This document shows positions 1 to 64,000 of a stretch of 64,000 bases of DNA, piece after piece. The stretch's first letter is position 1; every line of letters begins with the position of its first letter. Position numbers and translations under genes: made by a program. The stretch covers positions 1-64,000 of the forward strand of contig NZ_JAGQCU010000006.1 in assembly GCF_024346355.1 (NCBI RefSeq). Direction: 5' to 3'. The notes beneath the pieces were generated by a model, which worked only from the letters and a program-made list of their open reading frames with translations, was not told the origin of the DNA and did not search any database. The stretch comes from Cyanobium sp. ATX 6A2 (lineage in GTDB: Bacteria > Cyanobacteriota > Cyanobacteriia > PCC-6307 > Cyanobiaceae).

Positions 1-341
1 GCAAGTTTCGGCTCCCAGAAAGGTGAAATCAGGCCAATCGAGGCTCAGATCCGCCAAAAATTGTTCATTCCGAGCAAATTGGAACCTTGGCCTCTCTTTC
101 AGGGCTCGTTGCCCAGAGGTTCCTTAAGCGACTGGTGTGCATTGCACATCCAGCGCTGGCAAGCGATCAAGAGGTTGTGCAAAAATCAAGGGGGCTGGGG
201 AAAGGAATCGTGGTCGAAGGCATCGCAGAATAGATCGCCTACAATCCGGGAGCAGAATTCAAGTGTGCAAAACTCAGCCAATGAAGCCCACCTGCCCAAA
301 CCACCCTCTCTATCCTCATCAAGCAACAAGGGAAAGCCTTC
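1..341. other. AT-richer non-coding stretch at left edge
   Basis: I see no convincing gene here. The short open frames on both strands are rich in Ser/Lys/Arg and show no recognisable domain. A purine-rich patch (aaggga) lies about 10 bases before the ATG at 342 and is a plausible ribosome binding site for the next gene. Confidence 0.5.
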
Positions 342-1316
342 ATGAACGCTGGTAATCCTGCGAACATACAATCGCAGAGGGAACTGGATTCCTATATTGA
401 TCGAGCCATCCGGTCATACAGTTCCTCTCGACAGTTCTTCACGTCTCTGAATCAGCTTATCACCAGAACAACCAGGCCTAGAAAGCCTGAGCTGGCTCTG
501 CATGGTATGGAGAGAATCCTGGCGGAGACAAGGCTTCCTGCTCATCTCGAGATTTATGTACTGATCAACAGCTGCTATACCTTTTTCAATACTTGCAGGC
601 CCGTGGATTCGGCTGCCGAGAGAAACGTGGCCAGGCTTGAGGAAGCGGTAGGCCTTTACAGCCAATACGCTCCCCGAAACAACAGGAGGGACAAGGTGGC
701 ACTTACCGCATCTTGCTACATGGTAAGGATCCATCACAGGCTCTATTCCCAAGCTTACGAGAGCCTTGAGGAGACAGTGACTCAAGGACTAGACTGGATA
801 AACCAGTTACCCGAAGAGCATCTGCATACCTATGCCTGCTGGAATGCCATGACAAACTTTATCCGGATTGGCGGCTGGGCTGCGGTCATGAAGCCGATCC
901 TTGAGCGCCAAGAGAGCTATACTTGGCATGCTATCCAAGGCTGCATTCAAAGAATTACAATCATACCCGCCTATACGAAGCTTAACATCAAACGAAAAGC
1001 CAGGGAAATACCAGTTATCAATCGAGAGAATATAGCTGCATCAAGAATTGCTTTGCTAGTTCTGAGGTACATAGAGGCCTTGAAAGGAGGCCAAAGAGAA
1101 AAGTCTCGCATATCCGAAGCCATGTATGTTCTGGGCAGCCGATGCATACGCCCAGAAGGCAGAAGTGCAAAGAATAATGTTCTATACGGCAACATCCTGG
1201 CACTGATTTCAGCTCGCGGGCTTCCATCTATCCCCACCGAAAGAATGGGCTATTGTTCTGACTTCTGGGATGATCTTTGTGGCTACTCCTCATTGGAATG
1301 GCGTGGGGCCGACTAG
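342..1316 (+). CDS. hypothetical protein, 324 aa, orphan
   Basis: Not recognised. The product is soluble-looking, with no signal peptide or membrane segment, and is predicted to be mostly helical. It has a spread of Trp, Tyr and Cys residues (Cys near 78, 83, 124 and 165). The alternation of short amphipathic helices in residues 40-290 faintly resembles helical repeat proteins, but no TPR consensus can be assigned. The ATG at 342 is supported by an aaggga patch upstream. It sits in the AT-rich left-hand segment and reads toward a glycosyltransferase 174 bases downstream, so a role in the same envelope-glycan locus is possible, but this is inferred only from position. Codon use differs clearly from the GC-rich core genes to the right, as expected of transferred DNA. 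Confidence 0.6.
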   Translation: MNAGNPANIQSQRELDSYIDRAIRSYSSSRQFFTSLNQLITRTTRPRKPELALHGMERILAETRLPAHLEIYVLINSCYTFFNTCRPVDSAAERNVARLEEAVGLYSQYAPRNNRRDKVALTASCYMVRIHHRLYSQAYESLEETVTQGLDWINQLPEEHLHTYACWNAMTNFIRIGGWAAVMKPILERQESYTWHAIQGCIQRITIIPAYTKLNIKRKAREIPVINRENIAASRIALLVLRYIEALKGGQREKSRISEAMYVLGSRCIRPEGRSAKNNVLYGNILALISARGLPSIPTERMGYCSDFWDDLCGYSSLEWRGAD

Positions 1317-1490
1317 AGTCAACCAGGCCATCCCTAAACTCCTTACAAGGAAGAGTTCATCGGCAAGTCTCAACATGAAGGAAGGCCAGACTTGGCCAGC
1401 CTTGTGGCCTATGGTAGCTGAGTCAATTACCCATGATAGCGACCACAGGTCTTGTTTTGCATTTTAATTTGATACAGTGTCAAAGGTAGA

Positions 1491-2873
1491 ATGAACACCA
1501 GAATGATACTAGATAGCAACAGTTATAAGCCACTCTCCTGGAGGCAGCTGAAAAAAATAAGGCTCTGCAGCCACGGGAAAAGACTGATGGAGTCAGGAGA
1601 GTCTGTTCGGGCTTATATTATATTTGACTGGCTTATAGAACGACATTCAGAATGCGCTGAGTACCAGTATTGTCTCGCCCGTTGCAGAACAGAGCTCATC
1701 AGAGAATACAAGAATCTATCCAGCCAAGACAGGCTGTTTCGAACACGCCGACATTCAAGAGAATCTCTTGACGTGAGACTGGTGAGCATGTTAATACCGA
1801 TTATAGACAGAGATTGCATGGAACTGCTTTTAGAGATAATACATGGTTTTAGGAACCCATGCTTTGCAGTTCCATTGGAGGCCAATTGGCATAGTCGACA
1901 ACGAGATATAGACAGATGGACACACCTGATGACTAGATATCTGAACCTCTTTTCAACACCTGCTCAAGAGCTTGCTGTCACGAGAATAAGTTCAGCGAAT
2001 GCAACACCAATGCATATCCTAGAATTACTGAACATTGAAACTAGCATTGCTCGTCGAGAATCATCACGGCCTGGCACGCAAATCAGTATCATCATGTCCG
2101 CATACAATGCGGAATACACAATAGCCTACGCAATCCAGTCTTTACTGAATCAGGTTTATACGGACTTTGAGCTGCTAATTGTTGATGACAGCAGCACCGA
2201 TCAAACGCAGACTATAATCAGGAAGTTTGCACAGTCTGACCAGAGAATCATACCAATACTGCTTACAGAGAATAGGGGAGCCTACGCCTGTCGAAATATA
2301 GCTCTATCCAGGGCATCTGGCACTTTTATCACAACTCATGATGCCGATGACTTTTGCCATCCATTACGATTGAGCCTTCAAGCTGAGTTTCTTGAACAGG
2401 ACGCGAATAGAGTGGCTGTCATCAGTCAATGGCTGCGCATCAAAGAGAACGGCGAAATCATTTATCACAATAAAAGGGGGGGCGACTTTCTCCATGGTGG
2501 ACTTGCAACAATGATGTACCGACACGAAATTGTCGCTACGATTGGTTTTTATGATGAAGTCAGATATTCTGCCGATACGGAATATCTATTCCGTATCCGT
2601 TCTCTTTATGGGCATGATTCAGTGGGTATTCTTCGAAAGCCTTTGGTGCTAGCGGCAGCTAATAACTATAGTCTTACGACAGCCAGGGAATCCTATACCG
2701 ATAGTTTTCTTGGGGACTGCAAGAGCCGATCAGAGTATCGACATTCCTGGGAACATTGGCACCAAGAAGAAAGCCCAAGACTCTATCTCTCGATGAATCC
2801 AGTCACCAGACCATTTCCTGCTCCGGAAGAGATGCTGTCAAAGCATAACTCCAGGAATAATTTGAATGCATAG
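1491..2873 (+). CDS. family 2 glycosyltransferase with N-terminal extension
   Basis: Probably transfers a sugar from a nucleotide-sugar to a surface glycan at the inner face of the cytoplasmic membrane. Residues 198-330 form a GT-A fold. An SIIMSAYNAE start leads into the helix AIQSLLNQVY, then VDDSSTD (231-237), ENRGAYACRN (260-269) and the metal-binding DADD motif (284-287). The first about 190 residues are a separate helical region with no recognised domain, so the protein (460 aa) is longer than a minimal GT2. No membrane segments are visible. The ATG at 1491 is preceded by an aagg patch. The convergent neighbour is an RgpF-like gene, which supports a polysaccharide locus. Base composition is AT-rich compared with DNA beyond 4650. 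The family is secure; donor and acceptor are unknown. Confidence 0.85.
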   Translation: MNTRMILDSNSYKPLSWRQLKKIRLCSHGKRLMESGESVRAYIIFDWLIERHSECAEYQYCLARCRTELIREYKNLSSQDRLFRTRRHSRESLDVRLVSMLIPIIDRDCMELLLEIIHGFRNPCFAVPLEANWHSRQRDIDRWTHLMTRYLNLFSTPAQELAVTRISSANATPMHILELLNIETSIARRESSRPGTQISIIMSAYNAEYTIAYAIQSLLNQVYTDFELLIVDDSSTDQTQTIIRKFAQSDQRIIPILLTENRGAYACRNIALSRASGTFITTHDADDFCHPLRLSLQAEFLEQDANRVAVISQWLRIKENGEIIYHNKRGGDFLHGGLATMMYRHEIVATIGFYDEVRYSADTEYLFRIRSLYGHDSVGILRKPLVLAAANNYSLTTARESYTDSFLGDCKSRSEYRHSWEHWHQEESPRLYLSMNPVTRPFPAPEEMLSKHNSRNNLNA

Positions 2874-2963
2874 GATAGGATCCCTGCGGACACAATCAAA
2901 CATTACATTGCAATGATGGGTGCGACTGTAGTTCAATTGGCTTGAAAGAGAATGGAAGAGCTG

Positions 2964-4127
2964 CTATGGCCTGGAAGCAAAGACTAGGCGATTTAAAACA
3001 TGGAGATCCGACCAGCTTGGTATCTCAACTTCAAGCGACCTGAGTACAGGCATTAGCATAGAGCAGGCAGATCTGGCATGGCAGTGATTATGGGGCTGAT
3101 AATTCTCTAACAACTCTCTCTTTATAAACATAAATCTATTCAAAAGAAGGAGAGCCCAACATGCCTGGGACATATTCGCTTGTAGTCCAGGCTTAGACCA
3201 CCATTCCGTCATAAACGACGGATGTATCGATCCAGCCCAGGAACCAGGAAGAGAATCTGGGAAGCATTTCTTACTAATGTTATCTTGAATATCCATCCGC
3301 AGCGACTCCATGGCAGCGAATGTATCTGTACATGGAAGATGTAAATGTTCAAATAGTGACGTGGCACTATAACCATTTTTGAGGACAAAACTGCAAAGCC
3401 CAAGCTCACCGTTCTTGATGGCGTAGTCACGGGCTTTCATCTTCGATTGTTGCACGGAAAGGCCTAACCAGTATCGCTTCAAGTAGTTGTCAAGATCTGA
3501 CGAGCAGAATAGCCGCGCCGAAAAGCTATAGAAATAGCTCTGAATATGATAAGTACGCTGCTCAAAAGAAGATGTCACCCCCAGGAGATCAATATCATTC
3601 TCTGGCTCCGCGAGGCGATCTAGGATTGGGTCGTGGCCAAAGCCTTTACTGGCAATATTAATGAGACTGCTATTGATAATAACATAACGAGTATCAGTTA
3701 AGAGCCCATGCTTCGCGAGAGACTCTCTGGCATCTCTGAGGGCTCCAAAGTCATACCCTATGTTTTCTCGTTGGATGTAGACACACTCAAAATCACCTAG
3801 GTGTTTCTTGGCACGACTGGGCCTCGCACTTGAAACGACTAAAACCCGATAACCGCAGGCTTGGGCGGACTGAATCAGCTGAATATATCCAGGCGCAAAA
3901 AATTCACTTGGATGATAGTGAAGAAAGATAATCGTGGCTGGCGCGGGCCGCGTGGCTAGTTTGGCAAGTCCAATTGCCTTAATGACAGCACTCGTATTAT
4001 TAGGTCCGCTTGGGTCACTGCCCCAAGTCCTCACATGCACAGAAGGAAGGGCTTTTCTTGCCCTCCCGATTAATCGCTTGAACAGCTTCCCTAGAGACAT
4101 CGCCATTGAAATGATGTTACTCGCCAT
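2964..4127 (-). CDS. rhamnan synthesis F (RgpF)-like protein
   Basis: Likely a glycosyltransferase-type enzyme of cell-surface polysaccharide assembly. Residues 65-135 carry the pattern of the RgpF family (PF05045): IIFLHYHP, then a Rossmann-like strand RVLVVSS, and the signature ENIGYDFGALRDA at 121-133. VIINSSL follows around 148-154 and a region discussing a second acidic site (NDIDLLGVTSS) after it. RgpF proteins were first described in streptococcal rhamnose-glucose polysaccharide synthesis; the exact acceptor here is not predictable. The protein (387 aa) lacks a signal peptide. It is convergent with the GT2 gene, with 90 bases between the stop codons. The AT-rich composition matches the GT2 and orphan genes, so all three probably arrived together. 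Confidence 0.75.
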   Translation of the reverse strand: MASNIISMAMSLGKLFKRLIGRARKALPSVHVRTWGSDPSGPNNTSAVIKAIGLAKLATRPAPATIIFLHYHPSEFFAPGYIQLIQSAQACGYRVLVVSSARPSRAKKHLGDFECVYIQRENIGYDFGALRDARESLAKHGLLTDTRYVIINSSLINIASKGFGHDPILDRLAEPENDIDLLGVTSSFEQRTYHIQSYFYSFSARLFCSSDLDNYLKRYWLGLSVQQSKMKARDYAIKNGELGLCSFVLKNGYSATSLFEHLHLPCTDTFAAMESLRMDIQDNISKKCFPDSLPGSWAGSIHPSFMTEWWSKPGLQANMSQACWALLLLNRFMFIKRELLENYQPHNHCHARSACSMLMPVLRSLEVEIPSWSDLHVLNRLVFASRP

Positions 4128-4653
4128 CTTAGAATGAAGGTCATTATCTTATCCATCGACCGATCTAGCCACTGGATAACGTTCGTGAATAGCAGCATCT
4201 CAGCATGGCCAATAACACGTAGCAATTGAACTCAACATAGAGAATGATAGGGATAGTTGATACTGGACGGGGGGAGATCGGCAGGAATGAATGCCTGAAG
4301 GTGTTGGTTGATCAGTTCGTGAGATGCAATGCAGCCAGTATAAGCTGCTCTTTGTTAGCTTGTCTTGGAGAGCAGCTATCAACTCTCAATCTGGCTCCGG
4401 CCTCGGCCTCAAGCTGTTTCGGGTAGGCTCGCCTTCACATGGCTCTGGCAATCACTCAGGCATCTAAGAACTCCGGATGACCCATGTTTACTGTAAGTGG
4501 CTCACGAATAACGGGCAACCCTCTCCATGGGAACTCAAGCCTAGTTGGCTGGCTGATGACTGAGCTTCAGTACGCTGTTGGAGCTCTCAGATTGGTCACT
4601 ACAGCGATGCCAGTTGCTGAAGCGGAGCGGCCGCTTGCTCCCCCATCCCGGTC
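4128..4653. other. intergenic transition between AT-rich island and GC-rich core
   Basis: 526 bases with no gene I can support. Two short antiparallel open frames near 4200-4426 overlap each other and show no domain. Composition changes across the stretch from AT-rich (left) to the strongly GC-rich DNA that begins at about 4620. It would be expected to contain the promoter of the minus-strand RgpF-like gene (start at 4127) and of the plus-strand OsmC gene (start at 4654), but no clear promoter motif was identified. Confidence 0.5.
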
Positions 4654-5061
4654 ATGACAACTATTTTATGCCGTTACGACGGCGGCATGCGCTGTATCGC
4701 CGAACACGGACCATCCGGCAGCGTGCTCACTACCGACCCTCCCACCGACAACGCTGGTCGAGGGGAGTGCTTTTCACCCACCGACCTGGTGGCCACTGCC
4801 CTGGCCACTTGCCTGCTGACGGTGATGGGCATCGTGGCGGAGCGCCACGGTTGGCCGCTGGACGGGGCCGCTGCCCGGGTGACAAAAACGATGAGCAGTG
4901 AACCGCCACGGCGCATCGCCGCCCTAGAGGTGTGGGTGAGCCTGCCGAGGGGCCTGGATGTCAACCAGAGGCACGCTCTACAGCGGGCGGCAGAGGGCTG
5001 TCCGGTGAAGGCCAGCCTGGAGGAGGCAATCCACATGACTCTGCACTGGGAACTGATCTGA
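4654..5061 (+). CDS. OsmC family peroxiredoxin
   Basis: A thiol-dependent hydroperoxide reductase of the OsmC/Ohr superfamily acting in the cytoplasm. The 135-residue length is normal for the family. The two catalytic cysteines are visible: Cys53 in the helix ALATCLLTVMG and Cys116 in AAEGCPVKASL. The core motif FSPTDLVATALATC is typical of the YhfA/OsmC branch rather than of Ohr. The ATG at 4654 follows a GC-rich leader. It lies 38 bases before the remains of a peroxiredoxin-like gene, so the pair may once have formed a small peroxide-detoxifying unit. Regulation is not evident. Confidence 0.88.
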   Translation: MTTILCRYDGGMRCIAEHGPSGSVLTTDPPTDNAGRGECFSPTDLVATALATCLLTVMGIVAERHGWPLDGAAARVTKTMSSEPPRRIAALEVWVSLPRGLDVNQRHALQRAAEGCPVKASLEEAIHMTLHWELI

Positions 5062-5099
5062 ACGCAGAGACACCTGAGGAGGGCGAGGCGAACAGAGAC

Positions 5100-5709
5100 A
5101 GGAGGATAGTCCCGGAGGCGCTGCGCCCCTGCCTGGCTGTCAGTGGAGGCCTGCGGCGGCTGGTGATCCTGATGGGACAGCTGGGGGGTTTTGACAGCCT
5201 CGAATACTCCCAGGCCCTCGTGCCGGCCTGCAGGTGATCGCCATCGGCAACGCCGCCTGCCGGGAGCTCTTCTGTGCCTTCACCGGCCCGCCCACAGGCC
5301 AGATGCAGATGGACCCGGAGCTGCATTGCGCCATGGGTGTGGAGGAAGGCCTGACGCCGCCCATCGGTCCCTGGACCAATCTGCTGCTGATGTGCGCCGG
5401 CGTCGGCTTCCCGGCACCCTGACCGAGGTGCTGTGCGGCTAACGGGGTGATCGCCGCGCTCCCCAGCGCGTCAGGGCCGGAGACAGCATCCACATCGTCG
5501 CCCTTCCGCCCCTACCGGGATCCCTGTTCAACAGTGCCGGCGGCATGGGCAACCAGCGGCCCCTCACACAGAGCGTGGGCACCTGGCTGCTCGATGCCCA
5601 AGACAGGATGCCATTGGAGCAGCGCGATCAGGGTCTGCTGGGCTTCTCGGCCAACCTGCACTAATCCTTGCAGTTCCTCGAACAACACCTCGCCGCCCCG
5701 GCAGGATGA
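5100..5709 (+). pseudogene. decayed peroxiredoxin-like (AhpC/TSA superfamily) gene
   Basis: Three plus-strand frames together give one broken protein. Frame 3 (about 5100-5235) reads RRLVILMGQLGGFDSLEYSQ. Frame 2 (about 5230-5420) reads VIAIGNAACRELFCAFTGPP and LLLMCAGVGFP. Frame 1 continues with GTLTEVLCG, then RGDRRAPQRV, LPPLPGSLF, GTWLLDA, RDQGLLGFSANLH and SLQFLEQHLAAPAG. This order matches a cyanobacterial peroxiredoxin-like family that I recall from picocyanobacterial genomes. The copy has two frame changes, an in-frame TAA at 5440-5442, another TAA at 5662-5664, and apparent deletions (the stretch normally between QRP and LTQ is missing). The terminal TGA is at 5707-5709. The family identification is from memory and would need a profile search; the broken state is seen directly. 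Confidence 0.7.
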
Positions 5710-5737
5710 GCCGCACTGCCCGGGGAGGCGCGTAGCC

Positions 5738-6814
5738 ATGGGCCAGCGCCACCGTGCTCTGGTGATCGCCTTGGCGCTGACGCTCGTCGGGGCGGGTGCC
5801 CTGTGGCTGCGACTGCGCAACCAGCAGGGTCCGCCGGTGTTCGCCAGCGGCAATGGCCGCCTGGAGGCCGTGGAGGTGGATGTGGCCACCCGCAGCGCCG
5901 GCCGCCTGCTGCGGGTGGAGGTGCAGGAGGGCGACGCGGTGCAGGCCGGCCAGGTGCTGGCCCGCATGGACACCGCCAGCCTGGAGGCCCAGCTGCTGGA
6001 GGCCAGGGCCGAGCTGCTGCGGGAGCAGACACGCATCGCCACGGCCCGCAGCCTGGTGGAGCAGCGCCAGGCGCAGCGGCGCGCGGCGAGCCAGGTGATC
6101 GAGCAGCGCCTGGCCGAGCGCGACCTCGCCGAGTTGCGCTTCCAGCGCTCCAGCCAGCTGGTGCGCTCCGGAGCTCTGGCCCGCGAGGTGTTCGACAACG
6201 ACCGCTCCCGCCTGGCGGGCGCCGAGGCGGCCCTCAGCCAGGCCCAGGCCGATACGGCCGCCGGCCGCGCGGCGGTGGCGGCGGCGACCGGTGAGGTGCT
6301 GGCCGCCGAGGCCGCCGTGGAGGCCGCCCGGGCCCGGATTCAGCGGCTGCAGAGCGACATCGCTGAGGCGCTGCTCACCGCACCGATCAGCGGCCGGGTG
6401 CAGATCCGCATCGCCGAACCGGGCGAGGTGCTGGCCGCGGGAGGTCGGGTGCTGAACCTGCTCGACCTCAGCGACCTGCACATGACCTTCTTCCTGCCCA
6501 CGCGGGAGGCGGGCCAGCTGCGGCTCGGCGCCGAGGCGCGCCTGATCCTGGATGCGGCTCCCGATCTGGTGATCCCCGCCCGGATCACCTACGTGGCCAG
6601 CGGCTCCCAGTTCACGCCCCGCACGGTGGAAACCAGCAGCGAGCGGGAGAAGCTGATGTTCCGCGTCAAGGCTCAGGTGGATCCGGCGTTGGTGCAGCGC
6701 TACGCCAGTGCCGCCAAGAGCGGCCTGCCGGGGGTGGCCTGGGTGCGGCTGGATCCGGCTGTGCCCTGGCCCCGGCATCTGCAGGTGCGCCTGCCCGCGC
6801 CGGCGGCGCCATGA
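5738..6814 (+). CDS. HlyD-family membrane fusion (adaptor) protein of ABC exporter
   Basis: Periplasmic adaptor that links the ABC transporter encoded by the next two genes to the cell envelope. It is 358 aa from the ATG at 5738, preceded by ggaggcg; longer open-frame versions run into the upstream pseudogene and are rejected. Residues 7-23 form a single N-terminal membrane anchor. Then comes a biotinyl-lipoyl-like half (GRLEAVEVDVATRSAGR ... VQEGDAVQAGQVLARMD), an Ala/Arg/Gln-rich coiled-coil hairpin at about 75-215, the second lipoyl half (LLTAPISGRVQIRIAEPGE) and a beta-barrel domain. This matches the YhiI/YbhG adaptor type. Its stop overlaps the following start in ATGA (6811-6814), indicating translational coupling. 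Confidence 0.9.
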   Translation: MGQRHRALVIALALTLVGAGALWLRLRNQQGPPVFASGNGRLEAVEVDVATRSAGRLLRVEVQEGDAVQAGQVLARMDTASLEAQLLEARAELLREQTRIATARSLVEQRQAQRRAASQVIEQRLAERDLAELRFQRSSQLVRSGALAREVFDNDRSRLAGAEAALSQAQADTAAGRAAVAAATGEVLAAEAAVEAARARIQRLQSDIAEALLTAPISGRVQIRIAEPGEVLAAGGRVLNLLDLSDLHMTFFLPTREAGQLRLGAEARLILDAAPDLVIPARITYVASGSQFTPRTVETSSEREKLMFRVKAQVDPALVQRYASAAKSGLPGVAWVRLDPAVPWPRHLQVRLPAPAAP

Positions 6815-9543
6815 GCCAGCCCGTCGTGCGCTGCAGCAACCTGGCCCTGCGCTACGGCCGCAGGCAGGCCCTGGACGGCGTGGGCTTCGAGCTGGGGGCA
6901 GGGGAGCTGCTGGGGCTGATCGGCCCCGACGGCGTGGGCAAATCCAGCCTGCTGGGCCTGATCGCCGGGGCCCGGCGCCTGCAGCGCGGCCAGCTGCAGG
7001 TGTTCGGCGGCGACATGGCGCGAGGGGAACACCGGCGCGCCATCTGCCAGCGCATCGCCTACCTGCCCCAGGGGCTGGGTCGCCATCTCCACGCCAGCCT
7101 CACGGTGGAGGAAAACCTGCGCAGCTTCGCGGCCCTGTTCGGGCTGGCGCGACAGGAGCGAAACCGGCGCTGCACCGCCCTGCTGGCCAGCACCGGGCTG
7201 GCCCCGTTCCGCCACCGACGCGCCGGCCAGCTCTCGGGGGGAATGAAGCAGAAGCTGGGCCTGTGCTGCGCCTTGGTGCACGACCCCGACCTGCTGTTAC
7301 TCGACGAGCCCACCACCGGCGTGGATCCGCTGGCGCGGCAGCAGTTCTGGCAGCTGATCGCCGGCATACGCCACGCCCAGCCGGCGCTGGCCGTGCTCGT
7401 GGCCACGGCCACCATGGAGGAGGCTGCCGACTTCGATCGGCTGCTGGCCCTCGATGGCGGGCGGGTACTGGCCGACGCCAGTCCGGCTGAGCTGCTCGCC
7501 CGCACCGCCAGCGCCAGCCTCGAGCAGGCCTTCATCGCCCTGCTGCCGCTCGAGCGGCGGCAACGGCACCGGCCCGTGCTGATCCCCCCTGCGCGACAGG
7601 GGGCGGCGGAGGTGGTGATCGCAGCCCGCGGCCTCAGCCGCCGGTTCGGGGAGTTCATGGCGGTGGACGGGGTGGACCTGCGCATCGAGCGCGGCGAAAT
7701 CTTCGGCTTCGTGGGCTCCAACGGCTGCGGCAAAACCACCACCATGAAGATGCTCACGGGCCTGCTGCCGGCCTCCGGTGGCCAGGCCTGGCTGCTGGGC
7801 CGGCCCGTCCGCGCCGACGACCTCGACACCCGCCGCCGGGTGGGCTACGTGTCCCAGACCTTTTCGCTCTACGGCGAACTGAGCGTGCGCCAGAACCTGA
7901 TGCTGCACGCCCGGCTGTTCGGCCTTCCCGCCACCGGGCGGCAGGCCCGGGTGCGGGATCTGCTGGAGCGGTTCGATCTGCTGGCCGTGGCCGACACACG
8001 TCCCACCGCCCTGCCCCAGGGCCACCGCCAGCGGCTGGCGCTGGCGGTGGCCCTGATCCAGCAGCCGGAGGTGCTGATCCTCGATGAACCCACCTCAGGG
8101 GTGGATCCGGTGGCTCGCGAGGCGTTCTGGCAGGAGCTGATCCAGCTCTCCCGCCAGGAGAAGGTCACGATCTTCATCTCCACCCACTTCGTCAACGAGG
8201 CAGCCCGCTGCGATCGGCTGTCGCTGATGCACGCCGGCCGCGTGCTGGTGAGCGCCACCCCGGCGGAGCTGGCGCGGCAGCGGGGCGGCGGCTCCCTGGA
8301 GCAGGCCTTCCTGGCGATCCTCAGGGACGCCAGCGACGCCACTGCAGGGGAACCGGCCGCAACCCCGTCAGCGTCGATACCGATGGCAGTCGGGTGGCGT
8401 GGGCAGGCCAGCGGCTTCAGCCTGCAGAGGCTGGCCAGCATCGCCGGGCGGGAGACGCTGGAGCTGCGCCGCGATCCGCTGCGGGCGGTGCTGGCCCTGG
8501 CGGGCAGCCTGCTGCTGATGGTGGTGATGGGGCTGGGGATCAGCTTCGACGTGGAGCAGCTTTCGTTTGCGGTGCTCGACCACGACGGCACCAGCCTCAG
8601 CCGCGATTACGCGGACACCCTGGCGGGCTCGCGCTACTTCTCCGCGACTCCTCCCCTGCGCGATCACCGGGATCTGGATCGTCGCCTGGAAAGCGGACGC
8701 CTCAGCCTGGCCCTGGAGTTCCCGCCGCGTTTCGGGCGGGCCATCCTGCGCAGCAGTCCGGCGTCGATCGGCGTGTGGATCGATGGCGCCATGCCCCAGC
8801 GGGCGGAAACGGCCCGCGGCTACCTGCAGGGCATGCATGGCCTGTGGCTGAGGGAGCTGGGCGAGCGGGAGGGGGCACGGGCCAGGCCGAGCGGCGAGCC
8901 TGTGAAGGTGGAGACGCGCTTCCGCTACAACCCGGAGCTGCGCAGCCTCACGGCCATGGTGCCGACGATGATCCCGCTGCTGCTGCTGTTGTTGCCGGCC
9001 ATGCTCACCGCCCTCTCGGTGGTGCGCGAGAAGGAGCTGGGCTCGGTGGTGAACCTCTACGTCACGCCGCTGACGCGGCTGGAGTTTCTGCTGGGCAAGC
9101 AGTTGCCCTATGCAGTCCTGGGGCTGGTGAACTTCCTGCTGCTGGCCCTGGTGGCCACCACCGTGCTGGGGGTGCCGCTGCGCGGCAGCCTGGCCGCCGC
9201 CACGCTTGCCGCCGGGCTCTACGTGGGGGCAGCCACGGGCTTCGGGCTGCTGGTGTCGTCATTCATGCCCAGCCAGATCTCGGCGATCTTCGGCACGGCC
9301 GTGCTCACGATCCTGCCGGCCCTGTCCTTCTCAGGGGTGTTCGATCCTGTGAGTTCCCTCACCGGCCTCAGCGCCTGGATCAGCCGCGTCTACCCCACCA
9401 CCCACTTCCTCACGATCACCCAGGGCACGTTCCTCAAGGGCCTGGGTTTCGATGGGCTGGCCGGAGCGTTCCTGCCGCTGCTGCTGGCGATTCCGGTGTT
9501 GCTGGGGCTGAGCGTGCTCTGTCTGCGGCCCCAGGAGGCCTGA
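6811..9543 (+). CDS. rbbA: ABC exporter: two ATPase domains fused to an ABC-2 permease (RbbA/YhiH type)
   Basis: A 910-residue fusion. ATPase domain 1 (about 5-230) has Walker A GPDGVGKSS, signature LSGGMKQKL and Walker B LLLLDEPTTGVDP. ATPase domain 2 (about 265-490) has Walker A GSNGCGKTTT, a degenerate signature LPQGHRQRL and Walker B VLILDEPTSGVDP. Residues about 535-905 form an ABC-2 permease with one N-terminal helix, a large extracytoplasmic loop and a cluster of about five helices after 715 (LLLLLLPAMLTALSVV onward). E. coli RbbA has the same architecture and was named for ribosome association, but the genomic context (HlyD adaptor before, permease after) argues for an exporter. It overlaps the adaptor gene by four bases and is followed after three bases by its partner. 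Substrate unknown. Confidence 0.9.
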   Translation: MSQPVVRCSNLALRYGRRQALDGVGFELGAGELLGLIGPDGVGKSSLLGLIAGARRLQRGQLQVFGGDMARGEHRRAICQRIAYLPQGLGRHLHASLTVEENLRSFAALFGLARQERNRRCTALLASTGLAPFRHRRAGQLSGGMKQKLGLCCALVHDPDLLLLDEPTTGVDPLARQQFWQLIAGIRHAQPALAVLVATATMEEAADFDRLLALDGGRVLADASPAELLARTASASLEQAFIALLPLERRQRHRPVLIPPARQGAAEVVIAARGLSRRFGEFMAVDGVDLRIERGEIFGFVGSNGCGKTTTMKMLTGLLPASGGQAWLLGRPVRADDLDTRRRVGYVSQTFSLYGELSVRQNLMLHARLFGLPATGRQARVRDLLERFDLLAVADTRPTALPQGHRQRLALAVALIQQPEVLILDEPTSGVDPVAREAFWQELIQLSRQEKVTIFISTHFVNEAARCDRLSLMHAGRVLVSATPAELARQRGGGSLEQAFLAILRDASDATAGEPAATPSASIPMAVGWRGQASGFSLQRLASIAGRETLELRRDPLRAVLALAGSLLLMVVMGLGISFDVEQLSFAVLDHDGTSLSRDYADTLAGSRYFSATPPLRDHRDLDRRLESGRLSLALEFPPRFGRAILRSSPASIGVWIDGAMPQRAETARGYLQGMHGLWLRELGEREGARARPSGEPVKVETRFRYNPELRSLTAMVPTMIPLLLLLLPAMLTALSVVREKELGSVVNLYVTPLTRLEFLLGKQLPYAVLGLVNFLLLALVATTVLGVPLRGSLAAATLAAGLYVGAATGFGLLVSSFMPSQISAIFGTAVLTILPALSFSGVFDPVSSLTGLSAWISRVYPTTHFLTITQGTFLKGLGFDGLAGAFLPLLLAIPVLLGLSVLCLRPQEA

Positions 9544-9546
9544 GCG

Positions 9547-10713
9547 ATGGGCCAACTCCGGCTGCGCTGGGATCACGTGCGTGACCTGGGCGTCAAGGAG
9601 TTCTGGAGCCTGGCCCGCGACCCTTTCCTGCTGGGCCTGATCCTGTTCGCCTTCACGGTGTCGGTGTTCGCCGGCACGAAGGTCTCGCCCGAAACGCTAC
9701 AGCACACCCCGATCGCCATCGTCGACGAAGACCGCTCCCAGCTCTCCACCCGTCTGCGCGACGCGTTTCTGCCCCCCTACTTCCAGGCGCCGCGGCTGGT
9801 GGACGCCAAGGAGATGGACCGCCGCCTGGATGCCGGCCTCGACAGCTTCGCCCTCCGCATCCCCCCGCACTTCCAGCGCGACCTGCTGGCCGGCCGCCAG
9901 CCGTCGCTGCAGCTGCAGGTGGATGCCACGCGCATGGGCCAGGCCTTCAGCGGCAGTGGCTACGTGCAGCGGATCGTGCAGGGGGAGGTGCGCGATTTCC
10001 AGGTGGAACGCCCAGGCGCCTGGCGCGCCCCCGGAGCGGTGGTCGCCGCCCCCACCGAAGCGGTGGAGCTGGTGATCCGGGCCCGCTTCAACCCGGAGCT
10101 GAGTCGGGTGTGGTTCGGCTCGATCATGCAGGTGATCAACCAGGTCACCCTGCTCTCGCTGCTGCTCACCGGCGCGGCCCTGCTGCGCGAGCGCGAGCGG
10201 GGCACGCTCGAGCATCTGTTGGTGATGCCCGTCACCCCCCTGGAAATCATGCTGGCCAAGGTGTGGTCGATGGGGCTGGTGGTGCTGCTGGCCGCAAGCG
10301 CCTCGCTGCTGCTGGTGGTGCAGGGACTGCTGCAGGTGCCGATCGCCGGCTCACTGCCCCTGTTCCTGGCGGGCACGTCGCTGCACCTCTTCGCCACCAC
10401 CTCCATGGGCATCTTTCTGGCCACGGTGGCCCGCTCGATGCCCCGCTTCGGCCTCACGTTGCTGATGGTGGTGCTGCCCCTGCAGATGCTTTCGGGGTCC
10501 ATCACCCCGCGAGAGAGCATGCCCGTGTGGGTGCAGCTGGCCATGCTGGTGGCACCCAACACCCATTACGTGATCCTGGGCCAGGGGATCCTCTACCGAT
10601 CCGCCGGGCTGGCCGCGGTGTGGCCACAGTTCATCTGGCTGGCCCTGATCGGCTCGGGGTTCTTTGGCCTCTCTCTGGCTCGCTTCCGGCGCACCCTCGG
10701 GGCCCTCAGCTGA
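9547..10713 (+). CDS. ABC-2 type permease (YhhJ-like)
   Basis: Inner-membrane permease of 388 aa, the third gene of the exporter operon. It has an N-terminal helix at about 28-45 (LLGLILFAFTVSVFAG), a long external domain, and about five helices from 190 to 380, including QVTLLSLLLTGAALLRERERGTLEHLLVMPVTP; the ERGTLE..L..P coupling motif is typical of ABC-2 permeases. It begins three bases after the stop of the ATPase/permease fusion. The predicted complex is a heterodimer of this protein with the C-terminal permease half of the fusion, driven by the two fused ATPase domains and docked to the HlyD adaptor. An outer-membrane TolC partner is not encoded nearby. Start ATG at 9547. Confidence 0.9.
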   Translation: MGQLRLRWDHVRDLGVKEFWSLARDPFLLGLILFAFTVSVFAGTKVSPETLQHTPIAIVDEDRSQLSTRLRDAFLPPYFQAPRLVDAKEMDRRLDAGLDSFALRIPPHFQRDLLAGRQPSLQLQVDATRMGQAFSGSGYVQRIVQGEVRDFQVERPGAWRAPGAVVAAPTEAVELVIRARFNPELSRVWFGSIMQVINQVTLLSLLLTGAALLRERERGTLEHLLVMPVTPLEIMLAKVWSMGLVVLLAASASLLLVVQGLLQVPIAGSLPLFLAGTSLHLFATTSMGIFLATVARSMPRFGLTLLMVVLPLQMLSGSITPRESMPVWVQLAMLVAPNTHYVILGQGILYRSAGLAAVWPQFIWLALIGSGFFGLSLARFRRTLGALS

Positions 10714-10796
10714 ACGCTCGTCAGCCTTGCACCACGGAGGATCGGCGCTGACTGAAGGCGAAGGCGGCTGCGGCTCCGGGGGCAGCGCGGAGAGGA

Positions 10797-11030
10797 TCAG
10801 GAACTCTTCTGGTAGAGCTGCTCGAGGCGCTCGCGGTTGAGATCCACAACCATCACCATTTCGCCCGGCTCGGGAGCCTCAGGGTGGCGCCGAGGGCCGT
10901 CGCTCTGAAAGCGGCGATCGGAGGGAGCACCCATCGGCTGGTTGGCCACGCGGAAGCCCTGGCTCATCAACGAGAAGGCCCCCACCAGCAGCAGCGCAAA
11001 ACAGACCAGATACAACGTGGTGAACAGCAT
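10797..11030 (-). CDS. DUF2973-like small membrane protein
   Basis: 77 residues: an N-terminal membrane helix (about 3-22, LFTTLYLVCFALLLVGAFS), a short basic linker and a conserved-looking C-terminal segment with VVDLNRERLEQLYQKS. This layout matches DUF2973, a family known to me only from cyanobacteria and usually placed among photosynthesis-related small proteins; the match is from memory. It is divergent from the small gene at 11208, and the 177-base region between them carries a GTTAC-type repeat. Function unknown. Confidence 0.65.
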   Translation of the reverse strand: MLFTTLYLVCFALLLVGAFSLMSQGFRVANQPMGAPSDRRFQSDGPRRHPEAPEPGEMVMVVDLNRERLEQLYQKSS

Positions 11031-11170
11031 GTGGGGGGATTTTCGGCGACTTCAACCCTAGTGTGACGAAGTGTTAACCGCGACCTGGAGACGCAGAGGT
11101 CCTGCGCCCCAGGCGCTTTCAGGACCGAATGGGGTCCCAGCTCAGCCTGAACCGCGCGAATGAGAGGCAG

Positions 11171-11188
11171 TGTTAACGTTCCGTAACA
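11171..11188. promoter_or_regulatory. possible HLR1-like (RpaB) element or operator
   Basis: The sequence TGTTAACGTTCCGTAACA is an imperfect inverted repeat, TGTTA-N8-TAACA. Read on the minus strand it contains GTTAC and GTTAA starting 10 bases apart, which is close to the direct-repeat spacing of the HLR1 site bound by the cyanobacterial high-light regulator RpaB, with one base differing in the second repeat. It sits 20 bases before the GTG/ATG region of the small gene at 11208 and upstream of the Hli gene. The assignment is an inference from pattern and context. Confidence 0.3.
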
Positions 11189-11207
11189 ACTCCTGCACGG
11201 ACCAGTC

Positions 11208-11411
11208 ATGACGGTCGGCGAACTCTTCCTCGAGTCCCTGTCATCGGGAGTGATCACTCCCGGCGAACTCAACTGGATCACGGCCCAGCAGCCCCGCTTC
11301 TCCCGGGTGGAGGAGGCCACCGCCCTGCGCCTGGGACGGCTGCTCGATCAGGGCGCCATCCAGCTGGGCTGCCGTCTGCCGGCGGCCAACACCCGCTTCA
11401 CAATCGCTTAA
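11208..11411 (+). CDS. small conserved-looking hypothetical protein, 67 aa
   Basis: Soluble small protein with a helical N-terminal part (VGELFLESLSSGVITPGELN) and an Arg/Leu-rich second half. No motif is recognised. The frame is GC-rich with third-position GC typical of its neighbours, and it is followed after 32 bases by the hli gene, so the two may be co-transcribed. A family of such short proteins occurs in picocyanobacteria, but I cannot name it. Start ATG at 11208, 20 bases after an HLR1-like repeat. Confidence 0.6.
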   Translation: MTVGELFLESLSSGVITPGELNWITAQQPRFSRVEEATALRLGRLLDQGAIQLGCRLPAANTRFTIA

Positions 11412-11443
11412 GATCTGATCACGTTTCTTAACGCGCTGAACCC

Positions 11444-11587
11444 ATGACTGACTCCACCTCCCGCTTTGGTTTCGTGGCCTTCGCTGAAACCTGGAACGGC
11501 CGCCTGGCCATGATGGGCTTCGTGATCGGTCTGGCCACCGAACTGCTCACCGGCCAGAGCATCCTCGGCCAGATCGGTCTGGGCTGA
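11444..11587 (+). CDS. hli: high-light-inducible protein (one-helix Hli/SCP)
   Basis: A 47-residue thylakoid membrane protein of the chlorophyll a/b-binding superfamily. It has the diagnostic helix with ETWNGRLAMMGFVIGLATE (residues 15-33), including the ExxNxRxAM chlorophyll-ligand pattern with Glu15, Asn18 and Arg20. Members bind chlorophyll and carotenoid, dissipate excess energy and protect chlorophyll-binding proteins during assembly; paired helices form dimers. It is too short for routine open-frame cut-offs. A strong intrinsic terminator follows at 11663, and a possible high-light element lies upstream at 11171. Confidence in family is high; the particular Hli subgroup is not resolved. 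Confidence 0.93.
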   Translation: MTDSTSRFGFVAFAETWNGRLAMMGFVIGLATELLTGQSILGQIGLG

Positions 11588-11662
11588 ACCGCTCTGGGCT
11601 GAAGCCCTCTGTGCTGAAGCGGCAGCTTCAAGGCTCGGGTGCAGCGGCATCCACCCTCACCG

Positions 11663-11689
11663 CCCCCGGCCTCCAGCCGGGGGTTTTTT
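11663..11689 (+). terminator. intrinsic terminator
   Basis: A perfect eight-base-pair GC stem (cccccggc / gccggggg) with loop ctcca is followed directly by six T residues. It ends transcription of the hli gene, and the carboxypeptidase start at 11769 lies beyond it. Confidence 0.9.
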
Positions 11690-11768
11690 GATGCCCTCAG
11701 AGCTCAGAGCTGAAGCCTCAGGCCACTGGTCTTCTGGCGATGCTGAGACAACCCTCCCTCCTCCGCCC

Positions 11769-13298
11769 ATGCCCGAGCAGCCAGCTGCCCTGGTGCGCCT
11801 GCAGCGGCACCTGCACCACACGCGCCTGCTGGGCTCCATCAGCAGCGCCCTCTACTACGACCAGAACACCGTGATGCCGGCCGGCGGGGCGGCCTGGCGG
11901 GGCGAGCAGCTGGCCCTGCTGGCCAGCCAGCTGCACGCGCGCCAGAGCAGCACGGAATACACCGATCTACTGGCCGCCGCCGAAAGCACGTTGCCCAGCG
12001 ATGCCCCGCCCCCCCTGCGGCGCAACCTGCAGCTGCTGCGGCTGGACCTGGAGCGGCAGCGCTGCCTCGATCCGGCCCTGGTGCAGGCTCTGGCCCTGGC
12101 CCAGTCGCGCGGCAATGCCCTCTGGCAGGAGGCCCGCCGCGCCGACGACTTCGCGGCCTTCGCGCCGGGCCTGAGCGAGCTGCTGCAGCTGCGCCGCGAG
12201 CAGGCCAGCCAGCTGGCGGCAGCCGAGCCGGTGGCCCGCAGCGTCTGGGAGATCCTGGCCCAGCCGTTCGAACCCGACATCAGCAAGGCCCAGCTGGATG
12301 CCCTGTTCACCCCGCTCAAGACCGTCCTTCCAAAGCTGCTGGAGCGGCTGGCCCCAGCCCCACCCCCTGGCGCTGCCGGCAGCACCGCGGAGCTGCCCGA
12401 AGAGCTGCAGGAACGCCTCTGCAGCCAGTTGCTGCAGAGCTGGGGCTACGACCCCAGCCGCTGTCAGCGCTCCCGCTCCGCCCATCCCTTCTCCTGCACC
12501 CTCGGTCCGGCCGACTACCGCATCACCACCCGGGTGGTGCCGGGCCAACCGTTCTCCGCTTTCCTGGCCACCGCCCACGAGTGGGGCCATTCCCTCTACG
12601 AACAGGGCCTGCCCCGTTCAGACGACCACTACTTCCCCTGGCCCCTGGGGGAGGCCACCTCGATGGGGGTGCATGAATCCCAGTCGCTGTTCTGGGAGTG
12701 CCGGGTGGCCCGGGGCCGCGCCTGCGCCGAGCGCTGGTATCCCCGCTTCCGCGATGGGCTGGGGGCCGACCCCTGGGGCAACGCGGCGCAGTTCTGGCGG
12801 CAGCTCAACCCCCTCCAGCCGGGGTTGATCCGCGTGGAGGCCGACGAACTCAGCTACGGCCTGCACATCGTGCTGCGCTACGAGCTGGAGCTGGCCCTGC
12901 TGGAGCAGGAGATGCCGGTGGCCGAGCTGCCCGCCGCCTGGAACCGGCGGATGCAGGAGCTGCTCGGCATCCAGCCAGCCAGCGACGCCGAGGGCTGCCT
13001 GCAGGACATCCACTGGGCCGAAGGTTTGTTCGGCTATTTCCCCTCCTACGCCCTGGGCCATCTGATCAGCGCCCAGCTGGCGGAGACGCTGGAGGCGGAG
13101 ATCGGAGCGATCGAAACCCTGGTGGCCGCTGGCGAAGAGGCGGTGCTGCAGGCCTGGCTGGCCCGCCACGTCTGGGGTCTGGGCCGCAGCGTCAACGGCG
13201 CCGAGCTGGTGGAGCGGGTGAGCGGCAGGCCCCTCAGCGCCGCCCCGTTCCTTGGCTACCTGGAGCACAAGATCGAGCGGCTGCTGGAAGCAGGTTGA
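11769..13298 (+). CDS. M32 family metallocarboxypeptidase (carboxypeptidase Taq)
   Basis: Zinc-dependent carboxypeptidase that trims peptides from the C-terminus in the cytoplasm. It is 509 aa from the ATG at 11769, the usual M32 length. The earlier in-frame ATG codons overlap the hli terminator and are rejected. Zinc and catalytic motifs are visible: HEWGH at residues 270-274, then GVHESQSLFWE (the third ligand region) about 30 residues later. Residues near the N-terminus (SALYYDQNTVMPAGG) match the family start. It lies 45 bases before ppa. No signal peptide. The role in picocyanobacteria is general peptide turnover. Confidence 0.92.
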   Translation: MPEQPAALVRLQRHLHHTRLLGSISSALYYDQNTVMPAGGAAWRGEQLALLASQLHARQSSTEYTDLLAAAESTLPSDAPPPLRRNLQLLRLDLERQRCLDPALVQALALAQSRGNALWQEARRADDFAAFAPGLSELLQLRREQASQLAAAEPVARSVWEILAQPFEPDISKAQLDALFTPLKTVLPKLLERLAPAPPPGAAGSTAELPEELQERLCSQLLQSWGYDPSRCQRSRSAHPFSCTLGPADYRITTRVVPGQPFSAFLATAHEWGHSLYEQGLPRSDDHYFPWPLGEATSMGVHESQSLFWECRVARGRACAERWYPRFRDGLGADPWGNAAQFWRQLNPLQPGLIRVEADELSYGLHIVLRYELELALLEQEMPVAELPAAWNRRMQELLGIQPASDAEGCLQDIHWAEGLFGYFPSYALGHLISAQLAETLEAEIGAIETLVAAGEEAVLQAWLARHVWGLGRSVNGAELVERVSGRPLSAAPFLGYLEHKIERLLEAG

Positions 13299-13343
13299 GC
13301 GGCGATGCCCTCCGTAGGATGCGCCCCGCCCGTCCAGCCCTTC

Positions 13344-13943
13344 ATGGCGAACATCGACCACGCCCCCAGCCGCACGATGCTCAACCTCCTGCACGTGCTG
13401 CCGGCCTTCGCCGATGAAGCTGAGCTGAGGCTGAACGCGATCGTGGAGCTCAACTCGATGACGATCAACAAATACGAGCTGATCACGGAAACTGGCCAGC
13501 TCAAGCTCGATCGGGTGGGCTACTCGTCGCTGGCCTACCCGTTTGCCTACGGCTGCATCCCCCGCACCTGGGACGAGGACGGCGACCCCCTCGACATCGA
13601 GATCGTGGGTGTGACCGAGCCCCTGATCCCCGGCTCCCTGGTGGAGGCCCGCATCATCGGCGTGATGAAGTTCGACGACGGCGGTGAAGTGGACGACAAG
13701 GTGATCGCCGTGCTGGCCGATGACAAGCGCATGGACCACATCACCAGCGCCTCCCAGCTGGGTGCGCATTGGCTGAAGGAAACCACCTACTACTGGGAGC
13801 ACTACAAAGACCTCAAGAAGCCAGGCACCTGCCGGGTGAACGGCTTCTTCGACGCCGAGGAGGCCGTGAAGGTGATCAAGGAGTGCGAGGCCCGCTACAA
13901 CAGCGAGATCGCCCCGAAACTGGTGAACGGCCCCAGCACCTGA
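13344..13943 (+). CDS. ppa: inorganic pyrophosphatase, family I
   Basis: Hydrolyses pyrophosphate to orthophosphate in the cytoplasm with Mg2+, pulling biosynthetic reactions forward. It is 199 aa from the ATG at 13344 (MANIDHAPS); the upstream in-frame ATG at 13305 is disfavoured by length. The catalytic set known from E. coli enzyme is present: NKYE (Lys29/Glu31 equivalents), YPFAYG, DEDGDPLD with all three aspartates, DDGGEVDDK (Asp97, Asp102, Lys104 equivalents) and HYKDLKK. This is therefore the catalytically complete copy; a second family I member at 32788 is altered. L,D-transpeptidase follows 26 bases downstream. Confidence 0.93.
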   Translation: MANIDHAPSRTMLNLLHVLPAFADEAELRLNAIVELNSMTINKYELITETGQLKLDRVGYSSLAYPFAYGCIPRTWDEDGDPLDIEIVGVTEPLIPGSLVEARIIGVMKFDDGGEVDDKVIAVLADDKRMDHITSASQLGAHWLKETTYYWEHYKDLKKPGTCRVNGFFDAEEAVKVIKECEARYNSEIAPKLVNGPST

Positions 13944-13969
13944 GCCGCTCCTCCACGCCCCCAACCGCC

Positions 13970-14557
13970 ATGGCTCCGCGCCCCATGCCAAACCCATCCC
14001 GTCGGCGCCGGCCAGTCCCCTGGCTGTTGGCAGCCCTGCTCGGCGGCGCGGCCCTCGCCTGCGGCGGCGCCCTGGCCTCCAGCGAGCCTGGCGTGGCGCC
14101 CCAGGAGATGGAGTCAGCTGCTACGGCCGTCACCCCCGGCCCACCGCCGGTGCTCACCCGCGAGATCGTGCTGGAGCTGGGCCGGCGCCAGATTTCCCTG
14201 GTGGAAGCCGGCACGGTGCTGGGCAGCTGGCCGGTGGCCATCGGCGACCCCCGCACCCCCACGCCCACCGGGCGTTTCACGGTGGAGAACAAGGTGGTGA
14301 ACCCCATCTACCAGAGCACCTCCAGCGGCAAGGTGAACAACAAGGTGGGCCCCCAGGCGCCCCTGGGCGATCGCTGGATCGGCTTCAAGCAGAGTGGCCT
14401 CAACCAGTTCGGCATCCACGGCACCCCGGATGCCTGGTCCTGGACTGTCACATCCCGGGCGGCGGTGTCCAACGGCTGCGTGCGCATGCTCACCCCGCAC
14501 GTGCGCCAGCTGTTCGATCAGGTGGAGGTGGGCACGCCCGTGGTCGTCAAACCCTGA
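13970..14557 (+). CDS. L,D-transpeptidase (YkuD domain), exported
   Basis: Forms or edits non-classical peptidoglycan cross-links in the periplasm. It is 195 aa from the ATG at 13970. Residues about 12-40 form an Arg-rich n-region and hydrophobic core (WLLAALLGGAALACGGALAS) typical of a signal peptide or lipoprotein signal. The YkuD domain follows at about 65-195. HGTP and SNGCVRM, with the catalytic Cys170, give the HxnSHGChR-type motif. Upstream alternatives run through the pyrophosphatase frame and are not credible. The position after ppa suggests shared transcription. Confidence 0.92.
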   Translation: MAPRPMPNPSRRRRPVPWLLAALLGGAALACGGALASSEPGVAPQEMESAATAVTPGPPPVLTREIVLELGRRQISLVEAGTVLGSWPVAIGDPRTPTPTGRFTVENKVVNPIYQSTSSGKVNNKVGPQAPLGDRWIGFKQSGLNQFGIHGTPDAWSWTVTSRAAVSNGCVRMLTPHVRQLFDQVEVGTPVVVKP

Positions 14558-14672
14558 TCAGCCGCGGATCAACGGCCAACCCGGAAGACTTTCTGCACTC
14601 TTCGGGCCCATGTGGTGCTAGGGATATCTTCATCCCCTAACTTGAGCACCCAACGCGCACCTCACCGCCGGC

Positions 14673-14894
14673 ATGGCCAGCGATCACGGCCACTTCGCCC
14701 ATCACTGCCAACACCAGGAGCTCCAGCACGAGGGTTCCACCACCCCCAGCACGGTGCTGAAGTGGTCGAGCGACGGTGAGCTCTCGGTGCTGGATCTGCA
14801 ACGGCTGGTGGACCGCCTGCAGCAGACCGATCCGGTGGCGGAGGCCCTGCTGCACGCCTCCCACTTCACTGCCCTCAATCCCGAGCCCTGCTGA
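14673..14894 (+). CDS. small hypothetical protein, 73 aa
   Basis: A His-rich N-terminus (HGHFAHHCQHQELQHEG) is followed by a helix with LSVLDLQRLVDRLQQTDPVAEALLHAS. The His/Cys clustering (His5, 7, 10, 11, 14 and Cys12) could bind metal, but this is only a composition-based remark. It converges with the ClC transporter gene and overlaps its 3' end by 20 bases. Not recognised as a named family, although its length and composition resemble short conserved picocyanobacterial proteins. Confidence 0.5.
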   Translation: MASDHGHFAHHCQHQELQHEGSTTPSTVLKWSSDGELSVLDLQRLVDRLQQTDPVAEALLHASHFTALNPEPC

Positions 14895-16968
14895 GGCGGC
14901 GGGCCAGGGCCCGGGCCAGGCCATCGCGACTGGCCAGACCACGCAATGCCGCCACCGGCAGCCCGGAGCCGGGAGGGCCCTGGGGCAGGGCCGGTGGATT
15001 CAGCCCCGGCAGCTCGAACACCGGCAACTGGCGCAGGCCGCTGGGGCGCAGCTGATCCTCGAGCCGGGCGAGCTGGCTGGCCAGCGGCAGCCACACCAGC
15101 TCGCTGCGCAGGCAGTCGATCAGCTGGATGTCGGCAAGAGCGCCGGTTTGGGCCTGCTCGCTGCGGGCGCTGAGCAGGCGCTGAAGGTCGGGCAGGGTCA
15201 CCAGGCCCACCACCCGGGCACCCTCGCTCACCAGCAGGCAGTGGCCCCGGGTGTCCAGCAACCGCTCCAGGGCGTCTGGGGCCGGGCAATCGGCCGGCAA
15301 CACCAACGGCTGCTCCGGGTCGAGGGCCTCCTCCAGCGGCACCGCGGCGAGCTGCCGGCGGCGGCGCTCCTCAGCCGTATCCGGCCCCAGCAGGCCGGGG
15401 TCGCTGAGGCCCTGCCGGCGCTCCACCAGGACGGCGCTGAGGCCGGCGGCGGCCATCAGCGGCAGCACGATGCGGATGTCGCGGGTGAGCTCGAACAGCA
15501 ACAGCAGGGCGGTGAGCGGTGCGCGGGCGCTGCCGGCGAGCACCGCCGCCATGCCCACCATCGCGTAGGCGGGCGGTTCCGCCACCGGCAGACCCAGTCC
15601 GCCGTCCCCCAGCAGCTGGCCGTAGCAGTTGCCCAGCACCGCCCCCAGCACCAGGGCCGGAGCGAAGCCTCCGCCCACGAAACCGGTGGCCGCACTGATC
15701 CCCGTGGCCAGCAGCTTGGCCCCCAGCAGCAGCAGCAACACCAGCAGCGGGACGCCGCCATCGCGGCCCAGCAGGGCCTCGATCGTGTCGTAGCCCACGC
15801 CCAGCACCTGCGGAAAGGCCAGGGCCACCACCCCCACGGCCGCTCCCCCCAGGGCCGTGCCAAGGCCGGGCGGCAGGTCTGCCAGCCAGCCCTGCAGGCG
15901 GGCGCTGCGGCCCAGGGCCAGGGTGTGGAGCAGCAGCAGCGACAGACCGCTGGCCAGCACACCGAGCCCGAGGTAAAGGGGCAGCTCAAGGGGAGAGCGC
16001 ACCTCGTAGGCCGGCAATCGCAGGATCGGCGCCTCGCCCAGCAGCAGCTGCACCACCAGGGTGGCACTCACCGCCGCCACCAGCACCGCGCGCAGGCTGG
16101 GACGGCCCTGGATCGTGCTGAAGCTGCCCTCAAAGGCGAAGAACACCCCAGCGATCGGGGCCTTGAAGCCGGCCGCAAGCCCGGCCGCCACCCCGGCGGC
16201 CACCAGGGCCTTCTGGCTCTGGGGAGGCAGGCGGGCACGCAGCGCCAGCCACAGACCAAGATTGCCACCGCTCTCCACGCTGGGGCCCTCCGGCCCCAGG
16301 GAGGCACCGCTGCCCAGGCTCAGCGAGGCCGCCAGCAGGCGCTGGAACGGCAACTGGGGTGCTGCAGGCACGGCCCCATCGGCCATGGCCATCAGGCTGG
16401 GAAGACCGGGCCCGGGATCGGTACGCCAGCGCCGCAACAGACCCACCGCCAGCCCACCCAGGCAGGGCACCACCACCACAGGCCACAGCTGCAGCCAGCG
16501 GGGCAGGCCGGCCAGCGGCGCGGGCGGCAGCTCAGCCGCGGGGGGCGGCGGCGGCAGGTAGCCCAGCCCGCCCAGTCCGATCTGCAACAGGGCCGTGAGC
16601 GGTGTCTGTTCGGGGAGTGATGGCAGTAGCGCGGGCGGCGTGGCGGGCGGCGGCGGCGGCAGCGGGGCGCGGCCGAGGCTCAGCAGACCCTCCACCAGCG
16701 GACCGAACAGGGCACTGTTGATCAGCCCCACCAGCTCGTGGAAGGCCACCACCGCAAGCCCGGTGAGCAAACCCACCAGGCCGGCCCAGGCCAACAGGCT
16801 CCACTGGAAGGGCACACTGCCGGGATCCCACTCCGCCAGGGGCGCCGACTGCAACTGCGGCGGCGGCTGGGGCTGCCGTTGGGGCTCAGGCCTGGGGCCG
16901 GACGCTGGCAAAGATCTCCTCCAGGATCTGGCCTGCCCCCTGCCCCCGCAGCCGCTGGGCGAGGGCAA
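14875..16968 (-). CDS. ClC family chloride channel/transporter with CBS domains
   Basis: Polytopic membrane protein with about ten membrane segments, moving chloride, probably as a H+/Cl- exchanger. The ClC filter elements are visible: [14 protein letters not shown] with the gating Glu, [13 protein letters not shown], and [16 protein letters not shown] (GGxFxP). About 150 C-terminal residues form a CBS pair ([20 protein letters not shown]). A notable Pro-rich insertion, [10 protein letters not shown] and YLPPPPP, lies in the first external loop, around residues 100-150. The start is uncertain: the first Met at 16968 overlaps hemC by 83 bases, and an internal TTG (LQSAPLAEW) or GTG (VPFQW) just after the hemC stop would give a shorter form. 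It is probably in an operon with hemC upstream. Confidence 0.9.
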
Positions 16969-17848
16969 TGCCGAGAACCTCGGGATCCTCCTGGGGGCCG
17001 CGCACCTCGTCGCGCAGCAGGCGCAGGCCGTCCAGGCTGGCCACCATGCCTGTGAGAATCAGCTCACCGCTGTGATCGGGTTCGGCAAAGCGGGTGTTCA
17101 CGCCGATCGGCACCTGGCAACCACCCTCCAGCTCCCGCAGGAAGGCCCGCTCGGCCAGGCAGCGCCGGGCTGTGGGGGTGTGCTCCAGCACCTTGATCTG
17201 CTCCAGCACGGCCGTGTCGCCATCGCGGCACTCGATGCCCAGGGCCCCCTGACCCACGGCGTGCAGGGAGATGGAGGGGTCGATCAGCTCGTGGATGCGA
17301 TCACCCAGCCCCAGGCGCCCCAGCCCAGCGGCGGCCAGGATCAGGCAGTCGTACTCACCGCCATCCAGCTTCTCGAGCCGGGTGATCACGTTGCCGCGCA
17401 CATCCTTGAAGCTGAGGTGCGGGAAGTGATGGCGCAGCTGGGCCAGACGCCGCAGCGAGCTGGTGCCCACCACCGAGCCGGCGGGCAGGGTGGCCAGGGT
17501 CTTGTCGCTGTGTCTGGCATGCACCACCAGGGCATCGGCGGGATCCTCCCGCTCGGTGATGCAGCCGAGCATCAGGCCCTCGGGCAGGTTGGTGGGCAGG
17601 TCCTTGAGGCTGTGGACGGCAATGTCGGCCCGGTCCACCAGCATCTGGGCCTCCAGTTCCTTGGTGAACAGACCCTTGTCGCCGATCTTGGCCAGGGCCA
17701 CATCGAGGATCTTGTCGCCCTGGGTGGCCATGGCCTCGATCGAGATCTCCAGATCGGCATGGGCCCTGATCAGTTCGTCCCGCACCCAGTGGGTCTGCAC
17801 CATGGCCAACTGGCTGCGGCGGGAGGCAATGCGCAGGGTGGGGGCCAT
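16886..17848 (-). CDS. hemC: porphobilinogen deaminase (hydroxymethylbilane synthase)
   Basis: Polymerises four porphobilinogen molecules to hydroxymethylbilane in the heme/chlorophyll/bilin/cobalamin tetrapyrrole pathway in the cytoplasm. It is 320 aa, the normal length. The start [14 protein letters not shown], the [10 protein letters not shown] motif (about 149-158), ALGIE at 202-206 and the dipyrromethane-cofactor cysteine Cys244 in [11 protein letters not shown] are all present. The ATG at 17848 begins with MAPTLRIAS. It is followed on the same strand by the ClC gene and preceded after 60 bases by DUF1824 and sigA. Confidence 0.97.
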
Positions 17849-17908
17849 GGCAGGCAGTTCACAGCGGGTCAGCCTAAGGAGCCGCTTGCTCCCTCCCGGC
17901 CGCGGCTG

Positions 17909-18327
17909 TCACAAACCTGCGGCAGGGATCGCCTGGGCCTGGAGGGCGAACAGATCCAGCGGCAGCGGGCCCCAGGTGTCCTCGGCGGCCGGATCGACCG
18001 GGCTGTGGCCGGTGATCAGCAGTCCCTCCCCCAGGCCCGTCTCGCGGCGCAGCAGGAAGCGTCCGCTGCTCTGATTGCCCTTGAGAAACACAGGACCCTC
18101 AATGGCGGCAGGGTCCTCACAGGCCCCATCCAGCTCCAGGGGGGGCCAGTGCAGGGCTGCCTCCAGCTGCCGCAGACACTGCAGCGCAGCCGAGGCACTG
18201 GGGGCCATCACCCCCAGCGTGAACCACTCACAGCCACGCAGCCGTGAGCGCAGCTCGGCCAGCAGGGCAGTGCGGCCGGCTCCATCGAGCTCGGGAGCAC
18301 TGCGCAGACCGCGCAGTCCATCCAGGG

Positions 18328-18331
<4 letters not shown>
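17909..18331 (-). CDS. DUF1824 family protein
   Basis: 140 aa, soluble, belonging by recall to DUF1824, a cyanobacteria-limited family of unknown function. Visible features are [20 protein letters not shown] around 42-61, KGNQSSGRF and a C-terminal [14 protein letters not shown]. Its start overlaps the stop of sigA in ATGA (18328-18331), so the two are probably co-translated. The link to sigA is seen in sequence; whether it matters functionally is unknown. Confidence 0.8.
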
Positions 18332-19746
<1,415 letters not shown>

Positions 19747-20158
19747 CAGAACGGAAAGACAGGCAGGGAGGATCGCCGGAGAGGACGACCGGAGCAGGCG
19801 GCGGGGCTGACACGGGAAGGCGTCACCCGGCTGGAGTGGGCCGGGGACGGTCAGAGCTGTTCAGCGCGTCATGCTGCCGCAGGGAACGACGACGGCGCGG
19901 TAAACAGGCCGGAGAGGCAAGCCGAAAATGGGGTATGGGAAACCGGGTTGGCCGAGGCCGCAACAGGGTCGACAGGGGTGGTCGCAGACCGGAGCCGGAT
20001 CGCAGGTTGGGGTAGCCGTGGACAGCAATGCCTCGAACAGCAGTGCCGTGAACAGCAAAACCTTGGCGGACTCTTCAAGTCTTCCCTCTGGACGGAACTC
20101 TGTTGGGTTCCGACGGCAGCCCTAGAGCTGCCCAACCCGCCAATCCTATGAACTCGAG
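19747..20158. other. 412-base leader between divergent sigA and priA
   Basis: No gene is supported. Several short open frames overlap on both strands without recognisable content. The region must hold the promoters for sigA (minus) and priA (plus). A short direct repeat, cgaacagcagtgccgtgaacagcaaaa-like (gaacagca at about 20035 and 20048), is seen, but its meaning is unclear. The last 60 bases before priA are less GC-rich (ctcttcaagtcttccctctg). Confidence 0.5.
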
Positions 20159-22405
20159 GTGAGCTCCGCAAGTAAACCCACCCCTGGCTGGCTGCAGATC
20201 TGGCTGGAGGCAGGGCGTGAGGGGCAGGTGTTCACCTACGCCAACAGTGCCGGGCTGCCACTGGCCATCGGCGACCTGGTGGAGGTGCATCTGCAGGGCA
20301 GGCGCCACGGCGGACTGGTGGTGGAGCTGTTGAGCGCGCCGCCACCGGAGCTCGAGGGGCGGCGGCTGCAACCGGTGCTGCGGCAACTGCAGGCGGCGGC
20401 CGTGGATGACGGCTGGCAGCAGCTGATCACGGCCGTGGCGGAGGACTGCCACACCAGCCGCTTCAAAACTCTTAAAAGTGCCCTGCCTTCAGGATGGCTG
20501 GGGCAGCGCCGGCAGGCCGGTGGCGGCCCCCGGGTGCCGATCTGGTTTGTGCGCCCCTCCCCCCAGCCCCCCGGCCCGAGCGCGGAGGGGCTCAGCGATC
20601 GCCAGCGGCAGCTGCTCAACCACCTGCGCCAGGCAGCAGCCCCCTTGCCCCTGCGGCAGCTGTGCGGCCAGGACGGCTTCAGCCGCTCGGTGCTGCAGGC
20701 CCTGGAACGACGGGGCCTGGTGTGCCGCGAGCGGGGCGCCGACCCGGGCCCAGCGGCCAGCGCGAGCCCGGCGGCCGTTGCCCCCCGTCAGCTCACCGAC
20801 GCCCAGCGCCAGGCACTGGAGGCGATTGAGGCGGCCCCGCCCGGCCAGAGCCTGCTGCTCTGGGGCGTCACCGGTGCGGGCAAGACGGAGGTGTACCTGC
20901 AGGCGGCGAGCCGGTGCCTGGAGCGCCGGCGCAGTGCCCTGATCCTGGCGCCCGAGATCGGCCTGATTCCCCAGCTGCTCGACCGCTGCCGCGAACGCTT
21001 CGGTGAGCGGGTGGTGGAGTTCCACAGCGGCCTGGGCGATGGCGAGCGCGTGGCCACCTGGCGCCGCTGCCTGCGCGGAGACCCGCTGCTGGCCGTGGGC
21101 ACCCGTTCGGCCGTGTTCCTGCCGCTGCCGGAGCTGGGGTTGATCGTGCTCGACGAGGAGCACGACAGCTCGTACAAGCAGGAGAGCCCGATGCCCTGCT
21201 ATCACGCTCGCGATGTGGCCAGACGGCGGGCTCAGCTCAGTGGCGCCCGCCTGCTGCTCGGCAGTGCCACGCCATCGCTGGAAAGCTGGCAGGCCTGCCA
21301 CGGCCCGCAGGCCGACACCCGCCTGCTGCGGCTGCCCCAGCGCATCGGCGGCCGTCCCCTGCCGCCGGTGCGGGTGGTGGACATGCGCCAGGAGCTGGCC
21401 GAAGGGCACCGACGGCTGCTCAGCCGGCCGCTGATGGATCGCCTGGCGGTGCTGCGCGAGCAGGGGGAACAGGCCGTGGTGCTGGTGCCGCGCCGCGGCT
21501 ACCACGCCTTCATGAGCTGCCGCAGCTGCGGTGAGGCGGTGCTCTGCCCCCACTGCGATGTGGCGATGACGGTGCACCGCAGCCGGGGGGGGCGGGAGTG
21601 GCTGCGCTGCCACTGGTGCGACCACCGCTCCGAGCTGGGGGAGCGCTGCGGCCACTGCGGCTCCACCGCCTTCAAGCCCTTCGGCGCCGGAACCCAGCGG
21701 GTACTGGAGCAGCTGGAGCGGGAGCTGGAGGGGCTGCGGGTGCTGCGCTTCGACCGCGACACCACCCGCGGCCGCGATGGCCACCGCCGCCTGCTGGAGC
21801 GCTTCGCCTCCGGCCAGGCCGATGTGCTGGTGGGCACCCAGATGCTCGCCAAGGGCATGGACCTGCCCCGGGTGACCCTGGCGGCGGTGCTGGCCGCCGA
21901 CGGCCTGCTGCATCGGCCGGATCTGCGGGCCGCAGAACAGAGCCTGCAGCTGCTGCTGCAGCTGGCGGGCCGGGCGGGCCGGGGCGAACGCCCCGGGGAG
22001 GTGCTCGTGCAGACCTACAGCCCCGACCACCCGGTGATCCGCCATCTGGTGGATGGCCGCTACGACCGCTTTCTGGCGGAGGAAGGCGAGCTGCGGCGCC
22101 ACGGCTCCCTGGTGCCCTTCAGCCGGGCCTGTCTGCTGCGCTTCAGCGGCCCCAGTGCCGCCGCCACCGCCACCGCCGCCAGCGCCGTGGCGGAGCGGAT
22201 CCTGCCGGCGGCGCAGCTGCAGGGCTGGAGCGTGATCGGCCCCGCACCGGCGCCGGTGGCCCGGGTTGCGGGCCGCAGCCGCTGGCAGCTGCTGCTGCAT
22301 GGACCCGCCGCCACAGCCCTGCCCCTGCCGCCGGAGGCGGAGCTGCGGCGGATGCTGCCGGCTGCCGTTGCCCTGGCCATCGATCCCGATCCCCAGATGC
22401 TCTGA
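20159..22405 (+). CDS. priA: primosomal protein N' (replication restart helicase PriA)
   Basis: A 3'-5' DNA helicase that recognises stalled forks and reloads the replisome. It is 748 aa from a GTG at 20159 (an earlier ATG at 20148 is closed by TGA within four codons). An N-terminal DNA-binding domain (1-190) is followed by the DEAH-type helicase with Walker A GVTGAGKTEVY (236-246) and Walker B LIVLDEEHD. A zinc-binding insertion has CRSCGEAVLCPHCDV, then CHWCDHRSE and CGHCGS. The helicase C-domain has GTQMLAKGMDLPRVTL. Everything required for activity is present. It converges with the DUF3153 gene, with a shared hairpin between them. Confidence 0.96.
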   Translation: MSSASKPTPGWLQIWLEAGREGQVFTYANSAGLPLAIGDLVEVHLQGRRHGGLVVELLSAPPPELEGRRLQPVLRQLQAAAVDDGWQQLITAVAEDCHTSRFKTLKSALPSGWLGQRRQAGGGPRVPIWFVRPSPQPPGPSAEGLSDRQRQLLNHLRQAAAPLPLRQLCGQDGFSRSVLQALERRGLVCRERGADPGPAASASPAAVAPRQLTDAQRQALEAIEAAPPGQSLLLWGVTGAGKTEVYLQAASRCLERRRSALILAPEIGLIPQLLDRCRERFGERVVEFHSGLGDGERVATWRRCLRGDPLLAVGTRSAVFLPLPELGLIVLDEEHDSSYKQESPMPCYHARDVARRRAQLSGARLLLGSATPSLESWQACHGPQADTRLLRLPQRIGGRPLPPVRVVDMRQELAEGHRRLLSRPLMDRLAVLREQGEQAVVLVPRRGYHAFMSCRSCGEAVLCPHCDVAMTVHRSRGGREWLRCHWCDHRSELGERCGHCGSTAFKPFGAGTQRVLEQLERELEGLRVLRFDRDTTRGRDGHRRLLERFASGQADVLVGTQMLAKGMDLPRVTLAAVLAADGLLHRPDLRAAEQSLQLLLQLAGRAGRGERPGEVLVQTYSPDHPVIRHLVDGRYDRFLAEEGELRRHGSLVPFSRACLLRFSGPSAAATATAASAVAERILPAAQLQGWSVIGPAPAPVARVAGRSRWQLLLHGPAATALPLPPEAELRRMLPAAVALAIDPDPQML

Positions 22406-22407
22406 GC

Positions 22408-22432
22408 AACCGGCTGCCCAGAGCAGCCGGTT
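22408..22432. terminator. hairpin between convergent priA and DUF3153 genes
   Basis: A perfect nine-base-pair inverted repeat aaccggctg / cagccggtt with a seven-base loop (cccagag) lies exactly between the convergent stops. There is no T tract on either strand, so it is not a textbook intrinsic terminator, but it is well placed to end both transcripts or block read-through. Confidence 0.5.
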
Positions 22433-23565
22433 CAGGCCGGCAGCTGGGGCCAGCCGAAGCCCAGCCGCTGACGCAGGCCGGCAAGCACCAGCACCAGGGC
22501 GAGCGCGAAGGCAATCGCCAGGGCGCCCAGCCCCAGGGGGCTCCAGCGCCAGCAGCGCAGCTCCAGCCGATTGCGCTCGCCCAGGCGCAGGGGCCAGTGC
22601 AGGCGCGGGCCGCTCCGGCCGCGCTGGCTGGGCAGCACCTGCACCGGCTCCGGCAGGGAGCGGCGCACGGCCCGCTGGCGCAGGGGCTGAAGGTCGAGGC
22701 TCAGGTCCACCCCGGGGACTCCCGCTGCTGCCCGCAGATCCAGCTCCAGCACCAACTCCTGGCGCACCCCCAGCAGCCAGTTGCGCTCCTGCCAGTGCAG
22801 CTGCGGTGGCGGCAGAGACACCCCCGCCAGCCGTGCCGCCAGCTGGACACTGGCCGCGAGAGTGTCCAGGGTGGCGGCGGCCGGTTGCATCGCCCCCTCC
22901 AGCCGCTCCACGCCGGGTCCCTGGCCGGAGGCTGGCAGAGGGCGCAGGCCCAGCTCCCGCAGCGCCCCGGCAAACTGACGTTGCCAGGGGCCGGGGGGCT
23001 GGCCCTGGCTGGGACTGAGCTGCTCCACCAGCTGTAACCGGCCGGGCGCGCCGAAGTGGAGCTCCACGCCCACCTGCACGCAACCGCCCAGCAGCAGCGT
23101 GAGCAGGAGCAGGATCGCCACCAGCACCGCCAGGCCCAGGGGTGCCCTGGTAGGACCCACAGGCGGCGGCGGCGGGTCCGGGGGGCCGGAGGCGCCGGCA
23201 CGGCGCGAGCGCTGCAGAAAGCTGCCACTGATCGGCTCCACCCCCCCCAGCTCCGGCAGGGTCAGCGACCACTCGCGCGGACGGCTGAGCGCCGGGGCCT
23301 CCAGCACCTCCAGCAGCTCGCCGGCCTGCTGGCGCAGGGTGGCATCGGCACAGCACCTGGCCTGACGACAGCAGGCCAGGGCCGCCGCGCTGTCACCCCG
23401 GCCCATCCAGGCCGTGGCCCGCAGCAATTGCAGCCGGCCGCCCTCGGCGGTGGTGGGCGGGTAGCGGCGCTCGAGCGGCTCGAGCAGGCTCAGCACCTGG
23501 CCGTAGTCACCGCGATCGAGGGCCCGGCAGGCGGGGGCAAAGGGGTCGGGGGAAGACTCGCTCAA
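22432..23565 (-). CDS. DUF3153-like membrane protein with TPR-like N-terminus
   Basis: 377 aa. Residues 1-95 look like a TPR-like helical start (ALDRGDYGQVLSLLEPLERRYPP), then a Pro-rich linker, a first membrane helix with a lipobox-like end (about 145-165, ILLLLTLLLGGC), an extracytoplasmic domain and a last helix at about 345-368. The external domain matches my recollection of the cyanobacterial DUF3153 family. Function unknown. It starts at an ATG at 23565, 14 bases after the argB stop on the same strand, so argB and this gene are probably co-transcribed. A fusion of a helical-repeat module with a lipoprotein-like domain is possible. Confidence 0.7.
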   Translation of the reverse strand: MSESSPDPFAPACRALDRGDYGQVLSLLEPLERRYPPTTAEGGRLQLLRATAWMGRGDSAAALACCRQARCCADATLRQQAGELLEVLEAPALSRPREWSLTLPELGGVEPISGSFLQRSRRAGASGPPDPPPPPVGPTRAPLGLAVLVAILLLLTLLLGGCVQVGVELHFGAPGRLQLVEQLSPSQGQPPGPWQRQFAGALRELGLRPLPASGQGPGVERLEGAMQPAAATLDTLAASVQLAARLAGVSLPPPQLHWQERNWLLGVRQELVLELDLRAAAGVPGVDLSLDLQPLRQRAVRRSLPEPVQVLPSQRGRSGPRLHWPLRLGERNRLELRCWRWSPLGLGALAIAFALALVLVLAGLRQRLGFGWPQLPA

Positions 23566-23579
23566 GGGATCGTGGGCTC

Positions 23580-24476
23580 TCAGCTGCGCAGCTGCCGGTC
23601 ACTGCCCACCACCATCGTGCCGATGCCGGCATCGGTGAACACCTCCAGCAGCAGGGCGTGGGGCACGCGGCCGTCAACGATGTGGGCAGCCCCCACCCCC
23701 TGGGCCAGGGCGCGAATGCAGCATTCGGTCTTGGGGGTCATGCCCCCCTCCACCACCCCCCCGGCGATCAGCTCGCGGGCACCGGCCAGGCTCAGCTGGC
23801 GGATCAGCGAACCGGGATCGTCGCGGTCGCGCAGGATGCCGGGGGTGTCGGTGAGCAGGATCAGCTTCTCGGCCTGCAGGGCGGCGGCCAGCTCACCGGC
23901 CACCGTGTCGGCGTTGATGTTGTGGGCCTGGCCGTCGCGATCGGCGGCCACACTGGAGATCACCGGGATGTAGCCGGCCTCCAGCAGGGGATAGAGCAAG
24001 GCTGGATCCACCGCCTGCACGTCGCCCACCAGGCCGTGGTTGCCGTCGTCGTAGGGGCGGGCCACCACCAGGGAGCCATCGCTGCCGCACAGCCCCACGG
24101 CCCGGCCGCCCACGGTGTTGAGTCCGTTCACGATGTGCTTGTTGACGCGGCCCACCAGCACCATTTCCACCACATCCATGGTTTCCGGAGTGGTGACCCG
24201 CAGGCCGGAGCGGAATTCGGGCTGGATGTTGAGCCGCCCCAGCCAGTCGTTGATCTCAGGGCCGCCGCCGTGCACCACCACCGGCCGCACCCCCACCGAG
24301 GCGAGCAGCACCAGATCGCGATACACCGCATCGCGCAGATCGGCCCTGGCCATCGCCGCCCCGCCATACTTCACCACCACCCGGCGGCCGGAGAAGCGCT
24401 GGATGTAGGGCAGGGCCTCACTGAGCACCGACACGCGCAGGGCATCGGTATGGCTGATGGCGGGATCGGGGCTCAA
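23580..24476 (-). CDS. argB: acetylglutamate kinase
   Basis: Phosphorylates N-acetylglutamate, the second and feedback-regulated step of arginine synthesis, in the cytoplasm; in cyanobacteria it is controlled by the PII protein. About 298 aa from a TTG at 24476 ([16 protein letters not shown]). A longer frame reaches 24848, but its extra part is Arg/Ser/Ala-rich and unlike ArgB, so it is rejected. Motifs seen include [40 protein letters not shown] and [13 protein letters not shown]. These give the complete kinase core. The neighbour on the left, DUF3153, follows after 14 bases. Confidence 0.94.
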
Positions 24477-24552
24477 GGCGATGGCTGGCGATCGGGTTGA
24501 TGCTGGGCGCAGGGATCGGCGCTGGGAGCTGGGCGGGATGGCCGTTGGGGAG

Positions 24553-25104
24553 TCAGGCCGGGGCGGCGGCGCCAGAGAGCAGGGTGAGCTGCAGGCCGCC
24601 AGGGGGGCGCGACTCCAGCTCGGCGCTGAGGCCCGCACCGAAGAAGCGGCCGAGGCGATCGCACCGCTCCTGCCAGCGCTCGTAGGGCACCGCGCCACAG
24701 CGAAAGCGCAGGCGCAGGCCGTAGCGCCCGCCCTGATCCAGCTCCTCCACGCTGAGCAGCTCGGGCGGGTTGTCCTCGTCCCAGAGCTTGAGCACCTCCA
24801 GCGAGCTCTCGAGATGGGCCTTCTGGCCGTAGCGCCAGCGCAGCACATCGGCCAGCAGCTTGCGCAGCGGCTCGCTCTCGGGGCGCTCGCGCAGCTCCCG
24901 GAAGCGCTCGGGTGGTGTGAGCCGCTCAGCCGGCGGCAGCTCCGACGACTTCAGGGCCAGCCCGCCCAGCAGGATCGGGATGCCGTAGAAGATCGTCGGC
25001 AGGCTGAGGTTGGGATTGCCGCTGGCGTAGCCCAACCAGCCGATCACCGAGAGCGACGCACCGGCGATCGTCACCAGGCTGCCCGGAGAGAGAAGTGCTT
25101 GCAT
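24553..25104 (-). CDS. DUF2854 family membrane protein
   Basis: 183 aa from the ATG at 25104, with an aggaag ribosome binding patch 9-11 bases ahead; an ATG at 25113 is possible but too close to it. Two hydrophobic segments at the N-terminus (about 6-27, [19 protein letters not shown], and 36-50, [14 protein letters not shown]) anchor a soluble C-terminal domain. The family is known from cyanobacteria and chloroplasts (by recall) and has no settled function. The gene is divergent from a small gene whose start lies 17 bases away. Confidence 0.8.
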
Positions 25105-25121
25105 GGTGGCCATCTTCCTGT

Positions 25122-25322
25122 ATGTCCATGTCCGACGCGAGCGCGGAACCGGCGCCCAGCGTGGCCGAGCTGGTACGCCAGCTTCAGGCCGACCGCCTGT
25201 GGCTGTTGCGCCACATCGACAGCGGCGCCTGGCCCCGCTGGCGACTCGACCTGGCCGCACTGGAGCGGGAGCTGGGCGAACTGCTCGACCGGGTGGGCGA
25301 ACGCCCCGAAGCGCAGGACTGA
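25122..25322 (+). CDS. small hypothetical protein, 66 aa
   Basis: A short, mainly helical protein with LVRQLQADRLWLLRHIDS and DLAALERELGELLDRVGE, suggesting an amphipathic two-helix hairpin. No domain is named. The ATG at 25122 and the ATG at 25128 are both possible. It is divergent from the DUF2854 gene with only 17 bases between starts and it ends 41 bases before the stop of the convergent ssb gene, so it depends on a promoter inside DUF2854 or in the 17-base gap. Coding quality is consistent with its neighbours. Confidence 0.5.
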   Translation: MSMSDASAEPAPSVAELVRQLQADRLWLLRHIDSGAWPRWRLDLAALERELGELLDRVGERPEAQD

Positions 25323-25362
25323 GGGCCGACCTTTCGGCAGATCAGCTCGCCTGCACAGCCGC

Positions 25363-25833
25363 TCAGAAGGGAATGTCGTCGTCGCCCTCCGCCAGATCGG
25401 GCACCAGCGGTGCCGTGTTCCAGCTGGGTGCGGCGGCCTCCACGGCCCTCGGGGCCGTTGCCCGGGTGGGGGCCGGCGCACTGGCGGCCGGGGCTCCAGC
25501 GCTGGCACCGACGGGCTGCGGGGAGCCCCCCGGCGCCAGCGGGTGCAGGCGCGCGAGCGTGAATTCAGCCCGCTTCTCCTTGATGCCGTCCTGACGGGTC
25601 ATGGTGCTCATGCGCAACCGGCCCTCCAGCACCAGGCGCTGGCCGGGCTGCACCCGGTTCTGCAGATCCTGGGCGAGGTTGCCCCAGCCCACAACCTTGA
25701 GCTGGCCGGGGGGATCATCGGGACGCAACCCCTCCACCTGCACCAGCATCTCAGCCACCGGCGTCTGGTTGTCCTGGGTGTAACGCACCTGGGGCGCCTC
25801 CAGCACGTCGACCTCCAGAAGACAGTGATTCAC
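25363..25833 (-). CDS. ssb: single-stranded DNA-binding protein
   Basis: 156 aa. It has an OB fold (VNHCLLEVDVLEAPQVRY, then LKVVGWGNLAQDLQNRVQPGQRLVLEGRLR), a Pro/Ala-rich flexible linker and the acidic tail EGDDDIPF that recruits partner proteins. It covers single-stranded DNA in replication, repair and recombination. The start is taken as GTG 25833 with a gagg patch about 11 bases before; a TTG at 25851 is also open. The linker is rich in alanine (APAASAPAPTRATAP). No genes of the replisome are adjacent. Confidence 0.93.
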   Translation of the reverse strand: MNHCLLEVDVLEAPQVRYTQDNQTPVAEMLVQVEGLRPDDPPGQLKVVGWGNLAQDLQNRVQPGQRLVLEGRLRMSTMTRQDGIKEKRAEFTLARLHPLAPGGSPQPVGASAGAPAASAPAPTRATAPRAVEAAAPSWNTAPLVPDLAEGDDDIPF

Positions 25834-25865
25834 AGCCGCTGACCCTCGCAACGCCGCCCATCCTG

Positions 25866-26687
25866 ATGCACGACACCCCGGCTCAGCAGAGAATCCGGCG
25901 GCTGTGGCTGTTCACCGGCACAGGCGAGGGACCGACCCTGGCGAGCCAGCTGCTGGCCCAGGGCTGGCGGCTGCGGGTGAGCGTGGTCACGGCCACCGCC
26001 GCCCGGGCCTACAGCCCCGATCCCGGCCTGGAGCTGCGGGTGGGGATGCTGGCCGGCGAGGGCAACCTCACCCGGGCACTGCTGGAGGCCCGCTGCCGGG
26101 GCGAGCCCTTCGCCGCTGTGGTGGATGCCACCCACCCTTTCGCCAGCACGGTCCACGGGGAGCTGGAGCGTGGCAGCGCCGCCGCCGGGGTGCCGCTGCT
26201 CCGCCTCGAGCGCACCCTCACACCAGCGCCGGCCGCTGCCGGGGTGGTTGAGCTGGTGGATCTGAACGCGCTGCGGGCCGTGCCCCTGGCCGGCACACGG
26301 CTGCTGCTGGCGATCGGCTCGCGGCAGCTGGGCCAGGCGCTGCGCTGCAGCCCGGCCGCCCTGCACCACGCCCGGGTGCTGCCCGCTCCGGAGGCCCTGC
26401 GCCAGGCTCTGGCGGCGGGCCTGCACCCCGAACAGCTGGCCCCCCTGCACCCGCGGCCGGGACCGGAGCTGCCGGCGGGGGCGGTGGAGGCGGCGCTGCT
26501 GCGGCGCTGGCGCATTGAGGCAGTCCTGGCGCGGGCCTCCGGGCCGCCCACGGAATCCCTCTGGCGCCGCCTCGCGGCGGCCCACGGCTGCCGCCTGCTG
26601 CTGCTGAGCCAGCCAGGGCGCAGCCCAACGGCCCTCGCCCTCGGCCAGGCCGCCCTGCTGCAGCGACTGGCAGCCTGGGTGGACTGA
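25866..26687 (+). CDS. cobK: precorrin-6A reductase
   Basis: Reduces precorrin-6A to precorrin-6B in the corrin ring pathway using NADPH; cyanobacteria often use the cobalt-inserted CbiJ form. It is 273 aa from ATG 25866. The N-terminus reads LWLFTGTGEGPTLASQLL, a GTxE-type nucleotide site, then VVDATHPFASTVHGEL and RLERTLTPAP, matching CobK/CbiJ. The C-terminal part has LRRWRIEAVLARASGPP. It is followed after 15 bases by cutA. A second cobalamin gene, cobO, occurs at 47947, so the pathway genes are scattered. Confidence 0.9.
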   Translation: MHDTPAQQRIRRLWLFTGTGEGPTLASQLLAQGWRLRVSVVTATAARAYSPDPGLELRVGMLAGEGNLTRALLEARCRGEPFAAVVDATHPFASTVHGELERGSAAAGVPLLRLERTLTPAPAAAGVVELVDLNALRAVPLAGTRLLLAIGSRQLGQALRCSPAALHHARVLPAPEALRQALAAGLHPEQLAPLHPRPGPELPAGAVEAALLRRWRIEAVLARASGPPTESLWRRLAAAHGCRLLLLSQPGRSPTALALGQAALLQRLAAWVD

Positions 26688-26701
26688 AGCCCACAGCCGC
26701 C

Positions 26702-27037
26702 ATGCCCGCGGATGCTGAACTGGTGCTGGTGCTCACCACCGAGGCCGACCAGGAGCGTGCCGAAGCCCTGGCCCGGGTGCTGCTGGAGCGACGCCTGGCG
26801 GCCTGCGTGGCCCTGCGTCCGGTGCTGTCGCTCTACCACTGGGATGGACAACTGGAGCGCAGCGCAGAGGTGCAGCTGCTGATCAAGACCCTTGCTCACC
26901 ACTTCGGGGCTCTGGAGGCGGCGGTGCGGGAGCTGCACAGCTACAGCACGCCGGAATGGATCCACTGGCCGGCCCGCTGCAGCGCCGACTACGGCGCCTG
27001 GCTGCTGGAGAGTGGCTCCCACGCCAACCCCAGCTGA
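26702..27037 (+). CDS. cutA: divalent-cation tolerance protein CutA
   Basis: A small trimeric protein (111 aa) of the CutA1 family, linked in E. coli to copper tolerance, although its molecular role is debated. Motifs include TTEADQERAEALARVLLERRLAACV, SLYHWDGQLE and VQLLIKT, then LHSYSTPEWIHWP. The start ATG at 26702 is 15 bases after cobK. It overlaps the 3' end of the convergent PfkB kinase gene by 49 bases, which is unusual but both frames look genuine. Confidence 0.93.
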   Translation: MPADAELVLVLTTEADQERAEALARVLLERRLAACVALRPVLSLYHWDGQLERSAEVQLLIKTLAHHFGALEAAVRELHSYSTPEWIHWPARCSADYGAWLLESGSHANPS

Positions 27038-28040
27038 CGCCGGGCCAGCTCGCGCAGATCCACCTGAGAGCGGGGCCCGAGCTGGGTCACCACCTGACCG
27101 GCACACAGGGAGCCCAGCCGGCCGCAGGTCTGCAGATCCAGCCCCCGGGTGTAGGCATGCAGGAAGCCGGCGGCGTAGAGGTCACCGGCACCGGTGGTGT
27201 CCACCAGCGGACCCAGGGTCACCGGCTCGATCAGGTGGCTGTCACCACCGCCGAGCACCAGCGAACCCGATTCACTGCGGGTCAGCGCCGCCACCCGGCA
27301 GCGGCCGCGCACCTGCTCCACGGCCTCGGCAAAGCTGTTGACGCGGTAGAGGGCGGTGATCTCCACCTCGTTGGCGAACAGCAGATCGACGTGGCCATCC
27401 ACCAGCTCCAGAAAGCTCTCGCGGTGGCGCTCCACACAGAAGGCGTCGGAGAGGCTCAGGGCCACCTCGCCACCTTGGGCCCGGGCCACCTCGGCGGCGG
27501 CGATGAAGGCGCGCTTGGCCGCCTCGCTGTCCCAGAGGTAGCCCTCCAGGTAGAGCACCCGGGCCCGGGCCACCATCTCCAGATCCAGATCGGCCGGATC
27601 CAGGCCCACCGAAGCACCGAGATAGGTGCACATGGTGCGCTGGGCATCCGGCGTCACCAGGATCAGGCAGCGGGCCGTGGAGGCCCCGGCCGTGGCTGGT
27701 GGCGTGTCGTAGCGGGCGCCCACCGCGCGGATGTCGTGGCTGAAGATGGCGCCGAGCTGGTCGTCCCGCACGCGGCCGATGAAACCGGCCCGGCCGCCCA
27801 GCTGGGCGATGCCCGCCACGGTGTTGGCCGCTGAACCGCCGGAGGTCTCCAGACCCGCACCCAGGCTCCCGTAGAGCCGCTGGGCCTGGTCCTCATCCAC
27901 CAGGGCCATGGCGCCCTTGCTGAGGCCGTGGTCGTCGAGGAAGCGATCCTCGGCCTGCACGAGCACATCGACGATGGCGTTGCCGATGGCGACGACATCG
28001 AGGCGGTGATCCAGGCCCACAGGCGATCGGGATGGGGACA

Positions 28041-28041
<1 letters not shown>
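26989..28041 (-). CDS. PfkB-family carbohydrate/adenosine kinase
   Basis: A ribokinase-type sugar or nucleoside kinase, 350 aa from ATG 28041, which overlaps the purA stop in TGATG. It has IGNAIVDVLVQ at the N-terminus, SGGSAANTVAGIAQLGG (the substrate-lid and GG region), NEVEITALY, and the PfkB signature TTGAGDLYAAGFLHAY with catalytic Asp. The family has members that phosphorylate adenosine, ribose or fructose; coupling to purA and the NAI VD pattern make adenosine-type substrates plausible, but this is inferred. A convergent overlap of 49 bases with cutA lies at the 3' end. Confidence 0.9.
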
Positions 28042-29456
<1,415 letters not shown>

Positions 29457-29912
29457 TCAGGCTCCCCGCGTCACACCCCGCTCAGCCTTCTGCAGCTCCT
29501 TGGTCAGGCGTTCGCGCAGGGCGTCGGGCAGAGGCCTGTTGGGGTAGTTGGCGTAGTGACCGGCCAGGGAGTTCACGGCCGTCTGCATGGTGGTGAAAGA
29601 GGCCAGACCATTCACGGCGGACCGCGGACGGTAGCGGGCCGTGTAGTCGTTGATCAGGCTGCGGGCGCGGGTCTCCGCCTCGCTGCGGCCCGGGTCGTCG
29701 GGCGCGAGGGCGATGGTGGCGATCAGGCTGTCAGCCACGGCCACGGTGTCGTCCACGTAGTTGCCGCTGAGGCTGGAGGTGCTGCTGCTGCAGGCGCCGA
29801 GCAGCAGACAGCCCACCAGGGCCAGGGCCGCCAGGGCGCTCCCCCAGCGCCCATGCCACCGCTGGAGCGACTCTCGCCACGGCTGGAGCGAGACGGAGAG
29901 GGCTCTGGCCAT
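29457..29912 (-). CDS. psb27: photosystem II assembly lipoprotein Psb27
   Basis: A lumenal lipoprotein that binds CP43 during photosystem II biogenesis and repair and keeps the oxygen-evolving complex open until assembly finishes. 151 aa: an N-terminal basic part, a hydrophobic core, and a lipobox LLGAC with the acylated Cys41. The mature helical domain includes GNYVDDTVAVADSLIATIA, RARSLINDYTARYRP and LRERLTKELQKAERG. The length is normal. It sits between purA and proS on the same strand. Confidence is high because the four-helix pattern is distinctive. Confidence 0.95.
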   Translation of the reverse strand: MARALSVSLQPWRESLQRWHGRWGSALAALALVGCLLLGACSSSTSSLSGNYVDDTVAVADSLIATIALAPDDPGRSEAETRARSLINDYTARYRPRSAVNGLASFTTMQTAVNSLAGHYANYPNRPLPDALRERLTKELQKAERGVTRGA

Positions 29913-29954
29913 GGGGAGGATCGCGGGGGATTGGATCTTAAGGATGGCCCCGCA

Positions 29955-31784
29955 TCAGGCCTCGAGCAGCCCCCAGCGCTGCTGCTCGATGCGGGGCAGC
30001 AACAGCGCAAGCAGACCGTCGGCCGGCAGCTCCTGGCTGTGGGCTGGGCTGCGCTCCACCAGCTCGATGCGGCCGTCGCCCGCACCGCGGCCGACCACCA
30101 CCCGCCAGGGAATGCCGAGCAGATCGCCATCCTTGAACTTCACCCCGGCGCGCTCGGCGCGATCGTCGAGCAGCACCTCCACCCCGGCCTGCTGCAGCTC
30201 GCCGTACAGCCGTTGGGCCAGGGCCGCCTGCACAGGATCGGCGGCGTTGGCGGGCACCAGCAGCACCTCGAAGGGGGCGATCGCCAGGGGCCAGCAGATG
30301 CCGTTGGCGTCGTGGTGCTGCTCCACGGCCGCCTGGGCCAGCCGCGACACGCCGATGCCATAGCAGCCCATCCAGAAGGGCTCGCTGGTGCCGGCCTCGC
30401 TGGTGAAGCAGGCCTCCATCGCCGAGGAATACTTGCGGCCGAGCTGAAAGATGTGGCCCACCTCGATGCCGCGGCTGGCCTCCAGCCGCTGGAGGGGGTC
30501 GTGGCAGCAGCGGTCGCCGGGCTGGGCGGAACGCAGATCGAGGCCCTCCACGCTCAGGCCCAGGCCTGCCCAGCTGGCACCCAGCAGATGCAGATCCGGC
30601 TGGTTGGCCCCGCACACGAAGGACTCCAGCTCAGCCGCCGTGTGGTCCACCAGCCGCAGGAAGCAGGGGGCCCAGCTGCCGCTGCCGGCCAGCAGGCCAT
30701 CGCCGAGCTGGGGGCCGAGGAAACCGAAGGGCAGGGGGGCCAGCCCCTGGCGCTCCAGCAGCGTGGGGGTAAGGGGGGTGAGCTCCAGCAGGGCCCCATG
30801 GCTGGCGCCCAGCCGGGTGGTCACGGCGTTGGCGAGTTTCACCTCATTGAGCTGCTGATCACCGCGCAGGGCCACCAGCAGGGGCTGATCGCTGCCGTCC
30901 TCAAGGCGGGCCAGCAACAGCAGCACCTTCACCACCTGACTGGGCTCGAGGCCGTGGCCGGCGCAGAGGTCATCGATCGTGGCCTGGGCGGGCGTGGCCA
31001 GCGGTTGGCCAGCTCCGCCGGCCAACACCCCCCCAGCCAGGGGGATGGCCTCAGCCGCCAGCGACTGGGCCCGTTCCTGGTTGGCGGCATAGCGGCCGTC
31101 GGCGCTGGCCAGGATCAGGTCCTCCCCGGCATCAGCCGTGACCATGAACTCCTGGCTGGCCGAGCCGCCGATGGCGCCGCTGTCCGCCTCCACGGCCACG
31201 GTGCGCAGCCCGCAGCGGTCGAAGATGCGCCGGTAGGCCAGGTCCATGGCCCCATAGGTCTCCGCCAGAGAAGCCTCATCGGCATGGAAGGAATAGGCAT
31301 CCTTCATGATGAATTCCCTCCCCCGCATCAGGCCGAAGCGGGGTCGGATTTCATCGCGGAACTTGGTCTGAATCTGATAAAGATTCACCGGCAGCTGACG
31401 GTAGGAGCGCAGCAGATCGGCCGCCAGGGCGGTCACCACTTCTTCATGGGTGGGCCCCAGCCCCAGCTCCCGCTGCTGGCGGTCTTCAAGGTGAAACATG
31501 ATCCCCTCACCGGCGGTGTAGCCAGCCCAGCGGCCGCTGCGGCGCCAGAGCTCGGCTGGCTGAAGCTGGGGCAGCAGGGTTTCGAGGGCGCCGGCGGCAT
31601 CCATCTCCTCGCGCACCACCCGGGACACCTTGCGCAGCACCCGCCACATCAGCGGCATATAGGCGAAGATCCCCGGTGCCAGGCGGCGGATGTAGCCGGC
31701 CCGCAGCAGCAGTTTGTGGGAGGGAATCTCGGCTTCGGCCGGATCATCCCGCAGCGTCACCAGCATCAGGCGGGAGACGCGCAT
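29955..31784 (-). CDS. proS: prolyl-tRNA synthetase, bacterial type
   Basis: Charges tRNA-Pro; class II synthetase, 609 aa from ATG 31784 (MRVSRLMLVTLRDDP). The earlier Met at 31865 is rejected because its added part is short and proline/serine-rich. Motif 1 (RAGYIRRLAPGIFAYMPL), motif 2 (RDEIRPRFGLMRGREFIMKDAYSFH) and motif 3 (MGCYGIGVSRL) are present. The bacterial editing insertion (INS) between motifs 2 and 3 is present, seen as the long section around residues 230-410. The C-terminal anticodon-binding domain follows. Next on the strand is psb27, 42 bases on. Confidence 0.97.
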   Translation of the reverse strand: MRVSRLMLVTLRDDPAEAEIPSHKLLLRAGYIRRLAPGIFAYMPLMWRVLRKVSRVVREEMDAAGALETLLPQLQPAELWRRSGRWAGYTAGEGIMFHLEDRQQRELGLGPTHEEVVTALAADLLRSYRQLPVNLYQIQTKFRDEIRPRFGLMRGREFIMKDAYSFHADEASLAETYGAMDLAYRRIFDRCGLRTVAVEADSGAIGGSASQEFMVTADAGEDLILASADGRYAANQERAQSLAAEAIPLAGGVLAGGAGQPLATPAQATIDDLCAGHGLEPSQVVKVLLLLARLEDGSDQPLLVALRGDQQLNEVKLANAVTTRLGASHGALLELTPLTPTLLERQGLAPLPFGFLGPQLGDGLLAGSGSWAPCFLRLVDHTAAELESFVCGANQPDLHLLGASWAGLGLSVEGLDLRSAQPGDRCCHDPLQRLEASRGIEVGHIFQLGRKYSSAMEACFTSEAGTSEPFWMGCYGIGVSRLAQAAVEQHHDANGICWPLAIAPFEVLLVPANAADPVQAALAQRLYGELQQAGVEVLLDDRAERAGVKFKDGDLLGIPWRVVVGRGAGDGRIELVERSPAHSQELPADGLLALLLPRIEQQRWGLLEA

Positions 31785-31909
31785 GGCCACTTGCGACGAG
31801 GGTGGGCGGAAGCTACCACTGCCTCTGGGAGCGGTCACCGAAGACACATCAGGGGCGCGGTGCACCTGCTAAGTTCAGCCTGAATTCCCAGTTGTCTCAT
31901 TCGCGTCTC

Positions 31910-32443
31910 ATGGTCTTCAGCCCAGGCAGTGCCGACCCCCTGGGCCGTTCCCCCATGCCCGCAGATCCGCTCGCTCCCGCTCCCTCCCGCGCCGACCTGG
32001 GCGGAGGCGAGCCCAGCACAGCAGGCGAATCTGGCTCGGGCCTGATCGGCATCGACGAGGTGCAGAGGGCACTCAACCGCTCCAGGGCCTCGGTGTATCG
32101 CTACAGCAACACCGATCCGCGCCAGCTCAACCCGCCCTTCAACCCCCGCCGGCTCAATCCCGAATACCGCAGCGACCAGAAAGACCCGCTGCTCTTCCAC
32201 CCCGACGAGGTGGCCCGATTCGCCCGCGATGTGCTGCGCATCAAGGACGTGACCGTGGAGGTGCTCAATTCGCCCTCCACGGCCACCCAGCAGCTGCTCG
32301 GCGCAATCCTGGCCGAGCTGCAGGCAATCCGCCAGCGCCTCGACCGCCTCGATCCGCCGCAGCGCGATCCGCGGCCGGATGAACCCCTCAGGCGGGCACC
32401 CAACGGCAGCCGTTTCGAGCAGCACAACCGTCCCGCTGCCTGA
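31910..32443 (+). CDS. putative DNA-binding protein of the cyanobacterial resolvase-like type
   Basis: 177 aa from ATG 31910; a second ATG at 31955 gives a shorter form. A Pro/Ser-rich 45-residue leader precedes IDEVQRALNRSRASVYRYSN, a helix-turn-helix-like segment like those at the start of MerR/resolvase-type proteins, then FHPDEVARFARDVLRI and a C-terminal coiled coil with LLGAILAELQAIRQRLDRL. Similar picocyanobacterial proteins are often labelled resolvases, but no serine- or tyrosine-recombinase catalytic motif is visible, so I do not call it a recombinase. It is divergent from proS, with 125 bases between. Confidence 0.6.
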   Translation: MVFSPGSADPLGRSPMPADPLAPAPSRADLGGGEPSTAGESGSGLIGIDEVQRALNRSRASVYRYSNTDPRQLNPPFNPRRLNPEYRSDQKDPLLFHPDEVARFARDVLRIKDVTVEVLNSPSTATQQLLGAILAELQAIRQRLDRLDPPQRDPRPDEPLRRAPNGSRFEQHNRPAA

Positions 32444-32555
32444 GCCGGGGGGGAAATGGTGCCAGAATGGGGGGATCTATTTCCCGCCGAACAATTCCGG
32501 CATTTTCGATGCCATCACGGCTGCCCCCATCCGGCGGCAGCCAGGCATCTACTGC

Positions 32556-32870
32556 ATGACCAGCACCTTTGAACCGGTCACCGCTCCAGGGCTGTCCCCT
32601 TCTGCGAGGCCATCCAGCGGCGAACCCCAATCGGGAGCTGCAGAGTCCAACGACGACGACCCCTACAGTCCGGGCCTGCTCACCCTTCTGGATGCCATCG
32701 GCGGCGTGCTCGGCGTCGTGGCCATCCTGCTCCCCCTGGCCACCGTGCTGGTGGCCCGCCCCCCGTCCCCGGATCCACCAACCCTCCATGGATCTGAGCC
32801 AGCTGCCGGCATCCCCAGCGCCCGGGCTCGTGAACCTGGTGGTGGAGATCCCCGCCGGCTCGCGCAATAA
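32556..32870 (+). CDS. small single-span membrane protein, uncertain
   Basis: A possible 104-residue protein with one hydrophobic segment (LLTLLDAIGGVLGVVAILLPLATVLVARP, split here by naming its ends only: LLTLL at start, LVARP at end) flanked by an acidic N-terminal region (AESNDDDPYSPG) and a Pro/Arg-rich tail. It overlaps the next pyrophosphatase gene by 83 bases in another frame, so its 3' end may be fortuitous. The acidic/hydrophobic layout favours a real short membrane protein at the 5' part. Not recognised. Confidence 0.35.
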   Translation: MTSTFEPVTAPGLSPSARPSSGEPQSGAAESNDDDPYSPGLLTLLDAIGGVLGVVAILLPLATVLVARPPSPDPPTLHGSEPAAGIPSARAREPGGGDPRRLAQ

Positions 32871-33297
32871 GTATGAATACGACGCCCTCGCCGGCGTCAT
32901 GGCCCTCGACCGGATCCTGCACTCCTCGGTGCGCTATCCGTTCGACTACGGCTTCGTGCCCAACACCCTGGCCGAGGACGGATCCCCCCTGGATGCCCTG
33001 GTGATCATGGAGGAGCCCACCTTTGCGGGCTGCCTGATCCGGGCCCGGCCGATCGGCATCCTCGACATGGTCGACCGCGGCGCCCACGACGGCAAGTTGC
33101 TGTGCATGGCAGAGGCCGATATCCCCAATCGCCGGGTCACCTCCATCCGCCAGATCGCCAACGATCAGCTGGAGGAGGTGGCCGAATTCTTCCGCACCTA
33201 CAAGAGCATCGAAGGACGGGTCACCGAAATCCTCGGTTGGCTCGACGTGGAGGCGGTGCCGGCCCTGCTGCAGCGCTGCATCGATGCCGCCCGCTAG
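32788..33297 (+). CDS. second family I pyrophosphatase, active-site Asp replaced
   Basis: 169 aa from ATG 32788. It matches family I inorganic pyrophosphatases: NKYEYD, YPFDYGFVPNT, then LAEDGSPLDALV, DRGAHDGK and FFRTYKS. In the E. coli enzyme the loop is DGDPVD, where Asp67 helps bind metal and activate water; here the codon tcc gives Ser at that place, while the other aspartates, Lys and the YK pair are kept. From memory, similar cyanobacterial paralogues have Ala there, so this may be a conserved non-canonical branch with reduced or changed activity. A complete copy is at 13344. The stop interlocks with the convergent methyltransferase stop in CTAG (33294-33297). Confidence 0.88.
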   Translation: MDLSQLPASPAPGLVNLVVEIPAGSRNKYEYDALAGVMALDRILHSSVRYPFDYGFVPNTLAEDGSPLDALVIMEEPTFAGCLIRARPIGILDMVDRGAHDGKLLCMAEADIPNRRVTSIRQIANDQLEEVAEFFRTYKSIEGRVTEILGWLDVEAVPALLQRCIDAAR

Positions 33298-34037
33298 GCG
33301 GGCCGCTGCAACAGAAATCCTTCGTAGCCCAGGGCCTGGAAGATGCGGGCGGGATCGCCGAAGCCAGCCGCATTCACCAACGCCGTGAGCCGGGACACGC
33401 CGATCGGGTGCAGCCCCTGGGTGAGGGCCGCCTGCCGGCTCTGCCGCTCACTCAGACCACTGGCCCGCTGAAAGCCGAGCCAGGCGGCCTGCACCTGGGA
33501 CTGCAGAGGGGAGCGCTCGGGGGCCATCAGGTCCACCAGCACCAGCTGTCCCCCCGGTTGCAGACCGCGCGCCAGAGCGGTGAGGAAGGCCAGCTTGGTG
33601 CCGTCATCCGGCAGCGCCTGCAGCACCAGCACCGACAGCGCTCCGGCGAAGCAGGCCTCGGCCTCAAGGTCCTCCACCCGCGCCTGCTGCCAGCGAATCC
33701 CTTCGCTGCCCAGGCGACGCTGGGCCGCCTCCAGCATCGCCAGGGAGGGGTCGATGGCGGTGATCCGCCAGTCGGGACGCTGGGCCCGGGCCTCCACCAG
33801 CTCCGCCCCGGTGCCACAACCAGCCACCAGCACCCCAGCCCCGGCCTCCCCCGCCCGCGGGGATGCCGCCAGCAGGGCCACGGCGAGGCGGGCCAGGCTG
33901 GCGTAGCCGGGAATCAGCTGCTGCACCACCAGGTCGTAGCCCTGGGACTCGCTGAGCTGGCCGGAGCCGAGCTCAGCGGAAACGGCTGGTTGATGTTCTC
34001 CCACAGACCCGCAACAACTGGCGGCGATGCTAGGCAT
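33294..34037 (-). CDS. class I SAM-dependent methyltransferase
   Basis: 247 aa from ATG 34037; a longer open frame begins at 34145 but its extra part is not methyltransferase-like. The SAM site is clear: motif I VLVAGCGTGAELVEA (about 69-83), the acidic motif II AIDPSLAMLEAAQRRL and motif IV/V ALSVLVLQALPDD. The product has no membrane segment. The specific substrate is unknown; the shape after motif V (LVLVDLMAPERSP) is typical of small-molecule methyltransferases. It is divergent from the ferredoxin gene (51 bases apart). Confidence 0.85.
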   Translation of the reverse strand: MPSIAASCCGSVGEHQPAVSAELGSGQLSESQGYDLVVQQLIPGYASLARLAVALLAASPRAGEAGAGVLVAGCGTGAELVEARAQRPDWRITAIDPSLAMLEAAQRRLGSEGIRWQQARVEDLEAEACFAGALSVLVLQALPDDGTKLAFLTALARGLQPGGQLVLVDLMAPERSPLQSQVQAAWLGFQRASGLSERQSRQAALTQGLHPIGVSRLTALVNAAGFGDPARIFQALGYEGFLLQRPA

Positions 34038-34087
34038 CGACCCCTGTGAGGACCTAAGTTCAAACCCGTGTTCATCCCCCGCTGGCC

Positions 34088-34450
34088 GTGCCCACCATCC
34101 GTTTCGAACAGGAAGGCCAGCAGGTCGGATGCATCGAAGGTGCAAACCTGCGCAAGGCGGCCCTCGATGCCGGCATCAACCCCTACAAGGGGCTGAACAA
34201 CCTCAACAACTGCGGTGGGCTGGGCCAGTGCGGCACCTGCGTGATGGAGGTGGTGGAGGGCATGCAGAACCTCTCCCCCCGCAGTGACGTTGAGGAGGTA
34301 TACCTGGCCGACCGCCCCGCCAACTTCCGCCTCAGCTGCCGCACCAGCGTCAATGGAGACGTCACGGTGCGCACCCGCCCGGAGGAGGGCGTGGGCAAGG
34401 GATCCAACAGCCTGATGGGGGCGATCAAGGCGCTGGTGGGCCGCAAGTGA
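34088..34450 (+). CDS. plant-type [2Fe-2S] ferredoxin-like protein
   Basis: 120 aa from a GTG at 34088. Four cysteine ligands match the plant-type pattern: Cys42, Cys48 and Cys51 (NCGGLGQCGTC) and Cys84 (RLSCRT). Spacing C-x5-C-x2-C, then a long gap, fits the fold, which transfers one electron. The first spacing is one residue longer than PetF (C-x4-C), so this is a variant rather than the main ferredoxin. A basic C-terminal extension (SNSLMGAIKALVGRK) is not part of the fold. It lies 25 bases before the ArsC/Spx-like gene; a redox link is suggestive only. Confidence 0.85.
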   Translation: MPTIRFEQEGQQVGCIEGANLRKAALDAGINPYKGLNNLNNCGGLGQCGTCVMEVVEGMQNLSPRSDVEEVYLADRPANFRLSCRTSVNGDVTVRTRPEEGVGKGSNSLMGAIKALVGRK

Positions 34451-34475
34451 CCCGGGCGGCGGTGGTTCTGGGGCC

Positions 34476-34823
34476 GTGAAGCTCTACAGCTATTCCCGCT
34501 GCAGCACCTGCCGCAAGGCCATTGCCTGGTTGCAGGCCCACCACCTGGCGGTTGATCCCATCGACATCACGCTTCAGCCCCCCAGTCGTGAGGAGCTGGG
34601 CCTGGCGCTGGCGCAGCTGGGCCGCAAACGCCTGTTGAACACCAGCGGCCAGAGCTACCGGACCCTCGGCCCGGCAACCGTTCAGGCCATGGACGACGAT
34701 CAGGCGCTGGCGGCCCTCGCCGCCGACGGCAGGCTGATCCGTCGTCCCTTTCTGCTCACCGCGGAGGGCCGGGTGCTCATCGGCTTCCGCCCCGAGGAGT
34801 GGCAGCAGCTGCTGCTGGAGTGA
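34476..34823 (+). CDS. ArsC/Spx-family thioredoxin-fold protein
   Basis: 115 aa from a GTG at 34476. Short thioredoxin-like fold with CSTC (Cys9 and Cys12) right after the first strand (LYSYSRCSTCRKAIAWLQ), and a cis-Pro region IRRPFLLTAEG. This matches the YffB/Spx/ArsC branch. The CxxC pair resembles Spx/ArsC-type redox sensors, but arsenate reduction would require other partners not seen here. Positioned directly after the ferredoxin gene and convergent with the large membrane-protein gene (stop codons 8 bases apart). Confidence 0.85.
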   Translation: MKLYSYSRCSTCRKAIAWLQAHHLAVDPIDITLQPPSREELGLALAQLGRKRLLNTSGQSYRTLGPATVQAMDDDQALAALAADGRLIRRPFLLTAEGRVLIGFRPEEWQQLLLE

Positions 34824-34830
34824 GTCGCCC

Positions 34831-36339
34831 TCATCCCCCCGGCTCCCCTGATGGCGACACAGAGACCATCAGCTGATCGAGTTCCTCGATCAGGGAGGTG
34901 ATGCGGGCACGACTGATCTGACTGAGGTACGTGCTCTTCAGCCCCTCGATCAAGGCGCAGATGAGCTCCTGGGAGCGCTCCAGGGCCGGCCCGGTTTCCA
35001 GGCTCAGGGCCAGTTCATCCCAGAAGCGATCAATGCAGCGCTGCAGCATCTCCAGCTGGGCGTCATCGGTGCGGCCCAGCCGCTTGCCGGTGCTGCGCGA
35101 GAGGTCCAGCAGGCTGTCCACCATGCCCCCCGCCAGCTGGCTGCTGAGGCCGGATTCCAGCTGCAGCAGGGGCTTCAGTTGCCGCAGGGGTGGCGGCACC
35201 ACGGTGCGATCGAGGCTCTGGCGCAGGCTGTAGCCCAGCAGGCTTTGCAGTTCGGGAGCCAGGCGCGGGGCCACCTCCGAGAGCAGCAGCGGCCCCCAGA
35301 TGCGCAGCAGTTCCAGCAGCTGGCGCTCATCCTCGCTGCGGATCACCGCCTGATGGCTGCGCAGGGAGCGGATGCGCTGCGGCCAGCGCGGCGAGCGCAC
35401 CAGGCCCTGCACGCCATCAATCAGCTGCAGGGCCAGCACCTCGAACAGTTCCAGGGCCAGCAGCGCCACCACGCCACGGCTCACCACCGCACGCAGGGGC
35501 TCGAAGTTCACGAGCCGGGAGGTCTGCAGCCGCTCCACCACCGGCACGATCCGCAACCAGCGCCAGAAGGGCAGCAGCAGCGGCAGGTCGATCCAGCGCC
35601 GCAGCAGGGCATCCCGCCAGCCCAGGCCGGGGATGCGGCGGCGCAGCCGCACCACCCGCAGCAGGATGTCGAGGAGGAACACCCACTGGAACAGCAGCAG
35701 ATCGATGCGCCAGGCCTGATTGGTGGGCTGGGCGTTTTCCTCGATCGAGCGCCAGTAATTGGTTTGCACCAGCGGCAGCACCTGATCACGCCAGAAGAGC
35801 CGCTCCTGCTGCCAGGGCCGCTGCTCCAGCCAGGCCGGGCTGAGCAGCTGGGCGGCGGCCTGCTTGGAGGAGTCCTGGTCGGCCCGGTCACGCAGGCGGT
35901 TCTTGATCTTCTCCAGCGTGCCGCTCTGGTCCGACCCCTGGAAGGGATTGGTGTCGATCATCTGGTTCGTGAGCTCCACCTGCTGCTCCAGCAGACGCCG
36001 CTGCTCGGCACTGAACGGAACCGCGGCCCCGGCCAGGGCGGCATCGAGACGCTCGAACTGATCCAGATAGGCCTGGGTCTCCCGGTGGGGCTCGATTCCC
36101 TTGATCGGATCCACCCAGGGAGTGATGTCGGGCAGCACCTGCAGGGGCACGGTGAGCGGCACGCCGGGAATCAGCTGGAGATTGCGCTGCAGCCAGAACG
36201 GCCGCACGGCCACATAGGTGAGATCGAAGGCCACCCACACCAGGTTGAGGCTCGCCCATACCGCCACAAAGCGGCCCCAGCTGCGCTCCAGCCCACTGCG
36301 CGAGGGAGGACGGGGGCGCTGCCAGCGGGGGCGGACCAT
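34831..36339 (-). CDS. cyanobacterial membrane protein of unknown function
   Basis: 502 aa from ATG 36339 (MVRPRWQRPRPPS). One N-terminal helix at about 20-40 (FVAVWASLNLVWVAFDLTYV), a central extracytoplasmic/cytoplasmic part, a second hydrophobic segment near 215-235 (LLLFQWVFLLDILLRVVRL) with an amphipathic neighbour (LLLPFWRWLRIVPVVERL), then a long helical C-terminal domain rich in Glu/Leu/Arg. No family is recognised with certainty; similar proteins occur as conserved hypotheticals in picocyanobacteria. It diverges from lepB with 73 bases between the starts. Confidence 0.6.
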   Translation of the reverse strand: MVRPRWQRPRPPSRSGLERSWGRFVAVWASLNLVWVAFDLTYVAVRPFWLQRNLQLIPGVPLTVPLQVLPDITPWVDPIKGIEPHRETQAYLDQFERLDAALAGAAVPFSAEQRRLLEQQVELTNQMIDTNPFQGSDQSGTLEKIKNRLRDRADQDSSKQAAAQLLSPAWLEQRPWQQERLFWRDQVLPLVQTNYWRSIEENAQPTNQAWRIDLLLFQWVFLLDILLRVVRLRRRIPGLGWRDALLRRWIDLPLLLPFWRWLRIVPVVERLQTSRLVNFEPLRAVVSRGVVALLALELFEVLALQLIDGVQGLVRSPRWPQRIRSLRSHQAVIRSEDERQLLELLRIWGPLLLSEVAPRLAPELQSLLGYSLRQSLDRTVVPPPLRQLKPLLQLESGLSSQLAGGMVDSLLDLSRSTGKRLGRTDDAQLEMLQRCIDRFWDELALSLETGPALERSQELICALIEGLKSTYLSQISRARITSLIEELDQLMVSVSPSGEPGG

Positions 36340-36412
36340 CGGCAGGGGCGTGGTGGAGGCCTGCCTAATCTGCCCTGGCCGCCGTTGCCGGCGGTGGCCC
36401 CTGGAGAAGACC

Positions 36413-37174
36413 GTGCCGTTGCCTGAACCCCATCTGAAGGACTCCGAGCTGGGGCGGGAGCAGGACGCAGCGTCCGCTGCGCCCTCCCACCGGGGCGAGA
36501 GCGCCTGGGGCTTCTGGCGCAGTGTGGTGATCACCCTGGCGGTGGCTCTGGGCATCCGCCATGTGCTGGTGGAGGCCCGCTACATCCCCTCCGGATCCAT
36601 GCTGCCGGCCCTGCAGATCCAGGACCGTCTGCTGGTGGAAAAGCTCACGTACCGGAGACAGCCGCCGCAGCGCGGCGAGATCGTGGTGTTCCGCTCACCC
36701 CATCGCTTCGATCCGGTGCTGGCCGGCAGCAGCGACCAGAACCCGCTGCGCTGTCTGCTGGTGAACCTGCCCGTGGTGGGCAACCTGCCAGGCCTGGCCA
36801 GCCCCGCCTGCGACGCCTACATCAAACGGGTGGTGGCCCTGCCCGGCGAGCGGGTGGTGGTGGATCCCCTCGGCCAGATCAGCATCAATGGCCGCCGGCT
36901 CGATGAGCCCTACGTGCAGAACCTCTGCCCGGTGGACGCCCAGGGGATGGGTCCGTGCCGAACCATCAACGCCGTGGTGCCTCCCGACCACGTGCTGGCC
37001 CTGGGCGACAACCGCGCCAACAGCTGGGACGGGCGCTTCTGGCCAGGAGGCCCATTCATCCCCCGCAAGGAGATCATCGGCCGCGCCTTCTGGCGCTTCT
37101 ACCCCTTCGACCAGGTCGGCAGCCTGGTGCCGATCAGGAGCGAGCCGTCAACCGCCAGCTCGCCGGGTCTGTGA
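36413..37174 (+). CDS. lepB: signal peptidase I
   Basis: Cleaves signal peptides from exported proteins at the outer face of the cytoplasmic or thylakoid membrane. It is 253 aa from GTG 36413 with ggag about 10 bases ahead. One N-terminal helix at about 36-55 (SVVITLAVALGIRHVLVEA) is followed by the catalytic PSGSM with Ser62 and the base Lys138 in YIKRVVALPGE; the GDNRANSWDGR motif completes the fold. Other in-frame starts upstream run through the antisense gene and are rejected. Convergent with the dihydroorotase-like gene, with a 41-base overlap. Confidence 0.95.
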   Translation: MPLPEPHLKDSELGREQDAASAAPSHRGESAWGFWRSVVITLAVALGIRHVLVEARYIPSGSMLPALQIQDRLLVEKLTYRRQPPQRGEIVVFRSPHRFDPVLAGSSDQNPLRCLLVNLPVVGNLPGLASPACDAYIKRVVALPGERVVVDPLGQISINGRRLDEPYVQNLCPVDAQGMGPCRTINAVVPPDHVLALGDNRANSWDGRFWPGGPFIPRKEIIGRAFWRFYPFDQVGSLVPIRSEPSTASSPGL

Positions 37175-38432
37175 GGCCAGTGGCCACCACCGCCCCGCGG
37201 ATGCGCTGACCCAACCGGGGCTGGTTCGCCGCCAGCGACAGCGACGCGGCTCCGCTCCAGCTCCACGCGTAGCCGGGATCGAACAGCAGCCAGCGACGGC
37301 TGCCGGCCTCCAGGCGATCCGGGGGCAGGCCAAGAACGGTCGAGCCCCCCCAGCTGAGCAGCTGCCAGAGCTGCTCAACCCCGCAGCCCTGGCCCTCCAC
37401 CAGCTCCTGCCACAGCAGCGGCAGCACCAGACCGTGACGGGCGCCGTGGCCGGCGAGACCGGGCCGGCGTTGATCCAGGGGCAACAACTGCTCCTCCGCA
37501 TCGAGGGGCAGATGGTGCACGGCCACGGCGCTGATCAGCCCCTCCATCGCCGCCGCCCGCAGGGCCTGTCGGTCGCGGGGGGCCCCCAGGGAGGGCACCA
37601 GGCGCCAGCCCACCTCGGCGGGGGAGAGGCTGCCGCTGTCGGCCACCAGGTGCCACCAGCTCACCGTGCAGGGCAGGGCGGCGGGGCGGGCACGCAGCTG
37701 CTCCACGGCGGCGGCGGTGGAGAGGTTCATCACGGTGAGGCGGCTGTCCGGGCGGGCAGCGGCAAGGGCCAGCAGCGACTGCAGGGGCAGGATCTCGCTG
37801 AGCACCGAATCCGGTGGCCAGCCCGCCCGCAGGGTCTCCACCGCCTCGCGCACAAACCCACCGGCGCAGAGTGCGGCGCTGCGCGGGGGCACCAGCACCG
37901 GCCGATCGGCCAGCTCCCCCAGCAGCAGCCCCCGTTCCAGCAGGGGCAGCGGCGGGGCCTGCTCGCCGGCCGCCACCCCGATCGCCCCTGCCGCCAGCTG
38001 ATCGCGGTGGGGGGCCAGCTCGGCATCGGCGCCCTCCAGGCTGAAGCTGCCCCACAGCACCAGCCGGAGGGGCGCGGGCCAGGTCAGGCCCTGCAGGCGC
38101 TCGGGCCGGTCCCGCCAGGGCCGGGCCCAGGGCAGCAGCGCCACGGTGCCGTAGCCGCCGGCGGCCGCGGCTCGGGCCAGGCTGTCGAGAGTCTCGGCCG
38201 TGCCCGCAAAGGGCTGCTCAAGCACGCTGTGGGGGTCTACCAGAGTGGGGGCGAGCAGCCAGCCATCGGCGGCCAGCGGCTCCAGACCCAGCTCACCGGC
38301 ACGGCGGACGGCCGGCTCACCCCAGGCCTGCAGACGGCCCTCGCCATCGATCAGGGCATCCAGGCGCTGCAGGGCCTCACCAGGACCGGTGAGCAACTGA
38401 ACCTGGCGCAGCCAGAGCGGGGGGGACAGCAC
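37134..38432 (-). CDS. dihydroorotase-like protein lacking the metal ligands
   Basis: About 432 aa from GTG 38432, only four bases after the upstream stop; a GTG at 38474 is open too. The whole fold of PyrC/dihydroorotase type I can be followed, but each metal-binding signature is changed. The DxHxHxR site is DPHSVLEQP, the HCED site is VPPRS, the IQHVST site is VMNLST and the ATDHAPH site is AVHHLPL. It therefore cannot bind zinc in the canonical way and is likely not a dihydroorotase. In some bacteria inactive PyrC-like subunits stabilise aspartate carbamoyltransferase, which is one precedent, but that is inference. The upstream gene in the same direction is the tandem phosphatase. Confidence 0.8.
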   Translation of the reverse strand: MLSPPLWLRQVQLLTGPGEALQRLDALIDGEGRLQAWGEPAVRRAGELGLEPLAADGWLLAPTLVDPHSVLEQPFAGTAETLDSLARAAAAGGYGTVALLPWARPWRDRPERLQGLTWPAPLRLVLWGSFSLEGADAELAPHRDQLAAGAIGVAAGEQAPPLPLLERGLLLGELADRPVLVPPRSAALCAGGFVREAVETLRAGWPPDSVLSEILPLQSLLALAAARPDSRLTVMNLSTAAAVEQLRARPAALPCTVSWWHLVADSGSLSPAEVGWRLVPSLGAPRDRQALRAAAMEGLISAVAVHHLPLDAEEQLLPLDQRRPGLAGHGARHGLVLPLLWQELVEGQGCGVEQLWQLLSWGGSTVLGLPPDRLEAGSRRWLLFDPGYAWSWSGAASLSLAANQPRLGQRIRGAVVATGLTDPASWRLTARS

Positions 38433-38436
38433 CGGC

Positions 38437-39801
38437 CTAGAGGGCTCCGGCGGCGGTGCGGTCGAGCACGCCACCGAGGTGGGAGGTGAGATTCAGGGCC
38501 GCCACCACCGCCGTGCCGGCGGCTCCCTGGGGATAGTCGATCACGGTCACACCGCCATTGCCCTGCTTGATCATCCAGATGTCGGCGGGGGTGAGCCCCA
38601 GCAGGGCACAAAGGATTGTCTTGTTAACGGCGTCGTGGGCCACCACCAGCGCCGTTTCGGCGGCATCGAGGCTGGCCGCGATCGTGCTCCAGGTGGCCAG
38701 GGAGCGCTGCCACACGTCGTGGATGGTCTCCCCCTCGGGCATCTGCACCGTCTGCGGCGCCCGCTTCCAGTCGGCCAGCAGCTGGGGCCAGCCCTCGGCG
38801 ATCTCCTGCTCCAGGCGCCCCTCCCAGAGGCCGTGGCCGATCTCCACCAGGCCGCTGGTGGCGGTGAGCGGCACCCCCGGGTGGGAGGCGAGGATCCGTT
38901 CGGCGGTCTGGCGGGGGCGGGCCATCGAACTGGTGTAGGCGCGATGAATGCTCACCGACGCCAGGAACGAGCCCGCGGCGTCGGCCTGGGCCAGCCCGTT
39001 GGCATTGAGGGGGATGTCGATCTGCCCCTGGAAGCGGCCCTGACGGTTCCAGTCGGTCTCCCCATGGCGCACGAGAAGCAGACGGGCTCCGCCTCCCCGC
39101 GGCGGCAGGGGCTCCCCGAGGTGGGCAGTGCCGTTGAGAGACTCCACCTGCACGGTCGGCTCGGCGCCCGGCCCGCAAGTGAGGTTGAGGACCGAAATCG
39201 AGCCGTTGTCCACCCGCAGCCGCCGGAAGCCGCTGGCGTCGAGACCCAGAAGGGTGAGCATCAGGCAGCGCAGGATCGCGTTGTGGGCCACCACAAGGAC
39301 GCTCTGATCGCCGCCCTCCAGCGCCATCCCGTGGCGCTCCAGCAGCAGGGCGCGGAAGCGCGCCGCCTGGACCATCAGCTCCGGCAGGGGGGCGTAAGTG
39401 CTGCCGTCGCTGCGCCGCAGCTCCAGGGTGTGGGGAGCGGTGCGCCAGACGGCCTCCTGGCTCGGGAAGCGCTCGCGCAGCTCGCGGCGGAGCAGCCCGC
39501 TCCAGGGTTCCAGGTCAATCTCCAGCAGGTCGTCCTCAACCACGGAGCTGAGACCCCGGCCTTGGGCGTTGAGCAGATGGCCAGCCGTGGCGCGGGCCCG
39601 CTGGAGCGGGGAGCTGTAGGCGGCATCAAAGGGCAGATCGGCCAGGGCCGCACCGGCGGCAAGGGCTTGCTGTACGCCCTCCTCGGTGAGTGATGAGAGA
39701 TCGTCGCGGCCTTGAATCCGGTGCTCGACGTTGAAGCTGCTGAGCCCATGGCGGACCAGCACAATCCGGAGGGACACGGACCCAGGGCTGCACCTTGGCA
39801 T
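38437..39801 (-). CDS. tandem histidine-phosphatase (phosphoglycerate mutase-like)
   Basis: 454 aa from ATG 39801, or from a GTG at 39777. Two histidine-phosphatase domains lie in one chain: domain 1 (about 10-215) with VLVRHGLSSFN and VLVVAHN, and domain 2 (about 230-445) with LLVRHGETDWNRQ and ALVVAHDAVN. Both have the RHG active site and the second His, so both look able to act. Two-domain members in cyanobacteria include phosphoserine or phosphoglycerate-type phosphatases, but the substrate is not clear. The larger open frame to 41535 is an antisense artefact. Divergent from the CPBP protease with start codons three bases apart. Confidence 0.85.
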   Translation of the reverse strand: MPRCSPGSVSLRIVLVRHGLSSFNVEHRIQGRDDLSSLTEEGVQQALAAGAALADLPFDAAYSSPLQRARATAGHLLNAQGRGLSSVVEDDLLEIDLEPWSGLLRRELRERFPSQEAVWRTAPHTLELRRSDGSTYAPLPELMVQAARFRALLLERHGMALEGGDQSVLVVAHNAILRCLMLTLLGLDASGFRRLRVDNGSISVLNLTCGPGAEPTVQVESLNGTAHLGEPLPPRGGGARLLLVRHGETDWNRQGRFQGQIDIPLNANGLAQADAAGSFLASVSIHRAYTSSMARPRQTAERILASHPGVPLTATSGLVEIGHGLWEGRLEQEIAEGWPQLLADWKRAPQTVQMPEGETIHDVWQRSLATWSTIAASLDAAETALVVAHDAVNKTILCALLGLTPADIWMIKQGNGGVTVIDYPQGAAGTAVVAALNLTSHLGGVLDRTAAGAL

Positions 39802-39804
39802 CGT

Positions 39805-41298
39805 ATGGGAGCAAGTCTCAAGGGTCCGGCGGGTCCACGGAGCCGTCCGGCAGGGGGGAGAATCCAGGCCATTGCCTCCCTTCCCCCGCTGCGCTTGCCC
39901 CCTTCGACCGCCGCTCCTCCGCGCTGGAAGCAGCTCCTGGCCGTCCTCAGCCTGCTGCTCTGCGGCCTGCTGTGGATCAACGGCCTGCTCCAGAGCCTGG
40001 AGCGCCCCTCGGTGGGCAACGCCCTGGAGCTGCGTCAGCGGCAGCTCCAGGTGCTGGCGGCACCGGCCCTGCCGGAGCGGCTGAAACCACTGCTCGCCGG
40101 GCCCGACAGCCTGGAGCAGCTGACCATCCAGCTGGAGCAGTCCCTGGCTGCCGACCCCGGTCCCGGCAGCCCCGACCAGCTCCTGCAACTGGCCCTGCTG
40201 CAGCTCCGCGGCCAGCAGCCTGAACGCAGCGCCCCCCTGCTGGAGCGGCTGCGCGCCCAGGTGCCCCCCGCGCGGCACGCGCTCGTGGCCATGCTCGAGA
40301 GCGGCCCATTGCCCCTCGCGGCCCAGCCGCCACGAATCGCCGCTCTGACAGACCCCTGGCAGGAGGATCTCAGCCCCCTCACCAGCCAGCTGCTCTGCCA
40401 GGCGCTGGAGCCAGGACGGCCTGACTGCGGCGACCCCCATCGGCAAGGCCGCGCCCTGGCGCGGCTGCTGGCGGTGAGCTGGCTGCCGGGGCTGCTGCTG
40501 CTGCTCGGGCTGGGTCTGCTGCTGCGGCCGGCCTGGCTGCTGATTCGCCACCGCGCCATGGCGACCCCGGCGCTGGTGGGTCCGCCGCTCGATCTTGTGG
40601 ATGTGACCCTGCTGATCGCCGGCGGCTTCGTGGTACTGGGCGAGCTGAGCGTGCCGCTGCTGCTGGCGCCGGCGCTGCGGCCCCTGCTCGCCCCCCTGGA
40701 CGCCACGCCGGTGCGGCAGCAGGGCCTGCAGGTGCTCCTGCTCTACCTGGGGTTGATGGTGCCTCCCCTGCTGATCCTTGCCGCCCAGTTGCGCCCCCTG
40801 GCCAGACAACAACCCGCAAACGGCTGGCTGCAATGGCGCTGGCGACCCGCCGGTTCGGCCAGCACCGCTGCCCTGGGCCATGTGCTGATGGTGCTGCCCC
40901 TGGTGGCCTTCTCGGGCTGGATGGTGAACCGCCTGCTGGGGGATCCGGGGGGCAGCAACCCCCTGCTGGAGCTGGTGCTCACCGCCCGCGACCCGGTTGC
41001 ACTGCTGTGCTTCGGGTTCACCGCGATGGTGCTGGCGCCCCTGTTTGAGGAGACCCTGTTCCGCGGGGTGCTGCTGCCGGCTCTTGGAAGCCGCTGGGGG
41101 GGCACGGCGGGCGTGCTGGTCAGTGCCCTGGTGTTCGGCCTCGCCCATCTGAGCGTCGGGGAACTGCTGCCCCTGGTGGTTCTGGGGGTAGGCCTGGGCT
41201 GGTTGCGGCTGCGCAGCGGGCGGCTGGGGCCCTGCGTGCTGATGCACAGCCTCTGGAACGGCTTCACCTTCACCAATCTGTTGCTGCTGGCGATGTGA
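39805..41298 (+). CDS. CPBP family intramembrane glutamic protease
   Basis: 497 aa from ATG 39805. An N-terminal helix (QLLAVLSLLLCGLLWINGLL, about 45-63), a periplasmic-looking region rich in Leu/Gln, then about eight membrane segments from 230. The CPBP (Abi/CAAX) signature is complete: FEETLFRG with the EExxxR site, FGLAHLS, and HSLWNGFTF near the end. Family members process prenylated or other membrane proteins or confer bacteriocin immunity; the target is unknown. Its start codon lies three bases from the phosphatase start on the opposite strand, so promoters must overlap the coding regions. Conserved in picocyanobacteria by recall. Confidence 0.88.
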   Translation: MGASLKGPAGPRSRPAGGRIQAIASLPPLRLPPSTAAPPRWKQLLAVLSLLLCGLLWINGLLQSLERPSVGNALELRQRQLQVLAAPALPERLKPLLAGPDSLEQLTIQLEQSLAADPGPGSPDQLLQLALLQLRGQQPERSAPLLERLRAQVPPARHALVAMLESGPLPLAAQPPRIAALTDPWQEDLSPLTSQLLCQALEPGRPDCGDPHRQGRALARLLAVSWLPGLLLLLGLGLLLRPAWLLIRHRAMATPALVGPPLDLVDVTLLIAGGFVVLGELSVPLLLAPALRPLLAPLDATPVRQQGLQVLLLYLGLMVPPLLILAAQLRPLARQQPANGWLQWRWRPAGSASTAALGHVLMVLPLVAFSGWMVNRLLGDPGGSNPLLELVLTARDPVALLCFGFTAMVLAPLFEETLFRGVLLPALGSRWGGTAGVLVSALVFGLAHLSVGELLPLVVLGVGLGWLRLRSGRLGPCVLMHSLWNGFTFTNLLLLAM

Positions 41299-41365
41299 AA
41301 GCCCCGTAGAAGCCTTGCTGAGGGGCTGGACGGGTGGTTCACTTGCAAAGCGTTCGGCTCTCCCC

Positions 41366-41809
41366 GTGGTCGCCTCCAAATTCCCAGGGCCGGCCGCCGA
41401 CAGCCTTCCGGCCCATCGGTCACTGCAACTGATCCACGGTTCGCTCAGCGGTCGTGCAGCCGGCCGCCGGGCCCCTTGGCTGATGGGCCTGCACCGGGCC
41501 GCCGACGGCACCCTGGCTGGGCTCGGCCTCTCCATGCTCGCCCTCAGCGGCCTTACGCTGCACTGGCAGAACGAATGGGGCCAGAGCTTTAAGGCCCTTG
41601 AATCCTCTCAAGTGCTCGAGCATCGCCTGCAGGAATCGGCCGCCCAGCTGGAGCGCCACCACCTCAAGCCAGCGGGCAAGCCGGGCCAGCTGGTACCCAC
41701 CAGCAGCGACAGGCTGATCTTCATGCCGCCACCACCGGCGCCGCCCCAAGCATCCGCTGCCCTGCCGCTGGCCTCGCTGAGCTGGGATCCGGCCGCCTCC
41801 GGCTACTGA
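41366..41809 (+). CDS. FtsL-like candidate, single-span protein upstream of ftsI
   Basis: About 147 aa from GTG 41366; an ATG at 41483 would give the core protein of 108 aa. A cytoplasmic N-terminal part is followed by one membrane helix (about 70-86 from 41366, GTLAGLGLSMLALSGLTLHW) and a coiled coil with heptads LESSQVLEHRLQESAAQLERHH. It ends 23 bases before ftsI. Topology, coiled coil, size and position match FtsL, the divisome partner of FtsI/FtsW, whose sequence is poorly conserved. The name is an inference from context. Confidence 0.6.
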   Translation: MVASKFPGPAADSLPAHRSLQLIHGSLSGRAAGRRAPWLMGLHRAADGTLAGLGLSMLALSGLTLHWQNEWGQSFKALESSQVLEHRLQESAAQLERHHLKPAGKPGQLVPTSSDRLIFMPPPPAPPQASAALPLASLSWDPAASGY

Positions 41810-41832
41810 GTCGTTACCCATTGGCGGGATCC

Positions 41833-43677
41833 ATGGCCCCCACATCGCTGCAACGCTCCCGCCGGCCGCTCCCCGAACAGCGCCCGGGAACGTCCCGCCA
41901 ACATCGGGTGGTGTCCATTGAGCGTCTCAGCCCCGGACGGCTGCTGGCCGTCTACGGCCTGCTCTGCCTCGGCCTGGTGGGTCTTGCCGGCCGTCTGGCC
42001 TGGCTGCAGGTGATCGACACCGCCAACCTGGAGGCCAAGGCGCGGGCGATTCAGACCCAGTCGCAGACGCCCCTCGGCAAGCGCCGCACCATCGTGGATC
42101 GCAACGGCCGCCTTGTGGCCCTCGACGAGGAGCGCTTCACCCTCTGGGCCCACCCCCGCTACTTCAACTTTCCGGGTGACGACCCCCAGAAGCTGCGCAG
42201 CCGCGAGGATGTGTCCGCACGACTGGCTCCCGTTCTCGCCCAGCCGGCCGCGCTGCTCCACGAGCGCATGGTCGGCCGGGCCAGCGGCGTGAAGCTGGGC
42301 ACCGACATCGATCCGGAAACCGCCGACCGCATCCGCCAGCTGGGCATCAGCGGCCTGGACCTCGAGGGCTATCCCCAGCGCATCTACCCCCAGGGCAGCC
42401 TGTTCGCCAACGTGGTGGGCTTCCTCAACCTGGAGCGGGTGCCGCAGGCGGGTTTGGAGCAGAGCCGCGACCGGGACCTCCGACGCCAGGAGAACACGCT
42501 CAGCATGCGGCGCGGCGCCGACGGCACGCCCCTGCCGGAGGGCCTCACGGCCGGCTCCCTGTACGGCGACGATCTGCGCCTGCAGCTGACCCTGGATGCG
42601 CGCCTGCAGCAGGTGAGCCAGCAGGCGCTGGCCAACCAGGTGGCCAAATGGAAGGCCAAGCGCGGCGCCGCTCTGGTGATGGATGTGCGCAACGGCGAGA
42701 TGCTTGCCCTGGCCTCCTATCCCACCTACGACCCCAACCAGTTCTGGAAATTCAATCCGGGGCTCTTCCGTGAGTGGTCGGTGCAGGATCTCTACGAACC
42801 CGGATCCACCTTCAAGCCCATCAACCTGGCCATCGCCCTGCAGGAGAAGGCGATCGACCCGAAGGGCACGGTCAATGACCCGGGGCAGCTGAGCATCGGC
42901 GGCTGGCCGATCTTCAACCACAACCGCCAGGGCAATGGCGTGATCGACTTCGCCACGGTGCTGGAGGTATCCAGCAACGTGGGCATGGTGAATGCCATGG
43001 CCCAGGTGAAGCGGGAGCGCTTCTGGGAGTGGCTCGAGAAGATCGGCATCGACACCAGGCCCGACACCGATCTCCCCGGCGCGGTGGCCGGGGAACTCAA
43101 GCCGCGCAGCCTGTTCACCGGCCACGCCATCGAACCGGCGGTGGCGGCCTTCGGCCAGGGCTTCTCGCTCACCCCCCTCAAGCTGGCCCAGCTGCACGCC
43201 ATGCTCGCGAATGGCGGCCGTCTGGTCAGTCCCCACATCACCCGCGGCCTGCGCTCCGGCGAGGCCCTGGCCAGCACCACCGGCCATTCCGGCATCCAGC
43301 TGCTGGATCCGGAGGTGACGCGCACCGTGCTGGGGTGGATGGAGCAAACGGTGGCCAACAGCGACAGCCTCGGCATCCAGGTGCCGGGCTACCGCATCGG
43401 CGGCAAGACGGGCACCGCCCAGAAGGCCGACCGGGGCGTGTACATCCCCGGTGCTCTGATCACCAGTTTCGTGGGTTTGCTGCCGATCGAAGAGCCGCGC
43501 TTCGTGGTGCTGGTGGTGCTGGACGAGCCCCAGGGCGGCAACGCCTATGGCTCCACCGTGGCAGCCCCTGTGGCCCGCCAGATCATCGACGCCCTGCTGG
43601 TGCTGGAGCAGATCCCCCCCTCCCGTCCAGTGGCCCAGCCCGCCAAAGCCGCTGGGCCCGCCACGCCGCCGGCCTGA
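41833..43677 (+). CDS. ftsI: peptidoglycan D,D-transpeptidase FtsI (penicillin-binding protein)
   Basis: Septal transpeptidase of cell division. It is 614 aa from ATG 41833. A short cytoplasmic tail and one membrane helix (about 40-58, [19 protein letters not shown]) precede a pedestal domain and the transpeptidase. Active-site motifs are S325TFK328 (GSTFKP), SSN (VSSNVG) and K525TG (GGKTGTAQK). The ATG at 41833 is preferred to the TTG at 41821. It follows the FtsL-like gene and precedes tal by about 100 bases. All catalytic residues are intact. It is the class B enzyme of the divisome rather than the elongasome, judged by helical region and context. Confidence 0.93.
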
Positions 43678-43778
43678 AGCCCCCTGGCCATGTGGCCATT
43701 CGCGCAAGCGCCGGCCGCCAGGATGGGGAGCGGCAAGTCTCCTGGCTAGCGTTTGGGAAACTGGGAATGACGCCAGCG

Positions 43779-44951
43779 ATGGCCAACCTGCTCGATCAAC
43801 TCGCCGCCATGACCGTGGTTGTTGCCGATACCGGCGACATCGACGCGATCAAGCAGTTCACACCGCGCGACGCCACCACCAACCCCTCCCTGATCCTGGC
43901 CGCGGCCCAGATCCCCGCCTACCAGGATCTGATCGACCGCTCCCTGCGCGAGTCGCGCACTGAGATGGGCGCCGATGCCGGAGCCGATGCGGTGGTGCGC
44001 GAGGCCCTCGATGAGATCTGCGTGACCTTCGGCAAGGAGATCCTCAAGATCGTGCCGGGTCGGGTATCCACCGAGGTGGATGCGCGCCTGAGCTTCGACA
44101 GCGAGGCCACGATCGCCAAGGCCCGGCGGCTGATCCAGCTCTACAACCAGGCCGGTATCAGCAACGATCGGGTGCTGATCAAGGTGGCATCCACCTGGGA
44201 GGGCATCCGCGCCGCAGAACAGCTGGAGCAGGAGGGCATCCACTGCAACCTCACCCTGCTGTTCTCCTTCGCCCAGGCTGTGGCCGCCGCCGAGGCCGGC
44301 GTCACCCTGATCTCCCCCTTCGTGGGCCGCATCCTCGACTGGCACAAGAAGAACAGCGGACGCGAGAGCTATCCGGGGCCGGAAGATCCGGGCGTGGTTT
44401 CGGTGACCCAGATCTTCAACTACTACAAGACCTACGGCTACAAAACCGAGGTGATGGGGGCCAGCTTCCGCAACACCGAGGAGATCATCGAACTGGCCGG
44501 CTGCGACCTGCTCACGATCTCCCCGGCCCTGCTCAACGAGCTCCACAGCACCGAGGGCGTGCTGGAGCGCAAGCTCAACCCCTTCGATCCGGGGCCCACC
44601 GAAGCCCAGATCCACCTCGATGAAGAGCGCTTCCGCTCCATGCACGGCGCCGACCCGATGGCCACCGAGAAGCTCGACGAGGGCATCCGGGGGTTCTGCA
44701 AGGCGATCGAAACCCTCGAGGCCCAACTGGCCCATCGCCTGGCGGTGCTCGAGGGCGGCGCCGCCTTCGGCCATGCCGTGCACGAGATCTTTCTGCTCAA
44801 CGACCTCGACGGTGACGGCTGCATCACCCGCGAGGAATGGCTGGGCAGCGACGCGGTATTCGATGCCCTCGACACCGACAACGATGGCCGCCTCGCCCCC
44901 GACGACGTGCGCGGCGGCCTGGGGGCTGCCCTGGCGGTGAGCGGGAGCTGA
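43779..44951 (+). CDS. tal: transaldolase with C-terminal EF-hand pair
   Basis: Transfers a three-carbon dihydroxyacetone unit between sugar phosphates in the pentose phosphate pathway. It is 390 aa from ATG 43779 (an ATG at 43767 has poorer spacing to ggga). The catalytic domain (1-330) includes DATTNPSLI and the Schiff-base Lys135 in [11 protein letters not shown]. The last 50 residues carry two EF-hand loops: [12 protein letters not shown] (342-353) and [12 protein letters not shown] (365-376), both with the DxDxDG pattern, so calcium binding is plausible. Such fusions are known in cyanobacteria by recall. Next downstream is a lone cNMP-binding protein. Confidence 0.93.
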
Positions 44952-45036
44952 GCCAGCCCCAACCTCGCGGCCTTAATCGCCTCTTGACCTGGCTGGTCCA
45001 CACTGGTCGGGTGATTCGCCCCGTCCCCCCTCTGCC

Positions 45037-45417
45037 GTGAACGCACTCGACACCATCCGCGCCCTGGCCAGTGAGGGCGAAGTGATCACGGTGCAGCCCG
45101 GTGAGCTGATCTTCCGCTCCGGCGAGAGCGGGGCGTGCATGTTCGGGGTGCTGGAGGGGGAGGTGCAGCTGAGCTGGAACAGCGATTCCGGCCATGAGCA
45201 GATCCATGCGGGGGACGTGTTCGGAGCTGGGGCTCTGGTGACCAGCGAGCACCGCCGCTACGGCGATGCCAAAGCACTCACCGCCTGCCGACTGCTGGTG
45301 ATGAACCGGGAGAAATTCCTGTTCGCCGTGCAGGAATCACCGATGTTTGCGATTGAGCTCCTGGGCTCGATCGATCAGCGCCTGCGCAAACTCAAAGACT
45401 GCACCCGCATCGGCTGA
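45037..45417 (+). CDS. stand-alone cyclic-nucleotide-binding domain protein
   Basis: 126 aa from GTG 45037. A jelly-roll cNMP-binding fold of the Crp/Fnr type: VQPGELIFRSGESG, FGVLEGEVQLSW, AGDVFGAGALVTSEHRRYGDAKALTACRLLVM. The usual phosphate-binding RxS motif is replaced by HRRYGDA, which keeps an Arg. There is no helix-turn-helix: the chain ends after the C-helix (SIDQRLRKLKDCTRIG). It could act as a sensor domain or bind a partner. Convergent with the geranylgeranyl-reductase-like gene (7 bases between stops). Confidence 0.82.
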   Translation: MNALDTIRALASEGEVITVQPGELIFRSGESGACMFGVLEGEVQLSWNSDSGHEQIHAGDVFGAGALVTSEHRRYGDAKALTACRLLVMNREKFLFAVQESPMFAIELLGSIDQRLRKLKDCTRIG

Positions 45418-45424
45418 GTGCCGC

Positions 45425-46606
45425 TCAGCCCCGCTGAAACAGCAGCCGGCGGATCACCCGCTGGGCGATGTCGCCGTAGCCCATCTCCCCCGAGAGGATC
45501 TGGGCAATGCGCTGGGGAGCGGTGGGTCGCTTGATGCCCAGCTGGTAGCCCACTCCCGGCACCCGGTAAAACACGCTGGCGATGCGCCGTCCCCAGGCCA
45601 TCGATTCGCCCCAGTCGCGGCGCATCCCTTCGCTGTAGCCCGCCAGGGCATGGGCCTCGCCCGCCAGCCAGAGGTCGATGGCGGTGGCGGCCCTGCAGCC
45701 GCTCAGCAGGGCTGGCCGCAGGCCTTCGGCCAGGAAGGGATCACAGAGCGAAGCGGCATCACCGGCCACCACCACCCCCTCGCCATGGAGCGGATGGTGG
45801 CCGTCCCACACCCGCAGGCGATTGACCGTGCGCTGGCCGGCATCGGGGGCAAAGCCGAGACTGGGCAGCAGGCGCGCCAGCACGGCGTCGGCCTCGGAGC
45901 GGGCCGTGGCGGGATCGGCGGGCCGGCCGATGAAGCTGCCCAGTCCGATGCTCATGCCCCCCCGGCGGGGAAAGGCCCAGCAGAAGCCCTTGGGCACCAG
46001 CCCGAAGCCGAAATGGGCTGTGGCCGGATCGATCACCTCTCCCTCCAGCTCCACCGACATGGTGGTGGCGAAACGGGGTCGGCTGGGTCCCAGCCCCACC
46101 GATGCCGCCAGCCGCGACCCGGAGCCATCGGCAATCACCACGGCCCGGGTCTCCAGCCACCCCCCCTCCGGCTGTTCGCTGGCGCCAGGGGCCAGCTGCA
46201 GCCGCCAGCAGCCATCGCGGCGCTGCAGCCCCTGCACCGGGCATCCGGGGAGGAAGCGGGCACCGGCAAGGCTGGCCTGCTGCACCAGAAAGGCATCGAG
46301 GTTGGCGCGCTGCACGATCCAGAAGGGCGCCGCGCCCGGCAGTTCGGCCACCACCGGATCTCCCAGGTCCCAGGTGAAGCGCACCCGCTCAATCACCGCC
46401 TCCACCACCGGGCTGAGGTCGAAGGGAAACAAGGCCTGCACCGAGGCCGCCATGCCGCCCCCACAGGCCTTGGCGCGGGGGAAGGACGCGGCTCGGTCGA
46501 CCACCAGCACGCGGCGCCCGGCCCGGGCCAGGTGGGCGGCGGCCGCGGCCCCGGCCGCCCCGGCCCCCACCACGATCACCTCCCACTGACCAGCTGTGGT
46601 GCTCAA
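45425..46606 (-). CDS. geranylgeranyl-reductase-like FAD-dependent oxidoreductase
   Basis: 393 aa from a TTG at 46606 that overlaps the frr stop. It has [18 protein letters not shown] (FAD Rossmann motif), [19 protein letters not shown] and [17 protein letters not shown], typical of the geranylgeranyl reductase family that includes ChlP (phytol/tocopherol pathway). The family contains paralogues acting on isoprenoid chains of chlorophyll, quinones or lipids; whether this is the true ChlP is not resolved. It ends the minus-strand run that starts with the integrase gene. Confidence 0.85.
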
Positions 46607-47142
46607 ACCTTGAGGATCTCTGCCTCCTTCTCGCTCAGGTGCTTCTCGAGCTCGGCGATGAAGCGGTCGGTGAGCTTCTGCACGTGGTCCTGTTCATCGC
46701 GGCTCTGGTCTTCGGAGAGCTCGCCGTCCTTCTCGCGCTTCTTGATGCGATCGATGCCGTCACGGCGGTTGTTGCGCAGGGCCACCTTGCCCTCTTCGGC
46801 GTAGCGGGCGGCGATCTTGCAGAGCTCCTTGCGGCGGTCCTCGGTGAGGGGAGGGATGTTGATGCGGATCACCTTGCCGTCGTTGTTGCAGGTGAGGCCC
46901 AGATCACTCGTGGCAATCGCCTTCTCGATCAGGCCCAGGGAGCTCTGATCGAAGGGCTGGATCTGGATCGTCTGGGAGTCGGGGGTGGTGAGGCTGGCCA
47001 GCGACTTCAGCGGCGTCTCGGCGCCGTAGTACTCCACGCTGATCTTGTCCAGCAGGGAGGCGTTGGCCCGCCCGGTGCGGATGGTGTTGAAGGTGCGCAA
47101 GGCGGCGTCCACCGACTTGCGCATCGCGGCTTCCAGATCCAT
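46603..47142 (-). CDS. frr: ribosome recycling factor
   Basis: Releases 70S ribosomes after termination together with EF-G. About 179 aa from ATG 47142; a TTG at 47154 gives four more residues. It has [37 protein letters not shown] and the long helical arm with [22 protein letters not shown]. Length and sequence are standard. Its stop overlaps the next TTG by two bases. pyrH lies upstream by 47 bases; this pyrH-frr order is common in bacteria. Confidence 0.97.
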
Positions 47143-47189
47143 GACGGAACTCAAAACGGTGGCTCAGAGACAGGGGCTTCGACTGTGGC

Positions 47190-47897
<708 letters not shown>

Positions 47898-47946
47898 CGA
47901 CCCCTGTTGATCTGCGGCACCGTAGCAATGGCGCCGCCGGAGGCCC

Positions 47947-48666
47947 TCAGAACTCGATGCCGCGCTGGGCCTTCACTCCCTGCTCGCGGAAGGGATGGCG
48001 TACCAGCTTCATCTCCGTCACCAGATCGGCCCGCTCCAGCAGGGCCGAGGGGGCGCCACGGCCGGTGAGGGCCACGTGGGTGAGGGGGGGCCTGAGGGCC
48101 AGGCCCTCCAGCACCTGCTCCACCGCCAGATAGCCGAGTTTGAGGGCCACATTCACCTCATCGAGCACCACCAGATGGCGAAGGGGATCGGCGAGGTAAT
48201 CGCAGGAGCGCTGCCAGGCGGACTGCACCAGGGCGCGGTCCCGCTCCCGGTTCTGGGTCTCCCAGGTGAACCCCTCCCCCAGGGCGTGCCAGGCCAGGGC
48301 ATCGCCGAACAGCTCCAGGGCCCTGGCCTCGCCGGGTTGCCAGCCCCCCTTGATGAACTGCACCACCGCCACCCGCTCGCCGTGGCCGAGGCTGCGCAGC
48401 ACCAACCCCAGCGCCGCGGTGGTCTTGCCCTTGCCGTCGCCGGTGAACACCAGCACCAGGCCCTTTTCCAGGTTGCGTTCACCGACGCGCTGCTGTTGCA
48501 CGTCGCGGCGGCGGGCCATGCGGCGGCGGTAGGCCTCCTGGTCGCGCTCGGGGGCCAGTTCACCGCCGGGGCCGAGCTCTGCCGCGATCTGGTCGAGTTC
48601 CTGGGCGGAAGCTCCCGTGCTGGCGGCTGTGGCTGCGGCTGTCTCGATCTGCGGCAACGGACTCAT
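47947..48666 (-). CDS. cobO: cob(I)yrinic acid a,c-diamide adenosyltransferase
   Basis: Adds the adenosyl ligand to the corrinoid cobalt in adenosylcobalamin synthesis. It is 239 aa from ATG 48666 (MSPLPQIET). The N-terminal 60 residues are a helical, Ala/Gln/Arg-rich region. The catalytic domain has the P-loop [21 protein letters not shown], the [12 protein letters not shown] region and [15 protein letters not shown]. This is CobO/BtuR type rather than PduO. Sits between the integrase gene (37 bases) and pyrH (49 bases). Confidence 0.94.
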
Positions 48667-48703
48667 GGGCAACGCTCCTCGGATTGAGCGCACTCTGGCG
48701 GCC

Positions 48704-50056
48704 TCACGCCGACCGCTGCCGGGCCAGGGCGGCGTCCACGGCCTGCTGCTGGTCGCGGCGGGTGATCCAGTGGTGATAGGTGCGGGTGTGGATCGCCACC
48801 GAGTGGCCCATCATCCGGGCCGCCACCGTGTCGGGCAGGCCGATGTGAATGGTGCGCACGGCCCAGGCATGGCGCAGGTCGTAGGGGGTGATCGGCAGCT
48901 GGTAGCGGCGGAACTGCTCCGCCACCCGGCGCCCCACCTGCTGCAGGGTGGTGCGGCGCAGATCGGTGCACACCGCCGGCAGCAGCTGCGGGCAGCCCCC
49001 CAGCCGCTCCAGCCCGAACTGCTCCACCCAGGCGGGTTGGAAGGGCCACACCTGATGCTCGCCGGTCTTGCTGGTGGGGAGCACCCGGATCACCCGGTCG
49101 CCGCCGGCGGCCAGGCTCGAGAGATCCGAGAAAAACACCTCGTGGTTGCGCAGGCCGTAGGTGGCCATCAGCCCGTAGGCCAGCCGCCAGGAGGGATTGG
49201 GGATCAGCTCCAGCAACTGCAGGATCGTGGCGTCGCTCGGCAGCTGGCGGAAGCGGGCGGCGTGCAGGCCGTAGCCCCCGGCGCGGGCGGCCCAGCCTGG
49301 AGGCAGCGACAGCCCGATGTGCCGGGCCAGGGCCGCCAGGGCGATGCCGCATTGCTGGCGGCTGCTGCTGCCGGGCTCGTAGCTTTCCAGCACCCGCTCC
49401 AGCAGGCGGCCCCAGGGCTCCTCGCCACCGCCAACACCAACGGCAACGAGCTGGCCGGTCGCGGCGAGGCTCAGCAGCCGCCGCAGATAGGGCCGGTAGG
49501 CGGCGCTCCAGGTGCTGCGGCTGCCGGCGGCGTTGCGGCGTCGCTGGGGGTCCTGGAAGAAGGCCTGCTCGAAGCCACCCAGCAGCGCCGAGAGATCCAG
49601 GCTGCCGGAGAGCGACGCGCCGAGGGCGGCCGGCCGGGCGGCCGGTTGCGACCGGCCGCCCGGCCAGTGGAAGCTGCCCTGCTCCAGCTGGCGCAACACG
49701 TCCCTCAGCCGCTGGCGGGCCTGCTCCAGCCCCGCCACGGTGGCGGGCAGGCCGAGGCTGAGGCGCTGCACCGGCCGGGTGTCGCCGCCGTGGCGGCAGG
49801 GCAGCGGACCCCGCAGCGCCAGCCTGCCGCCCCGGCGCTCAATCCTCAGGGCGATGCCGATCGCCGCCAGACGGGCGTTGTACTCGGCCAGGGCGGCGTC
49901 GATGGCGTCAGCTGTGGCGGGGGTGGCCGCGATCGCCCAACAGGTGGAAGAAGCCCGAAGGTATCGATGGGTGCGCAGCGGTGCTAGTGCCAGGGCGGCA
50001 GCGTTACGCTCTCGGTTGGTGCGCCGTACGGAAGCAGGGATGGCCAAGGAAGGCAT
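48704..50056 (-). CDS. tyrosine recombinase/integrase family protein
   Basis: About 450 aa from ATG 50056, the best in-frame start that I can find. The C-terminal catalytic domain has all six expected residues: Arg in YGLRNHEV, Lys in PTSKTGEH, His/Arg in DLRHAWAVR, and His plus the nucleophile Tyr in [16 protein letters not shown]. Flanking genes are housekeeping on both sides. It is therefore unlike a phage integrase at an island border; I recall a similar gene next to hemH/cobO in other picocyanobacteria, so it may be resident. The start region overlaps the hemH start on the other strand. The middle section is rich in Ala/Arg/Gln, without a clear SAM-like core-binding domain. Confidence 0.88.
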
Positions 50057-51230
50057 GGCCAAAGTGGGCGTGCTGCTGCTGAACCTCGGGGGTCCGGAGC
50101 GGATCCAGGACGTCGGCCCCTTTCTGTACAACCTCTTTTCGGATCCGGAAATCATCCGGCTGCCGAACCCGGCGCTGCAGAAACCACTGGCCTGGCTGAT
50201 CAGCAGCCTGCGAGCGGGTAAATCCCAGGAGGCCTACCGCTCCATCGGTGGCGGCTCCCCCCTGCGGCGCATCACCGAGCAGCAGGCACGGGAGTTGCAG
50301 AGCGTGCTGCGCCAGCGGGGCATCGAAGCCACCAGCTACGTGGCGATGCGCTACTGGCACCCGTTCACCGAATCGGCGGTAGCCGACATCAAGGCCGACG
50401 CCGTCGATGAAGTGGTGGTGCTGCCCCTCTACCCCCACTTCTCGATCAGCACCAGCGGCTCCAGCTTCCGGGAATTGCAGCGCCTGCGCCAGGCCGATCC
50501 CGCCTTCGCCGCCCTGCCGATCCGCTGCATCCGCAGCTACCACGACGATCCCGGTTACATCGGCGCCATGGCGGAGCTGATCGCCCGCGAAATCCAGGCC
50601 TGCCCCGACCCCGCCACGGCCCACGTGTTCTTCAGCGCCCACGGGGTGCCCAAGAGCTACGTGGAGGAAGCAGGCGATCCCTACCAGCGGGAAATCGAGG
50701 ACTGCAGCCGGCTGATCATCGAGCGCCTGGAGCGCGACCTCGGCCACGCCAATCCCCACACCCTGGCCTACCAGAGCCGGGTGGGTCCGGTGGAGTGGCT
50801 GCGGCCCTACACCGATGAAGCCCTGCAGGAACTCGGGCAGCAAGGGGTGAAGGACCTGGTGGTGGTGCCGATCAGCTTCGTGAGCGAACACATCGAAACC
50901 CTCGAGGAGATCGACATCGAGTACCGCGAGATCGCCACCGAGGCGGGGATCACCAACTTCCGCCGGGTGCCTGCCCTCGACACCACCCCCTCCTTCATCG
51001 AAGGCCTGGCCCAGCTGGTGCAGCAGGCATTGGAGGGCCCGGAGGTGAACCTCGATCAGGCCGCCTCTCTGGCCACCAAGGTGAAGCTCTACCCCCAGGA
51101 CCGCTGGGCCTGGGGCTGGAACAACAGCTCCGAAGTGTGGAACGGTCGCTTGGCGATGGTGGGATTTTCTGCTTTTCTGCTCGAGTTGATCAGTGGTCGG
51201 GGGCCCCTCCATGCGCTGGGTCTGCTCTGA
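50040..51230 (+). CDS. hemH: ferrochelatase with C-terminal chlorophyll-binding helix
   Basis: Inserts Fe2+ into protoporphyrin IX, the last step of heme synthesis, at the branch with chlorophyll. It is 396 aa from ATG 50040; ATG 50055 is an alternative. It has [46 protein letters not shown] and [15 protein letters not shown]. The C-terminal about 40 residues are a membrane helix of the Hli type, with [20 protein letters not shown], which couples the enzyme to chlorophyll and is typical of cyanobacterial and plastid ferrochelatase type II. It is divergent from the integrase gene, with overlapping starts, and overlaps the following M23 gene if that starts at 51211. Confidence 0.95.
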
Positions 51231-51234
51231 CTCC

Positions 51235-51294
51235 ATGCCTGCGGAGTCCATGCCCGCGGGGTCCATGCCAGCGGGGTCCACGCCAGCGGGCCGT
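51235..51294 (+). repeat. 15-base tandem repeat at the M23 gene start
   Basis: Four consecutive 15-base units, each like atgcccgcggggtcc: 51235-51249, 51250-51264, 51265-51279 and a diverged 51280-51294 (acgccagcgggccgt). They encode MPAES, MPAGS, MPAGS and TPAGR. The first three units each begin with an ATG. This could offer alternative initiation sites, or simply be a replication-slippage product in the flexible end. Confidence 0.85.
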
Positions 51295-51852
51295 CGCAGC
51301 CGTCACCTCCTGCTGGGCGCCTGTCTGGGAGCGGCGGGTGCCGTCGCCATCGCCCTGCAGGGCGGCATTCTCGACCCCCAGCCCGCGCAGGCCAGCAGCG
51401 TGTGGAGCCGCGGCACGTTTCCGGTTGTGAACTTCGCCGGCTACACCAGCCACTTCGGCACCCGCACCGGCCCCTGGGGTGCGGTTGAGCCCCACTACGG
51501 CCTGGACATCGCCGCCCCCATGCACTCGCCGATCCGCAACTGGTGGGGCGGTGTTGTGGAGAGCGTGATCAACGACGGCACCTGCGGCCTCGGGCTGGTG
51601 ATCCGCTCCGGCGAGTACGAGCACATCTACTGCCACCTCTCCGGCTCGGTCTCCGGCGGGGTCTACCGCAGCGGTCCGGTGGCGATCAGCGCCGGCCAGC
51701 GGCTGCGCACCGGCGAACTGATCGGCCACGTGGGGGTCAGCGGCCGCAGCACCGGCCCACACCTGCACTGGGGCATGCGCTTCCGCAACGAATGGGTTGA
51801 CCCGGCCCTGGTGCTGCGGGCGATGGCCCGGGCCCGCGGCGGCGCCGTCTGA
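51235..51852 (+). CDS. M23 family metallopeptidase (LytM/peptidoglycan type), exported
   Basis: Peptidoglycan endopeptidase-like protein, 205 aa if it starts at ATG 51235. Starts at 51211 (overlapping hemH), 51250 and 51265 are all in frame, because the beginning is built of repeats. A signal segment follows (HLLLGACLGAAGAVAIAL), and then the LytM domain. HYGLD gives the first His/Asp ligands and THLHW-type LHW (HLHWGMRF) the second half, so the zinc site seems intact. Acts in the periplasm, presumably in cell separation or wall remodelling. Runs in the same direction as hemH, five bases after its stop. Confidence 0.85.
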   Translation: MPAESMPAGSMPAGSTPAGRRSRHLLLGACLGAAGAVAIALQGGILDPQPAQASSVWSRGTFPVVNFAGYTSHFGTRTGPWGAVEPHYGLDIAAPMHSPIRNWWGGVVESVINDGTCGLGLVIRSGEYEHIYCHLSGSVSGGVYRSGPVAISAGQRLRTGELIGHVGVSGRSTGPHLHWGMRFRNEWVDPALVLRAMARARGGAV

Positions 51853-51936
51853 GGCGCCTGTTGCCGAGCCTCAGCTGAACCCCAGACGCGCGCTCAACCC
51901 CTAGTGTTGGCCTGACATCCAACCTGGCCAGGGTGC

Positions 51937-53844
51937 TTGGCCGCCGCAGCCGTGACGCTTTCGCCCCTCACCTCTGCCGCCCAGACGACCGCCCCTGACC
52001 GTGCGCTGGGCGTGGCCACCACCGCGGCCGGCGTCGGCCAGAGCCAGCGCGTCAATGGCGGCTATGCCCTGATGGACGCCCTGCGCCTGCACGGGGTGAA
52101 GCACATCTTCGGCTACCCGGGTGGGGCGATCCTGCCCATCTACGACGAACTGCACAAGGCCGAAGCCCGGGGCTGGCTGAAGCACATCCTGGTGCGCCAC
52201 GAGCAGGGCGGCACCCACGCCGCCGACGCCTACGCCCGCGCCACCGGCCAGGTGGGCGTGTGTTTCGGCACCTCCGGCCCAGGTGCCACCAACCTGGTCA
52301 CCGGCATCGCCACCGCCCACATGGATTCGGTGCCGATGGTGGTGATCAGCGGCCAGGTGCCGCGGGCCTCCATCGGCACGGACGCCTTCCAGGAAACCGA
52401 CATCTTCGGCATCACCCTGCCGATCGTGAAGCACTCCTGGGTGGTGCGTGATCCCCGCGACATCGGCCGGATCGTGGCCGAGGCCTTCCTGATCGCCGCC
52501 AGCGGCCGGCCGGGCCCGGTGTTGATCGACGTGCCCAAGGATGTGGGCCTCGAGGAGTTCGACTACCTGCCGGTGGCGCCGGGCTCGTCGGTGCCCAAGG
52601 GCTTCCGGCTGCCGACACCACCGGCTGCCGAGGCGATCCAGGCGGCCCTCGAACTGATCCGCCAGGCGCGCCGGCCCCTGCTCTACGTGGGGGGCGGGGC
52701 GATCAGCAGCGGCGCCCACGAGGCCATCCTGCAGCTGGCGGAGCGGTTCCAGCTGCCGGTCACCACCACCTTGATGGGCAAGGGTGCCTTCGATGAAAAG
52801 CTCCCCCTGGCCCTGGGGATGCTGGGGATGCACGGCACCGCCTACGCCAACTTCGCGGTCACCGACTGTGACCTGCTGATCGCCACCGGCGCCCGCTTCG
52901 ACGACCGCGTCACCGGCCGCCTGGACGGTTTCGCCCCCCGGGCCCAGGTGATCCACATCGACATCGACGCCGCGGAGGTGGGCAAGACCCGCGTGCCAGA
53001 AGTGCCGGTGGTGGGCGATGTGAAGCAGGCCGTCGAGGCCCTGCTCGCCGCCAGCAGCGGCGACAGCCCCGAGGGTCGCACCGAGGCCTGGCTGGAGCGC
53101 ATCGCCTCCTGGAAGCACCACTACCCCCTGGTGGTGCCGGCGGCGGAGGGTGAGATCGCTCCCCAGGAGGTGGTGGTGGCCCTGCGGGAGCTGGCGCCCG
53201 ACGCCTTCTACACCACCGATGTGGGGCAACACCAGATGTGGGCCGCCCAGTTCCTGCACAACGGGCCGCGGCGCTGGATCAGTTCCGCCGGCCTCGGCAC
53301 GATGGGCTTCGGCCTGCCGGCCGCCATGGGGGTGCAGACGGCCTTCCCCGCTGAGCAGGTGATCTGCGTGGCGGGCGACGCCAGCATCCTGATGAACATC
53401 CAGGAACTGGGCACCCTGGCCCAGTACGGCCTGCCCGTGAAGGTGGTGGTGATCAACAACGGCTGGCAGGGGATGGTGCGGCAGTGGCAGGAGAGCTTCT
53501 ACGGCGAGCGCTACTCGGCCTCGGAGATGACCAGCGGCATGCCCGACTTCGAGCGTCTGGCCGAATCGTTCGGGGTTCGGGGGGTGCTGATCAGCGACCG
53601 CGCCAGCCTGCATCAGCAACTGCGCGACGCCCTCGACCACCCCGGTCCGGCCTTCATCGATGTGAAGGTGCGCCGCAACGAGAACTGCTACCCGATGGTG
53701 CCCCCCGGCGCCAGCAACGCCCAGATGGTGGGGCTGCCCAGCCACCCGGAGCTGGCGATCGACACCACGCGCACCTGCGGCCACTGCGGCACCAACACCG
53801 CCAGCAGCCACCTCTTCTGTCCCAATTGCGGGGCCAAGCTCTGA
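51937..53844 (+). CDS. ilvB: acetolactate synthase large subunit with zinc-ribbon tail
   Basis: Thiamine-diphosphate and FAD enzyme for acetolactate and acetohydroxybutyrate, the first shared step of valine, leucine and isoleucine synthesis. 635 aa from a TTG at 51937; a GTG at 51952 is possible. It has [31 protein letters not shown] (catalytic Glu), [13 protein letters not shown] and [14 protein letters not shown] (ThDP binding). The C-terminal 25 residues hold CGHCG and FCPNCGAKL, two CxxC knuckles forming a zinc ribbon, unusual for IlvB outside cyanobacteria as far as I recall. No ilvN (small subunit) lies adjacent. The enzyme is feedback-controlled by valine in most bacteria. Confidence 0.95.
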
Positions 53845-53894
53845 ACCCCGTCTTTGCCCTGCTGCCACGCCTGCTGCCACAGCTGCTGGGGGCC

Positions 53895-54296
53895 ATGCTG
53901 ATCGCTCTGATGGTGCTGCCGCCCCTGCTGCTGGGTCCCGCCGCCGTCGCCGCCGCCGAGGTGCGGCAAGTGCGTGGCGCCACCCTGCTGCAGGTGGGTG
54001 ACAGCAACCGCAGCTACGCCGTGGTGCTGGCCTGTGTGGGCGTGGAGCCTGCCCAGGAAGCCGCGGCCACGGCCTGGCTGCGCCAGCAGGCCCCCCGGGG
54101 CACGCGGGTGAACCTGCGGCCGGTGGGCCAGCGCGATGGGGTGCTGCTGGCCCGGGTGCGCACCCAGCCCGAGCGCGGCCGGCCGGCCCTAGATCTGGGC
54201 GCGGCGCTGATGGCCGAGGGGCTGGCCACACCACTGGCGGACGCCGATCAGCTGGCCTGCAGCGACCGCCAGGCTGGAGACCCGAGCAGCGACTGA
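53895..54296 (+). CDS. SNase-like exported protein
   Basis: 133 aa from ATG 53895; earlier starts of the same frame run through ilvB, although one near 53847 ([12 protein letters not shown]) would give a longer signal region. After a signal peptide (MLIALMVLPPLLLGPAAVAAAE), a beta-barrel-like part reads VRGATLLQVGDSNRSYAVVLACVGVEP and WLRQQAPRGTRVNLRPV, similar to thermonuclease-type (SNc) folds, although the catalytic Arg/Glu set is not clear. It might be a nuclease homologue that lost activity. Placed directly downstream of ilvB and immediately upstream of a small membrane gene. Confidence 0.65.
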   Translation: MLIALMVLPPLLLGPAAVAAAEVRQVRGATLLQVGDSNRSYAVVLACVGVEPAQEAAATAWLRQQAPRGTRVNLRPVGQRDGVLLARVRTQPERGRPALDLGAALMAEGLATPLADADQLACSDRQAGDPSSD

Positions 54297-54297
54297 C

Positions 54298-54507
54298 ATG
54301 GGCATCAACCGCACCGCCAAGGGCATCGTGCTCGTGCCCTGCCTGCTGCTCGGGGGGGCCTTCCTGGCCGCCGCCGCCTGGGGCGGTGACGGAGCCGCCG
54401 CCGCCAACCGCAGCCTGGCCCTCAGCCTCGGGGGTGTGCTGATCGGCGGGGGGCTGCTGGCCCAGCTGCTGCCCGAACAGCCAGCCGAGAAAGGTGATAA
54501 CCGTTAA
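54298..54507 (+). CDS. small two-helix membrane protein
   Basis: 69 aa from ATG 54298, which follows the previous stop by one base. Two hydrophobic segments (about 8-28, GIVLVPCLLLGGAFLAAAAW, and 40-60, SLALSLGGVLIGGGLLAQLL) with a basic start and a charged end. The family is a conserved-looking picocyanobacterial protein without a known function. The last codons sit at the border where the AT-rich pocket begins. Confidence 0.65.
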   Translation: MGINRTAKGIVLVPCLLLGGAFLAAAAWGGDGAAAANRSLALSLGGVLIGGGLLAQLLPEQPAEKGDNR

Positions 54508-54713
54508 GAAAACTAATCCAAAGCTTTCATCCAGCAGAATCAGCAAACGACTTCACTTTTGTTACTCATATCACCAGCCACTCCCTGTTCACACAAACGC
54601 ATTGGCCACGCATAGCGCCCGGAGAATAGTTTGTTTCAGAACATTACAGGAGACCTACTCGGCTCGCATCCTGGCTAAAAAGAACTACTGAGAGCAAAGC
54701 AGTACTTTCCTGT

Positions 54714-55010
54714 ATGGGCCGCAATAAAGAGCAGGCAATTCAACGATTGCCTTACAAGAGCCTTGCTATACTAACAACTATCTCTTTTGCATTCTTTCCC
54801 CATCTTGGCATTGCTAACACCTGTCGAACCGATGGGCCTCTCAGGGTTTGCATAGACCCACCATTTTTCTCAGTTGTCGACCTATCAGACGGGGCGACCA
54901 TGACCGGTCAGTGCGGTGGCGGCGCTAGTTGGCATGGCTGGTCGGAATATTTTGCAAGAAGGCTTTATAGATACGCATGCGGATCTGACCTTGAATTTAG
55001 AAGATATTAA
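54714..55010 (+). CDS. small exported hypothetical protein, AT-rich pocket
   Basis: 98 aa from ATG 54714. Signal peptide (about 1-36): basic start MGRNKEQAIQRLPYK, hydrophobic SLAILTTISFAFFPHLG and a cleavage site near IANTC. The mature part is short with Cys37, 46, 67 and 89 and a Gly/Trp cluster (CGGGASWHGWS). No family is recognised. It is one of three unrelated-looking secreted small genes in the pocket. AT-rich codon use differs from the core. The stop at 55010 is followed by 83 bases to the next gene. Confidence 0.55.
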   Translation: MGRNKEQAIQRLPYKSLAILTTISFAFFPHLGIANTCRTDGPLRVCIDPPFFSVVDLSDGATMTGQCGGGASWHGWSEYFARRLYRYACGSDLEFRRY

Positions 55011-55093
55011 TTCATTCAAATCACCTTACTACGCTTACATTGTCTTAACCGTGATTACGAAGAAGCGTTCTCGCGCATAGGAGAGCTAAGACC

Positions 55094-55477
55094 ATGAATC
55101 TGTTCAATAAGTCACTGCCAGCTGTGATCGCCGCTGGATTAGCACTTTCTGTCCTAGGCTCAAAGGCAACGGCGCAGATTATCAGCCAGAGGTATGTAGA
55201 GTTGGACATGATATTCACCTTCAATACACCCGCCAGTAGCACACACGTCGGCGGCGGGCAAACAAATTGCTACAACACCGGTTTCGGCAATGTGAGCTGT
55301 GTGACCACTCCTCCCGTTTACATTAATACTCCTGCTTCTACTAGGCAGAAAGTTCTTAGGGTAAAAATAGATTGTATTGATCAGACTTTTGACGCCAAAG
55401 GGGATGGACAGCCTTGGAGAAGCATTAGGGAGGACGCCGCGGTATTTCAAGCAGCTATGCGGCTCTGCCGCAGATAG
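55094..55477 (+). CDS. small exported hypothetical protein, AT-rich pocket
   Basis: 127 aa from ATG 55094. Signal peptide MNLFNKSLPAVIAAGLAL to TAQ (cleavage near residue 28), then a mature domain with Cys59, 67, 94 and 124, and Gly/Thr-rich repeats (GGGQTNCYNTGFGNVSC). The last part is helical (REDAAVFQAAMRLC). Not recognised. Preceded by gaga(g)cta-like patch (aggagagc), a plausible ribosome binding site 9 bases before. Composition as in the neighbouring gene; likely a periplasmic or secreted protein. Confidence 0.6.
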   Translation: MNLFNKSLPAVIAAGLALSVLGSKATAQIISQRYVELDMIFTFNTPASSTHVGGGQTNCYNTGFGNVSCVTTPPVYINTPASTRQKVLRVKIDCIDQTFDAKGDGQPWRSIREDAAVFQAAMRLCRR

Positions 55478-55937
55478 CCAGTAACAACACAGCACAGCAC
55501 AGCAGCTGTTCAGGATAGTTTTAATCAGAAGCGTTCCTTCATATCGAATAATCTTGTTTTTAAAGTCATTTTCTAGACCAGACTTAATTGCCAAATAAAG
55601 AGTATGATTTGCGAAACAAACGGGAGCCATTGCAAAGCAAAAAGTCCGCAGGCCAGCACGATCTGGGCTCGCTGCACGATCGAATGGGGCAAAGATCGTG
55701 ACCAGGCAAGGGCCTGGAGTTACTGAATCACGTCCTCGCTGATGACCAGCGGAGGCATCGGGCGGCCAAGCGTCAAGAGAAACCTCGGCAAGAGACCTGA
55801 TTCTAGCTGCTATCTCCCCTGACAGCAGTAGATTTCGGCAACCAAGCAACCTTCACTCAATAGGATTGATCAAGTTTTTACCGTGGCAAGGGATGCTTAA
55901 CTCTCAAAAGTCCACAATCCACAAAAAGTGCTTGTCA
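55478..55937. other. 460-base region between two small genes, no gene supported
   Basis: No convincing coding region. The left 25 bases hold the short repeat acagcacagcacagcag. From about 55620 to 55800 composition becomes GC-richer (for example ggccagcacgatctgggctcgctgcacg), which could be a fragment of something older, but neither strand gives a recognisable product; a 229-residue minus-strand open frame through this area overlaps the neighbouring gene and looks artefactual. Confidence 0.45.
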
Positions 55938-56408
55938 TTACTTTGACTGCAATGATCTTACCTGCTTTTCAATATTTGCAAGATTCTCGTCAATAAATTT
56001 CTTATCACTAGCACTTAGATTCTGGTAACAGAGAGCTTTCACTCTCGCAATCGTATCGATACCAACACCGTTAACCAGTTGAGTATCGCTGAGCTTGCCA
56101 TCTCCAACTCCCGATATCATTGAGCCATGAACTTCTCGAAGAACAACTACAACCATGTTAATATTTGGGCCAATTGTCTTTTCTAGTGGCACTTTCTGAT
56201 CAATTGCCATGGAGCAAGAGGAAAAGGCGCCCATCTGGGAGTATTTTGCAAGATCGTCTCTTGTTGCAGGCCTTGACGCTGCGCCTGTCTGGGCTTGGGC
56301 TGGCTCGAGCGAGATAGAGGCTGCTAAAGCCAAGGATGCTGATGCGATCAGGAATTGGGAGAGACGGGACACTGATTTCAGTGGATTGGCGCTTGCCCAC
56401 TGTGCCAC
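55938..56408 (-). CDS. small exported hypothetical protein
   Basis: 156 aa from the ATG at 56408. N-terminal signal: FLIASASLALAASISLE after a basic start, with a cleavage site near AQAQ. The mature part is acidic/helical: LAKYSQMGAFSSCSMAIDQKV, then VVVVLREVHGSMISGVGDG and LSASDKKFIDENLANIEKQV. Cys is seen at positions 65 and 129. No family is recognised. Convergent arrangement with the plus-strand small genes; divergent from ppsA with about 93 bases between. Confidence 0.65.
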   Translation of the reverse strand: MAQWASANPLKSVSRLSQFLIASASLALAASISLEPAQAQTGAASRPATRDDLAKYSQMGAFSSCSMAIDQKVPLEKTIGPNINMVVVVLREVHGSMISGVGDGKLSDTQLVNGVGIDTIARVKALCYQNLSASDKKFIDENLANIEKQVRSLQSK

Positions 56409-56501
56409 CTGTCTCCGGTCTGTCCCAGTGCGTCGTGCCGTTCACAGTTGCGGCCACCCGGGGCACGGCGCGGCAAGAGTGGGGATGGTCGCCGCCTGAG
56501 C

Positions 56502-58972
<2,471 letters not shown>

Positions 58973-58991
<19 letters not shown>

Positions 58992-59728
58992 GCCTGCCCG
59001 GGCACTGGATCGATGAGACGGGCAGAGGCACGGCCAGCGGACCCGCCAGCGGCGGCCACAGCGGCCGCGTCCTCGGTGCTGCCCTGCTGGCTCAGCGCGC
59101 GGGTGAGCAGGCCTTCGTAGCGGGCCTCGCCACCGGCGGTGCTGGCCAGCACCAGCGAGGGATGGAAGCGCTCCAGCAACTGGGGCAGCACCTGGCGGCC
59201 GCGCACGAAGGCCCCGGCCAGGGGCAGGGAGAGATCCACCACCGGGGTGATCACCGCGTCGAGGGGATCGGCCGGCAGATCGGGATCGAGATAGCCGTGG
59301 GGTTCGAGGTAGAGGCTGCCGCCGGGATGGTCGAGGCGGTAGCCGTTCTCCACCTGGGGCACGGGCGCGCCGGCCGTGGCCAGGATCCTGAGCGCCCCCA
59401 GCTGGTGGCTCTGGCCCGGGCTCAGCGCGGTGACGTGGCGGAAGCCCAGTTCCCGTACCCGGCTGGCGGCCGTGGCGGAACCCACCACCGGCAGGTCACG
59501 GTCGAGCAGCTCCAGGCTGGGGGGATGGCAGTGGTCGGGCAGTCCCTGGGTGAGCAGCAGCAGGTCGAGGTCGGGGGGCACGGGCCAGGGCCTGGGCAGG
59601 CTGGCGGCAAACAGCCAGCGGCCGGGCGGAAACACCAGGTCGCCGCACAGCCAGGGGTCGACGAGCACGCGCAGGCCGTCGAAGTCGAGCAACCAGCCGT
59701 TGGCACCGAAGTAGGTGGCGGCAACCAT
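58973..59728 (-). CDS. MBL-fold metallo-hydrolase-like protein with altered metal site
   Basis: 251 aa from ATG 59728. The N-terminus YFGANGWLLDFDGLRVLVDP and the loop LLLLTQGLPDHCHPPSLEL match the metallo-beta-lactamase fold. The usual HxHxDH motif reads QGLPDH: two of the histidines are changed, the Asp and last His are kept. This branch resembles a plant/cyanobacterial family I recall with ISQGLDDHCH. The catalytic competence is thus uncertain. Further on are ILATAGAPVPQVENGYRL and LYLEPHGYLDP. It ends with an Ala-rich region. It overlaps the ppsA 3' end by 19 bases. Confidence 0.75.
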
Positions 59729-60031
59729 CAGAACAGCGACGAGGGAACCAGGGTGACCATCAGCGGGCGGGCGGCGTCAGGCGGCGGCCAGGGAGGGGCG
59801 GCTGCGGCCCGCCAGGCTACGGCCCGCCAGGCTGCGGCCCGCCAGCAGCTGCCAAACCTGCAGGCCGTGGCTCAGGCCGCGGGCGGCACTGACCACCGCC
59901 AGCAGCATGCAGAGGGGGCAGTGGGTGAGAGACACAGGGCCCCCGCAGACGCAGACCAACCCTGGCAGAGCCGGGAGGGCAGCGGTGGCTGCTGAAATGA
60001 ATTCCCCACCGCTCACCGTTGGAGACCCCCC
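59729..60031. other. 303-base gap with a short tandem repeat
   Basis: Between the divergent MBL and FAD-oxidoreductase genes. Minus- and plus-strand open frames cross the region, but none has an acceptable start and a recognisable product. A cysteine-bearing patch (LTHCPLCML) on the minus strand might mark a small lost gene. A 15-base repeat lies at 59801-59845, and a ggag ribosome binding patch at about 60021 serves the next gene. Confidence 0.5.
59801..59845. repeat. three 15-base tandem units
   Basis: gctgcggcccgccag (59801-59815), gctacggcccgccag (59816-59830) and gctgcggcccgccag (59831-59845); the second differs at one position. In the minus direction a frame reads LAGRS three times. 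It may result from slippage; no protein is convincingly encoded. Confidence 0.85.
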
Positions 60032-61723
60032 GTGCTGCGGCTGAGCGAGCTGAAGCTGCCCCTCGACCACGCCGAAGCCGACCTGGCGGCGGCCATCTGC
60101 CGGCGGCTGCGCCTGCGGCCGGAGCAGCTGCACCGCCAGCGGTTGGTGAAACGCAGCGTCGATGCCCGCAAGGCCGGTGCGATCCAACTGGTGTACAGCC
60201 TGGATCTGGAGCTCGATCCCGCCGCCGAGGCCCGGCTGCGGGGCCGCTCCGGCACCGACCCCCACCTGCGCTCCAGCCCCGATGAGCGCCATCAGCTGCC
60301 GCTTGAGCTGGCGCCGGCGCAGGCGCCGATGCCCAGACCTGTGGTGGTGGGAGCCGGCCCCTGCGGCTACTTCGCCGCGCTGATGCTGGCGCGCATGGGC
60401 CTGCGCCCCCTGCTGCTGGAGCGGGGCCAGCCGGTGAAACAGCGCAGCGCCGACACCTTCGGCTTCTGGAAGGGGCAGCGCCCGTTGAATCCAGAGTCGA
60501 ACGCCCAGTTCGGCGAGGGCGGTGCCGGCACCTTCTCCGACGGCAAGCTCTACAGCCAGGTGAGCGAAGCCAAGGCCTACGTGCGGCGGGTGCTGGAAGA
60601 ACTGGTGGAAGCCGGGGCCAATCCGGAGATCCTCACCCTGCACCGGCCCCACATCGGCACCTTCAAGCTGGCCACGGTGGTGCGCGGCCTGCGCAGCCGC
60701 ATCGAGAGCCTCGGCGGTGAGGTGTGGTTCGGCTGCCGGGTGAGCGGCCTGGAGCTCGATCCCGCCAGCCGCCTAGTGGGCGCGGTGCAGCTGGCCGATG
60801 GCCGGCGCCTGCCCGCTGTAGCGGTGGTGCTGGCGGTGGGCCACAGCGCCCGCGACACCTTCAGCTGGCTGCGGCAGGCGGGGGTGGCGATGCAGGTCAA
60901 GCCGTTCGCAGTGGGCCTGCGCATCGAGCATCCCCAGCCCCTGATCGATCGCGCCCGTTGGGGGGAGCAGGCGGGCCATCCCCGGCTGGGGGCCGCCGAA
61001 TACAAGCTCGTGCACCACTGCTGCGGGCCTGGGCTCAGCGGCCGCAGCGTCTACAGCTTTTGCATGTGCCCCGGCGGGCTGGTGGTTGGGGCCACGTCGG
61101 AGCCGGAGGCCGTGGTCACCAATGGCATGAGTCAGCACTCACGCAACGAGCGCAACGCCAACAGCGCTCTGGTGGTGAATGTGGAGCTGGCCGACCTGGA
61201 GCCCTACGGCAGCGAACCCGCCGATCCCCTGGCGGGGGTGGCCTTCCAGCGGCACTGGGAGCGGCAGGCCTTCGAGGCCGGCGGCCGCAGCCTCCGGGCC
61301 CCGGCCCAGCGGCTGGACGACTTTCTGGCCGGCCGGCCCAGCACCGCTGGGCCCGGCCCCGCCGCGGCGATCAGCGTGGCTCCCTCGTACCAGCCCGGGG
61401 TGGTGTTCAGCGATCTGGGCCCCTGCCTGCCCCCCTTCGTGGTGGCGGCCCTGCGCGAAGCCCTGCCCGCCTTCGAGCGGCGGATCCCGGGCTTCTGCCG
61501 TGGGGATGCGGTGCTCACGGGCGTGGAGACGCGCACCTCCTCACCGATCCGGCTGCCGCGGGATGCCACCAGCCTGCAGTCGCTGAACACACCTGGACTG
61601 TTCCCTGCGGGCGAGGGAGCCGGCTACGCCGGCGGCATCCTGTCAGCGGCGATCGATGGCATCAAGGTGGCCGAGCGGCTGGCGCAGTGGGCCGTGGCAG
61701 CTGACCCCACTGATCTGCATTGA
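60032..61723 (+). CDS. FAD-dependent oxidoreductase (COG2509-type dehydrogenase)
   Basis: 563 aa from a GTG at 60032, 9 bases after ggag. A short N-terminal domain (1-100, LRLSELKLPLDHAEADLAAA) precedes a FAD Rossmann motif VVVGAGPCGYFAALMLARMG (106-125), then NAQFGEGGAGTFSDGKLYS, VLAVGHSARDTFSWL, and PAGEGAGYAGGILSAAIDGI near the end. This matches a widespread uncharacterised flavoprotein family. It is a soluble cytoplasmic enzyme with no known substrate. It is divergent from the MBL gene and followed by a photolyase relic. Confidence 0.88.
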   Translation: MLRLSELKLPLDHAEADLAAAICRRLRLRPEQLHRQRLVKRSVDARKAGAIQLVYSLDLELDPAAEARLRGRSGTDPHLRSSPDERHQLPLELAPAQAPMPRPVVVGAGPCGYFAALMLARMGLRPLLLERGQPVKQRSADTFGFWKGQRPLNPESNAQFGEGGAGTFSDGKLYSQVSEAKAYVRRVLEELVEAGANPEILTLHRPHIGTFKLATVVRGLRSRIESLGGEVWFGCRVSGLELDPASRLVGAVQLADGRRLPAVAVVLAVGHSARDTFSWLRQAGVAMQVKPFAVGLRIEHPQPLIDRARWGEQAGHPRLGAAEYKLVHHCCGPGLSGRSVYSFCMCPGGLVVGATSEPEAVVTNGMSQHSRNERNANSALVVNVELADLEPYGSEPADPLAGVAFQRHWERQAFEAGGRSLRAPAQRLDDFLAGRPSTAGPGPAAAISVAPSYQPGVVFSDLGPCLPPFVVAALREALPAFERRIPGFCRGDAVLTGVETRTSSPIRLPRDATSLQSLNTPGLFPAGEGAGYAGGILSAAIDGIKVAERLAQWAVAADPTDLH

Positions 61724-61739
61724 TCGTTCGCACCAAGCC

Positions 61740-61871
61740 GTGCAGGTGCTGTGGTTCCGGCGTGATCTGCGCCTCGACGACCACCCGGGCCAGCGGGCCA
61801 GTCCACCCGCCATGGCCGCCGACCCTCAGGCCTGGGAGACGATGCCACTCCACTGCACCGCCTTCACCTGA
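61740..61871 (+). pseudogene. N-terminal relic of a DNA photolyase/cryptochrome
   Basis: Translation from GTG 61740 gives VQVLWFRRDLRLDDHPGQ, the diagnostic start of the photolyase/cryptochrome family (usual form ..LWFRRDLRLxDHxAL). After this point homology stops: ASPPAMAADPQAWETMPLHCTAFT and then a TGA at 61869-61871. The full family is about 470-500 residues, so only the first about 20 are left, overlapping the 3' end of the pgeF gene on the other strand. It is the relic of a lost photolyase or a partial insertion. Confidence 0.8.
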
Positions 61872-62620
61872 TCCCGTCGCCAGGAGTGGAACAGCTCCGG
61901 TTCCGACACGGTGCACAGGGGACAGACGCTGATGCGCTCCTCCGCCAGCCCCAGCTGCAGCAGCTGCAGCCTTGCGGCGACACGGATGTCGAGCCGCTCG
62001 CGGTCGGGATCGGGGTCCTCGAAGAGGGCACCGGCCCGGCGCAGGGCCGCCTTGCCACCACCGCCGGGAAGGGCGGCGGCCACCTGCTCGCTCACCGGTC
62101 GCTCCACCTGGTAGCGGGCGCCGCTCACAGCCGGACCCAAGGCCACGCAGAGATCGGCTCGGCGGCTGCCCGCCGCCTCCAGGGCCTCCACCGCCGCAGA
62201 CAGGATGGCGCCGGCAACCCCGCGCCAGCCCGCATGGCAGGCGGCCACGGCCCCGCGCACCGGGTCGGCCAGCAACACAGGTGTGCAGTCGGCCCCGCAC
62301 ACCCACAGGCTCTGGCCGCCGCCATCGCTGCAGAGGCCATCGGCCTGGGGCCAGGGGGCCAGCCGGGCGGCGGAGGCGGGCAGCACGGCGTTGCCGTGCA
62401 CCTGCGAGGGCCGGTGCACACTCACCCCGGCGCTGAGATAGCCGGCCAGCACCTCCGGCTCCCGCCCCTGCCACTGGCGGGTGAAGAAGCCGTGCTCAAA
62501 CCCCGCCAGCAACTCGGCCTGCAGGTAATAGCCGCCGTAGCAGCCCACCCAGGTCCAGCCCGGGAGGTCGTTGAAGCCCACATCGGGGCGGTCGAAGGGT
62601 GGATCAGCGGCCTCAGCCAT
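61826..62620 (-). CDS. pgeF: PgeF/YfiH family laccase-domain protein
   Basis: 264 aa from ATG 62620. Cu/Zn-binding multifunctional family (laccase domain, LACC1-like) with a purine nucleoside phosphorylase or peptidoglycan-editing role. It has FTRQWQG, VHRPSQVHG, CGADCTPVLLADP, CHAGWRGV and ALGPAVSGA with the conserved His/Cys/His ligands. It begins four bases after the tab2 stop, thus the third gene of a tight operon. The 3' end overlaps the photolyase relic. Metal type and substrate are not decided. Confidence 0.9.
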   Translation of the reverse strand: MAEAADPPFDRPDVGFNDLPGWTWVGCYGGYYLQAELLAGFEHGFFTRQWQGREPEVLAGYLSAGVSVHRPSQVHGNAVLPASAARLAPWPQADGLCSDGGGQSLWVCGADCTPVLLADPVRGAVAACHAGWRGVAGAILSAAVEALEAAGSRRADLCVALGPAVSGARYQVERPVSEQVAAALPGGGGKAALRRAGALFEDPDPDRERLDIRVAARLQLLQLGLAEERISVCPLCTVSEPELFHSWRRDQVKAVQWSGIVSQA

Positions 62621-62622
62621 GG

Positions 62623-63528
62623 TCAGGCGTCGGGGAGATCGCGCAGCAGCCAGAGGCCCTCGAAGCGCTGGTCGCTCTCACTTCCCTGCACGGCCAGAAA
62701 CTGCAGGCCGCCCACCTGCTCGCGGGCGGCGGCAAAGGCGACGTTGGCGGCTTCGGCCTCCTCTCTGGAGAGGCCGCCGAGCAGCCAGCGATCCTCCAGA
62801 CCGGCTTCCAGCACCAGTCTGTCGGCCTCAATCTCCAGCCGCACCGGCTCCAGGCCCGCCAGCCAACCGGCGATGGCCAGGGCCCGCCCCGCCCCGAACA
62901 GGCGAATCCCCGGCACCAGGGCCTGCGGATCGGCCCCCTCGGGCAGGGGCACCAGAGAGGCGAACCCCGCCTCCCAGCCACCCGCGCCCGCCAGCACCTC
63001 CAGGGGCAGGCTGGCCCAAGTCCAGCTCTGACCGCGGGCCGCTTCCGGCAGGGGCACGGGCACCGGCCGGATCGCGGCCGGCGGTGGTGCCAGCGGCCCG
63101 GCCAGAAAGCCCTCTTCACCGGGATAAACTTCCCGTTCGCGCTCCTGCAGCCAGTTCACCAGGGCGTAGGTGCGGCGGCTGGGCACCAACTCCAAACCCA
63201 GGCCCTCCGCCGCACGCTGCACCATGGTGCGCATCGACGCCCGCCAGCAGCGCAGCCGGCGCGGCATCCCCAGTCCGGCTGCCTCGGCCTCGGCAAGGGC
63301 CTGCTCGAGGGCCTCGCGCAGCCAGATCGAATTGACGCTGGTGGCGGGACAGGCCCGCAGCCAGCGGAACTCCGCACCCAGCTGGCGACCGTCCGGCCCC
63401 ACCACAGGGGTGGAGCAGATCAGCAGTTCCCAGCGTTTCTTGCCGTCGGGGTCGAGGATCGGCCGGGAATAGAAATCGAGCTCCCAGTCCGGTGCCAGGG
63501 CCTGGCCAGTCACGGGGGTCGCCATCAT
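62623..63528 (-). CDS. Tab2/Atab2-like RNA-binding protein (DUF1092)
   Basis: 301 aa from ATG 63528 or ATG 63525. It has WELDFYSRPILDPDGKKRWELLI at the N-terminus, cut here by describing it as a WELDFYSRP start with KKRWELLICS. Also RRTYALVNWLQERE and WLLRDLPDA at the end. By recall the family includes Tab2 of algae and Atab2 of Arabidopsis, which bind psaB mRNA and aid photosystem I (and II) protein translation. It overlaps the upstream S1-domain gene stop and is followed by pgeF. Confidence 0.85.
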   Translation of the reverse strand: MMATPVTGQALAPDWELDFYSRPILDPDGKKRWELLICSTPVVGPDGRQLGAEFRWLRACPATSVNSIWLREALEQALAEAEAAGLGMPRRLRCWRASMRTMVQRAAEGLGLELVPSRRTYALVNWLQEREREVYPGEEGFLAGPLAPPPAAIRPVPVPLPEAARGQSWTWASLPLEVLAGAGGWEAGFASLVPLPEGADPQALVPGIRLFGAGRALAIAGWLAGLEPVRLEIEADRLVLEAGLEDRWLLGGLSREEAEAANVAFAAAREQVGGLQFLAVQGSESDQRFEGLWLLRDLPDA

Positions 63529-64000
63529 CCGGCCTGCTGCTCCTGCTGGCGGAGCAGCGAGCGGGCGCGATGGGCCCGATCGGCCGCCTCCGCCATCACC
63601 GTCTGGCGATCCACCAGCAGCTCTCCGGGTTCTCCCTCCAGCAGGGCGGTATTGAGGGCGATGCGACCCCGGCCCGGGTCGAGGCTGGTGACCAGGGCCT
63701 GGAGGCGATCCCCCTGGTCGAACACCTCACGCAGGGAGCGCAGCTGGCCGCCGGTGATGCAGCTCTGATGCAACAGGCCGCTCACGCCCCCCAGATCCAC
63801 AAACAACCCGTAGGGCTTGACGGCCACCACCACGCCCTCCACGAGCTGCCCCACCTCCAGCTCGGCAAACCGGGCAGCGCCGGCAGCACGCTTCTCCGAG
63901 AGCACCAGCTTGCGGGCCTCGGCATTGACCTCCAGGAAGGTGACCCCAAGGGTTCGGCCCACCAGGGCCTCGTGGTTGTCACCATCGACCAGCTGGGAGC
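63525..64000 (-). CDS. S1-domain RNA-binding protein, 3' part (rps1 paralogue), runs off window
   Basis: Only the C-terminal part (about 158 residues) is in the window; the start lies beyond 64000, since the frame stays open through GDNHEALVGRTLGVTFLEV. An S1 RNA-binding module is visible: RFAELEVGQLVEGVVVAVKPYGLFVDLGG, then GLLHQSCI. It is preceded by a second S1 module's end (LEVNAEARKLVLSEKRAA). The tail, rich in Gln/Glu/Arg (HRARSLLRQQEQQAG), ends the protein. It resembles the shorter cyanobacterial ribosomal S1 homologue (rps1b/Nbp1). Overlaps the tab2 start; so both RNA-binding genes are coupled. Confidence 0.85.
   Translation of the reverse strand, partial: SQLVDGDNHEALVGRTLGVTFLEVNAEARKLVLSEKRAAGAARFAELEVGQLVEGVVVAVKPYGLFVDLGGVSGLLHQSCITGGQLRSLREVFDQGDRLQALVTSLDPGRGRIALNTALLEGEPGELLVDRQTVMAEAADRAHRARSLLRQQEQQAG

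Follow-up and report, generated by a model that had tools for sequence, protein, structure and literature searches.

Why would a bacterium that has an intact dihydroorotase (DHO) also keep a second, full-length homolog whose metal site is gone? The question is raised by a gene in the window, a stretch of 64,000 nucleotides from Cyanobium sp. ATX 6A2 (contig NZ_JAGQCU010000006.1, positions 1 to 64,000; host genome, 3.0 Mb). Located on the minus strand at 37134–38474, this gene encodes 446 residues from a GTG codon at 38474 or 432 residues from an inner GTG at 38432; the 432-residue form was analyzed, and residue 1 corresponds to the codon at 38432. Directly upstream, on the same strand, is a gene for a tandem two-domain histidine phosphatase (38437–39861, start approximate); lepB, encoding signal peptidase I (36290–37174, plus strand, start approximate), is convergent with the DHO-like gene and overlaps its 3′ end by 41 bases (37134–37174).

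A class I fold without a class I metal site

The best NCBIfam match of the window protein is PRK07369 / NF005614, named dihydroorotase (E 4.5e-71), but the score of 239.9 bits falls below the curated cut-off of 456, so membership by cut-off does not follow; TIGR00857 matches with 115.5 bits (cut-off 279.05), and a Pfam-A search returned no family at E ≤ 1. The best solved relative by sequence is 3gri (E 1.3e-19), a class I DHO. An AlphaFold2 model built from 53 sequences (the window protein and 52 relatives) reached pLDDT 95.5 and pTM 0.94, and structure comparison matches it end to end to 2z00 (Z 46.9, rmsd 2.6, 410 aligned residues) and to 3d6n_A, the DHO of the Aquifex aeolicus DHO-ATC dodecamer, a class A1 assembly (Z 45.3, rmsd 3.1, 410 aligned). 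Full-length homology and predicted fold thus both place the protein in the class I DHO family, and the original prediction that the fold is maintained over some 430 residues is borne out by the model. Fungal pseudo-DHO structures were absent from the best 50 matches listed in each of two structure searches, which has no bearing either way.

What has become of the metal site? Its columns were located by alignment with the DHOs of Aquifex, Staphylococcus aureus and Thermus and are given in Aquifex numbering, with the roles of H61, H63, D153, H180, H232 and D305 as described in PMC3880350. The window protein has H68, V70, A155, P182, N236 and H306 in their places: five of the six ligand positions are replaced (the D153 to Ala column is less certain, next to a one-residue alignment gap), and only the first His is present. 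In the gene, H68-S69-V70 (within DPHSVLEQP; 38223–38231, minus strand) stands for the H61-x-H63 motif, M235-N236-L237 (VMNLST; 37722–37730, minus) brings N236 to the place of H232, and H306-H307 (AVHHLPL; 37512–37517, minus) takes that of D305-H306. At the positions of R65 and N95, which we take to be substrate residues, there are E72 and W102, so that the protein has neither the six ligands nor the R65/N95 pair of an active class I enzyme. The initial claim that all four metal signatures are lost is therefore right for the motifs, since the four peptides it quoted do sit at the metal-site segments, and too strong for the residues, because H68 is still a His at the position of H61.

Loss of H180 and H232 alone would be no proof of inactivity, because the H180A/H232A double mutant of the Aquifex enzyme is active according to PMC3880350. 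Since H63, D153 and D305 are also gone, inactivity of the window protein is very likely, and the reading of the gene as encoding a catalytically dead class I DHO (hereafter, pseudo-DHO) is well supported at the level of sequence.

An old loss, shared across the class

Is the window gene an oddity of one strain? PRK07369 matches are found in 183 of 292 genomes of the phylum; the same class contributes 103 of these (102 over the cut-off) and Cyanobiaceae, a family represented by 36 genomes, contributes 26. All 102 genomes over the cut-off belong to the same class (482–697 bits), and the 25 other matching Cyanobiaceae genomes fall, like the window protein, below it (197–288 bits). The non-matching genomes listed (all but 89) are sorted by relatedness and go directly from Cyanobiaceae to other classes of the phylum, so that no genome of this class from outside Cyanobiaceae seems to be without a match. 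The aligned set comprises 73 Cyanobacteriia members. Of these, 35 are from Cyanobiaceae: the window protein, proteins of 25 genomes and those of nine named relatives (Cyanobium or other cyanobacteria, for the most part MAGs). The remaining 38 were drawn from the 102 over the cut-off, 30 for their top scores and eight by hand.

HxH, H180 and H232 are missing from all 73. What replaces them differs between the two groups. In the 38 non-Cyanobiaceae members, position 61 is Tyr in all 38, 232 is Arg in 37, 153 and 305 are each Asp in 37, and 63 is His in 31. In the 35 Cyanobiaceae members, 61 is His in all 35, 232 is Asn in 34 and 305 is His in 31; positions 63 (Val in 20) and 153 (Ala in 12, Asp in 11) vary. 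With Tyr at 61 in every one of the others, the His of the window protein may have been regained rather than retained. By contrast, all six ligands are kept by the three solved enzymes and by all seven outgroup relatives, taken from the 54 matching genomes of other classes of the phylum and presumably non-photosynthetic. The loss is common to all aligned Cyanobacteriia members and is thus old, not peculiar to the window gene. It also bears on the family name: PRK07369 / NF005614 is a curated “equivalog” called dihydroorotase, yet none of the 38 members aligned, out of 102 over its cut-off, has HxH, H180 or H232, so the name probably overstates the function and is likely to mislead.

Who supplies dihydroorotase activity?

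If the pseudo-DHO is dead, another enzyme must be looked for, as the original prediction had advised. The host genome has a class II PyrC (435.2 bits; cut-off 292.95) whose motifs DDWHVHLR, CKLYP, LIHGE, EHIT and TDSAPH are intact, and a class II PyrC scores over the cut-off in all 36 Cyanobiaceae genomes searched, the motifs having been checked in the host copy. A DHO homolog without metal ligands thus coexists with a separate, apparently intact DHO, which is the pattern of a PyrC′-like pseudo-DHO, and the original assignment to this kind stands, with the ligands lost, the predicted fold kept, the gene under purifying selection (see below) and a class II PyrC elsewhere in the genome.

Outside Cyanobiaceae the second enzyme is usually of another type: of the 38 genomes, 31 carry another class I DHO and six a class II PyrC, in G251 together with a broken class I gene. 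In G245, neither was found in addition to the pseudo-DHO; that genome may encode a DHO of some third kind, have a gap in its assembly or come from an auxotroph. The seven second DHOs inspected (of 31; L180–L183, L205, L211 and L213) have Q-x-H (DPQVHFREP) for HxH and lack the DDG segment but keep the R65, N95, H180, H232 and D305 positions; we assume that these enzymes are active.

Are the pseudo-DHOs of the two groups the same gene? An unrooted tree separates, with support 1.0, the pseudo-DHOs and the seven outgroup enzymes from the second DHOs and the three solved enzymes. The two cyanobacterial pseudo-DHO groups form a joint clade with support of only 0.60, on long branches, and gene order, examined in flanks of 0.5 to 6 kb per locus, makes the better case. 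The histidine phosphatase gene is present in the flanks of 34/34 Cyanobiaceae loci, 26/38 other Cyanobacteriia loci and 0/7 outgroup loci; the corresponding counts for lepB are 34/34, 6/38 and 0/7. The pseudo-DHOs are an orthologous group across Cyanobacteriia, better supported by gene order than by the tree. The linkage of the tandem histidine phosphatase gene to the pseudo-DHO gene recurs across cyanobacteria.

A non-catalytic partner of PyrB?

What could a dead DHO do? The explanation that we favor, at about even confidence and by analogy, is that the pseudo-DHO is a non-catalytic partner of PyrB, the aspartate carbamoyltransferase (ATCase), like PyrC′ of Pseudomonas. On this view the pseudo-DHO would descend from an active class I enzyme that was paired with PyrB, the two genes still being adjacent in some relatives from other classes. 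Catalysis would then have passed to a second DHO, of class II or of a different class I type, and the former subunit would have stayed on as a structural partner of ATCase, forming or stabilizing a PyrB-pseudo-DHO assembly like the class A2 ATCase of Pseudomonas. In at least one streamlined lineage, PyrB would have become independent and the subunit would have been deleted.

We infer the partnership from three lines of evidence. First, PyrI was found in none of the 36 Cyanobiaceae genomes, in a search whose control was positive in 7/14 genomes, including E. coli; these are therefore not class B ATCases. Second, in 4/7 outgroup loci (L074–L077, from another class of the phylum) the gene for the active-looking class I DHO has a PyrB-like ORF next to it, which suggests an ancestral pair. 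Third, there is a precedent: in Pseudomonas aeruginosa, as reported in PMC7053772, the pseudo-DHO is inactive, yet without it the ATCase chain is monomeric and inactive. A loose tie to the pyrimidine pathway comes from gene proximity: in G005, G036 and G060, 0.8–1.5 kb separates the pseudo-DHO gene from that of the second DHO, and in G062 and G197 a DHO gene that is broken or partial lies about 1 kb away. The five genomes belong to five different families.

How close is the parallel? Like the window protein, Pseudomonas PyrC′ is an inactive class I DHO homolog of about 45 kDa, a subunit of class A2 ATCase in a genome that also has a true DHO (PMC7053772). Unlike in Pseudomonas, no pyrB gene adjoins the pseudo-DHO gene in the Cyanobacteriia loci tested (no PyrB-like ORF in flanks of 0.5 to 6 kb), the pseudo-DHO is absent from ten genomes that keep PyrB, and the partnership with PyrB is putative. 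The Aquifex complex shares the fold with the window protein, but its DHO is active and has all six ligands where the window protein keeps only the His at H61. An inactive DHO domain is likewise retained, together with ATCase, in the fungal CAD-like protein Ura2 (PMC7053772, PMC4581275). There, the pseudo-DHO is one domain of a fused multidomain protein; the window gene is free-standing. Among more distant amidohydrolase-fold relatives, Foldseek finds the human CRMP / dihydropyrimidinase-like proteins, which we take to be non-enzymatic; the match is weaker (TM by query 0.70–0.73, 14–15% identity), and they belong to a different branch. PyrB itself points the other way: among solved structures it is closest to the ATCase of B. 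subtilis (166.7 bits), which is a partnerless trimer, with Aquifex narrowly behind (158).

If PyrB and the pseudo-DHO form one assembly, do they evolve together? Branch rates were compared for 21 families in 26 genomes (49 branches), after removal of 4/25 families that did not reach 26 genomes. The pseudo-DHO and PyrB give rho 0.08, rank 55 of 210 pairs, in a set that holds no known interacting pair as a positive control; the rank is 119 by Pearson correlation, and 61 and 114 when the branch of G217, a sister genome that keeps the gene, is left out. The highest partners of the pseudo-DHO are D14549 (0.31), PyrC2 (0.27) and CPBP (0.26), all unremarkable; the family labels in this set are our own, mostly presumed, assignments.

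Another counterpoint is the loss of the gene. Even by a search with a Cyanobiaceae profile, it is missing from 10 of 11 sampled genomes of one genus, g2, with genomes of 1.6–1.7 Mb that we judge to be Prochlorococcus-like. The best residual match in these ten has E 0.0056 over 70 positions, with none in one genome, and the lepB and phosphatase frames are 56–61 bases apart in all ten, which amounts to a clean deletion. All ten keep PyrB and PyrC, and therefore the pseudo-DHO is not indispensable to PyrB everywhere. The idea of a scaffold for ATCase, which the original prediction had offered as one option, thus survives as the best single explanation, favored by the adjacency of PyrB in the outgroup, by the proximity to true DHOs and by the absence of PyrI; against it, or neutral, are the genomes that have lost the gene and kept PyrB, the covariation with PyrB that is not raised, the unexceptional speed-up of PyrB on the loss branch, the lack of a PyrB-like ORF in the Cyanobacteriia loci tested, the resemblance of PyrB to a partnerless trimer, and G245, where no other DHO was found.

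Three further signals were considered and set aside. (i) PyrB evolves faster on the branch of the loss, strikingly so beside five controls (stem 0.274, sister tip 0.101). In a wider set of 46 proteins, one dropped for a short alignment, it ranks 13th of 45 by share against G217 and 6th–7th when scaled to tree length; the ranks become 4th of 21 (share) and 2nd (fraction) when two loss genomes are used. A speed-up that is not exceptional in the wider sets is suggestive at most. (ii) PyrB sites that are near-invariant in genomes with the gene and changed in all ten without it number 15 of 156, against 8 of 135 for PyrC; G217 keeps the gene yet is already changed at 9 of the 15 PyrB sites and 7 of the 8 PyrC sites, and this signal was discarded. 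(iii) Conservation of loop A, a candidate interface signal, is raised in Cyanobiaceae (43/416 shifts as high) and not in other Cyanobacteriia (285/409).

Other possible roles for the pseudo-DHO

Could the protein have been recruited elsewhere? A different partner or role, be it the upstream histidine phosphatase, the true DHO or ligand-sensing regulation through a remodeled pocket, is a serious contender that we nonetheless think less likely than the PyrB partnership. The conserved phosphatase neighbor, the lack of a PyrB neighbor in the Cyanobacteriia loci tested and the flat covariation with PyrB all speak for it. So does the altered pocket of the non-Cyanobiaceae members, where 12 putative pocket positions have a mean conservation percentile of 67 that only 9 of 409 shifted sets match, and where Tyr, Asp, Arg, Asp and His are all but invariant. 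In Cyanobiaceae, however, the same positions are less clearly conserved (48/416 shifted sets as high), not clearly above chance; the pattern could thus accommodate ligand binding, chiefly in members from other families. As for the phosphatase, its gene is kept where the pseudo-DHO gene is lost, and its covariation with the pseudo-DHO is nil (0.02).

The two ideas could also be combined. An ancient, class-wide pseudoenzyme with a site remodeled and not simply lost might be a ligand-sensing regulatory subunit of ATCase, a counterpart of PyrI though unrelated to it; high-light-type Prochlorococcus would have discarded this subunit when its control of pyrimidine synthesis became simpler. This scheme, which we think unlikely, includes a second remodeling in Cyanobiaceae after the Tyr/His/Asp/Arg/Asp pocket of most Cyanobacteriia.

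Might the protein still be an enzyme? A zinc-independent or low-zinc backup DHO, active despite the missing ligands, has a precedent in the third PyrC of Pseudomonas, a paralog without the conserved zinc residues, encoded by a gene predicted to be Zur-regulated, that has DHO activity as described in PMC2770081; the active Aquifex double mutant and the lack of a second DHO in G245 point the same way. The window protein, however, has lost the α-site ligands H63 and D153 as well as D305, R65 and N95, and positions 63, 65, 95 and 153 vary among Cyanobiaceae members, unlike those of a working active site. We consider a backup enzyme quite improbable.

Slightly less probable still is a decaying relic without function. 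The clean deletion in g2 would fit, as would the pace of evolution, about twice that of PyrB (tree length 11.15 vs. 5.63). But the frame is intact, the gene has matches in 103 genomes of the class, and NG86 dN/dS is 0.076–0.217 in seven close pairs of relatives, similar to neighbor genes and somewhat above PyrB (0.046–0.092); by this measure the gene is under purifying selection, and its early description as intact and not decaying agrees with these values. That the ORF is a spurious product of GC-rich DNA, as the long overlapping ORFs on the opposite strand might suggest, is refuted by full-length homology and the confidently predicted fold.

Implications

Pseudo-DHOs are a known kind of protein; the window gene is a further member, shared across a class and labeled as an enzyme, and the literature matches listed include no paper on a cyanobacterial one. 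If the assignment is right, a curated “dihydroorotase” family probably consists of pseudoenzymes in all photosynthetic cyanobacteria, and databases and metabolic models may therefore assign DHO activity twice. If the PyrB partnership that we favor holds too, the ATCase of cyanobacteria may belong to the class A2 type, with two kinds of subunit, and the clean loss in one lineage would be a natural experiment in which PyrB with its presumed partner can be compared with PyrB without it.

The neighboring histidine phosphatase (38437–39861) has NCBIfam matches that span PspA-like phosphoserine phosphatase, alpha-ribazole phosphatase and GpmB.
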